A stretch of DNA of 35,741 bases from Ruminococcus flavefaciens (GTDB taxonomy: Bacteria > Bacillota > Clostridia > Oscillospirales > Ruminococcaceae). How positions within the stretch are numbered: the first letter of the stretch is position 1; the number at the start of each line of letters is the position of its first letter. Position numbers and translations under genes: made by a program. The DNA lies in contig CACYSQ010000020.1 of NCBI GenBank assembly GCA_902777125.1, forward strand, positions 1-35,741, given 5' to 3'. Positions 1 to 35,741 of this stretch are shown here, piece by piece. The notes beneath the pieces were generated by a model, which saw only the letters and a list, made by a program, of their open reading frames with translations, searched no databases and was not told the DNA's origin.

Positions 1-91
<91 letters not shown>

Positions 92-100
92 CAATATATG

Positions 101-123
101 ACGGAAGTCTTAATGACTTCCGT
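101..123 (+). terminator. Hairpin after 5S rRNA (terminator or processing stem)
   Basis: A perfect 9-bp stem (ACGGAAGTC / GACTTCCGT) with loop TTAAT is followed by CTGTTATTAT. It sits between the 5S rRNA and the tRNA, so it either terminates part of the rRNA transcription or acts as a processing signal. The T-tract is weak. Confidence 0.6.
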
Positions 124-134
124 CTGTTATTATA

Positions 135-211
135 GGGCCATTAGCTCAGTTGGTTAGAGCATCCGGCTCATAACCGGACGGTCTGGGGTTCGAGTCCCTA
201 ATGGCCCACCA
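135..211 (+). tRNA. tRNA with CAU anticodon, probably tRNA-Ile2 (lysidine-modified); tRNA-Met is the alternative
   Basis: A full cloverleaf is visible. The acceptor GGGCCAT pairs with ATGGCCC, the D arm contains AGCTCAGTTGGTTAGAGC, the anticodon loop is CTCATAA on a CCGG/CCGG stem, the T loop is GGTTCGAGTCC, and CCA is encoded. CAU can be elongator Met, or Ile2 after C34 is converted to lysidine by TilS. The C4-G69 and C5-G68 acceptor pairs and the CTCATAA loop match known tRNA-Ile2 (Bacillus, E. coli) better than tRNA-Met, whose loop is TTCATAC in Bacillus. Automatic tools may label it tRNA-Met. Confidence 0.9.
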
Positions 212-216
212 ACAGC

Positions 217-240
217 GCCCCGCTAAAGAATTAGCGGGGC
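217..240 (+). terminator. Hairpin after the tRNA
   Basis: The stem GCCCCGCTAA / TTAGCGGGGC encloses the loop AGAA directly after the tRNA. The 3' side is A-rich (TAAAATAATA) rather than a T-run, so it may be a 3' processing or stabilising hairpin instead of a strong terminator. Confidence 0.5.
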
Positions 241-254
241 TAAAATAATATATA

Positions 255-330
255 AGAAAGAATAAATAATAAAGAATAATATTGTCAGGACACTGTTGTA
301 TTATTATTTCTTATTTATTCTTTTTTCTTT
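255..330. repeat. AT-rich imperfect inverted repeat
   Basis: The left arm (about 255-280, GAAAGAATAAATAATAAAG) and the right arm (about 299-330, TTATTTCTTATTTATTCTTT) are imperfect inverted copies around TTGTCAGGACACTGTTG. The sequence is of low complexity, so it may be a relic or a long weak hairpin. The rest of 331-450 shows nothing else I can interpret. Confidence 0.4.
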
Positions 331-469
331 ATTCTTTAAGTGGTTCAGGAACTCCTCATAGGTCTACATACTGCAAATCCAGAGTAAAAAGACTTTCCTG
401 TGTGTAATAGGTGTTACGGTCTTAAAACCGGTTCAGCGTGAAAGTGAATACGGAGGCTCTCTGCTGTCT

Positions 470-544
470 ATGGATAATTCTGCCAAGAGGACAAATGAGG
501 ATCTATTAAAGCAGAAATCTGAAAGGAACAAACATAAAAAATAG
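470..544 (+). CDS. Possible 24-residue basic peptide
   Basis: An ATG opens a short frame beginning MDNSAKRTNEDLLKQK and ending in a Lys-rich tail, with a TAG just inside the hairpin at 543-578. GGAGG lies 13 bases upstream, further than ideal. The same frame stays open for at least 80 bases upstream without a good start. I recognise no family. It may be a small hydrophilic peptide, or the tail of a decayed gene. Confidence 0.25.
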   Translation: MDNSAKRTNEDLLKQKSERNKHKK

Positions 545-578
545 CTCGCATATGAATTAAAGTTTTCATATGCGAGCT
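543..578. terminator. Bidirectional terminator
   Basis: A perfect 14-bp stem AGCTCGCATATGAA / TTCATATGCGAGCT is followed by TTTTTAT on the plus strand and by ATTTTTTATG on the minus strand. On the minus strand it sits 10 bases beyond the frame-restored end of the DUF2828-type gene (588), which supports that restored end. Confidence 0.85.
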
Positions 579-657
579 TTTTATGTATTATGCCGCTGTA
601 ATAGCCGAATATCTTTCCGAAGAAAGGATCCTGTCCATTACAGACTCGGGAGAGCAC

Positions 658-1905
658 TCACCGCCCCCCGACCATATCAAATACAGCAGGAGAGTAGCCT
701 GATACCAGAGCTGCACCTGTTTCCGAACGGTTCACGGGAACAGCATCAAAGCGAGCGTTGACGTTCCAGAAAACGATATCGGGCAGTCTGTAGCCGTACC
801 TTGCGTAGAGCCTTCTCATCTCACGGAACATAGGCTCATCGTTGCCGCCGACAATGCAGCAGTCAAACTGCATATCGGAGATTATGTAGAGCTTTGAGGG
901 CATATCAGCTGCGGGAACGACATTCTTCATAGCTGTACAGAGTATCAGCATGAATACAGCCTCGAGGTTTGTATTTGCGACCTCGTTGAATGTTCGGCAG
1001 TAGTGCACCTTTTCAACGATATTGCGTCCCTTTATCTCGACGAGACGGGGAGTTTCGGAGAATGTGATGAAGTGGTTGGCGAATGCGCCGGTGTTGTGCT
1101 CAGCGAAGTATATGCCCAGCGACAGAGCCGCGTCTATGGGACGTATACTGCCGCAGTCGCAGGTCATGGAGCCGGAGCCGTCGATGACAGCAAGCGCATT
1201 TTCACGCTTTGACGCTGTCAGGTCGGGCATGGACTTCCATGCCGCGTCCAGCGAAACAGTTTCAGCAGCAGAGACATTGCCCATAGCCGCACGGACTATG
1301 TCGTAGGGGAAGAGTCTGTCAGCGTGGAGCTTTGCCTCGCCGTTGTGGTGTACCTTGTTCAGAAAATCGGAGTAACGCTCGCCGTCGTTGCGGACGAACG
1401 CTTCCCTGTACTTGAACATAGCGCACGAGGGCTGTGCTTCGTATCTGAACGTGTAGTCGCGCTCGCGGAGACGGTTCTCTAGAATGTCGGTGTAGCGGCG
1501 GAGTGCGGACAGTGTCTTTCTGTAGGTGCGCTCGGTCATGCCGAGGGCGGCAGCTATACGTCTGCCCATGCTGCGTGTCTCAGCAGAGGAGGTATTCGCG
1601 GAAGGCAGCCACTTTGTTTCGCTCTCGCTCTCATTCCAGAGCTGCTGAACGTCGCCGCACTTCATGACCTCATAGCCCTGCTCGCAGAACTCCTGATATT
1701 TAGCCATAAGCTCATTTATGGTCGGCTCAACGAGTGCTGAAAACATATCCTCTTTGTTTTTGAAGTGTTTGTAAAGCGCACCAGCTGTTATGCCAGAATT
1801 TTCCGCTATCCTACGCATTGAAGCTCCCTCGAAGCCGTATTCAAGGAACTCAGAAGTTGCAGCCTTGATTATTCTTTTATGAGCTTCGGTTTTGTCTCTC
1901 GGCAT
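658..1905 (-). CDS. TetR DNA-binding head fused to C-terminal part of a DUF2828 (vWA-like) protein; frameshifted near the end
   Basis: Residues 1-60 (MPRDKTEAHKRII, GASMRRIAENSGITAGALYKHF) are a TetR/AcrR helix-turn-helix. From about residue 95 (KWLPSANTSS) the sequence follows DUF2828, a vWA-like family, including the metal-site motif DGSGSM and TNLEAVF. The ligand-binding domain expected of TetR and the first half expected of DUF2828 are both absent, so this reads as a fusion by deletion. The start was chosen for AAAGGAGG eight bases upstream (1905, not 1977). At a run of six C (664-669; G on the coding strand) the frame breaks. Dropping one base restores a DUF2828-like tail (ECSPESVMDRILSSERYSAI) ending at 588, just before the terminator. 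Function of DUF2828 is unknown to me. The hybrid may be a pseudogene. Confidence 0.75.
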   Translation of the reverse strand: MPRDKTEAHKRIIKAATSEFLEYGFEGASMRRIAENSGITAGALYKHFKNKEDMFSALVEPTINELMAKYQEFCEQGYEVMKCGDVQQLWNESESETKWLPSANTSSAETRSMGRRIAAALGMTERTYRKTLSALRRYTDILENRLRERDYTFRYEAQPSCAMFKYREAFVRNDGERYSDFLNKVHHNGEAKLHADRLFPYDIVRAAMGNVSAAETVSLDAAWKSMPDLTASKRENALAVIDGSGSMTCDCGSIRPIDAALSLGIYFAEHNTGAFANHFITFSETPRLVEIKGRNIVEKVHYCRTFNEVANTNLEAVFMLILCTAMKNVVPAADMPSKLYIISDMQFDCCIVGGNDEPMFREMRRLYARYGYRLPDIVFWNVNARFDAVPVNRSETGAALVSGYSPAVFDMVGGR

Positions 1906-1928
1906 TTCTGCGCCTCCTTTTAGTGAAC

Positions 1929-1944
1929 ACTGTTTGCCTACAGT
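1929..1944. promoter_or_regulatory. Inverted repeat, candidate TetR operator
   Basis: ACTGT-TTGCCT-ACAGT lies between the -10 of the promoter at 1949-1977 and the ribosome binding site. The position suits autorepression by a TetR-type protein. The assignment is inference. Confidence 0.4.
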
Positions 1945-1948
1945 TAGT

Positions 1949-1977
1949 ATTATGTAACATATCATACCGTTTGTCAA
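1949..1977 (-). promoter_or_regulatory. Promoter of the TetR-DUF2828 gene
   Basis: On the minus strand, -35 TTGACA (1972-1977) and -10 CATAAT (1949-1954) are separated by 17 bases, about 45 bases upstream of the start codon. A TTAG-N6-GTAA half-match (1944-1957) overlaps the -10. Confidence 0.7.
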
Positions 1978-2107
1978 TACCTTTTTAGAAAAAATCAGAG
2001 AAGCATTTGCCGTTACAGACAGACTGATGAAGGTGACTCAGGGAAATACGGGCAGCCGGAAGCTGTAACATATATCCGGATCAGAGACAATGATTTTCTT
2101 TTACGAC

Positions 2108-2136
2108 TTGAAATGTTCATATTTATTGATTATAAT
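2108..2136 (+). promoter_or_regulatory. Promoter of cstA
   Basis: TTGAAA (2108-2113), a 17-base spacer and TATAAT (2131-2136) lie 22 bases before the cstA start codon. The leader is therefore very short, with AGAGGTGA as ribosome binding site. Confidence 0.75.
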
Positions 2137-2158
2137 TATAAATTAGAGGTGAACCATT

Positions 2159-3583
2159 ATGATAACATTTATATGTTCATTTTTGTGTCTGATATTGGGA
2201 TATATGTTTTACGGCAGGTTAGTATCGCATATTTTCAGGCCTGATGACAGAAAAACGCCGGCATACACAAAAGAAGACGGCGTAGATTATGTACCTATGA
2301 AAACCGGAAAAGCGTATCTTGTGCAGCTTCTGAATATCGCGGGAACAGGTCCGATATTCGGAGCAATAATGGGAGCCTGTTTCGGACCGGTAGTATTTCT
2401 GTGGATAGTTTTCGGAGCGATACTTGGCGGCGGTGTGCATGATTATATGTGCGGCATGATCTCGGAAAGACATAACGGCGCGTCAATTGCCGAGCTTTCC
2501 GGATCATATCTTGGAAGCGGCGCTAAATGGGGAATGCGTATCTTTTCGGTATTACTCCTGCTGCTTACCGGAACCGTATTTGTAACAAGTCCTGCTGCAC
2601 TTCTGGCAAGGCTTACTCCGTCAAGCCTGAACGCAACATTCTGGATAGTTGTTATCCTTGCGTATTATGTTCTTGCAACGCTGCTTCCGATAGACAAGCT
2701 TATCGGAAAGATATATCCTGTATTTGGCGTTGTACTTATAATTATGGCAGTTGGTATCGTTGTCGGGATACTCCACGGCGGTTATTCAGTTCCCGAAATG
2801 GAGCTTAAAGACCTTCATCCAAAGGGACTTCCGATATGGCCGTATATGTTCGTCACAGTTGCCTGCGGAGCGATATCGGGCTTCCATTCAACTCAGTCAC
2901 CGATGATAGCAAAATGTATAAAGACTGAAAAGGACGGTCAGAAGGTCTTTTACGGCGCAATGCTTTCTGAAAGCGTCATCGCACTTGTGTGGGCTGCCGG
3001 AGGAGTTGCATTCTACGGTGCGACCAGCGGACTTTCAGATGCTATAACAAAAAACGGACAGTCCGGAGTTGTGTATGATATTTCGACCGGTATGCTCGGT
3101 ACCATAGGCGGTGTACTGGCTGTTGTGGGAGTAATAGCCTGCCCTGTGACGTCCGGCGATACAGCGTTCAGATCAGCAAGACTTATACTTGCGGAGATAA
3201 CCAAGCTGGACCAGAAATACATAAAGAACCGTCTTATTATCACGCTTCCTCTGCTCAGTGTTGGAGCTCTGCTCACTCAGCTTGATTTCAATGTTCTCTG
3301 GCGTTATTTTTCGTGGAGCAATCAGACGCTCGCAATGGTCGCGCTGTGGATCGCCACATCATATCTTCTGAAAAATAATCAGAATAAGCTCTGCTCACTT
3401 ATAACTGCGGTTCCGGCAGCATTTATGTCTGCGGTCAGTCTGACCTATATCCTCATGGCAAAGGAGGGCTTCCGTCTTTCGCAGAATATCGCATATCCGG
3501 CAGGCTTATGCTTCGCAATTGGCTTATTTGCGGTTTATATGATAATTCTCCGCAGGTTTTCAAGTAAAAAAACGGGTATGTAA
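2159..3583 (+). CDS. cstA: CstA-type peptide transporter (carbon starvation protein A)
   Basis: This is a polytopic membrane protein of the CstA family, which takes up peptides or pyruvate during carbon limitation. Family signatures include the N-terminal GYMFYGRLVSHIF, the segment LLNIAGTGPIFGAIMGACFGP, and GGGVHDYMCGMISERHNGAS (about residues 90-110). It is 474 residues long, as for the short clostridial form and much shorter than the roughly 700-residue E. coli CstA. A strong promoter lies directly upstream and a terminator about 100 bases downstream, so it is probably transcribed alone. The exact substrate cannot be told from sequence. Confidence 0.9.
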   Translation: MITFICSFLCLILGYMFYGRLVSHIFRPDDRKTPAYTKEDGVDYVPMKTGKAYLVQLLNIAGTGPIFGAIMGACFGPVVFLWIVFGAILGGGVHDYMCGMISERHNGASIAELSGSYLGSGAKWGMRIFSVLLLLLTGTVFVTSPAALLARLTPSSLNATFWIVVILAYYVLATLLPIDKLIGKIYPVFGVVLIIMAVGIVVGILHGGYSVPEMELKDLHPKGLPIWPYMFVTVACGAISGFHSTQSPMIAKCIKTEKDGQKVFYGAMLSESVIALVWAAGGVAFYGATSGLSDAITKNGQSGVVYDISTGMLGTIGGVLAVVGVIACPVTSGDTAFRSARLILAEITKLDQKYIKNRLIITLPLLSVGALLTQLDFNVLWRYFSWSNQTLAMVALWIATSYLLKNNQNKLCSLITAVPAAFMSAVSLTYILMAKEGFRLSQNIAYPAGLCFAIGLFAVYMIILRRFSSKKTGM

Positions 3584-3589
3584 AATTGG

Positions 3590-3682
3590 GGTAGCCGAAG
3601 GCAAGGCAGACGTTTGCGAAATTGTCCGGAACCTCTTACCGTGCCCGTTACAGGCGTGAGTGAATATAATATAGCCCTTAGG
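3590..3682 (+). other. GC-rich segment between cstA and its terminator, possibly structured RNA or intergenic repeat
   Basis: This stretch is far richer in G+C than the flanking intergenic DNA. It shares words with the RNA locus at 4005-4181, namely GGCAGACGTT, CTTACCGT and GTGCCCGT/GCCCGTT. It may be a degenerate copy of a related repeat or part of the cstA 3' UTR. No coding frame is convincing. Between 3721 and 3969 I see only AT-rich sequence and no gene. Confidence 0.3.
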
Positions 3683-3685
3683 CAG

Positions 3686-3719
3686 AAAAAACCGTTCCCA
3701 CATCGTGAGAACGGTTTTT
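3686..3719 (+). terminator. Terminator of cstA
   Basis: Stem AAAAACCGTTC / GAACGGTTTTT around CCACATCGTGA, ending in T5. It could act in both directions because the 5' arm is A-rich. Confidence 0.85.
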
Positions 3720-3969
3720 CACTGTTTAACGAGATAGGAAAGGAGAGTTACTGCGATCATCTGACGTTTCAGTTTCCTTTTCTATTTCAAGGGCACTCTT
3801 CCTATATTATAATGTTGCATAAGAAAATAATTTTACAATTTTATTATACCATGAAACATTAAGAATTCAACAGAAAAGTTTAAATATTCGGTTTATATGT
3901 TTGTAAAGTGAATGACAAGGCGGGGAAACGGCAGTATTGGACGGCTTTTCGCCGTTCTGAGCGGTATAG

Positions 3970-3998
3970 TTGACAGATATCAATAAAACGGTTATAAT
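3970..3998 (+). promoter_or_regulatory. Perfect plus-strand promoter facing the RNA locus
   Basis: TTGACA (3970-3975), a 17-base spacer and TATAAT (3993-3998) match the consensus exactly. Transcription would start near 4005 and run antisense through the structured RNA toward the SDR gene at 4247. It may therefore supply that operon with a leader of about 240 bases. Confidence 0.75.
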
Positions 3999-4004
3999 TA
4001 AGTA

Positions 4005-4181
4005 TAATAAAAAGGCATATCTGAGATATGCCTTGCAGGTCAAAATAAGCCCGTTGGCGGAGTTTAACCGCCGTCCTTGCCTTAGCAGGGCAGACGTTCT
4101 CACTTTGAACTATACGGGCACGCCGGACGGTAAGACCGCAACTCCTGAACGTGGTACAGGCACTTTATTTAAGCTACCGGC
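4005..4181 (-). ncRNA. Structured non-coding RNA candidate (class not identified)
   Basis: On the minus strand a consensus promoter (4188-4216) would start a transcript near 4181. That transcript ends at a strong terminator (4012-4034), giving about 175 nt with no good reading frame. Visible pairings are GCCGG/CCGGC (4177-4181 with 4122-4126), enclosing CCTG...CAGG and CGGT-CTT-ACCG hairpins. A second domain is closed by GCCCGT/ACGGGC (4114-4119 with 4049-4054) and holds GTTC/GAAC and GGCGG/CCGCC hairpins. It does not look like the single rod of 6S RNA, and I could not match a riboswitch consensus. Rfam classes such as the raiA motif should be tested. Confidence 0.6.
4012..4034 (-). terminator. 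Terminator of the minus-strand RNA
   Basis: AAGGCATAT / ATATGCCTT, nine base pairs with a five-base loop, is followed on the minus strand by TTTATTATAC. On the plus strand the same hairpin would lie at the very 5' end of a transcript from the promoter at 3970. Confidence 0.8.
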
Positions 4182-4187
4182 AATTTT

Positions 4188-4216
4188 ATTTTAGCATAAA
4201 TCATACTCTTTGTCAA
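4188..4216 (-). promoter_or_regulatory. Promoter of the structured RNA
   Basis: On the minus strand, TTGACA (4211-4216), a 17-base spacer and TAAAAT (4188-4193). It lies back to back with the ribosome binding site of the SDR gene (4231-4239). Confidence 0.75.
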
Positions 4217-4246
4217 GCTTTATCGTAACGAAAAGGAGGGAGCGCA

Positions 4247-5263
4247 TTGCGGATATGTCTTATCTGCCGTAAAAGGAACACGGACCGTTACGGGATATGT
4301 GCCGAATGCCGTGCAATGAACGACGATATGCGTCAGATGTACCGTGACCTTCGCGGAATGAACGCGCTTGTGACTGGCGGACGCATCAAGATAGGCTATG
4401 CGGTATGTCTGCGGCTGCTGAGACAGGGCGCGAATGTAACAGCCGTGACGCGCTATCCGCGTTCAGCGCTTGAAAGCTACATGAAGGAACCGGACTACGA
4501 ATATTTCAGGGAGAGGCTCAATGTTATCGGCTTTGACCTCATGCGTGTTGACCGCATACATGAGCTTATCGCAAAAATTGAGGAAATATGCGGCGGAAAG
4601 CTTGACATTCTCGTAAACAACGCCGCACAGACGGTCAAGAAATCGAACGGTTACTATGCTGAGCTGACCGCTCATGAGAGCTCGCTCATGCTTGATGACA
4701 GCAGACTGTATCAGCTTGCGCCTCCGGACAGCTCCTTCTCGATAATGCCGAGCATAAAGCCGGTGGACTACAGTGAGACCGAGCGCGATAATTCGTGGGT
4801 CCGGAGACCGGAGGATATCTCTCCGCAGGAGCTCCTCGAGGTTCAGCTCATAAACGTGACGGCGCCGTTCATACTCACGAACGGTCTGCGGAAATGTCTC
4901 GCAAACGGAAGCTCTCGCAACCGTTTCGTTATAAATGTCAGCTCGGTCGAGGGACGCTTCAACACAAAGCAGAAGCTTGCAAGGCACGTTCACACGAATA
5001 TGGCAAAGGCTTCGCTGAACATGATGACCCACTCTATCGCATCTGATTTTGCAGAGGACAGGATATTCGTATATTCCTGCGATCCGGGCTGGGTATCGAA
5101 CCAGTTCCCGCCGGGGTATGAGATAAGTCAGGACTTCGAGCCTTACCTTTCCTGCGATGACGGTGCCGCAAGGGTTCTTTACCCGGTAACGCTTCATCTC
5201 ACAGATGAAAAAATAAAGGACAGCGGACTTTTTTACAAGGATTACAGGATAATCGACTACTGA
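4247..5263 (+). CDS. Short-chain dehydrogenase-like protein with N-terminal zinc-ribbon motif and no catalytic Tyr
   Basis: The TTG start follows AAAAGGAGG by seven bases. Residues 4-21 carry CxxC...CxxC (CLIC, CAEC), a small zinc-ribbon-like head. The rest is a Rossmann SDR, with a nucleotide-binding stretch ALVTGGRIKIG, NNAAQ, and the INVSSVEG serine. The usual YxxxK is replaced by TNMAK in HVHTNMAKASLNMM, so the catalytic tyrosine is missing and only the lysine remains. I recall plant and fungal SDR-like proteins with a similar HTNMAKA segment, not checked. An insertion of about 60 residues follows NNAA. The stop lies 8 bases before the next start, so it is co-transcribed with the LRR-DUF434 gene. 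Substrate unknown; a binding or regulatory role is possible. Confidence 0.8.
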   Translation: MRICLICRKRNTDRYGICAECRAMNDDMRQMYRDLRGMNALVTGGRIKIGYAVCLRLLRQGANVTAVTRYPRSALESYMKEPDYEYFRERLNVIGFDLMRVDRIHELIAKIEEICGGKLDILVNNAAQTVKKSNGYYAELTAHESSLMLDDSRLYQLAPPDSSFSIMPSIKPVDYSETERDNSWVRRPEDISPQELLEVQLINVTAPFILTNGLRKCLANGSSRNRFVINVSSVEGRFNTKQKLARHVHTNMAKASLNMMTHSIASDFAEDRIFVYSCDPGWVSNQFPPGYEISQDFEPYLSCDDGAARVLYPVTLHLTDEKIKDSGLFYKDYRIIDY

Positions 5264-5271
5264 GGTGGATT

Positions 5272-7584
5272 ATGAACGTTAAGGAATTACTGGATTTACT
5301 GAAAAGAAAGGATTGCATAAAGCCCTCGGAGATATATCTTCCCGGAGAGCCGTCTGCCGACAGGAATCCCGGCTACTTTGTCCCGCGCATCGAGCTCACC
5401 CGTGAGCAGGCTTGGGCGGAGGGCTGGCATTACCGTCGCAAGTCAAAGGGAAAGCTCAGGATAACGTGCTATTCCGGCAGCGACCGCGAAGCCGTCGTCC
5501 CCTACAGCATCGACGGAAATGTGGTCAATGAGATCGGATCATTGGCTTTTTACGGGACTTCCGCGGATATAGTTTTCCTCCCCGACAGCGTCAGGACTTT
5601 GGGGGAGGAGTGTTTCGCGGAAAGCAGCATCAGGAGGGCTATTCTTCCGGACGGTATCACGGACTTGCCGGAAAAATGCTTCTTCTCCTGCAAGCGTCTC
5701 GAAAGCGTGAGGGTATCCGGAGCGCTCCGCAGTATCGGCAGCAGAGCCTTCATGTACTGCGAGAACCTGCGTTTTTTCAGCATACCGGAGACAGTGTACA
5801 GCATCGGAACGGAGGTCTTTCGTTTCAGCGGTCTTACGGACTTCGCTATGGATAAGCGGAAGATTTTCTACACCTCTGCGAACAGTCAGATAAAAATAGG
5901 CGGCGACAGCTTATGCGATACCCCTTTGCACAGAAAATGCGAGTTTATTGCCGCACCTGACACAAGCGATTTTTACTATGTTCTTCTGGTCGGCTCGATG
6001 AAGACCGTCCGCTTTCCCGAGGGCTCAACGGTGCTGTTCAGAAAGGGCTCGATACAGCACGGCTGTACGCTTGACCTTTCAAAATGCCGGAGCGTGGAAT
6101 TCGAGTATAACGCCTATGCATCAAAGAGAACGCCTCAGGGCATTATCAGCTCCCATGTCATGTCAACGGTCATACTGCCATTCGGCGCAAAGGTCTGCAT
6201 TCCGTACTACGTGAACGCGTACTACCCGGACGGCAGCAAATACACCGACAGGAGCTGGTTCACGGACATCAGCATCAAGAACGGCTGTGCGGACATGATA
6301 CCTATGGAAAGGCAGCTCAAGCCCTACTGCTTCAACGGATCAGATTTCGGCGATACTCCTGTAACTGAGCTGAAAATAGGCATGGACGATGAATACTGGC
6401 TGCTTTACGAGGAAAATGCCATTCACAGCTATAAGCTGAAAAGCGTGACTTTCAGGCAGCGTCTTTCCGGCTTCGGCAGATTGTTCACCGACCAATGCTT
6501 TGCTCTCGAAAAGGTCACGATGAAAATGGGGATTTCTCAGGAGTACCGCACGGTCTATATCCCGGTGTATGACTATGACGTTCACAAGTACCTTCTCTCC
6601 GCTTTTGCCGGGGATTTCGACAGCAGCGTCTACGACAGGGTATTCACTCAGCTGCCGAAAAACTGGGGCGCTCCGCACAGAAAAAGGCTCAGCCAGAAAA
6701 CGCTCATCGTCATTGCTGCCGACGTTCTCAGGAGCTCGCCGGCGCTTTTCCCGAACCGCGGAATGTATGAGAAGTACCTCCGCACTCATAAGCGCTATGC
6801 CCAGCTTGTTATGGATAAGCTACCGCTCGGTTGTTCGCAGTTTTTGATGGATTTTTACGCCGAAAAGAACAGCTCCAATGCAAGGCGCGGCTTTATGCCG
6901 ACCGATGAACGTGACTTCGGCGAAAAATACCTCCCTCTGCTGAGAAAGGCTGCCGAGGAGGTGTACTATCTCCTCAACAGGGGCTACTCTGTTACGCCGG
7001 CTACAAGGTTCATCGGCGACCATTACCAGCTCTCGGAACGTCAGAGGCTCGCGCTTGCGAGGACGGTCTCACCTGAGTGCAGCATAACGGCAAGAAAAAG
7101 CCGCGAGGTCACTGACATCAACGGCGGAACGTTATACATCGACGGCTTCAACGTCCTTATCGGACTGGAAATCGCTTTTTCAAATTCGATGCTGTTCAGG
7201 TGCATGGACGGCACCGTCCGCGACCTTGCCGGACTTCACGGGACGTACCGTCTCATTCCGCAGACTGACCTTGCGATAAGGGCAGTTGCTGAGGCACTCA
7301 CTGTCCTGAAAGTCAGCAGGGCTGTCATTTACCTTGACAAGCCTGTTTCCAATTCCGGAAGGCTCAAACAGCGTATCTATGAGCTCGCGAAGGACGTTCC
7401 GTTCGAGCTTGAAGTCCTCACCGAGGACGCTGTGGACTCCATACTGAAAACAAAGCCGCTCATAGCCTCCGCGGACGCGATAATCCTCGATGAATGCGGA
7501 AAATGGTTCAATCTCAACAGGTATATCGTCGATAAGCTTATCAGCAATTATCCCTATGTCGATATCACGGGCAGGGGACAGTGA
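5272..7584 (+). CDS. BspA-type leucine-rich repeats fused to DUF434 and DUF5616 (NYN/PIN-like) domains
   Basis: This 770-residue protein has no signal peptide, so it is probably cytoplasmic. Residues about 75-190 and scattered later segments are LRR_5 (BspA-like) repeats such as SLAFYGTSADIVFLPDSV and SRAFMYCENLRFFSIPETV. Residues about 537-605 match DUF434 (RGFMPTDERDF, LLNRGYSVTPA, LSERQRLALAR). Residues about 618-765 match DUF5616 (TLYIDGFNVLI, DGTVRDLAGLHGTY, ADAIILDE). The IDGFNVL strand resembles the first strand of NYN/PIN nucleases, so an RNase-like activity is plausible but inferred. LRR_5 proteins are usually secreted, which makes the fusion unusual. It lies in one transcription unit with the upstream SDR. 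Confidence 0.75.
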   Translation: MNVKELLDLLKRKDCIKPSEIYLPGEPSADRNPGYFVPRIELTREQAWAEGWHYRRKSKGKLRITCYSGSDREAVVPYSIDGNVVNEIGSLAFYGTSADIVFLPDSVRTLGEECFAESSIRRAILPDGITDLPEKCFFSCKRLESVRVSGALRSIGSRAFMYCENLRFFSIPETVYSIGTEVFRFSGLTDFAMDKRKIFYTSANSQIKIGGDSLCDTPLHRKCEFIAAPDTSDFYYVLLVGSMKTVRFPEGSTVLFRKGSIQHGCTLDLSKCRSVEFEYNAYASKRTPQGIISSHVMSTVILPFGAKVCIPYYVNAYYPDGSKYTDRSWFTDISIKNGCADMIPMERQLKPYCFNGSDFGDTPVTELKIGMDDEYWLLYEENAIHSYKLKSVTFRQRLSGFGRLFTDQCFALEKVTMKMGISQEYRTVYIPVYDYDVHKYLLSAFAGDFDSSVYDRVFTQLPKNWGAPHRKRLSQKTLIVIAADVLRSSPALFPNRGMYEKYLRTHKRYAQLVMDKLPLGCSQFLMDFYAEKNSSNARRGFMPTDERDFGEKYLPLLRKAAEEVYYLLNRGYSVTPATRFIGDHYQLSERQRLALARTVSPECSITARKSREVTDINGGTLYIDGFNVLIGLEIAFSNSMLFRCMDGTVRDLAGLHGTYRLIPQTDLAIRAVAEALTVLKVSRAVIYLDKPVSNSGRLKQRIYELAKDVPFELEVLTEDAVDSILKTKPLIASADAIILDECGKWFNLNRYIVDKLISNYPYVDITGRGQ

Positions 7585-7653
7585 TGAGCAAAGTTTTCCG
7601 CGCAGACGATGCTTTCTATTTCGTTAACAAAAAGTAAACAATCCAAAAAGCTC

Positions 7654-7682
7654 TTGTAAAATCAGGGGAATTGTGTTAGAAT
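7654..7682 (+). promoter_or_regulatory. Promoter of the STAS gene pair
   Basis: TTGTAA (7654-7659), a 17-base spacer and TAGAAT (7677-7682), about 80 bases before the STAS start codon. The region 7585-7650 contains no evident terminator. Confidence 0.6.
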
Positions 7683-7760
7683 GTATGCAGGGATTACTGT
7701 TTTTCCCTTTTGAATATGATCGCAATAGCTGATCGCCATAAACTGAAAGGGTGGTCCTTA

Positions 7761-8057
7761 ATGAATTTCAATGTTAAAACCGATAACGACAGAATGGTCA
7801 TTGAGCTCGATGGAAGGCTTGACACGATGACCTCCCCGCAGCTTGATGAATTCCTGCACACATACCTCGGCGGCGTGAAACAGCTCGTTTTTGATCTGAG
7901 CAGGCTTGAATATATTTCCTCTGCCGGTCTCCGTGTACTGCTCTATGCCCACAAGACTGTAAGCAGAAACGGTAATATGATCGTCATAGGCTGCAGCGAA
8001 GAAGTTACTGAGATATTTGATATAACCGGTTTTTCGGATATCATGGATATCAGATAA
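7761..8057 (+). CDS. STAS-domain anti-sigma factor antagonist
   Basis: A 98-residue single STAS domain of the SpoIIAA/RsbV type. The signature is FDLSRLEYISSAGLRVLL, whose second Ser (about residue 54) is the position phosphorylated by the partner kinase in this family. The start at 7761 was chosen over 7710 because AAAGGGTGG lies just upstream and the STAS fold begins there. The gene for a small partner follows after 11 bases, as for anti-sigma/antagonist pairs. No sigma factor gene is adjacent, so the target is unknown; such pairs in clostridia may also control other switches. Confidence 0.85.
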   Translation: MNFNVKTDNDRMVIELDGRLDTMTSPQLDEFLHTYLGGVKQLVFDLSRLEYISSAGLRVLLYAHKTVSRNGNMIVIGCSEEVTEIFDITGFSDIMDIR

Positions 8058-8068
8058 GGAGAAGGCTC

Positions 8069-8701
8069 ATGAAAACTGATGTCATAAAGATATACAGCGA
8101 CCTCCAGGGAAGCTGCGATGCAATGGAGGCTGCTGAGAAATTTGCAGTATATAACAATTTAAGCGGTAAGGAGGCTATGCACCTCCGGCTTCTGACCGAG
8201 GAAACGGTGAGCATGATTCACGGTATCCTCGATGATTTCTGCGGACTTTTCTGGCTTGAGAGCGAGCGCACTAATAAGGGACTCCTCTGCCGTATCTGCT
8301 TCTCGGCTGACAAGCAGATCAACAAAAAGCAGGAAAAGCACATACTCTCAGTTTCCACAAGCGGTAAAAATGAGAACGTCAAGGGCGTCATGGGCAGGAT
8401 ACGCGAGCTTTTCCGCCGCAGTTTGCAGGCTGAAGATGCTGATGATGAGCTCTATTTGACAAGCATGGCTGATGCCATGACGAGCATGGGCATGATGAGG
8501 TCAGGGGCTCCTGCTTCAAGTGCCGCATTCTGGTCCTTGCAGGCTTACCGTCAGGACGTTTACACTGAAAAGGAAAAAAAGTCGGAGGAATGGGACGAGC
8601 TCGAGAAGTCCATTATCGTGAAGCTTGCGGACGAGGTCAAGGTTTGGCTCAAAACGGACGTTACCGAGATAGTGATAGAGAAGCTTTTCGCTGTCAAGTG
8701 A
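8069..8701 (+). CDS. Putative partner of the STAS protein (divergent GHKL anti-sigma kinase-like)
   Basis: A 210-residue protein with AAGGAGAAGG before ATG, 11 bases after the STAS gene. Residues about 38-50 (HLRLLTEETVSMIHGI) resemble the N-box helix of the GHKL ATPase fold in RsbW/SpoIIAB-like proteins. I cannot see the glycine-rich G1 (DxGxG) or G2 boxes. Instead there is a middle stretch with many Met and Ala (SMADAMTSMGMMRSGAPASS) and a C-terminal amphipathic helix. It may be a degenerate, non-ATP-hydrolysing binding partner. Its role is inferred from context. Confidence 0.55.
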   Translation: MKTDVIKIYSDLQGSCDAMEAAEKFAVYNNLSGKEAMHLRLLTEETVSMIHGILDDFCGLFWLESERTNKGLLCRICFSADKQINKKQEKHILSVSTSGKNENVKGVMGRIRELFRRSLQAEDADDELYLTSMADAMTSMGMMRSGAPASSAAFWSLQAYRQDVYTEKEKKSEEWDELEKSIIVKLADEVKVWLKTDVTEIVIEKLFAVK

Positions 8702-8743
8702 GCTCAGGTCATTGTTGACAGACGGTAAAGTATCACCGGACTG

Positions 8744-8772
8744 TTGACATTTTCCGGAGTATGTGATATGAT
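8744..8772 (+). promoter_or_regulatory. Promoter of the GNAT gene
   Basis: TTGACA (8744-8749), a 17-base spacer and TATGAT (8767-8772). The start codon of the GNAT gene is 166 bases further on, leaving a leader of roughly 160 bases. Confidence 0.75.
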
Positions 8773-8826
8773 AGAATAAAGACGGAATATTCCGGCTTTA
8801 CATATTTTTTAAAAGGAGATCGTTGT

Positions 8827-8862
8827 TTGAAATTCAATAACGGAACTGAGATAGCAGCGTAA
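8827..8862 (+). CDS. Candidate 11-residue leader peptide
   Basis: AAAAGGAGA lies 6-7 bases before a TTG that opens MKFNNGTEIAA and ends in TAA at 8860-8862, two bases before the hairpin at 8864-8905. A strong ribosome binding site, short frame and abutting stem are the layout of a translation-controlled leader. No codon is strongly over-represented, so this is a suggestion only. Confidence 0.35.
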   Translation: MKFNNGTEIAA

Positions 8863-8863
8863 A

Positions 8864-8905
8864 CGGAAGGTTTGCGAATACTATCTTAACTACACAAACC
8901 TCCCG
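8864..8905 (+). promoter_or_regulatory. Hairpin in the GNAT leader
   Basis: CGG-A-AGGTTTG pairs with CAAACCT-C-CCG around a 20-base loop. There is no T-run after it. A ribosome on the leader peptide would cover its 5' arm, so it could modulate read-through or translation of the acetyltransferase. Confidence 0.4.
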
Positions 8906-8937
8906 TTGTCCGGTCAACTGTTTCAGGAGGAAAAATA

Positions 8938-9606
8938 ATGAATAATATCGACTATATCATTCGTAAGGAAAACGAAAAGGACTACCGTGAGGTAGAAAAT
9001 CTTGCCCGTGAGGCATTCTGGAACCTCAGCTTTCCCGGCTGCTATGAGCATTACTTCATTCACATAATGAGGGATCACCCCGATTTTATCCCCGAGCTCG
9101 GCTATGTCGCTGAAATGGACGGCAAGATAATCGGCTCCGTTATGTACTGCAAGGCTAAACTCGCGGACGGAAAGGGCAATGAGAAAAACATCGTCACAAT
9201 GGGACCGCTCTGCGTTCTTCCGGAATATCAGCGGAATGGCATCGGAAAAGCTCTGCTTGAGCGCACCTTTGATATCGCAAGAAGCATGGGCTATGAGGTC
9301 GTTGTCAACTTCGGCAATCCGGATAACTACGTTGCCCGCGGCTACAAGAGCAGCTTCAAGTACAACGTGTGCTTTGAGGGCGATTTCTTTCCGGCAGCAC
9401 TTCTTGTAAAGGAGCTGGTGGAGGGTGCCCTCGACGGCAGAAGGTGGTACTACTATCCGAGCGATGTTGATAAGCCCTGTGATGACGAGGAAGCCGTCGC
9501 AAGGTTCGATGCGCTTTTCCCGCCAAAGGTGAAAGCGTGGCAGCCAAGTCAGGAGGAGTTCTTCATTCACAGCCATTCTGTGATAAACTGTCCTGAGGAG
9601 AAATAA
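8938..9606 (+). CDS. GNAT family N-acetyltransferase
   Basis: A 222-residue acetyltransferase fold. The acetyl-CoA pyrophosphate loop is visible as VLPEYQRNGIGKALLERTF (Q/RxxGxG/A) around residues 94-112, preceded by the strand ending VTMGPLCV. YVARGYKSSFKY follows in the C-terminal half. The family moves acetyl from acetyl-CoA to an amine of a small molecule, peptide or antibiotic; the acceptor here is unknown. AGGAGG lies 6 bases before the ATG. It is monocistronic between its own promoter and a terminator. The C-terminal 55 residues (CDDEEAVARFDALFPP) are not typical of the core fold. Confidence 0.85.
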   Translation: MNNIDYIIRKENEKDYREVENLAREAFWNLSFPGCYEHYFIHIMRDHPDFIPELGYVAEMDGKIIGSVMYCKAKLADGKGNEKNIVTMGPLCVLPEYQRNGIGKALLERTFDIARSMGYEVVVNFGNPDNYVARGYKSSFKYNVCFEGDFFPAALLVKELVEGALDGRRWYYYPSDVDKPCDDEEAVARFDALFPPKVKAWQPSQEEFFIHSHSVINCPEEK

Positions 9607-9624
9607 ACTGCCGTAACTGAAATT

Positions 9625-9659
9625 AAAAATGCTGCTTTTGTATAAAAGCAGCATTTTTT
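9625..9659. terminator. Bidirectional terminator between GNAT and the EAL gene
   Basis: A 13-bp stem AAATGCTGCTTTT / AAAAGCAGCATTT with loop GTAT, flanked by A5 and T8. It serves the plus-strand GNAT gene and, on the minus strand, directly follows the stop of the EAL gene at 9660. Confidence 0.9.
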
Positions 9660-12600
9660 TTAAGTATAATTGATCGTGACCGGTTTTTCGATCTCGTTTC
9701 CGTTGACTATGAGGCGGAAGCGGCTGTTCAGGACGCTAATGCTGCTGTCAGGGGCAAAAGTGGGCTTGCCATCGGCAGATTTGAGCTCGATCTTTACATC
9801 TGAATCGGTTATCGCGATGCTGGCATCTTCACTGTAGCCGCCGAATGCAAGAGCCTTCTGACCGATAGCGCTCAGTCTGAGGTGAGCATCGTGTATCTCG
9901 ATATCGGAACTGCCGTTCAGTGCTCCAAAGCAGGTCGCACTGTCCGCCATGATATTGAAAGTAAGGCTTATCTGGTCGGTATTCAGCTTGAAGCTTTCTC
10001 CCGTCAGAGTTCCTACGACCGCAATGCACTTAGCGTGAGCGTAGAGGTTTATCGAGGCCTTTCTCAGGAATATATCCGCGATGCCGTCAAACGAGCCTAT
10101 CAGAACTCCGGAGCTTACCGAAAATTCGGCTTCGATATGGCAGGTCGAGACCTCGGTCGTGACATTTCCGTGAAGTGCGCCGATGCCGATGCAGCTTTCG
10201 GTGTCGATATCGAAAATATACTCACCGCGGTTGATGAAAATATTTCCGCCGAGACCTGAACCGATACCTATTGCGCTCTTTCCGCGGCAGTTTATCTTGA
10301 TCGGACCGTCCTGCTCGAAAATGAGGTCGCCGTGACGAGAGCTGTGGTCGTTTCCGATAGCGTATGTCTCAGCGGCATTCAGACCGATAACGAGTTCACC
10401 GTCGCCCTCTATAACGAGCTTTGCGGACTCGGGTACCTGTATACCGGCATTGCACAGCGTATTTGAACCGACAAGAACGATCGTGACATTGCTGTTCTCG
10501 CCAAGTTCAATGCACGGACGGTTCTTGACATTCGAGAAGTAAACGTCCTCAAGGGTAATGCGTCCCTGATAATCGGGCTCAACGAGGAGGCTTATACCGG
10601 TCTTCATCTGCGGAGTTCCGATAATTGAGATGTCCTTGTATACCATTTCGTCGTGGCCTATGACGATATCAGTGCAGCCGTCCTTTTCGAGTTTGGCAAG
10701 TGAAACGCGGTTGGTCTTGCCGGCGATGTAGATGTTCTTGGTATTGCCGTCGATGCGTTCCTGATGGTACTGCTTTATCTCACTGCGGCATTTCTCGTCG
10801 ATCTGGCAGATTATATCAGCGGAGGGCCTTGCGGTATAGAAGCCCTGAATGAGGTCGGCACCGAGATGAATAACAGCCTGCAATTCCTCAGCGGTCTCGA
10901 CGCCCTCAGCGAGAGCCTTGATACCGTTATCGTGGCAGAAGTCGATTATCTCGCGGACGAAGTGCTGTTTCTGCGGATATTCGTGGATATCGCTCAGGAG
11001 AGAGCGGTCTATCTTTACGAAATCGGGCATATAGCGCAGGAGATTGCTGACGTTGGAATAGCCTGTACCGTAATCGTCAACGGCGATCTCGATGTGGAGC
11101 TTTTCAAAATAGTTTTTCAGCCTTTCGAGGTCTGAATCCTTCAGCTCAGCCTCCTCAGTGAGCTCGACTACAACTCTTTCTGCGTGAGCGGAGAGGTAGT
11201 TTGTGAGCTCGGCAGTTGCCTCGTCACCGATGCTCACGCCGGGAATGCTGTTGATGAAAACTCTTGCACCGCCGAAGGATTTCTCATTATCGTCGATATA
11301 GTGCAGGACGTTGAGGAAGGTAGCGCGTTCGACATCGGAGAGCCTCTCCTGCATTGCCGCATATTTGATTATGGAAAGAGGGGAGACCTTCGTTTCGGTA
11401 CGCGAACGCATCAGCGCTTCATAGGCGTAGACGCTTCCGTCAACGGCGTTTACGATAGGCTGGAAGTAATAATCGAGAAGATTGTTGTCGAGTATGTCGG
11501 AAACGAGCCTGTACTCGAATTTTTCGGCAGGTTCAAGGCTCTCGTAGGCATGGCTTGAAACAGCGAACTTACTGCTTCGCATACGTTCGAGCTGCTCCTG
11601 CATGGCCTTGCAGGAGAGGCTGCGTCTCAGGACCTCAAAGCCTCTGCAAACAGAGCCTATCCAGCGGCGGTAAAGCTCGTCGTAGCTCATGAGCCTGCTG
11701 CCGTAGCTTACAACGGCATAGCCGAAGCATTCGTTCTCGCAGAATACCGGAGTGAAGAAGAAAGCGGTCGGTGAAACGCGCTCATCGTAGAGCTCCGGCA
11801 GCATTTCGGAGGTGTCAAAGGTATCATCTGTACCGACGATATTGTGCTTGCGGTCGTTGCAGTAGCGGACGGCGTGGATCATCTTATTCGGGTAGCCCTT
11901 ATTCTTCAGGTGAGTAGTAATGGAGGGCGTTTTCCATTCATTTGCGAGGCAGAGGTGGAATTCCTCAGCACCCTTTATCTGATAGACATAGGAATAGACC
12001 GTTCCGAGAAATTCCTGCATCGTTGACTGAGAGAGGAGGTTCTCGTCCATAGTATTGAATACGGAGTAATAGCCCTCCTCGGAAATATCAGTGCCCCATT
12101 CACTGCGCTGGATACGGTGACCGGGCATGGTCTCGCAGTGGCAGCCGCAGCTTTCGCCTATGAGGAGCTGTGACCGGAGCTTGAAGGATTCCGGGAGCTT
12201 GCCGTTTATTTTTTCAGTGAGGAAGTGGAAGGCGTATTCGCCGAATTCCTCAGCCGGAATGAGGGCAGAGGTTATCGGACGCGGACTGGTCTGTCCCTCA
12301 AAGGTCGAATCATAGCCTACAACGGCGATGTCACCGGGAACGTTTATGCCTCTTTCCTCGAATGCACGGCACAGACCTATAGCCATCTGGTCGTTGGCAC
12401 AGGCAACTGCGTCCGGGAGCTTTTTGCCGTTTGAAAGGAGCTCCTCAGCGCACATCTCGCCGCTCTGATACCAGAAATCACCGTAGATTATGCGGTCCTC
12501 TGCCACAGAAAGACCTGCCTTTTCCATAGCGTCACGGTAAGCCTGCAAGCGCTCCTTTGAGTGCTTGTGCCATTTTTTTCCGGAGAGGAACGCGATATCA

Positions 12601-13001
12601 CGGCAGCCGTGAACCTCGATAAGGTGGGTGATGAGCTCAAAGACTGCGGAGTAGCAGTCAGTGCAGATGCTCGGGAAGAGCTCGCTCTCCTTTTCTATCA
12701 CAACGATAGGCTTGTCAAATCTGCTCTTGAGTTCGAGCTCAAGCTTTTCCGCAGCATTTTCTGTCTGAATGCTGTCCTTGAGTATTATCGCACCGTCGAA
12801 TTTCTCAGGATTCATGAGCGAGAAGATATTGGATTCGCCCAATTCGCGTTCAGGAGTGTCCTGATATTTGCGGTACATTGAAAATACGCATACATCATAA
12901 TCCCCGGCAAATGCTTTTTTCAGAAATCCGCTGATAAAGCGGCTCTGATAGGATTCGTCTGCCTGACCGACGAATAATGCGATACGTTTCCTGTTATTCA
13001 T
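9660..13001 (-). CDS. Sugar-sensor (LacI-like)/GAF-like/EAL phosphodiesterase with C-terminal beta-helix region
   Basis: 1113 residues with no signal peptide or membrane segment. Residues 5-285 are a LacI-type periplasmic-binding-protein fold (VGYDSTFEGQTSPRPITSALIP) without the HTH. Residues about 300-470 look GAF-like. Residues 508-740 are an EAL domain with what appears to be a complete active site: E528-A-L, N584, E613, D642-D643, K663, E699, Q719. It should therefore hydrolyse cyclic di-GMP. Residues 750-1113 are repetitive short strands (IGIGSGLGGNIFINRGEY, IGIGALHGNV, FGALNGSSDIEI) of right-handed beta-helix type, odd for a cytosolic enzyme. It is transcribed divergently from the GH43 gene, so it may sense a sugar linked to plant-cell-wall breakdown. 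AAAGGA precedes the ATG. Confidence 0.85.
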   Translation of the reverse strand: MNNRKRIALFVGQADESYQSRFISGFLKKAFAGDYDVCVFSMYRKYQDTPERELGESNIFSLMNPEKFDGAIILKDSIQTENAAEKLELELKSRFDKPIVVIEKESELFPSICTDCYSAVFELITHLIEVHGCRDIAFLSGKKWHKHSKERLQAYRDAMEKAGLSVAEDRIIYGDFWYQSGEMCAEELLSNGKKLPDAVACANDQMAIGLCRAFEERGINVPGDIAVVGYDSTFEGQTSPRPITSALIPAEEFGEYAFHFLTEKINGKLPESFKLRSQLLIGESCGCHCETMPGHRIQRSEWGTDISEEGYYSVFNTMDENLLSQSTMQEFLGTVYSYVYQIKGAEEFHLCLANEWKTPSITTHLKNKGYPNKMIHAVRYCNDRKHNIVGTDDTFDTSEMLPELYDERVSPTAFFFTPVFCENECFGYAVVSYGSRLMSYDELYRRWIGSVCRGFEVLRRSLSCKAMQEQLERMRSSKFAVSSHAYESLEPAEKFEYRLVSDILDNNLLDYYFQPIVNAVDGSVYAYEALMRSRTETKVSPLSIIKYAAMQERLSDVERATFLNVLHYIDDNEKSFGGARVFINSIPGVSIGDEATAELTNYLSAHAERVVVELTEEAELKDSDLERLKNYFEKLHIEIAVDDYGTGYSNVSNLLRYMPDFVKIDRSLLSDIHEYPQKQHFVREIIDFCHDNGIKALAEGVETAEELQAVIHLGADLIQGFYTARPSADIICQIDEKCRSEIKQYHQERIDGNTKNIYIAGKTNRVSLAKLEKDGCTDIVIGHDEMVYKDISIIGTPQMKTGISLLVEPDYQGRITLEDVYFSNVKNRPCIELGENSNVTIVLVGSNTLCNAGIQVPESAKLVIEGDGELVIGLNAAETYAIGNDHSSRHGDLIFEQDGPIKINCRGKSAIGIGSGLGGNIFINRGEYIFDIDTESCIGIGALHGNVTTEVSTCHIEAEFSVSSGVLIGSFDGIADIFLRKASINLYAHAKCIAVVGTLTGESFKLNTDQISLTFNIMADSATCFGALNGSSDIEIHDAHLRLSAIGQKALAFGGYSEDASIAITDSDVKIELKSADGKPTFAPDSSISVLNSRFRLIVNGNEIEKPVTINYT

Positions 13002-13047
13002 TGTGGTAGTCCTTTCTTTGACCCTCTATATGTCATACTATATCTGA

Positions 13048-13076
13048 ATTATAACATTATTTCACAAAAAAATCAA
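13048..13076 (-). promoter_or_regulatory. Promoter of the EAL gene
   Basis: On the minus strand, TTGATT (13071-13076), a 17-base spacer and TATAAT (13048-13053), 46 bases upstream of the start codon. Confidence 0.7.
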
Positions 13077-13174
13077 TATTTTCTGATAAAAATTAACGAT
13101 TTATTTATAAAACGCTGCCGGGTGCGGGTACCTCCCGGAATGTGGGAATTTACACAATAATATCACGGAAATTG

Positions 13175-13203
13175 TTGACATTTGAGTGGAACTGTGATAA
13201 AAT
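13175..13203 (+). promoter_or_regulatory. Promoter of the GH43-dockerin gene
   Basis: TTGACA (13175-13180), a 17-base spacer and TAAAAT (13198-13203), 40 bases before the start codon. It is divergent from the EAL promoter about 100 bases away, so one regulator could act on both. Confidence 0.75.
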
Positions 13204-13243
13204 GAAGCATAAAGACAATTTTTCTGCCTGAAAGGAGTTTATC

Positions 13244-15997
13244 ATGAATGATCTGCTGAAAAAAGCGGCTGCTTTCGTTCTCTCAGGGACGCTGCTGATG
13301 ACCTCGGCTCATTTCACTGTACCCTCTGAAATGCTTACGGACGCTGCTGTGAATAAATCGCGTGTTTCCGTCCACGATCCCTCTGTCGTGAAGGACGGCA
13401 GCACCTACTATGTCTTCGGCTCTCACATCGAAGCCGCAAAGACTACCGACCTCCAGAACTGGACGCGCTTCTCAAACGGCTATGCAAGAACTAACAACGT
13501 CGAATTCGGCGACCTCTCACGCAATCTTCAGAAGGCTTTTGCATGGTGCGGCGAGGACCTTGAGGACTGCGAGGGCGGATTTGCTGTATGGGCGCCTGAT
13601 GTTGTATGGAACCCCGAATTCCGGAACGCTGACGGTACTAAGGGAGCATACGTCATGTACTTCTGCACCTCCTCCACATACATTCGTTCTGTAATATGCT
13701 TTGCGACCTCGAAGAACATAGAGGGTCCCTATACATTTGGCGATACGCTGATATATTCCGGCTTCACGAAGAACGATCAGTATGTTAAAAGCTCCACGAA
13801 AAATGTGAACAAGAAATACACCTCGACCAACGTCGATGAGCTCATCGCCTCCGGTGAGGTCACAATGAACAACAGCTGGTTCAGGGGCAATGACTTCAAC
13901 AATCAGCTCTTCCCGAACGCTATCGACCCGACTATCTACACCGATACGAACGGAAAGATGTACATGACCTACGGTTCTTGGTCAGGCGGCATTTTTACTA
14001 TTGAGATCGACCCAGCAACAGGCAGGTGCATTCACCCAAAAACAGGCACTACCGCTGACGGGCGAATGGTGGACAGCTACTTCGGTACGAAGATAGCAGG
14101 CGGTTTCGGCAAATCAGGCGAGGGACCGTTCATCGAGTACAACGCCGATACCGGTTACTACTACCTGTGGACCACTTACGGAGGACTGACTGCAAAGGGC
14201 GGCTATAATATGCGCGTTTCGCGTTCTGAGAGCCCGACGGGGCCGTTCACTGACACTGCCGGAAATGCGGCTGTTCTCGCAACGTCTTCCGGCATAGACG
14301 GGATAGGTCTGAAGGTCATGGGCAACTATAAGTTCAGCTCTCTCGATACGGCTTATATGGCTTGCGGACACAATTCCGTTCTCCGTGACGATGACGGGAA
14401 ATGGTACCTTTTCTACCATTCGAGGTTCAATTCCGGTACGGAGTATCACGAGGTGCGTGTGCATGAGATGTTCTTCAACGAGGACGGCTGGCCGGTTGTC
14501 ACTCCGTTTGAATTCAGCGGTGACCACATCTCGGAGAGCGGCTACAATGAGACCGATATCGCCGGAGAATATGAGTACATCAACCACGGAAACAGCACTG
14601 ACGGCAACGTTATAAACTATCAGAGCATCAAGCTCAATGCCGACCATACTATTTCCGGTGCTGTCACCGGAAGCTGGGAGCAGGCTCCGGACAGCGCTGC
14701 GGCTGCCCTTACTATAGGAGGTCAGCGCTACAGCGGATATTTCATCGCGGCTGAAAATGAGAAGGGGACTAAGGTAATGTCGTTCACGGCGGTCGGCAGC
14801 AATAATCAGACCGTCTGGGGCGCTCAGAACAAGGCCTTCACCGGAAATGCGCGTGAAGCCGGTATCCCCGACTATACGGACATGAACGCTCAGATGATAA
14901 TTGCGGCTGATACCCTCGGCAATGCAAGCGGTTCGCATTATCTGAGCGGTACCTCGTTCATCAGCGGCATTCCGTACTACATCACCAACAAGAACAGCGG
15001 TCTTTCCCTTGATCTTCCGAACGGCAAGCTCGATGCCGGGACAAATATCCAGCAGTGGGATTTCAACAAGAGCTGGGCTCAGCAGTGGAGGCTCGTTGCG
15101 GTCGATGACGAGTATTTCCGAATTGTCTCAATGGGCGATGAGAGGAAGTGTATCGCGGTTGCGGAGGACAGTGCCGCTGACGGTATAAACGTGGAATTGC
15201 AGGAGTATACCGGTGCGGACAATCAGCTTTTCCAGCTCGTTAAAAGCGCCAGCTATTACGGTATAGTTTCCAAATGCTCGGGCGGCAGCGGTGCTCTCGA
15301 TGTGTTCGAGTGGTCAAAGGAAAACGGCGGCAACGTCAACCAGTACGCCTACCATGAATACGCCTGCCAGCTCTGGAGAATAGAACCGGTACGTCCCGGA
15401 ATAACGACCGGTACCTACGCTATAAGGGATATCGAAAGCGGAGGCTATATCAGTCTCGGTTCAAAATTCAGGCTTGAGGTCACTGAAAAGCCGGACAGCT
15501 GGGAGGTCTTTAAGCAGGGCGACGGTACTTATCTCCTCGGCAGGGATATGAAGGGAATTACCCCGGTAAATCCGGTGTATGTGGCTGTTGAGGAGGAAAG
15601 CTCCGAAAACGGCGCTGCTGTCGCGTATATGAGCGTTCTCAGCAGCGAAGGTGCAAAAATGAAGATCATCGCAAACAAGGACGGTACATATTCGTTCCTG
15701 ACTGCACCCTCTGATTATAAGTCGTGCTTCCGTACTTCGGAAAACGGCATCGTCCAGTGGGAATATTCCGGCGTGACCTCCGAGAAATTCGTCCTTGAGC
15801 CCATTAAAAAGGACGCCGGCAAGATCAGGGGAGACGTCAATGCGGACGGCGCTCTCAATATCGCTGACGTTGTAATGATGCAGAAATACCTCACCGGCAG
15901 CAATGACCTAATCGACTGGGAAGCCGGCGACCTCTCCGAAAACGGTCGCATAGACATTTTCGACCTCATAATGCTGCGCAGGCTTCTTTTCTGCTAA
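13244..15997 (+). CDS. Cellulosomal GH43 endo-arabinanase-like enzyme with ricin-type CBM13 and type I dockerin
   Basis: 917 residues. A signal peptide (about 1-25) precedes a GH43 five-bladed propeller. The three acidic catalytic positions are visible at D45 (VHDPSVV), D228 (NAIDPTIY) and E293 (SGEGPFIEY). YGSWSGGIF and the extra beta domain after residue 430 resemble extracellular endo-1,5-alpha-L-arabinanases of the AbnB group. Residues about 570-717 form a ricin-like CBM13 (SGLSLDLPNGKLDAGTNIQQ), and 718-862 a further beta region. Residues 864-917 are a type I dockerin with two calcium repeats (GDVNADGALNIADVVMM, GDLSENGRIDIFDLIML). The enzyme is probably bound to a cohesin scaffold on the cell surface to cut arabinan side chains of pectin. 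AAAGGAG precedes the ATG. Confidence 0.88.
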   Translation: MNDLLKKAAAFVLSGTLLMTSAHFTVPSEMLTDAAVNKSRVSVHDPSVVKDGSTYYVFGSHIEAAKTTDLQNWTRFSNGYARTNNVEFGDLSRNLQKAFAWCGEDLEDCEGGFAVWAPDVVWNPEFRNADGTKGAYVMYFCTSSTYIRSVICFATSKNIEGPYTFGDTLIYSGFTKNDQYVKSSTKNVNKKYTSTNVDELIASGEVTMNNSWFRGNDFNNQLFPNAIDPTIYTDTNGKMYMTYGSWSGGIFTIEIDPATGRCIHPKTGTTADGRMVDSYFGTKIAGGFGKSGEGPFIEYNADTGYYYLWTTYGGLTAKGGYNMRVSRSESPTGPFTDTAGNAAVLATSSGIDGIGLKVMGNYKFSSLDTAYMACGHNSVLRDDDGKWYLFYHSRFNSGTEYHEVRVHEMFFNEDGWPVVTPFEFSGDHISESGYNETDIAGEYEYINHGNSTDGNVINYQSIKLNADHTISGAVTGSWEQAPDSAAAALTIGGQRYSGYFIAAENEKGTKVMSFTAVGSNNQTVWGAQNKAFTGNAREAGIPDYTDMNAQMIIAADTLGNASGSHYLSGTSFISGIPYYITNKNSGLSLDLPNGKLDAGTNIQQWDFNKSWAQQWRLVAVDDEYFRIVSMGDERKCIAVAEDSAADGINVELQEYTGADNQLFQLVKSASYYGIVSKCSGGSGALDVFEWSKENGGNVNQYAYHEYACQLWRIEPVRPGITTGTYAIRDIESGGYISLGSKFRLEVTEKPDSWEVFKQGDGTYLLGRDMKGITPVNPVYVAVEEESSENGAAVAYMSVLSSEGAKMKIIANKDGTYSFLTAPSDYKSCFRTSENGIVQWEYSGVTSEKFVLEPIKKDAGKIRGDVNADGALNIADVVMMQKYLTGSNDLIDWEAGDLSENGRIDIFDLIMLRRLLFC

Positions 15998-16076
15998 AAC
16001 AGGCACGCGGTCTAAGTGTGGTACCCATACGGAAGTTTCATGAGAACTCACTGGGGGAAACCTTTCTTCAGAAAAA

Positions 16077-16103
16077 AACAGGAAGCTTTTTAAGCTTCCT
16101 GTT
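16077..16103 (-). terminator. Terminator for minus-strand transcription
   Basis: A 12-bp stem AACAGGAAGCTT / AAGCTTCCTGTT followed by T6CTG on the minus strand only. It would end transcripts coming from the GGDEF pseudogene. It abuts the left end of the MITE-like element. 15998-16070 holds no gene. Confidence 0.7.
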
Positions 16104-16256
16104 CAGTCTGTCGAAAAAGTCAAATTAAACGTGTACAGCAACACGGGCGCTCGGAAAGCACCCCTACAATTCAGCTATATACCATCGTTTCGTGTAGGGG
16201 CGAGTTCCGCTCGCCCGCAATTTCATTATTATATTTAGGTTTTTTGACACTCTGAA
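16102..16256. mobile_element. MITE-like element with terminal inverted repeats
   Basis: The left end TTCAGTCTGTCGAAAAAGTC and the right end, read inward as TTCAGAGTGTCAAAAAACC, are imperfect inverted repeats of about 25 bases flanking 155 bp without a gene. Inside are CACCCCTACA/TGTAGGGGCG and the hairpin GGGCGAGTTCCGCTCGCCC, a composition unlike its surroundings. The ends resemble those of IS1182-like elements, from memory, so it could be mobilised by such a transposase. It lies between two near-identical terminator hairpins. Confidence 0.6.
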
Positions 16257-16285
16257 CCGGAAGCATTTTAAGCTTCCGGTTTTTT
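16255..16285 (+). terminator. Terminator of the GH43 gene side
   Basis: Stem AACCGGAAGC / GCTTCCGGTT with loop ATTTTAA, followed by TTTTTA on the plus strand. It is nearly a copy of the hairpin at 16077-16103 on the other side of the MITE. Confidence 0.75.
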
Positions 16286-16316
16286 ATACCATGCTTCGTA
16301 TCGGTTTTATCGGGGG

Positions 16317-17213
16317 TCACGCGAAGGCTTTCATTTGGCGTTTTTTCTCGTACATACGCTTATCGGCGAGGTGCTCGGCGGCTTCGAGGCTGCCTGTATG
16401 GTGATCGAACTCTGCGTATCCGTAGGCTATTTGCAGCGAAACAGGCGGGCTGATCTCCGCGTTGTATTGTTTCGCGCACTCGTCAATCTTATCCAGTGCA
16501 TCTTCAACAACGGTGATATCATTGCAGTTGGCTATGACTATGAACTCATCGCCGTCGGTACGGTAGCTAGTTCCGATATCCTTGAATCATTCCTGAATGA
16601 TATGTGCGGCTTTGGTGATATGGCGGTCGCCCTCTGCGTGACCGTGCTTGTCGTTGACCGTTTTGAGGTAGTTGATATCGAGCTGGATAATGATGCAGTC
16701 GGTCTTGTTGAGTGCCACCTCTTTTTCCTTTTCATGGAAGGCGGCACGGTTTGCGAGACCTGTAAGGCTGTCCGTGTAAGCCATTTTCTCCATGACCACG
16801 GCACGTTCTTTGTCAATGGCGAGCCTTGTACGCTTGCGGATAAGGTGGATACCGAGCAGCGATACGAAGATAAGGACGCCTATTCTTGTGAAGTAGCTTG
16901 TGTCGTCAAGTCTGTCGTTGGTGATAAGATAGCGGGCAAGATCGCTTGCAACACCGATAGCTGCAAACGTCATGGCAATGATCACGGTATACACAAATCC
17001 CTTGTCGAGCTTATTGTTCCGTATTCTTCTTATCATCAGGTATATCGTCATTATCAGGGCTATAACGATATTGACGTGGGAGAAGTGCAGCATAAGGTGA
17101 ACATCGCTTATACCGAGTGCGGAGAGAGTCAGCGTCAGCGCATAATTGATCATCGTGAGACTGAGCAGGATAGGGAGGAGAATGGTCTTCCGGTGGTCGG
17201 TCGAGCTTGCCAT
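16317..17213 (-). pseudogene. Broken membrane-bound diguanylate cyclase (GGDEF) gene
   Basis: From 17213 the frame gives about four membrane helices (LLPILLSLTMINYALTL, FTRIGVLIFVSLLGIHLI), a linker helix and the start of a GGDEF domain (MAYTDSLTGLANR, IIQLDINYLKTVND). It then meets an in-frame TGA at 16587-16589. Beyond the stop the same frame continues with FKDIGTSYRTDGDEFIVIA, holding the active-site loop as DGDEF, and runs to LADKRMYEKKRQ and a TGA at 16317. The family has Cys or a similar residue where the TGA stands. The start has no ribosome binding site, no promoter, and the frame is open upstream, so the 5' part is also missing. The product would have made cyclic di-GMP. Confidence 0.8.
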
Positions 17214-17246
17214 AAAGGAAACAGGCAGGTACTGTTTGGAAAAAGG

Positions 17247-17269
17247 AAAAGCCCGGAAACCGGGCTTTT
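17247..17269 (-). terminator. Terminator of the ferric-reductase/FMN gene
   Basis: A 10-bp stem AAAAGCCCGG / CCGGGCTTTT with a three-base loop, followed by CCTTTTTCC on the minus strand, 46 bases after the stop at 17316. Confidence 0.8.
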
Positions 17270-17315
17270 CTGTAAAAGTAATTTTTTTTAGAGCAGCTTT
17301 ATGTGCTTGTCTGTG

Positions 17316-18683
17316 TCAGTTTTTTGCACTTTCCAGTGCATTCCGGGCAGCCTCCATGATGCCCTTTGAGCTGTAGGTCGCACCTGAGCAAGCGTCAACG
17401 TCCGCACTCATGCTCTGCTGTATCTGCGGTATGACCTTCTGCATCGCATCGCTGAAATACTCGGCATCATCGTCATCTGCATAAGCGGAAAATGCCGTGA
17501 TATAGTCATTTTCAATGGTTATGGAAACGTGTACCTTTCCGGTATAGCCCTCGCCGGTGCCCTCGAATGTACCGTTTTTAAAGCGGTAGACCGGCTGCGG
17601 CTCGGTGGGAGCCTCCGTGACCGGCTCGGTCTTGGCGGGCTCGGTCTGAACTGCCGGAGCTTCCGTGGTGGTTTCGGCAGGGGAGGTACCGGTCTCGGAC
17701 ACCTCGGAGGTATAAGCAGATGTCGTTTCCGTTGCAGCCTCCGATGAAGCCTCAGCGGACGTTTCTGCCGTCGTGACCGTAGACTTTTCCGAAACAGCCG
17801 CGGAGGTCGTTGTGACAGCGGAGGCTGATGTGACAGTTGCAGCCGGAGCGTCAAATGTGAATACAGCCGGAGCCTCCTTTGAAGCCTTTATGGTCTCCTT
17901 GTCATTGGTATTGCGCGAAATGAAGCCTATCAAGCACAGCGGTATTATCATTCCGCAGGCACAGACTATATTGGGTGCCGTTTTTGCGTTGGGTCTCCTT
18001 TTTGTGACGAACAGCTTCCGCAGACGCATTGAAGCATAGCCGATGAATACCGCGCTGTAGACAAGGACGTTTAGGAAATAGCCGTCCCTGCCGTTCTGAG
18101 CCTTCGGCACGAAAAGCACCATGACATGAATGAATATCAGCGCATAGAAAAGGTAAGCCGTGCGCTGTATCTTTTTCCACAGTTTAGCGTTCATTTTTCT
18201 GCGTACCGTCTTGAACGACATGACCGTGAGCGGCAGCATTATCAGCACCATTACAAGACAAACGATGCTCGTTATGATGAAGTCCCTCAGTGCATCGCCC
18301 GAGCCCGTCCTGTCGCGGATAATATCGGAGATGTACTGTATGCCGTAGGTCACAACGTGGGAGAGCGTGAGTACAGCCGCGGTTATCGAGAGCTCGCCGC
18401 GAATTGGCATGAGCTTTTTTATCGCAAAGGTGCCGTTCGGGAGAGCACCTGCCCACATGACTACCGCCCAGAAAGCTGCACCGAGTGAGCCTCTTGTGAA
18501 TACAGCAAGGAGGTAGTCCCGGACAAATCCGCTCGATATCGTAACATCAGCCTGCTTTACGGCAACGGACACAACGGTCAGCACTGCGGCGGCAGCATAG
18601 AACGCTCCGGGGTGGCTTTTGAGCTGCTTATCCAGAAAAAAAGCGATAAACAGCGCAATTGCAAGTGAAATTATAAACAGCAT
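17316..18683 (-). CDS. Ferric-reductase-like membrane protein with C-terminal FMN-binding domain
   Basis: Residues 1-255 hold about seven membrane helices arranged like ferric reductase/YedZ (MsrQ) proteins, with candidate haem histidines in LTLSHVVTYGIQ and YALIFIHVMVLF. Residues about 265-365 are an extracellular Thr/Ala/Glu/Pro-rich linker. Residues about 368-455 are an FMN_bind domain ending in DACSGATYSS, where Thr436 fits the residue to which ApbE-type transferases attach FMN covalently. The design moves electrons across the membrane to a surface flavin, probably to reduce ferric iron or another acceptor. It is the last gene of the run DUF2325-DUF3793-flavodoxin-surface protein, downstream of feoB. 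GAGG precedes the ATG. A 9-bp hairpin (18707-18736) lies in the gap before it. Confidence 0.82.
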   Translation of the reverse strand: MLFIISLAIALFIAFFLDKQLKSHPGAFYAAAAVLTVVSVAVKQADVTISSGFVRDYLLAVFTRGSLGAAFWAVVMWAGALPNGTFAIKKLMPIRGELSITAAVLTLSHVVTYGIQYISDIIRDRTGSGDALRDFIITSIVCLVMVLIMLPLTVMSFKTVRRKMNAKLWKKIQRTAYLFYALIFIHVMVLFVPKAQNGRDGYFLNVLVYSAVFIGYASMRLRKLFVTKRRPNAKTAPNIVCACGMIIPLCLIGFISRNTNDKETIKASKEAPAVFTFDAPAATVTSASAVTTTSAAVSEKSTVTTAETSAEASSEAATETTSAYTSEVSETGTSPAETTTEAPAVQTEPAKTEPVTEAPTEPQPVYRFKNGTFEGTGEGYTGKVHVSITIENDYITAFSAYADDDDAEYFSDAMQKVIPQIQQSMSADVDACSGATYSSKGIMEAARNALESAKN

Positions 18684-18706
18684 ATTTTCAACCTCAATTC
18701 AGCACA

Positions 18707-18736
18707 TTACCCCTGGAGCATGAGCCGCAGGGGTAA
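18707..18736. repeat. Intergenic hairpin
   Basis: TTACCCCTG / CAGGGGTAA with a 12-base loop, between the wall-anchored protein gene and the FMN protein gene. There is no T-run, so a partial terminator or mRNA-stability stem is more likely than a full terminator. Confidence 0.5.
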
Positions 18737-18765
18737 CATGAGTTGTATTGTGTCAGGAAAGGGGA

Positions 18766-20226
18766 TCAGTCTTTCTTTCTTCTTACTGCGAATGCAGTCG
18801 CACCGGCAAGTGCAAGCATAGCAGCCGGTATTGCAGCACCGGCATCACCGGTCTTGGGACTGTCGGAGCTGTTGCCGTTGTTTGCTGAACCTGTACCTGA
18901 TGTTGTAGTAGTTGTTGTGGTTGTAGTAGTTGTTGTTGTCGTAACAGGCTTTATCTCAAATGTGTAAGGGTTGGTATAGCCGGTAGCGGTAACAGTGATG
19001 CTGTAATTTCCGCTGCCGTCAAAGACCTTTCCGCTGCGTGATTCAGCATCAAAGTCGATAGTGCCGTCCTCGCCGAACGCCTTGACAGCGCCCTTTCCGG
19101 AAGCACTGAATGAGGTACCGTTCACTTCAAAGGAAGCGATATTTTTGATGAAGTTTGCAGCGTCAGCATCGGTGAAGCCGTCAGCCTTTACGAGCTTGCC
19201 GTTATCGTATTTTACCGGGATATCCTCAGTTGTAAGCTTGAAGCTGCCCGAAAGGGGAGCGTACTTTCCGCTTGTGTCTGAGACCGTAACGGTGTAGCTG
19301 CCGGGCTTTGCGCTGGTGTAGCTTATCTCTGTTTCGGTGACAGTGAAGCCCTCGCCGACCTCTATTTTCTTGCTGTAGTCATCGGGGAAGCCTGTGAGCG
19401 AAAGGGAAGTCTTTCCGGTGCCGGCAGCGGCGTCCTCAGCCTTGACCTCGCCTGCGAACTTCACAGGGAGATACTGCTCTCCGACATTAACTGTCGTATA
19501 GCCGTCAAGCGTGATGAATGTGACGGAGGTGACAGTCTTGCCCATAGAGCTTGCGTAATCCTCGAATTTAAGGTCGTTTCCGTGTACTTCCTTGGTCGTG
19601 ATACCGGCAGACCATGAGACCTGTCCGGCACGCCAGATGTTTTCGAGGTGACGGAGAGCGTACTTGTCACCCTCCTTGGTGTTGACGATAATGCCGTAGA
19701 GGTCAGTCTCCTCGGGATAGCCCTTGATGTTGAGCTGATAGTCGCCGTATCTTGTTGAAGTGGAAACTGTTGCGGAGCCGTCCTTGGTCTGCTCGCCGTT
19801 TGTGTCTATGAGCTTTGAGACCGTCAGGGAATCGCCCGAAACGGTAACCTCCTTGTATGCGGCAGGCTTCTCATCGAGCTTCTTGAAGTCGTACTTTGCA
19901 AGCTTGTCGGCATCGGCAGCATTCACCTCAACAGGGAATGTAACGCCGAGGATAGTGCCGTTTCCGTCATTGTAGGTGCCTGCAACGAGTCCGCCCTCCT
20001 GATTCATCTGCCACTTAGCCTTAGAGTTTTCGTCGCGGGCTCTTGTAGCGGAAGATACCGCATCGACCTCGTATGCGCTGTCGATCTCGGCAGCGTAGAA
20101 ATCCGCGTAGGGGATATTCATCGTACCGTAGATCTTTTCAGCGGAGGCAGCGTTTACCGGGAAAGCTGCCGCTGTGAGTACCGCCATGCAGGCTGCCGCA
20201 CTGACAAGTGAAAATGTTTTTTTCAT
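18766..20226 (-). CDS. Wall-anchored surface protein of unknown function
   Basis: 486 residues: a signal peptide (MKKTFSLVSAAACMAVLTAA, cleaved near VNA-AS), a body beginning IYGTMNIPYADFYAAE, several Ig- or bacterial-surface-like beta segments, a run of 16 Thr, and a C-terminal sortase-type signal with SPKTGD, a hydrophobic helix and RRKKD. I recognise the N-terminal IYGTMNIPYADFY type from Firmicutes surface proteins but not its function. EVDAVSSAT near residues 53-61 faintly resembles the DxxSGAT flavin-attachment motif, which may be coincidence. Position between flavodoxin and the FMN-binding reductase suggests a part in surface electron transfer or iron/haem capture. GGAGG precedes the ATG; 11 bases separate it from the flavodoxin stop. 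Confidence 0.7.
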   Translation of the reverse strand: MKKTFSLVSAAACMAVLTAAAFPVNAASAEKIYGTMNIPYADFYAAEIDSAYEVDAVSSATRARDENSKAKWQMNQEGGLVAGTYNDGNGTILGVTFPVEVNAADADKLAKYDFKKLDEKPAAYKEVTVSGDSLTVSKLIDTNGEQTKDGSATVSTSTRYGDYQLNIKGYPEETDLYGIIVNTKEGDKYALRHLENIWRAGQVSWSAGITTKEVHGNDLKFEDYASSMGKTVTSVTFITLDGYTTVNVGEQYLPVKFAGEVKAEDAAAGTGKTSLSLTGFPDDYSKKIEVGEGFTVTETEISYTSAKPGSYTVTVSDTSGKYAPLSGSFKLTTEDIPVKYDNGKLVKADGFTDADAANFIKNIASFEVNGTSFSASGKGAVKAFGEDGTIDFDAESRSGKVFDGSGNYSITVTATGYTNPYTFEIKPVTTTTTTTTTTTTTTSGTGSANNGNSSDSPKTGDAGAAIPAAMLALAGATAFAVRRKKD

Positions 20227-20237
20227 ACTGTTCCTCC

Positions 20238-20642
20238 TTATGCAAGCTGTGCTGCAAGCTCTTTCAGCTTTGCAAGGTCGTCGTCCGAGGGTGCCTCGTT
20301 TACGATGAAGCCCTCGTCAGCGATGAGTTCGGCACCGGCAGCCTTTACGCGGTCGCACCAGTTTCTCATCCATTCGCCGTCACCCCAGCCGTATGAGCCG
20401 AAGAGAAGCACTTTCTTGCCGCTGAGTGAACCCTCGATGCCTGTGAAGAAGGGCTCGAATTCGTCCTCCTCAAGCACCTCTGCGCCCATTGCAGGGCAGC
20501 CGAATGCGAATGCCTCATAGTCTGCGGCATTTCCGCTGAAATCGGATACCGCAAAAAACTCTGCGTTTGCACCCTCGGCAGCCGCCTTAGCCATAGCCTC
20601 AGTGTTGCCTGTGCCGCTCCAGTAAATTACTGCTGTTTTCAT
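20238..20642 (-). CDS. Flavodoxin
   Basis: 134 residues, the size of a short-chain flavodoxin. The FMN phosphate loop is SGTGNTEAMA (residues 9-18), and FGCPAMGAE and LFGSYGWGDGEWM supply the other two flavin loops. It is a cytoplasmic one-electron carrier that replaces ferredoxin when iron is scarce, which suits its place behind the Feo genes. It overlaps the end of the DUF3793 gene by four bases (ATGA type) and so is translationally coupled. The electron donor cannot be told from sequence. Confidence 0.92.
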   Translation of the reverse strand: MKTAVIYWSGTGNTEAMAKAAAEGANAEFFAVSDFSGNAADYEAFAFGCPAMGAEVLEEDEFEPFFTGIEGSLSGKKVLLFGSYGWGDGEWMRNWCDRVKAAGAELIADEGFIVNEAPSDDDLAKLKELAAQLA

Positions 20643-21217
20643 ATATTTTCCTCCTTGGAAACAGCCTGAAACAAGTTCAGACCTTTTTTTAATCTATCGA
20701 ACAGGATCACCCTGCACCGATCATATTCATCAAATGTTCGCTGTGCCTTTTCGGCGTTTTCGTAGACCTTCCAGTAGCCGCAAAGCAGACAGTTCTTGCC
20801 GCTGTTGCTGATAAATCCTCTTATGTCTGCGATGGGATAACCGAGAAATGCTCCTATCTCATGCGGAAAACTCCCGCAGCTGATACGGCTCGAAAGCTTA
20901 CCGAGCATTTCCTCCTTATCCTTGTCAGCGGAGTAGCCGTATTCCGCAAGGAACGCCTTTACGTCGGGCATTTTCAGCCATGCGCTGAGCATTTTCTCAT
21001 TGTAAATGTAGACAAGCGTCCTTTCGCGACACCTGCAAAGCTGTCTCGCACGGAAGCCCTCCGCAGAAAGCATTTCCGTGAATTCATGCAGGTATTCCGC
21101 TAAGGTCTCCTCATTCCGGGCAATGGATATGAGGTTCGCGCATTTTACTCCGAGCAGAGTCGGAGCTGAGTGGAATGCGAGCTCATTGTCTATCTCGAGG
21201 CGTTCAGGTTCGGACAT
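20639..21217 (-). CDS. DUF3793 family protein
   Basis: 192 residues matching DUF3793 signatures: HSAPTLLGVKCANLISI near the N-terminus and SFPHEIGAFLGYPIADIRGFI with LCGYWKVY in the second half. Conserved Cys and His residues (CRCRER, CLLCGYWKVY) could bind metal or haem, but this is inference. The family is common next to flavodoxin, DUF2325 and feoB in Clostridia, suggesting a role in iron metabolism. GGGAGG precedes the start, which lies 14 bases inside the end of the DUF2325 gene. Confidence 0.85.
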   Translation of the reverse strand: MSEPERLEIDNELAFHSAPTLLGVKCANLISIARNEETLAEYLHEFTEMLSAEGFRARQLCRCRERTLVYIYNEKMLSAWLKMPDVKAFLAEYGYSADKDKEEMLGKLSSRISCGSFPHEIGAFLGYPIADIRGFISNSGKNCLLCGYWKVYENAEKAQRTFDEYDRCRVILFDRLKKGLNLFQAVSKEENI

Positions 21218-21503
21218 TTCTGCCTCCCTTGTAGCCGGAAAGGAGCTGCTTCAGTGCGCTGACACTGGAGCTGTGGACGTGCTCGACCGGTACGCCTCTT
21301 TTTTCGGAGCTCTTTTTCACTGCACCGAGCATTTTATGTGAGCAAGTACCCGTGAAAACGACCATAAGATCGGGAGTACCCAGCTTGCTGTCGAAGTCCG
21401 CGGGCATCTGAGTGAATACCTTTGACTTGTGATTGAACGATTTGCAGATATCCTGATAGCGTGTAGCCATGCGGTCATTTCCGCCGACGATAACTATACT
21501 CAT
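21204..21503 (-). CDS. DUF2325 family protein
   Basis: 99 residues with the family's GG(N)DR start (MSIVIVGGNDRMATRYQDIC) and FTGTCSHKMLGAVKK, where CSH is the conserved Cys-His motif. The fold is thought to be flavodoxin-like or Toprim-like; function unknown. It leads the four-gene run to the surface protein and probably to the FMN reductase. A TTAG-N6-CTAA dyad (21519-21532) sits seven bases upstream of its AGGAGG, so iron-dependent control is likely. Confidence 0.85.
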   Translation of the reverse strand: MSIVIVGGNDRMATRYQDICKSFNHKSKVFTQMPADFDSKLGTPDLMVVFTGTCSHKMLGAVKKSSEKRGVPVEHVHSSSVSALKQLLSGYKGGRNVRT

Positions 21504-21518
21504 AATTCCTCCTTTTTA

Positions 21519-21532
21519 TTAGCGCATACTAA
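21519..21532. promoter_or_regulatory. TTAG-N6-CTAA dyad before DUF2325
   Basis: TTAGCGCATACTAA is an exact TTAG-N6-CTAA. It lies between the hairpin at 21548-21572 and the ribosome binding site of the DUF2325 gene. Similar dyads lie before feoA, before feoB and before the AraC gene. Confidence 0.55.
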
Positions 21533-21547
21533 CAATATGATTTTTAT

Positions 21548-21572
21548 ATGGGGCGATGCTTTATCGCCCCAT
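21548..21572. terminator. Hairpin between feoB cluster and DUF2325
   Basis: A 10-bp stem ATGGGGCGAT / ATCGCCCCAT with a five-base loop lies six bases after the Cys-rich peptide gene. The following minus-strand sequence is ATATAAAAATC, so there is no T-run and part of the feo transcript may read through. Confidence 0.5.
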
Positions 21573-21577
21573 TGAAG

Positions 21578-21724
21578 TTATTTAGTATGGCATTTACCGT
21601 GCATAGCGCAGTTCTGGCAGCCGTGGGAGCAGCCGCCCTTGCCTGACCTTTTGTCGCGTATCATCGTGTAGATAACAGTACCGACTATCAGTAAAAGTAT
21701 CAGTAATACTATCACAGTACCCAT
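21578..21724 (-). CDS. FeoB-associated Cys-rich membrane protein
   Basis: A 48-residue protein: one N-terminal membrane helix (VIVLLILLLIVGTVIY), a basic stretch IRDKRSGKGG, and a Cys-rich tail CSHGCQNCAMHGKC with four cysteines and two histidines. This is the known small partner found after feoB (FeoB_associated family), proposed to bind iron at the membrane. It starts 14 bases after the feoB stop with GGGAGG before the ATG. Confidence 0.9.
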   Translation of the reverse strand: MGTVIVLLILLLIVGTVIYTMIRDKRSGKGGCSHGCQNCAMHGKCHTK

Positions 21725-21738
21725 AAATACCTCCCGGC

Positions 21739-24222
21739 TTACGCCTTGACCTTTGATTTTGTCACATTTACGTTCTTATTGAGCTTTGTAGCCTCGCTGT
21801 ACTTCTTGATGAACAGCATATAGATCATGAATGCGAATATTGCGACAGCAAAGAGGAGACCGATGATGTTGACACTTCCTGTGAAGAGCTTGCCGAACTG
21901 GTAGATCATAAGTGCAACTGCATATGCAAATCCGCACTGATAACCGATAGCGAACCATGTCCACTTGGGACTGTTCATCTCACGCTTGATAGCACCGATC
22001 GCTGCAAAGCAGGGAGCACAGAGAAGATTGAACGCGAGGAAGGAATAGCCTGCGAGCTTTGTGAGTCCCTCGAAGTCGAGAACGCCGAATACGCCAACGA
22101 CTTCTTCCTTTGCAACGAGACCCATGACAGTAGCAACAGCAGCGGCAGCCTCATCGAAGCCGAGAGGTGCAAACAGCCACTTGATGCCGTTTCCGAAGTG
22201 ACCGAGAACAGAATCCTCGAGCTCAAGGTCAGCGTACCAGCCGAAGGAACCGTCAGACCAGCCGAAGGTCGAACCAGCCCAGATAACGATAGAAGAAAGA
22301 AGGATAATTGTACCAGCCTTCTTGATGAAGGACCAGCCGCGCTCCCACATTGAACGGAGAACATTGCTTACTGTGGGCATATGGTATGCGGGGAGCTCCA
22401 TTACGAACGGGGCAGGGTCTCCTGCAAACATCTTTGTCTTTTTGAGCATGATGCCTGATACAATGATAGAAGCCATACCGAGGAAGTAAGCGCTGGGTCC
22501 TACCCACCATGCACCGCCGAAAAGTGCAACTGCGATCATTGATATGATAGGAAGCTTTGCACCGCAGGGGATAAAGGTCGTTGTCATGATCGTCATACGT
22601 CTGTCACGCTCGTTCTCGATAGTACGGCTTGCCATGATACCGGGAACGCCGCAGCCTGTACCGATGAGTATCGGAATGAAGGACTTTCCTGAGAGACCGA
22701 AGCGGCGGAAGATCCTGTCCATGATGAACGCAACTCTTGCCATGTAGCCGCAGGCTTCAAGGAAAGCAAGGAAGATGAAAAGCACGAGCATCTGCGGAAC
22801 AAATCCGAGAACCGCACCAACACCTCCGATAACACCGTCAATGATGAGGCTCTTGAGCCACTCTGCACAGCCTATCTTGTCGAGGCCCTCCTCAGCGTAG
22901 CCGGGGATACTGTTCACATAGCCCTTGTAGTCAGCCATGTCGGGAGCTGTGAACTCGCCCTCCTCATCGAGAGCTTCACCGAGAGCGGCGTCAATATCGT
23001 AGACAGCCTCGGGATTGAGGATAGTTTCATCGTCCTCGGCGTAAACTGCCTTCTTGTAGAATTCGTCCTTGTAGAAGCCGTACTGCTCCTCGAAGTCATC
23101 GAACTCGCCGGACTCAAAGGCATCTCTGATGTCCTCTGCACCGTGAATGTCGTCGTCCTCGCAGGCAGCGTTGATAACTGCTGCGACCTCGTCTGTGAAT
23201 ACGAATTTATCAGCCCACTCGTCCTTGTCCTCATTGTAGTCCTTATTGCCGGAGATCGAAACGATGAAACCGTCACCGAAGAGGTTGTCGTTTACCCAGT
23301 CGGTCATTTTTGTACCGATCGTTGAGATGGAAACGTAGTAAACGATGACCATGATGAGTGCGAATATCGGCAGACCGAGGAAACGGTTCGTTACCACGCG
23401 GTCGATCTTGTCAGAGGTGCTGAGTTTTCCGGCACTCTTTTTCTTGTAGCAGGACTTGATAACGTCCGCTATGTAGATGTAACGCTCATTTGTGATGATA
23501 GACTCAGCGTCGTCGTCGAGCTCCTTTTCGGCAGCGGCGATGTCCGCTTCGATGTGAGCCTTTGTCGTACCGGAGATGTTGAGCTTCTCCATTACCTTGT
23601 CGTCACGCTCGAAGACCTTGAGTGCGTACCAGCGCTGCTGTTCCTCGGGCATATCGTGAAGAACAGCCTCCTCGATGTGGGCAATGGCGTGTTCAACGGG
23701 TCCGGAGAATGTGTGCTGCGGGATAGTCTTGCTGTTCTTTGCAGCGTTTATCGCAGCCTCGGCAGCCTCCTGAACACCCGTACCCTTGAGGGCGGATATC
23801 TCGACTACCATGCAGCCAAGCTGCTTTGAAAGCTCGGCAATGTTTATCTTGTCGCCGTTTTTCTTGATGATGTCGATCATGTTGACCGCAACGACTACCG
23901 GAATGCCAAGCTCTGTGAGCTGAGTTGTGAGGTAGAGGTTACGCTCGAGGTTCGTACCGTCGATGATGTTCAGGATAGCGTCCGGACGCTCACCGATGAG
24001 GTAGTTTCTCGCAACGACTTCTTCGAGCGTGTAGGGGGAAAGCGAGTAGATACCCGGCAGGTCAGTGATGATGACGTCACTGTGCTTTTTCAGCTTGCCT
24101 TCCTTTTTTTCAACTGTAACGCCCGGCCAGTTTCCGACAAACTGATTGGAACCGGTCAGCGCATTGAACAGCGTTGTTTTGCCGCAGTTCGGGTTTCCCG
24201 CAAGGGCAATGCGTATATCCAT
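21739..24222 (-). CDS. feoB: Ferrous iron transporter FeoB with a large acidic extracytoplasmic insertion
   Basis: 827 residues. The cytosolic GTPase shows G1 GNPNCGKTT (9-17), G3 DLPG (54-57) and G4 NMID (114-117). The membrane part has the Gate repeats GTGCGVPGIMASRT with Cys524 and FIPCGAKLPI with Cys553. Between the first membrane helix (about 285-305) and the next (about 456) lies an insertion of about 130 residues (318-450) very rich in Asp and Glu (EDDDIHGAEDIRDAF, FDDFEEQYGFYKDEF). The usual loop there is only a few tens of residues. It should face outside, and it could collect Fe2+. The gene follows two feoA genes and is followed by the Cys-rich partner. GGAAG precedes the ATG. Confidence 0.95.
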   Translation of the reverse strand: MDIRIALAGNPNCGKTTLFNALTGSNQFVGNWPGVTVEKKEGKLKKHSDVIITDLPGIYSLSPYTLEEVVARNYLIGERPDAILNIIDGTNLERNLYLTTQLTELGIPVVVAVNMIDIIKKNGDKINIAELSKQLGCMVVEISALKGTGVQEAAEAAINAAKNSKTIPQHTFSGPVEHAIAHIEEAVLHDMPEEQQRWYALKVFERDDKVMEKLNISGTTKAHIEADIAAAEKELDDDAESIITNERYIYIADVIKSCYKKKSAGKLSTSDKIDRVVTNRFLGLPIFALIMVIVYYVSISTIGTKMTDWVNDNLFGDGFIVSISGNKDYNEDKDEWADKFVFTDEVAAVINAACEDDDIHGAEDIRDAFESGEFDDFEEQYGFYKDEFYKKAVYAEDDETILNPEAVYDIDAALGEALDEEGEFTAPDMADYKGYVNSIPGYAEEGLDKIGCAEWLKSLIIDGVIGGVGAVLGFVPQMLVLFIFLAFLEACGYMARVAFIMDRIFRRFGLSGKSFIPILIGTGCGVPGIMASRTIENERDRRMTIMTTTFIPCGAKLPIISMIAVALFGGAWWVGPSAYFLGMASIIVSGIMLKKTKMFAGDPAPFVMELPAYHMPTVSNVLRSMWERGWSFIKKAGTIILLSSIVIWAGSTFGWSDGSFGWYADLELEDSVLGHFGNGIKWLFAPLGFDEAAAAVATVMGLVAKEEVVGVFGVLDFEGLTKLAGYSFLAFNLLCAPCFAAIGAIKREMNSPKWTWFAIGYQCGFAYAVALMIYQFGKLFTGSVNIIGLLFAVAIFAFMIYMLFIKKYSEATKLNKNVNVTKSKVKA

Positions 24223-24249
24223 TATTGATTCTTCCTTCCTGATATGGAG

Positions 24250-24263
24250 ATAGCAAAAGCTAA
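24250..24263. promoter_or_regulatory. TTAG-N6-CTAA-like dyad between feoA and feoB
   Basis: ATAGCAAAAGCTAA matches the dyad at seven of eight fixed bases and lies 28 bases upstream of feoB. It may mark a second, weaker iron-controlled site inside the operon. Confidence 0.35.
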
Positions 24264-24293
24264 CATATTCTCATTAAAAAAGAGGAACGTGCC

Positions 24294-24518
24294 TCATTCG
24301 CTGACTTCGATCATTTCCGCATCAGCCTTACGCAGTGAAAGCTCATAGCCGCGTACTGTGATCTCGAGAGGATCGCCGAGCGGTGCGACCTTGCGGATAG
24401 TGACCTGCGTACCCTTAGTGATGCCCATGTCCATGATGCGGCGCCTTACAGCACCCTCGCCGTGTATCTTGAGTATCTTCACGGTCTTGCCGATAGCCGT
24501 ATCTCTCAATGTTTTCAT
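24294..24518 (-). CDS. feoA: FeoA domain protein (second copy)
   Basis: 74 residues forming one SH3-like FeoA domain: LRDTAIGKTVKILKIHGEGAVRRRIMDMGITKGTQVTI, then the final hairpin VRGYELSLRKADAEMI. FeoA is a cytosolic accessory of FeoB. The ATG at 24518 was preferred to the GTG at 24527 because GAGGTGA lies five bases before it. It follows the first feoA after about ten bases. Confidence 0.93.
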   Translation of the reverse strand: MKTLRDTAIGKTVKILKIHGEGAVRRRIMDMGITKGTQVTIRKVAPLGDPLEITVRGYELSLRKADAEMIEVSE

Positions 24519-24528
24519 CTTATTCACC

Positions 24529-24741
24529 TCATACCATTATTTTTCTTGCAAGCTCTTCGCTTATCGCAACTCTTGATTCCTTGACCTTCACGATGACGTT
24601 TTCGCCGAGCCTTGAAACAAGACTGACGTTACCGCCGACATGAAAGCCGAGATCCTCCAGATGCTTTTTGACCTCAGGATTTCCGCCTATCTTGCGAATG
24701 ACAAGCTCCTTTTCCTGTTCAGCCATACTTAGCGGCATCAT
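24529..24741 (-). CDS. feoA: FeoA domain protein (first copy)
   Basis: 70 residues, an SH3-like FeoA domain (ELVIRKIGGNPEVKKHLEDLGFHVG, VIVKVKESRVAISEELARKI). It is diverged from the second copy, so the two probably act as different subunits with FeoB rather than being a recent duplication. It is first in the feo operon. GGAAG lies about eight bases before the start; the start could also be the second or third ATG. Confidence 0.9.
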   Translation of the reverse strand: MMPLSMAEQEKELVIRKIGGNPEVKKHLEDLGFHVGGNVSLVSRLGENVIVKVKESRVAISEELARKIMV

Positions 24742-24770
24742 TACAACACTTCCGTTTCTGAAAAAATATA

Positions 24771-24790
24771 ATGTTAGCGCTTTATAACAT
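24771..24790. promoter_or_regulatory. Operator-like palindrome downstream of the feo promoter
   Basis: ATGTTA-GCGCTTTA-TAACAT is a perfect 6-8-6 dyad covering the expected transcription start. It also contains TTAG-N6-ATAA (24774-24787), one mismatch from TTAG-N6-CTAA. The position suits repression of feo by an iron-loaded regulator. Confidence 0.5.
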
Positions 24791-24794
24791 TGCT

Positions 24795-24823
24795 ATAATA
24801 GCACTGTCTGAAGTGTTTGTCAA
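24795..24823 (-). promoter_or_regulatory. Promoter of the feoAAB operon
   Basis: On the minus strand, TTGACA (24818-24823), a 17-base spacer and TATTAT (24795-24800), 53 bases before the first feoA start. Confidence 0.8.
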
Positions 24824-24850
24824 TCGGATTTATATAAGTTTGTATATGAT

Positions 24851-24884
24851 AACAAAATATTAGTTGAAACTAACAAATATTTTG
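24851..24884. promoter_or_regulatory. Long AT-rich palindrome containing TTAG-N6-CTAA
   Basis: An exact TTAGTTGAAACTAA (24860-24873) lies inside a larger imperfect palindrome, ACAAAATAT on the left and ATATTTTGT on the right. It is about 30 bases upstream of the feo -35, where a second regulator dimer or a looping site could sit. Confidence 0.5.
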
Positions 24885-24913
24885 TATTTTTCTGCATTAC
24901 TGCTGAAAACACA

Positions 24914-25035
24914 GAAAAGCACCATAGCTGCCACGGTGTCCGTTAGCGTTTTTTCAAAACTGCCGGAGAATCTTTCCTCCCGATAAGTTCATGTAAAACT
25001 GCTGTATGAACGCCGCGGCTGCATAGGTGCTTTTC
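24914..25035. ncRNA. Structured RNA candidate between the P-type ATPase gene and feoA
   Basis: Perfect 10-bp arms GAAAAGCACC (24914-24923) and GGTGCTTTTC (25026-25035) close a 122-base element. Inside are an internal loop, a second stem GCCACGG/CCGCGGC (24930-24936 with 25013-25019, one G-U on the minus strand), a hairpin GTTCAT/ATGAAC (24987-24992 with 25006-25011) and a smaller CGGAG/CTCCCG stem. The strand is not decided. It follows the ATPase stop on the minus strand by 22 bases, so it could be a 3' UTR element or a metal-responsive leader upstream of feo. I could not match a known class. Confidence 0.45.
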
Positions 25036-25057
25036 ATCAGCGCTAATGCTGCGTATT

Positions 25058-27127
25058 CTATTTCAGCTCAGTCATGCTTTTCAGTCCGATAGCAAGAGTT
25101 GAGGCATTGTGCAGAAGTGCGGAGGAGGCAGGCGGCAGCACTCCGAGGACTCCAAGTCCGATAAGACCGCCGTTGAAGCCGATGATAGTACGGTAATTCC
25201 AGCTTATCCGCGACATCAGCGCATTACTCAGACGCTTCAGCTCGACAAGGGCGTACAGGTCGTTGGCTGATATGGTGATATCGGCTATTTCACGCGCAAT
25301 GGCAGCTCCCGTGCTAATGGCGATACCGGCATCAGCCTCGCTGAGTGCAGGCGAATCGTTCACGCCGTCGCCGATCATTATGACCTTCCGTCTTGCCTCA
25401 TGCTCGGCACGGATAAATGCAGCCTTGTCCTCCGGCAGAACCTCAGCGTGATATTCGTCCACGCCGATCTTTTCCGCAACAGCCTTTGCCGTGCGCTCGT
25501 TGTCGCCGGTCATCATGACTACACGCGATATCCCGCATTCGTGGAGCTTCCGCACAACATCGGCAGCCTCCTCACGGAGCGGATCCTCAATGCAGATCAC
25601 CGCTGCGACTTCATTTCCGATGGCAAGGTAAAGATGCGAGTATTCCTTCGGAAGATGCCTGAAAATGCGCTCGTCAGGCGGAGTGCATTTCTCGTCCTCG
25701 ATGATGAAATGGTGACTTCCGATGAGCACGCGCTCGCCCTCGACCGTGCTTGAGATACCGTGCGCCACAACGTACTCCACCTTTGAGTGGAACTCCTCAT
25801 GTATAAGTCCGCGCTTGGCAGCCTCGGCAACTACCGCGTTCGCAATGGAGTGAGGGTAGTGCTCCTCGAGACAGGCTGCGAGCCGCAGCATTTCGTCCTC
25901 GCTGCGTCCGCCGAAGGTTATCACCTCGGCAACTCTCGGACTGGAATGCGTGAGAGTTCCGGTCTTGTCAAAAACAATGGTATCAGCCTCAGCGACCGCC
26001 TCCATGAAGCGTCCGCCCTTGACCGTGATGCCCGCTCTGCTGCAATCACGCATTGCCGAGAGTACCGATATCGGCATCGCAAGCTTGAGGGCACAGGAGA
26101 AGTCCACCATGAGTATGGACAGTGCTTTTGAGGCGTTCCGGGTGAGCAGCCATGTGAGCAGCGTTCCGCCAAGACTCCACGGGACGAGCCTGTCCGCAAG
26201 ATGCGAAGCCCTGTCCTCTGCGGCGGACTTCATCTTCTCGGATTCCTCTATCATCTTCACGATGCGGTCGTACCTGCCTCCGCCTGCTGTATTCTCGACG
26301 CAGACAGTACATTCACCGTCCTCCACGACAGTTCCGGCATATACATATGCACCTGCGGACTTGTGAACAGGCACGGATTCGCCTGTCATCGAAGCCTGAT
26401 TGACCATTGCGTCGCCGGAAACGACCTTGCCGTCGAGAGGTATCATAGAGCCTGTTCTGACGATTATCATATCGCCCCTGCGGACTTCGTTCACGGACAT
26501 CAGTATCTCCTGACCGTCAGCAGTTTTGGTCCACACCTGCTCAACGCCGAGGGACATGGTACGGGCAAGGTCGTCAACGGACTTCCTGTGCGTCCACTCA
26601 TCGAGAATGTCGCCCACATTCAGCAGGAACATAACTGAACCGGCTGTTCCGAAGTCGCCGCGGAGCATTGATACTCCTATGGCGGTAGCGTCCAGGACGG
26701 CGACCTCCAGCTTGCCCTTCAGCAGACATTTCATTCCGCGAAATATGTACTTTGCCGCCTTGAATACTGAGATTATCCGGCGGAACGGCACCGGGAGAAT
26801 AAACCGGTTGACGACACGCTTCATCACAACTCCGGCAAGCCTGTTCTCGTACTGGCGGTTCAGCTCCCTGCCGGTATGCTCCGGAACAAGTGAGGCGTTC
26901 CGCTCATCGTCGAAGGAAAAGTGTGAGAGCTTCCGGACTATCTCCTCACGCGGACAGGTATACGCTATCACGATATCGCAGGTGCGGTCAAAAACCTGCA
27001 CCCTCGTTACTCCGACTGCCGCGGAAAGTGTATATTCTGCGATATCAGCCTGTTTCATTGTCATGCGGCTCATGCAGAACCGCACACGCATTCTACCATT
27101 TGATTCGTGTAATATCTTGCATTTCAT
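25058..27127 (-). CDS. P1B-type metal-transporting ATPase with atypical FSC membrane motif
   Basis: 689 residues. An HMA-like N-terminal region lacks CxxC (residues 1-70). TGES is at 248-251, the phosphorylated Asp is D387 in DKTGTLT, HYPHSIANA is the P1B HP motif, and the hinge is MIGDGVNDSPAL. The ion-binding CPC motif of Cu+/Zn2+ pumps is here FSC (343-345, DFSCALKLAMP), so the metal is unlikely to be the classical one. The position between DUF6110 and the feo operon and the nearby iron-type operators suggest iron or another divalent metal, probably exported. AGGAGG precedes the ATG. It is transcribed after the small DUF6110 gene. Confidence 0.88.
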   Translation of the reverse strand: MKCKILHESNGRMRVRFCMSRMTMKQADIAEYTLSAAVGVTRVQVFDRTCDIVIAYTCPREEIVRKLSHFSFDDERNASLVPEHTGRELNRQYENRLAGVVMKRVVNRFILPVPFRRIISVFKAAKYIFRGMKCLLKGKLEVAVLDATAIGVSMLRGDFGTAGSVMFLLNVGDILDEWTHRKSVDDLARTMSLGVEQVWTKTADGQEILMSVNEVRRGDMIIVRTGSMIPLDGKVVSGDAMVNQASMTGESVPVHKSAGAYVYAGTVVEDGECTVCVENTAGGGRYDRIVKMIEESEKMKSAAEDRASHLADRLVPWSLGGTLLTWLLTRNASKALSILMVDFSCALKLAMPISVLSAMRDCSRAGITVKGGRFMEAVAEADTIVFDKTGTLTHSSPRVAEVITFGGRSEDEMLRLAACLEEHYPHSIANAVVAEAAKRGLIHEEFHSKVEYVVAHGISSTVEGERVLIGSHHFIIEDEKCTPPDERIFRHLPKEYSHLYLAIGNEVAAVICIEDPLREEAADVVRKLHECGISRVVMMTGDNERTAKAVAEKIGVDEYHAEVLPEDKAAFIRAEHEARRKVIMIGDGVNDSPALSEADAGIAISTGAAIAREIADITISANDLYALVELKRLSNALMSRISWNYRTIIGFNGGLIGLGVLGVLPPASSALLHNASTLAIGLKSMTELK

Positions 27128-27145
27128 ATTGCGTCCTCCTATGAA

Positions 27146-27168
27146 AACAGACCGTCAAGCGGTCTGTT
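27146..27168 (-). promoter_or_regulatory. Hairpin between DUF6110 and the ATPase gene
   Basis: A 9-bp stem AACAGACCG / CGGTCTGTT with loop of five, followed by TTCATAGGAGG on the minus strand. It may attenuate read-through or protect the downstream mRNA; the T-run is short. Confidence 0.45.
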
Positions 27169-27173
27169 CTGGC

Positions 27174-27470
27174 TTAGTCTTCACTTGTATCCGCGATATC
27201 CTCGCACTCGTCAGCGATAAGAGCTTCCTCCTCCTTCAAGGCTCTCTGCTCGTTTATCTCCTTTGCATCTGCGAGAATGTCACCGCAGTTCTCGCGGACA
27301 GTCGTAACGGTCTGCATGACATCTGATTTCGCACGGAGTACAGCAGCAGTTGCGTGAGTGTAGCCCTTTTTCGCGTCCTTGCTGGAGAGCACTCTTATGC
27401 CGGCAGTTCCGAACAGAACGCCGCTTGCGAATACGCCGACCTTTTTCCACGGAATGTCTGTAAATTTCAT
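27174..27470 (-). CDS. DUF6110 family protein
   Basis: 98 residues: MKFTDIPWKKVGVFASGVLFGTAGIRVL forms a glycine-rich membrane-type helix. SSKDAKKGYTHATAAVLRAK follows, and the tail is acidic and helical (EEEALIADECEDIADTSED). This matches DUF6110, typically placed before heavy-metal P-type ATPases in Clostridia, and I infer that it assists or anchors the ATPase. GAGGTGAT precedes the ATG. A possible -10 TATAAT lies about 50 bases upstream, without a clear -35. Confidence 0.8.
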   Translation of the reverse strand: MKFTDIPWKKVGVFASGVLFGTAGIRVLSSKDAKKGYTHATAAVLRAKSDVMQTVTTVRENCGDILADAKEINEQRALKEEEALIADECEDIADTSED

Positions 27471-27574
27471 AATATCACCTCATTTAGCAATTGTGGAAGG
27501 TTTTCCATTGACTATATTATACGGCAAAACAGACACCCTTTCCGCTCCATAAGGCCGAAAGCTGATATACCGTG

Positions 27575-28393
27575 CTAATAACGCAGCAGAGCTTGTTCTG
27601 CACGTTTTTCGGACGCTGCACTTTTGTTATGCTCCATTCGGAAATGTTTCGGCGTAACGCCCATAACGCTGCTGAAAGCATTTGCGAACTTGCTCGCATT
27701 GCTGTAGCCGACCTCCTCCGCGATGTCGATTATCTTCATATCCGTCTGCATGAGAAGCTCCGCTGCCCGGAACATCTTCCGCCGTTTTATATATGAGTAG
27801 ATGCCGCAGCCGTATGTGCGCTTGAAATTGCTTTTGAGCGCAGTCACATTGACTTTGAATATCTCCGAAAGTTGAGAAATTGTGTAGTGCTCGGAAATAT
27901 TACTGCATAGGAAATCGGCTGTGCGTTTAGTCTTTTTATTGTTTTTCCGATCGGGAGCGTTCTCGCCGAGCAGCATGAACAGTTCGATAGCTTTAAGCCT
28001 CATAAGCGATGTCATACCCTTGTCCGCACCTGCAAGAATAGCCGTCAGCAGGTTATGTATACTGCCGTCCGCCTGATAGACGAGCCTTTCGTTCTGAATG
28101 ATGTCGCGCATGACCTTTGTTATGCCGAAAAGGTCGGTGATATCGGCGTTGTCAGGACCGGAGGCTATCATCATGAACAGACCGCGGAAGTCCTTTGAGC
28201 AGAAGGCCGCTGCCTCTGCACCGCGGCTGAATGCAAGTATAGTTTCATCAGTCAGGTAGCAGTAATGCTCACCGGTGCGGTACTCGCAGATACCGCTAAC
28301 ACAGCAGCATATCATAAGCTCGTCCCTGCCGGCAGGAACAGGTCTGTTGCCGCAGACGAGCCTTATATCGGGGAATAGCTGGTATTCTGTCAT
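27575..28393 (-). CDS. AraC-family transcriptional regulator
   Basis: 272 residues. The C-terminal 100 residues hold two helix-turn-helix motifs (YTISQLSEIFKVNVTALKSNFKRTYG and IIDIAEEVGYSNASKFANAFSSVMGVTPKHFR), as in AraC/XylS proteins. The N-terminal 150 residues are a divergent sensor domain with several Cys (ICCCVSGICEY), which might sense metal or redox. Its promoter overlaps and precedes iron-type dyads (28435-28454 and 28500-28511), so its own expression is probably iron controlled. Such AraC regulators with siderophore or iron roles exist in Firmicutes; the effector here is unknown. Confidence 0.85.
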   Translation of the reverse strand: MTEYQLFPDIRLVCGNRPVPAGRDELMICCCVSGICEYRTGEHYCYLTDETILAFSRGAEAAAFCSKDFRGLFMMIASGPDNADITDLFGITKVMRDIIQNERLVYQADGSIHNLLTAILAGADKGMTSLMRLKAIELFMLLGENAPDRKNNKKTKRTADFLCSNISEHYTISQLSEIFKVNVTALKSNFKRTYGCGIYSYIKRRKMFRAAELLMQTDMKIIDIAEEVGYSNASKFANAFSSVMGVTPKHFRMEHNKSAASEKRAEQALLRY

Positions 28394-28434
28394 GGTCTCA
28401 CCGCCTTATCAGAAGCTTCCGGTAATAAACACTA

Positions 28435-28454
28435 GGGTTAGCTGCAACTAACCC
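28435..28454. promoter_or_regulatory. Perfect palindrome with TTAG-N6-CTAA before the AraC gene
   Basis: GGGTTAG-CTGCAA-CTAACCC is a perfect 7-6-7 dyad in the 5' UTR of the AraC gene. It resembles DtxR/IdeR-type boxes (TTAGGTTAGsCTAACCTAA). It is the strongest of the set in this window. Confidence 0.6.
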
Positions 28455-28499
28455 GGTATCATAAGAAAAAGCAGTCCGTACTGCTTTGTGTTTGTATAT

Positions 28500-28511
28500 T
28501 CTAACCTAATA
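28500..28511. promoter_or_regulatory. Half-palindrome TATTAGGTTAGA at the AraC transcription start
   Basis: Read on the minus strand, TATTAGGTTAGA directly follows the -10 and matches the left half of the DtxR/IdeR box. It covers the expected start of transcription. Confidence 0.4.
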
Positions 28512-28512
28512 C

Positions 28513-28541
28513 ATTATATCACCGTCGATTTCAGGTGTCAA
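28513..28541 (-). promoter_or_regulatory. Promoter of the AraC gene
   Basis: On the minus strand, TTGACA (28536-28541), a 17-base spacer and TATAAT (28513-28518). The leader to the start codon is about 110 bases and holds the two dyads. The rest of 28542-28647 shows only AT-rich sequence with two further TTAG half sites. Confidence 0.8.
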
Positions 28542-28647
28542 TACAAAAACTTCAAAAAACTAACTTTTGGTAAATCGGCTCATTTATCATACTATAGGGA
28601 GATATTTTTGTTAGAAAACACAAACTTTTCTTAGGGAAGCAAATAAT

Positions 28648-28672
28648 AAGCGCTGCTAAAAAAGCAGCGCTT
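28648..28672 (-). terminator. Terminator-like hairpin after the GH18 gene
   Basis: Stem AAGCGCTGCT / AGCAGCGCTT with a five-base loop, followed by ATTATTTGC on the minus strand, 32 bases beyond the GH18 stop codon. Confidence 0.65.
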
Positions 28673-28704
28673 TATCAGTTGGTATTGAACAGGGGAGTAT
28701 TCGC

Positions 28705-29847
28705 TCATTCAAAGAGCCGTCTTCTCATTAAGCACAAATCGAAGACGTCAAGTCTGCCGTTTTTACAGAGGTCGCCGGCCTGCCAGTTTTTCAGCTCCGC
28801 ATCAGGATCAGCAAGCAGCCATTTCTGCAAAAGCACGATGTCGGCAACGTTGAAGCTGCCGTCAGCATTCACATCGCCCTCGGTAAAGGACTCGCCGATG
28901 AGCGTATCGTTTATCACTTTCAGCAGCGAATATTCGCCTTTTGCGTCCTTAGTGAGCTCCCATATCATAATGCCGCCGTAGTCCTTTGCAAGCTCGGCTT
29001 TCTTAGCCATTGTAACAGCACCGTTGTAGGCGATACCGTCGCAGACGTCCGCGTAGTAGTATTCGCTGCCTTTGCTTACCGCATCGGCGAAGGATATATA
29101 CGAATTCCAGTCCAGCTCGCCGTCCGCCGTGTAGCCTCTGCCATAAAAAGGAACACCGAGAATGAGCTTTTCCTTGGGTATCTGCTTCTGTTCAGCGAAG
29201 TAGCTGAGGCACTTGACGGAGTATTCGTATGTGGAGTGGGAGTGCTCGTCCTCATCGTCGTCGTAAGCCATAACATTCACGAAATCGAACAGCGCGAATG
29301 TCTCGGGACTGACCTTCTGCGCTACCCATTTAGCGGTAGCAGTGGACATTTCCATGTCCCTTTCATCACAGAGAGCGCGAAGCTCGGTACACCAGTCCGC
29401 GTAGTAGTTCCATATCTGATGCCGCGAGTTCAGCTCGATATCGAGGTCGATGCCGTCGAAGTCATAGCACTCGCAGAAGTCCATTATATTGGCGTTGAAC
29501 GCAGCTCTTTCCTCGGGAGTATCGAGGTGCTGAAGGTAGCCGTCACAGCCGTCACCTCCGCCGAGAGCGGCGTATACCTCGACATTGCTGCTGTGTGCCG
29601 CAGAGATGATCTCTTTCAGCTTATTATCGGGGATATTGCAGTAAAGTCTGCCGTTTTCATCTGGATTGCAGAACGCTATATTGATATTTGTGACCTGACC
29701 GAGGTCGAGCTCGCTGAAGGGTCTGTAGTTCCAGTCGGGGAGATATCCGATTATCCTGTATTGAGACTCACGGTCCGCAGCCGTTGAATATGCAGGTGCA
29801 GCAAGAAAAGCTGCGGCAGTTATGGCGATGATACGGTGTAATTTCAT
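28705..29847 (-). CDS. Secreted GH18 glycosidase (chitinase-like) with type I dockerin
   Basis: 380 residues from the ATG at 29847, which has AAGGAGGG before it and starts a signal peptide (MKLHRIIAITAAAFLAAPAY). The GH18 barrel begins YRIIGYLPDWNYRP. The catalytic signature DGIDLDIE is at 131-138, with E138 as acid/base. Later strands are FVNVMAYDDD and GVPFYGRGY. It probably cleaves chitin-like or N-glycan chitobiose linkages. The C-terminal 60 residues are a dockerin (GDVNADGSFNVADIVLL, GDLCKNGRLDVFDLCLM), which would dock it to the cellulosome or cell-surface cohesins. Chitinases are not the usual fibre enzymes, so fungal wall or host glycans may be the target. Confidence 0.88.
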   Translation of the reverse strand: MKLHRIIAITAAAFLAAPAYSTAADRESQYRIIGYLPDWNYRPFSELDLGQVTNINIAFCNPDENGRLYCNIPDNKLKEIISAAHSSNVEVYAALGGGDGCDGYLQHLDTPEERAAFNANIMDFCECYDFDGIDLDIELNSRHQIWNYYADWCTELRALCDERDMEMSTATAKWVAQKVSPETFALFDFVNVMAYDDDEDEHSHSTYEYSVKCLSYFAEQKQIPKEKLILGVPFYGRGYTADGELDWNSYISFADAVSKGSEYYYADVCDGIAYNGAVTMAKKAELAKDYGGIMIWELTKDAKGEYSLLKVINDTLIGESFTEGDVNADGSFNVADIVLLQKWLLADPDAELKNWQAGDLCKNGRLDVFDLCLMRRRLFE

Positions 29848-29877
29848 GCGATTCCCTCCTTGTGTTTTGGTACTTCT

Positions 29878-29907
29878 ATTATATAACAGCGAGCATTTGA
29901 TTGTCAA
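29878..29907 (-). promoter_or_regulatory. Promoter of the GH18 gene
   Basis: On the minus strand, TTGACA (29902-29907), an 18-base spacer and TATAAT (29878-29883), 30 bases before the start codon. Confidence 0.7.
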
Positions 29908-29957
29908 TACGCGAAAAGGGGAGACCGCAAAACAAGTGCCTCCGCAAACCAACTTCA

Positions 29958-29992
29958 ACTATGTTTATATTGTACTATAATCAGCATACTTT
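29958..29992. repeat. Copy 1 of a 35-base promoter-like module
   Basis: This stretch differs from 31727-31761 at only a few positions: shared ACTATG, TTATATT, TACTAT and ATCAGCATACTTT. On the minus strand it reads as a degenerate promoter (-10 TACAAT) that could add a second start for GH18. Confidence 0.55.
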
Positions 29993-30019
29993 ACCGATAG
30001 GATTTCTATGAAATTATCA

Positions 30020-30048
30020 TTGACTTTTCCTCTGAGCAGCTATATAAT
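30020..30048 (+). promoter_or_regulatory. Plus-strand promoter antisense to the ThiF-like gene
   Basis: TTGACT (30020-30025), a 17-base spacer and TATAAT (30043-30048), pointing into the 3' end of the minus-strand ThiF-like gene, whose stop is at 30053. The nearest plus-strand gene is the rhodanese at 30885. Confidence 0.55.
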
Positions 30049-30052
30049 CATA

Positions 30053-30859
30053 TTATAGCAGACCGCAGACCTGCTGTTCCTCGTCGAAAAGCTCTGTAAT
30101 GGACGGTTTTTCGCCGCATATGGGACAGGCCGGAACTCTTTTCGGCAGCTTTACCTTGCGCCATTCCATTTTCAGTCCGTCGAATATGAGCATACTGCCG
30201 GTGAGCAGCTCGCCCTGACCTGTGATGTACTTCACGGCTTCAAGAGCCTGCATCGAACCGATAACTCCAGCCATAGCGCCGATAACTCCTGCTTCGCGGC
30301 AGCTAGGGACTGCGTCCTTCGGCGGCGGAGCTTCAAATATGCAGCGGTAGCACGGTCCCTGACCGGGAACGTAGGTCATAAGCTGTCCCTCGAAGCGGAG
30401 AATGCCTGCGTGACAGAATGGCTTGCGGCCGAGAACACAGGCGTCGTTAATGAGGAACTTCGTGGGAAAGTTGTCCGCACCGTCTATGATGAAGTCGTAG
30501 TCCGCTATCATATCTGCGATGTTTTTGCTGCTCACATATTCGTGGTAAGTCCTGACCGCAGCATCGGGATTGAGGGCTTTTATCGTCTCGGCAGCGGACT
30601 GCACTTTTGCTTTGCCAACATCATCAGAGGTGTGGATTATCTGCCTTTGCAGGTTTGAAAGCTCGACGCTGTCGCAGTCGGCGATACCTATAGTTCCCAC
30701 GCCCGCGGCTGCAAGGTACATTGCGGCAGGTGCGCCGAGACCTCCTGCGCCTATTATGAGGACCTTTGCTGCGAGGAGCTTTTTCTGTCCTCTCACGCCT
30801 ATTTCTTTTAAAGTTATATGCCTCGAATAGCGTTCGAGCTGTTGGTCTGTTAAAGCCAT
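30053..30859 (-). CDS. ThiF/MoeB/HesA-family adenylyltransferase (E1-like)
   Basis: 268 residues from the ATG at 30859, which has GGGAGG before it (the frame is open further upstream). The motifs are LERYSRHITLKEIGVRGQKKL, the nucleotide loop IGAGGLGAPAAMYLA (about residues 32-46), NLQRQIIH, and DGADNFPTKFLIND. Two CxxC pairs (CYRC and CPIC) bind zinc. A Cys in PSCREAGVIGAM lies where the family's catalytic Cys is found. It activates the C-terminus of a small ubiquitin-like sulfur carrier by adenylation, for thiamine, molybdopterin or a similar pathway. No carrier gene is near. The divergent rhodanese gene could supply sulfur. Confidence 0.88.
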   Translation of the reverse strand: MALTDQQLERYSRHITLKEIGVRGQKKLLAAKVLIIGAGGLGAPAAMYLAAAGVGTIGIADCDSVELSNLQRQIIHTSDDVGKAKVQSAAETIKALNPDAAVRTYHEYVSSKNIADMIADYDFIIDGADNFPTKFLINDACVLGRKPFCHAGILRFEGQLMTYVPGQGPCYRCIFEAPPPKDAVPSCREAGVIGAMAGVIGSMQALEAVKYITGQGELLTGSMLIFDGLKMEWRKVKLPKRVPACPICGEKPSITELFDEEQQVCGLL

Positions 30860-30884
30860 TTTTGCCTCCCGAAAGGAAATTGAT

Positions 30885-31187
30885 ATGAAAAGTATAAATG
30901 CAGCGGAAATTTCTGCTCTTGATACGGAAAAAGTGCTTCTTCTCGACATAAGAAGCCGCGAAGAGTTTGAGAATACCGGTATAAAGGGCTCGGTAAACGT
31001 GCCTTTCGACGAGATCTCAACGGGACTTTCCAAGCTCCCGAAGGACAAGCCTGTCTATGTACTTTGCAGAACAGGCGACCTGAGCGGGGAAGTCGCTGAG
31101 ATACTGGAAGGCCGCGGCTATGACGTTTACAATATCGAGGGCGGTCACGCAGCATACATCGTACATTTAGCGCTTCTGAACGAATAA
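30885..31187 (+). CDS. Rhodanese-like sulfurtransferase
   Basis: A single 100-residue rhodanese domain: VLLLDIRSREEFENTGIKGSVNVPFDEI, then the active-site loop VLCRTGDLSGE with Cys at about residue 65. It carries sulfur as a persulfide or acts in detoxification. GAAAGGAAA precedes the ATG. Its start codon is only 25 bases from the start of the divergent ThiF-like gene, and together they could feed sulfur to a carrier protein. That partnership is inference. Confidence 0.9.
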   Translation: MKSINAAEISALDTEKVLLLDIRSREEFENTGIKGSVNVPFDEISTGLSKLPKDKPVYVLCRTGDLSGEVAEILEGRGYDVYNIEGGHAAYIVHLALLNE

Positions 31188-31215
31188 GTCCATCGGAATA
31201 ACAGCTTTTCCAAGC

Positions 31216-31665
31216 TCATTCGCGCTCATTGTCATGCTCCGTGAGTTCTTTCAGTTTTTCCCTGAGATATTCGTATCTCTCACGTTTTTCGGCCTTAGCG
31301 AAGTGTACCTCCCTGAACTGCTCGGGATTGTCCGTATAATCCAGTTTTTCATCGCCGAACTGTTCGCTTGTGAGGTCAAATACAACATCGCCGATAACGT
31401 TATAGCAGTGATAATTTCCGCCCGGACGCAGTATCCCGTAAACCTTTCCGCCGAAGATATCCTGTGCTAAAAAGGCAGTTATGGAGCACTGCCCGAGGGT
31501 GATATTCTCCTTGCTCCACTTGTTTCGCAGACGGGGAGCACAGGTGTACTCGCACCATATCCCGGAGAGGGCATCGTATAGCCTCTGCGGCGTGTCTATT
31601 CCCTTGAATTCGTTGTTTGCCGGCGGAACTAAAGCCGTTTCCCAGCCATAAAAACTGTAACTCAT
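31216..31665 (-). CDS. YunG-like protein, candidate papain-like fold
   Basis: 149 residues. It resembles Bacillus YunG-type proteins of unknown function: GIWCEYTCAPRLRNKWSKENITLGQCSITAFLAQDIFGGKV, then GGNYHCYNVIGDVVFDLTSEQFG. The order Cys (GQCS), His (YHCY) and Asp (VFDLT) recalls the Cys-His-Asp triad of papain/transglutaminase folds, so a cysteine hydrolase is possible. The C-terminal 40 residues are a charged helix. GAGGTGA precedes the start. Its promoter is the second copy of the 35-base module. Confidence 0.6.
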   Translation of the reverse strand: MSYSFYGWETALVPPANNEFKGIDTPQRLYDALSGIWCEYTCAPRLRNKWSKENITLGQCSITAFLAQDIFGGKVYGILRPGGNYHCYNVIGDVVFDLTSEQFGDEKLDYTDNPEQFREVHFAKAEKRERYEYLREKLKELTEHDNERE

Positions 31666-31726
31666 AATTCACCTCTCAAGGCAAGTGTGTTTTCGGATTT
31701 TGTGTACATAGAATACATACTGATTT

Positions 31727-31762
31727 ACTATGCTTATATTATACTATTATCAGCATACTTTG
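31727..31762. repeat. Copy 2 of the 35-base module
   Basis: A near copy of 29958-29992, with an inverted pair TATGCT...AGCATA at its ends. It contains the -10 and spacer of the promoter at 31738-31766. Confidence 0.55.
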
Positions 31763-31766
31763 TCAA
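31738..31766 (-). promoter_or_regulatory. Promoter of the YunG-like gene
   Basis: On the minus strand, TTGACA (31761-31766), a 17-base spacer and TATAAT (31738-31743), 73 bases before the start codon. It overlaps the last bases of the histidine kinase gene. Confidence 0.75.
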
Positions 31767-32977
31767 TATACCTGCAAAGAAACAATGAAAGTATTATATT
31801 CGTCCGCACTTTCAGCCCAGATTTTTCCGTTATGCTCCCTGATTATGCTGTCGGCGATAGACAGCCCCAGACCGTAGCTCTGACCGTCGTTTCTTGCCTG
31901 ATCCACGCGGTAGAAGCGCTTGAAGATATTCTCGCGTTCATCCTTTGAAAGCGGAGTTCCGCGTCCAGACACTGACAGGATACACTCGGAACCATGACGT
32001 TTCAGCCTGACGGTGACCTTATCGGCAGGATCGGAGTATTTCAGCGCATTGTCAAGCAGTATGTTCACGACCTGCCTCAGTTTTTCCATGTCGCCTTCAA
32101 CGTTTATACCGGTATCAATATCGGCTTCAAGCTCCATGCCGTTCTCATAGAAAAGCGGCTCAAACGGCAGTATACTGTCGTTTATCAGCCGGCTTGCATC
32201 AACAGACTCGTGCTTTATCCGCGACCTGTTTTTGTCGAGCCTTGCAAGCTCAAGCAGGCTCTCGACCAGTCCTCTCATACGCTTTGACGTTGAGAGGATA
32301 TTTTTTGCAAAGCCGTTCCTGTCGCTTTCGGAATAGCTCTTATCGGTCATCATTTCGGCATTTGTCATGATAACTGTCAGCGGAGTTTTCAGCTCATGGG
32401 AAGCGTCTGCAATGAACTGCTTCTGCTCGTTCCACGTTTTTTCAACAGGCTTGGTCACCCATTTTGCAAGGAACAGGCTTATCAGGAAAAACACGGCATA
32501 CCCGATGAGTCCTATTATGACCATGTTTCGGATAAGACCGTTTATCATTGCTTTTTCGCTGGATATATCGGCAAATACGATGAAACGCCTGTGACCGTTC
32601 TCGAACTTCATATACCGCAGGTCATATTCCGGGATTATGCCGCTTTCCTTTGAGCTCTCATCAGCAGCATCTACAAGCTCCTGTAACAGTTCTTTATCCG
32701 TCAGGTCGTAATAATCACCGCCAAACGCCGTAAGCTCGCCGCTTTCTTCAATATTCACAGTAAAAAACGGCAGACGTATATTTTCGGGCATTTTATCCGG
32801 CTTGTGCATAGGTGCCGAGGTATGCGGACGGAATGCCAGAGTCCGCATCATCTGTATGCTCTCGCGTTCGATGTTCTGCTTTGTCAGGTGCAGTACAAGT
32901 CCGAATATAACGATGAACAGGACCGTCACGATGCTCATGACTACTGCAATAAATTTTATCCTCAGCCGTTTCAGCAT
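31763..32977 (-). CDS. Membrane sensor histidine kinase
   Basis: 404 residues. Two membrane helices (about 8-31 and 150-172) enclose an extracellular sensor of about 118 residues. A HisKA domain with the phosphorylated H194 in FIADASHELKTPLTVI follows. The ATPase domain has the N-box EKLRQVVNILLDNALKYS, the F-box IFKRFYRVD and the G2 loop GLGLSIA. The G1 box reads SVSGRGTPL, where most kinases have D/N before GxG, so ATP binding may be altered. It is preceded by its response regulator with an ATGCTGA overlap, hence coupled translation. The signal is unknown; the CotH-like neighbour may be a target. Confidence 0.9.
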   Translation of the reverse strand: MLKRLRIKFIAVVMSIVTVLFIVIFGLVLHLTKQNIERESIQMMRTLAFRPHTSAPMHKPDKMPENIRLPFFTVNIEESGELTAFGGDYYDLTDKELLQELVDAADESSKESGIIPEYDLRYMKFENGHRRFIVFADISSEKAMINGLIRNMVIIGLIGYAVFFLISLFLAKWVTKPVEKTWNEQKQFIADASHELKTPLTVIMTNAEMMTDKSYSESDRNGFAKNILSTSKRMRGLVESLLELARLDKNRSRIKHESVDASRLINDSILPFEPLFYENGMELEADIDTGINVEGDMEKLRQVVNILLDNALKYSDPADKVTVRLKRHGSECILSVSGRGTPLSKDERENIFKRFYRVDQARNDGQSYGLGLSIADSIIREHNGKIWAESADEYNTFIVSLQVY

Positions 32978-33594
32978 TGTTCATCACACTCCAGATGATA
33001 ACCCAGACGGCGTGCTGCTTCGATGCGTACATCAGAACTGATGCTCGCAAGCTTTTTCCGAAGAAAGCTCACATACGCCTCAACGTGATTTTCGACTGCA
33101 TCTGAATCAAAATCCCATACCTTTGTAAGCAGGGTCTCCTTTGAGATATGATTTTTTCCCGAAACCATGAGCAGACGCATAACTTCAAATTCCCTTGCGG
33201 AAAGCCTCACGCTGTTTTCGCCGCAGATAAGCGAAGCCGACTCCATATCAAGGCGTGTGTTCCCGAAAGCAAGCTCGTTGACCTGCGAGCCCTGACGGCG
33301 CAAAAGTGCATTCACGCAGGCGAGAAGCTCCCTTGTGTCGAACGGCTTGGTGAGGTAGTAGTCCGCACCGGAATTCAGTCCGTTGACCTTGTCGTCAACA
33401 TCTGACCTTGCTGTCAGCATAAGTATCGGAGTGGTGTTATGCTTTTCGCGTATAGTTTTTGCGACCTGATAGCCGTTCTTTTTTGGCAGCATAATATCGA
33501 GGATTATGAGGTCGTAAATGTTCAGCATTGCATAGTGCTCGCCGCTTTCGCCGTCGTTGACGGTTTCTGCTTCAAAGCCCTTTGAACGCAGCAT
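32971..33594 (-). pseudogene. OmpR-type response regulator, 5'-truncated
   Basis: From LMLRSKGFEAETVNDGESG onward this is an OmpR/PhoB receiver with the phosphorylated Asp in DLIILDIMLPKKNG and Lys in LTKPFD, followed by a winged-helix output domain (VRLSAREFEVMRLL, VEAYVSFLRKKL). About 20 N-terminal residues are missing, including the acidic pair that binds magnesium. Upstream of about 33597 the sequence is the antisense of the CotH gene, not a regulator. No ribosome binding site precedes the ATG at 33594. If the sequence is right, the regulator is damaged; a deletion joined it to CotH. Confidence 0.75.
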
Positions 33595-33598
33595 TAGC

Positions 33599-35554
33599 TT
33601 CGAAAAAGCCGAGAGTGAGGAATACTCCGCCTGCAATCTCGTCATAGACGGCGAGGTTGTGAAGAATGTCGGTATCCGCGGCAAGGGCAACACCTCTCTC
33701 AGTTCCGTAAAGAATATGAACAGCAGCCGTTACAGCTTCAAGATAGAGTTCGACCAGTATGAAAACGGCAAGTCCTTCCACGGTCTCGACAAGCTCTGCC
33801 TGAACAATATCATTCAGGACAACACCTATATGAAGGATTATCTCGCCTACACGCTGATGTATGATTTCGGCGTGGACGCTCCGCTTTGCAGCTTTGCCTA
33901 TATCACGGTCAACGGCGAGGACTGGGGACTTTACCTTGCGGTCGAGGCTGTCGAGGACTCCTTCCTTGAAAGGAATTACGGCAGCAATTACGGCGACCTC
34001 TATAAGCCGGACGCTATGAGCTTCGGCGGCGGACGCGGCAACGGCAAGGATTTCAGCATGAGCGAATTTATGGACGAAAACAGCGATGACGAGGATTCGG
34101 AAAATACCGAAAAAAGTGACAGACGTTCAGGCGGTATGCCTGATTTCGGCGGCGGTGACTTCGATCCCTCTCAGATGTTCGGCGGCGAAATGCCTGATTT
34201 TGCCAATGGCGAAATGCCGGATATGAGCGGCTTCGATACGTCCAAAATGCCGGGCGGCGGCGGCTTCGGCATGGGCAGCGATGACGTTAAGCTGAAATAC
34301 ACCGACGACGATATCGACAGCTACTCCAACATCTTCAACAACGCTAAAACTACTGTCACAAAGGCTGATAAGAAGCGCCTCATCAAGGCGCTCAAGAGCC
34401 TCACAGAGCAGTCTGACCTTGATGATACAGTCGATGTTGACGAGGTGATACGTTACTTTGTTGTACACAATTTCCTCGTGAACGGCGACAGCTACACCGG
34501 TCAGATGATACACAATTACTACCTCTATGAGAAGAACGGACAGCTCTCGATGATACCGTGGGACTACAATCTTGCTTACGGTTCATTTATGGGCGGAAAC
34601 GCATCATCGTCCGTAAATTCGCCGATTGATACGCCTGTGTCGAACGGCATGAGCGACCGTCCCATGATAGCGTGGATATTCGGCAGCGAGAAATACACTG
34701 AGCTTTACCACGAGCTTTTCAGTGAATTTCTTGAAAGCGTGGACTTTGAGGAGCTTGTCTCGGAAACGGCTGCTCTCATTGACGAATACGTTGAGAAAGA
34801 CCCGACCAAGTTCTGCACCTACGATGAATTCAAGACCGGAGTTGAGACGATAAGCAAGTTCTGCACTCTCCGTGCGGAGAGCATAAGCGGTCAGCTTGAC
34901 GGTACGATACCCTCAACCACAGAGGGACAGAGATCGGACAGTTCATCGCTTGTTGATACCGGTGACCTTAACATTTCCGATATGGGCTCTATGGGCGGCG
35001 GAATGGGCGGTCCCGGCAAAAACGGTGTACCTTCACGGACCGATAACGGCAGCACCGATAAGACCGAAACAGGCAGCTCAAAAAGAGGTCAGGGCAAGAG
35101 GACTGCTGCCTTGTCCGCAGGCGTTTCAAGCGGAGTGCAGCTTTCTGCTGTCAGTGCAAGGCCTGATATGAACGGCGGAAGACCTGACATGGGCGGCGAG
35201 ATGCCGGGCGACTTTGACCCGTCGCAGATGTTCGGCGGCGAGATGCCGGAGGGCTTCGAGCCGGGAAGTATGCCGGAGGGCTTTGATCCGGGCAATATGC
35301 AGAGCGGAAGTTTTCCCGGAGGCTTCGGCAGAAACGGTGAAAAAGGCACTGGCGAAAGCAGTACCGAGGCGGCTTCGTCTGAGAACGGTCAGGACAAAAA
35401 GGATTCCTCAAGGAACAGCCGACCGCAGATGGGAGGCTTCTCGCCAAACGGAAGCAGTACCGACAAGAGCAACGAAACGCAGTATATCCTCCTCGGAATA
35501 TCGGGCTTTGTGCTTCTTGCAGGACTGATCTTTGCACTAAAATTCAGGAGATAA
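33599..35554 (+). CDS. CotH-family protein with C-terminal membrane anchor, 5'-truncated
   Basis: About 650 residues. The CotH kinase-like domain starts inside its first strand (EKAESEEYSACNLVIDGEV, NVGIRGKGNTS) and shows KLCLNNIIQDNTYMKDYLA, GLYLAVEAVEDSFLERNYG and the metal motif IPWDYNLAYG. CotH proteins can phosphorylate secreted proteins in spores or cellulosome-related systems. A Gly/Met/Pro-rich region follows (repeats such as MPEGFDPGNM), then a membrane helix ILLGISGFVLLAGLIFAL with KFRR. The signal peptide and the first residues are absent. An in-frame ATG at 33557 lies within the antisense of the response regulator and is probably not the real start. Confidence 0.8.
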   Translation, partial: FEKAESEEYSACNLVIDGEVVKNVGIRGKGNTSLSSVKNMNSSRYSFKIEFDQYENGKSFHGLDKLCLNNIIQDNTYMKDYLAYTLMYDFGVDAPLCSFAYITVNGEDWGLYLAVEAVEDSFLERNYGSNYGDLYKPDAMSFGGGRGNGKDFSMSEFMDENSDDEDSENTEKSDRRSGGMPDFGGGDFDPSQMFGGEMPDFANGEMPDMSGFDTSKMPGGGGFGMGSDDVKLKYTDDDIDSYSNIFNNAKTTVTKADKKRLIKALKSLTEQSDLDDTVDVDEVIRYFVVHNFLVNGDSYTGQMIHNYYLYEKNGQLSMIPWDYNLAYGSFMGGNASSSVNSPIDTPVSNGMSDRPMIAWIFGSEKYTELYHELFSEFLESVDFEELVSETAALIDEYVEKDPTKFCTYDEFKTGVETISKFCTLRAESISGQLDGTIPSTTEGQRSDSSSLVDTGDLNISDMGSMGGGMGGPGKNGVPSRTDNGSTDKTETGSSKRGQGKRTAALSAGVSSGVQLSAVSARPDMNGGRPDMGGEMPGDFDPSQMFGGEMPEGFEPGSMPEGFDPGNMQSGSFPGGFGRNGEKGTGESSTEAASSENGQDKKDSSRNSRPQMGGFSPNGSSTDKSNETQYILLGISGFVLLAGLIFALKFRR

Positions 35555-35565
35555 GTTTTTTCATT

Positions 35566-35604
35566 AAAAAAGGCAGTTACTCACATTGGGTATCTGCCTT
35601 TTTT
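35566..35604 (+). terminator. Terminator of the CotH gene
   Basis: Stem AAAAAAGGCAG / CTGCCTTTTTT around a 17-base loop, ending in T6, 12 bases after the stop. The last 137 bases of the window hold no gene I can support. Confidence 0.85.
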
Positions 35605-35741
35605 AGCTTGGAACGGCTCTTGCATTAGAATTTTGAATATTTACCTGATTCCGCAAAACTCAAAGCGAATTTTCCACTCTAAGGAAGGTACAAATCCAGC
35701 CGTTACAGCGACCAAGTGACAAGCGTAACTTCCGCGCGTGA

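What the first reader, a model, noticed from the sequence alone, without database searches (positions are those of the whole stretch)
21519..28511. Candidate iron regulon operator TTAG-N6-CTAA in the Feo region
Exact dyads lie at 21519-21532, 24860-24873 and 28438-28451, and one-mismatch versions at 24250-24263 and 24774-24787. All are intergenic, next to promoters or ribosome binding sites of iron-related genes. The best has the longer form GGGTTAG-N6-CTAACCC, like DtxR/IdeR boxes. About half an exact match would be expected by chance in the whole window; I did not scan exhaustively. No DtxR gene is visible here.
Basis: partly seen in the sequence, partly recalled or inferred. Interest (0 to 1): 0.7.

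Follow-up and report, generated by a model that had tools for sequence, protein, structure and literature searches.

The report
Iron-gene operator in Ruminococcus
A short mirror-image DNA sequence, repeated at the control regions of iron-uptake genes in this gut bacterium and dozens of relatives, is very probably where an iron-sensing repressor of the diphtheria-toxin-repressor family sits; the binding itself has not been tested.

Summary
The dyads are real. The fuller form is GTTAG-N6-CTAAC: 8 sites with at most one mismatch in the window, 0.64 expected. The genome has 25 such sites; 13 lie at three iron-linked loci. Of 81 feoB upstream regions (window plus 80 relatives), 70 carry an exact copy; spacing 6 gives 141 copies, each other spacing 0-20 at most 2. 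In 59 of 72 regions with a good promoter a copy starts about where transcription should start; control mean 6.

The likely reader is a 125-aa, SH3-less DtxR-family protein encoded elsewhere in the genome. Relatives stand divergent from feoA in 18 of 80 loci, with exact TTAG-N6-CTAA between in 17 of 18. The spacing equals the published single-dimer IdeR half site (PMC8464063), with different inner bases. The one Fur homologue found sits beside znuA. The window's AraC has relatives in 16 of 60 genus genomes, the motif is in 49 of 60.

Binding, iron response and repression are inferred.

The parts
21518..21533 (.). Operator copy just upstream of the Shine-Dalgarno of the DUF2325-DUF3793-flavodoxin gene run (ATTAG-N6-CTAAC, 1 mismatch; exact as TTAG-N6-CTAA)
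   Evidence: sequence
24249..24264 (.). Internal operator copy between feoA2 and feoB (1 mismatch); a copy with <=1 mismatch lies within 70 bp before feoB in 62 of 81 regions
24773..24788 (.). Proximal feoA operator, centre 17 bp downstream of the -10 centre (1 mismatch)
24859..24874 (.). Distal feoA operator, 69 bp upstream of the -10 centre (exact as TTAG-N6-CTAA)
28437..28452 (.). Operator in the araC leader, exact 16-mer inside GGGTTAG-N6-CTAACCC, +71 from the -10 centre
28490..28505 (.).
28610..28625 (.). Distal araC operator candidate (1 mismatch), -102 from the -10 centre
24795..24823 (-). feoA promoter TTGACA-17-TATTAT (predicted)
   Evidence: 11 of 12
28513..28541 (-). araC promoter TTGACA-17-TATAAT (predicted)
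   Evidence: 12 of 12
24529..24741 (-). feoA1
   Evidence: PF04023
24294..24527 (-). feoA2
   Evidence: PF04023
21739..24222 (-). feoB
   Evidence: PF02421, PF07664
21584..21724 (-). FeoB-associated Cys-rich membrane protein (47 residues read; the stop lies just beyond)
   Evidence: PF12669
21204..21503 (-). DUF2325 gene, first of the flavodoxin gene run
   Evidence: PF10087
20639..21217 (-). DUF3793 gene
   Evidence: PF12672
20238..20642 (-). flavodoxin
   Evidence: PF00258
18766..20226 (-). NPXTG-anchored surface protein with a Shr-like Hb-interacting domain
   Evidence: PF07550, NF033846
17316..18683 (-). Membrane protein with ferric-reductase-like and FMN-binding domains
   Evidence: PF01794, PF04205
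27575..28393 (-). AraC-family regulator, candidate target
   Evidence: PF12833
27174..27470 (-). DUF6110 gene, possibly co-transcribed with araC
   Evidence: PF19605
25058..27127 (-). Heavy-metal P-type ATPase
   Evidence: TIGR01525/TIGR01512 over cut-off

Best explanation
GTTAG-N6-CTAAC (often GTTAGC-N4-GCTAAC) is the operator of the iron regulon of this Ruminococcus and its relatives. One dimer of a 125-aa, two-domain DtxR-family protein (gene on contig C10, outside the window) binds each copy when loaded with Fe(II). The proximal copy lies across the expected start of transcription of feoAAB, of the second feoAB operon and of araC, so binding blocks transcription; further copies, often 34-35 bp away, and an internal copy before feoB add repression. 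When iron falls the protein lets go, and ferrous uptake (FeoAAB, FeoAB), flavodoxin with a surface ferric-reductase-like gene run, and the AraC/P-ATPase and ECF-transporter loci are switched on. Shown: the sites, their conservation and spacing, their fixed place relative to predicted promoters, and the dtxR neighbourhood in relatives. Inferred: which protein binds, that Fe(II) is the signal, that the effect is repression.
For: Exact copy upstream of feoB in 70 of 81 regions; 141 copies at spacing 6, at most 2 at any other spacing 0-20; first of all 5-mer inverted dyads, best count 4-6 in 10 shuffled sets. At <=1 mismatch 77 of 81 against 0-4 in 10 shuffled sets. 67-fold denser upstream of feoB than elsewhere in the same loci. 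204 exact sites against 28 for the reversed control over 60 genus genomes (summed). Operator centre at +17/+18 from the -10 centre at feoA1, araC and the second feoA; 59 of 72 regions have one at +16 to +22, against a mean of 6 and a maximum of 12 when promoter positions are dealt among loci 200 times. DtxR relative divergent from feoA in 18 of 80 loci, exact TTAG-N6-CTAA between in 17 of 18, one mismatch in the other. Cys-x-x-Glu-His in 19 of 19 feo-adjacent and 30 of 30 genus proteins, own included. Spacing equals the single-dimer IdeR half site (PMC8464063, passages). One Fur homologue found, beside znuA.
Against: No binding or expression data. The dtxR gene itself has no copy with <=1 mismatch near it in the own genome. 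Across the genus, 7 of 10 genomes without a strong match (E<1e-30) to the protein still have exact sites, against 42 of 50 with one: no clear association. These 10 are 66-90% complete, so missing sequence could explain it, but G005 and G027 (90%) have 5 and 3 sites. All four genomes at 90% or more with no exact site (G007, G026, G041, G042) have the protein. Position 9 is Asn in G000, where DtxR has Met and MntR has Asp; a D-C-E-H protein (PgMntR) responds to Mn (PMC4805248, passages). A review says SH3-less family members are not Fe-responsive in vivo (PMC7762939, passages). The apbE site is not conserved (3 of 30). Motif excess across the phylum is patchy.
Confidence: 0.8

Rival explanations
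1. Same operator and protein, but the sensed metal is manganese or several divalent metals (an MntR-like regulator).
For: The predicted fold is close to MntR, which also lacks SH3; the best NCBIfam hit is MntR though below cut-off, 88 against 153 bits; 5 of 19 feo-adjacent proteins have Asp at position 9; PgMntR with D-C-E-H responds to Mn (PMC4805248, passages).
Against: Cys replaces the MntR Glu99 ligand in 19 of 19 and 30 of 30; targets are Fe(II) transporters, flavodoxin and a ferric-reductase-like protein; 7 of 19 have the full DtxR set M-C-E-H.
Confidence: 0.12
2. Iron control of these genes, and this operator, belong to a Fur-family protein.
For: Fur is the usual iron regulator in most bacteria (PMC7762939, passage); one Fur-family gene exists.
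Against: That gene lies beside a ZnuA gene and reads as a Zur. A 7-1-7 Fur box is no commoner than in shuffled sequence upstream of feoB: 5 of 81 at <=3 mismatches against 1-11 in 10 shuffled sets; no GATAA/TTATC dyad is in the top 15.
Confidence: 0.03
3. The dyads are sites of the AraC-family regulators encoded at 27575-28393 and on contig C25, next to which several copies lie.
For: Copies lie at both araC loci; 7 of 16 related araC genes in the genus (own included) have a copy with <=1 mismatch within 300 bp upstream.
Against: The window AraC has a relative at E<=1e-30 in 16 of 60 genus genomes, against 49 of 60 with an exact site; feo promoters of relatives carry the motif while a relative of either AraC appears in only 6 of 80 loci; AraC proteins usually bind direct repeats (general knowledge).
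Confidence: 0.03
4. Chance dyads or short RNA hairpins in AT-rich intergenic DNA.
For: One-mismatch versions of the short form are no more common in the window than expected; the 28435-28454 copy scores as a stem.
Against: Spacing fixed at 6, conservation in 70 of 81, reversed control zero at exact match, fixed promoter distance.
Confidence: 0.01

Closest known systems
DtxR/IdeR iron repressors of Actinobacteria and their 19-bp box TTAGGTTAGSCTAACCTAA (PMC8464063, PMC10317159: passages read)
   Same: TTAG-N6-CTAA core and spacing of one dimer site; similar recognition helix; Cys-x-x-Glu-His metal ligands; operator at the expected start of transcription.
   Different: No SH3 domain; a single-dimer operator instead of two overlapping ones; a G/C added outside the core; the first base of the CCTAA repeat is C in 4% (one arm) and 9% (other arm) of 141 copies; Gln43 replaced by Ile/Val/Arg/Tyr.
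Single-dimer IdeR half site TTAGG-N4-CCTAA at the nuo promoter of Saccharopolyspora erythraea (PMC8464063, passages)
   Same: Identical core and spacing; one dimer per site.
   Different: There an exceptional site; here the standard operator, often in arrays 34-35, 25 or 19 bp apart.
MntR (Bacillus subtilis, E. coli)
   Same: Two-domain architecture and fold (TM about 0.8-0.9).
   Different: Metal ligand Glu99 is Cys here; NCBIfam MntR cut-offs not reached; targets are iron genes.
PgMntR of Porphyromonas gingivalis (PMC4805248, passages)
   Same: Mixed Fe/Mn ligand set with Cys.
   Different: Carries two FeoA domains and did not bind the promoter of the ferrous transporter FB1.

Membership tests
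DtxR superfamily | N-terminal winged helix PF01325 | tested here: met
   38.8 bits, cut-off 26
DtxR superfamily | Metal-binding/dimerisation domain PF02742 | tested here: met
   52.0 bits, cut-off 27; fold matches MntR/IdeR/DtxR
DtxR/IdeR (three-domain iron repressors) | C-terminal SH3-like domain | tested here: not met
   125 aa, nothing beyond the dimerisation helices
DtxR/IdeR (three-domain iron repressors) | Primary site Met10, Cys102, Glu105, His106 | tested here: inconclusive
   C100, E103, H104 in 19 of 19 and 30 of 30; position 9 Asn in G000 and 30 of 30 genus proteins; N 7, M 7, D 5 of the 19 feo-adjacent proteins
DtxR/IdeR (three-domain iron repressors) | 19-bp operator bound by two dimers | tested here: not met
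   Only the N6 dyad is conserved; no second overlapping repeat in the profile. Dimer number itself not testable here
DtxR/IdeR (three-domain iron repressors) | Fe(II)-dependent repression in vivo | not testable with these tools
   needs expression data
IdeR single-dimer half site | TTAGG-N4-CCTAA | tested here: inconclusive
   TTAG-N6-CTAA met; the inner G/C pair not conserved, 4% and 9% on the two arms
MntR | Asp8, Glu99, Glu102, His103 ligands; NCBIfam equivalog cut-off | tested here: not met
   Cys at the Glu99 position; 88 bits against 153
Fur regulon | Fur box upstream of feo | tested here: not met
   7-1-7 box at <=3 mismatches in 5 of 81, shuffled sets 1-11

The most novel reading that the evidence does not exclude
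A compact iron sensor: an SH3-less DtxR protein that does respond to Fe(II) in vivo and runs the whole iron regulon of rumen and gut Ruminococcus and relatives from arrays of single-dimer half sites, including an internal copy between feoA and feoB that acts as a roadblock to elongating polymerase. It would stand against the review statement that SH3-less members do not respond to Fe(II) in vivo.
Probability: 0.4. Interest if true: 0.6.

Novelty: new variant of a known kind. Interest (0 to 1): 0.5.

Why it matters
No paper on an iron operator or DtxR-type iron control in the Ruminococcus group was among the hits listed by nine searches of the open-access library (listings, and passages of six papers); subscription journals are mostly not held. 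This gives a concrete operator, a candidate protein and a target list that can be tested at once. It suggests that the half site reported as an exception in an actinobacterium is the normal operator of a large group of anaerobes, and offers a natural test of whether a DtxR protein without its third domain can sense iron.

Tried and rejected
Rejected or weakened: (a) AraC as reader. (b) Fur as reader. (c) apbE (C1:9937) as a regulon member: 3 of 30 genus apbE loci (own included) have a copy within 300 bp upstream, some of the 30 loci being cut short by contig ends so that the wrong stretch was read. The exact dyad at C1:11000 lies at the end of the apbE frame and is probably chance. (d) Sites at C2 (upstream of rnfC), C11 (near a ferredoxin) and the other scattered one-mismatch sites: the spacing-7 control has 8 sites, so these cannot be told from chance; not claimed. 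(e) Co-occurrence of protein and motif across the genus: sites in 42 of 50 genomes with a strong match and 7 of 10 without; not informative. (f) Phylum search: of the 8 same-order or same-class genomes drawn, 3 show a clear excess (G124 16 against 0, G285 20 against 0, G190 8 against 2) and 5 do not; elsewhere most do not, with exceptions such as G307 (18 against 2) and G122 (9 against 1). It was not summed.

Mistakes corrected: one search scanned unoriented loci and used a wrong count (9 of 25 on this contig); replace it (8 of 25).

Limits: the 80 relatives are not independent (for example L090 and L091). The profile was built from exact matches only, so its arms are fixed by construction. 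Shuffles in my scripts are first-order Markov draws, 10 per test.

Full report
What was checked. All five reported dyads are present as stated, with three further one-mismatch copies. Exact TTAG-N6-CTAA: 3 found, 0.52 expected, 1 of 100 shuffles reaches 3. Relaxed to one mismatch the short form is not enriched in the window (8 against 12.07), so on the short form alone the claim would be modest. The 16-base form GTTAG-N6-CTAAC at one mismatch is far above chance: 8 against 0.64, 0 of 100 shuffles.

Whole genome. The assembly (46 contigs, 97.5% complete) has 6 exact short dyads: 3 in this window, 2 on contig C25, 1 at the end of an apbE frame. At one mismatch the 16-mer has 25 sites: 8 on this contig (7 of them at 21518-28625), 4 on C25, 2 on C29 and 11 scattered. 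Binomial probabilities are 1.0e-9 for 8 of 25 on this contig and 4.9e-13 for 7 of 25 in the 7.1-kb stretch, the stretch being chosen after the fact. With spacing 7 instead of 6 there are 8 sites, none on these three contigs. The C29 pair lies upstream of a second feoA-feoB operon, and the C25 group beside an MptD-type ECF transporter gene, an AraC gene, CbiQ and ABC transporter genes; the iron role of the C25 locus is presumed.

What the window sites control. Reading leftwards: feoA1-feoA2-feoB with a FeoB-associated Cys-rich protein; then DUF2325-DUF3793-flavodoxin, an NPXTG-anchored Shr-like surface protein and a membrane protein with ferric-reductase-like and FMN-binding domains. Further right lie araC, DUF6110 and a heavy-metal P-type ATPase. 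Whether each run is one transcript is inferred from strand and spacing.

Conservation. FeoB was used to fetch 80 relatives, mostly Ruminococcus and other Clostridia/Oscillospiraceae assemblies. In the 1 kb upstream of feoB (less where contigs end) of window plus 80, the exact 16-mer is in 70 of 81 (141 copies). Other spacings from 0 to 20 give 0-2 copies each and the reversed pattern gives none. An unbiased count of all 5-mer inverted dyads ranks it first, and 10 shuffled sets peak at 4-6 sequences. At <=1 mismatch it is in 77 of 81, against 0-4 in 10 shuffled sets. In the 80 loci there are 141 copies in 77.5 kb upstream of feoB and 23 in 842 kb elsewhere, 14 of these within 250 bp of flavodoxin, DUF2325, DUF3793, ATPase or dtxR-like genes. 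In 60 genomes of the genus, 49 have an exact site; 204 sites against 28 for the reversed control (summed). Loci were returned for 30 of these sites, one per genome. The 45 neighbouring frames, chosen mechanically, include FeoA 7, enolase 4 (in three of the four loci a feoA frame stands on the other side), FeoB 2, thioredoxin-like 2Fe-2S 2, C_GCAxxG_C_C 2, FTR1 1, Trep_Strep 1, DUF2325 1 and a P-ATPase 1; others have no clear iron link, for example an amidase and a leucine carboxyl methyltransferase-like protein, and only 25 of 30 families were shown.

Geometry. At feoA1, araC and the second feoA, a predicted promoter of 11, 12 and 10 of 12 matches has an operator centred 17, 18 and 18 bp downstream of the -10 centre, that is starting about where transcription should start. 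At the ECF gene the offset is 55; no good promoter was found for the DUF2325 run. Among the 81 regions, 72 have a promoter of at least 10 of 12, picked without regard to the operator; 59 of 72 have an operator at +16 to +22. When promoter positions are dealt at random among the loci the mean is 6.0 and the maximum of 200 is 12. Of 120 offsets within 60 bp, 59 lie at +17 to +22, 32 at +51 to +56, 9 at -7, 9 at -54 to -50 and 11 elsewhere. Neighbouring copies are most often 34 or 35 bp apart, then 19 and 25. A copy with <=1 mismatch stands within 70 bp before feoB in 62 of 81 (26 exact), against at most 6 for other spacings. A -10 element with 5 or more matches at the expected distance is less common there (13 of 67) than at the exact upstream sites (44 of 110), which hints at a roadblock rather than a promoter.

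The genome has one DtxR-family gene over the cut-off in both domains (C10, 125 aa) and a degenerate one (C7). Relatives of the C10 protein lie near feo in 19 of 80 loci, 18 divergent from feoA and one downstream of feoB. Between the two genes (60 bp into dtxR and 40 bp into feoA allowed) the exact 16-mer is present in 15 of 18, and exact TTAG-N6-CTAA in 17 of 18. L097 and L106 have ATTAG-N6-CTAAT; L116 has one mismatch. Ligand positions C100, E103 and H104 are invariant in these 19 and in 30 genus proteins (own included); E12 and H78 hold in 18 of 19 and 30 of 30; position 9 is N, M or D. The alignment to DtxR puts C100-E103-H104 on Cys102-Glu105-His106 and Ile42 on Gln43 (ligand numbers from PMC4805248). 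The predicted model (pLDDT 92.7) matches MntR, IdeR and DtxR.

Protein and DNA agree on one detail. In IdeR each subunit reads CCTAA and Gln43 touches the first C (PMC8464063, passages). Here that base is C in 4% of 141 copies on one arm and 9% on the other, mostly G or A, and the Gln43 position is I, V, R or Y in the 19. The same paper reports that Q43A binds normally and that a C1-to-T1 change had no significant effect, so this is an agreement, not a mechanism. The paper also shows that one dimer binds TTAGG-N4-CCTAA, which has exactly the TTAG-N6-CTAA spacing.

Alternatives. The one Fur homologue found stands beside a ZnuA gene, and a Fur box is not enriched upstream of feoB (5 of 81 at <=3 mismatches, shuffled sets 1-11). 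The window AraC has relatives in 16 of 60 genus genomes; 7 of these 16 have a copy with <=1 mismatch upstream, which fits araC as a target. Manganese remains a live rival: the protein has the two-domain MntR shape, and PgMntR with a D-C-E-H site answers to Mn (PMC4805248, passages). A review states that SH3-less members do not respond to Fe(II) in vivo (PMC7762939, passages); if this protein does, that statement would need revising.

Against the reading. No copy with <=1 mismatch near the own dtxR gene. Exact sites occur in 7 of 10 genus genomes without a strong match to the protein (66-90% complete) and in 42 of 50 with one; the four genomes of 90% or more without exact sites have the protein. 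apbE is not a conserved target. Excess of the motif across the phylum is patchy.

Verdict.

Noticed in passing
window 24223-24293: A conserved operator copy sits between feoA2 and feoB in 62 of 81 regions; in the window it follows a CCTCTTTTTT stretch that may be a weak terminator or attenuator.
   Followed up: partly
L008 1477-1860 (G000:C7): A degenerate DtxR-like protein with none of the eight metal-site positions tested kept; relatives lie downstream of feoB in 7 of 80 loci, so it may be a Feo accessory or a metal-independent regulator.
   Followed up: partly
window 17316-21503: DUF2325-DUF3793-flavodoxin run followed by a Shr-like surface protein and a ferric-reductase/FMN-binding membrane protein: looks like a surface ferric reduction system.
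   Followed up: no
window 25058-27470 and L046 8527-11062: DUF6110 and heavy-metal P-type ATPase pair; in L046 it lies directly downstream of feoB. Substrate unknown, and an efflux pump under an iron repressor would be odd.
   Followed up: no
L121, L127, L132, L149: In four genus genomes an exact operator lies near the enolase gene; in three of them a feoA frame stands on the other side of the site.
   Followed up: no
window 658-1977: Frame combining a TetR N-terminal domain with DUF2828/DUF7788; a one-mismatch dyad lies at 1943-1958 near its start.
   Followed up: no
L036 15160-15481: Three one-mismatch copies upstream of a 633-aa GLUG-motif protein gene beside the ECF/AraC cluster.
   Followed up: no
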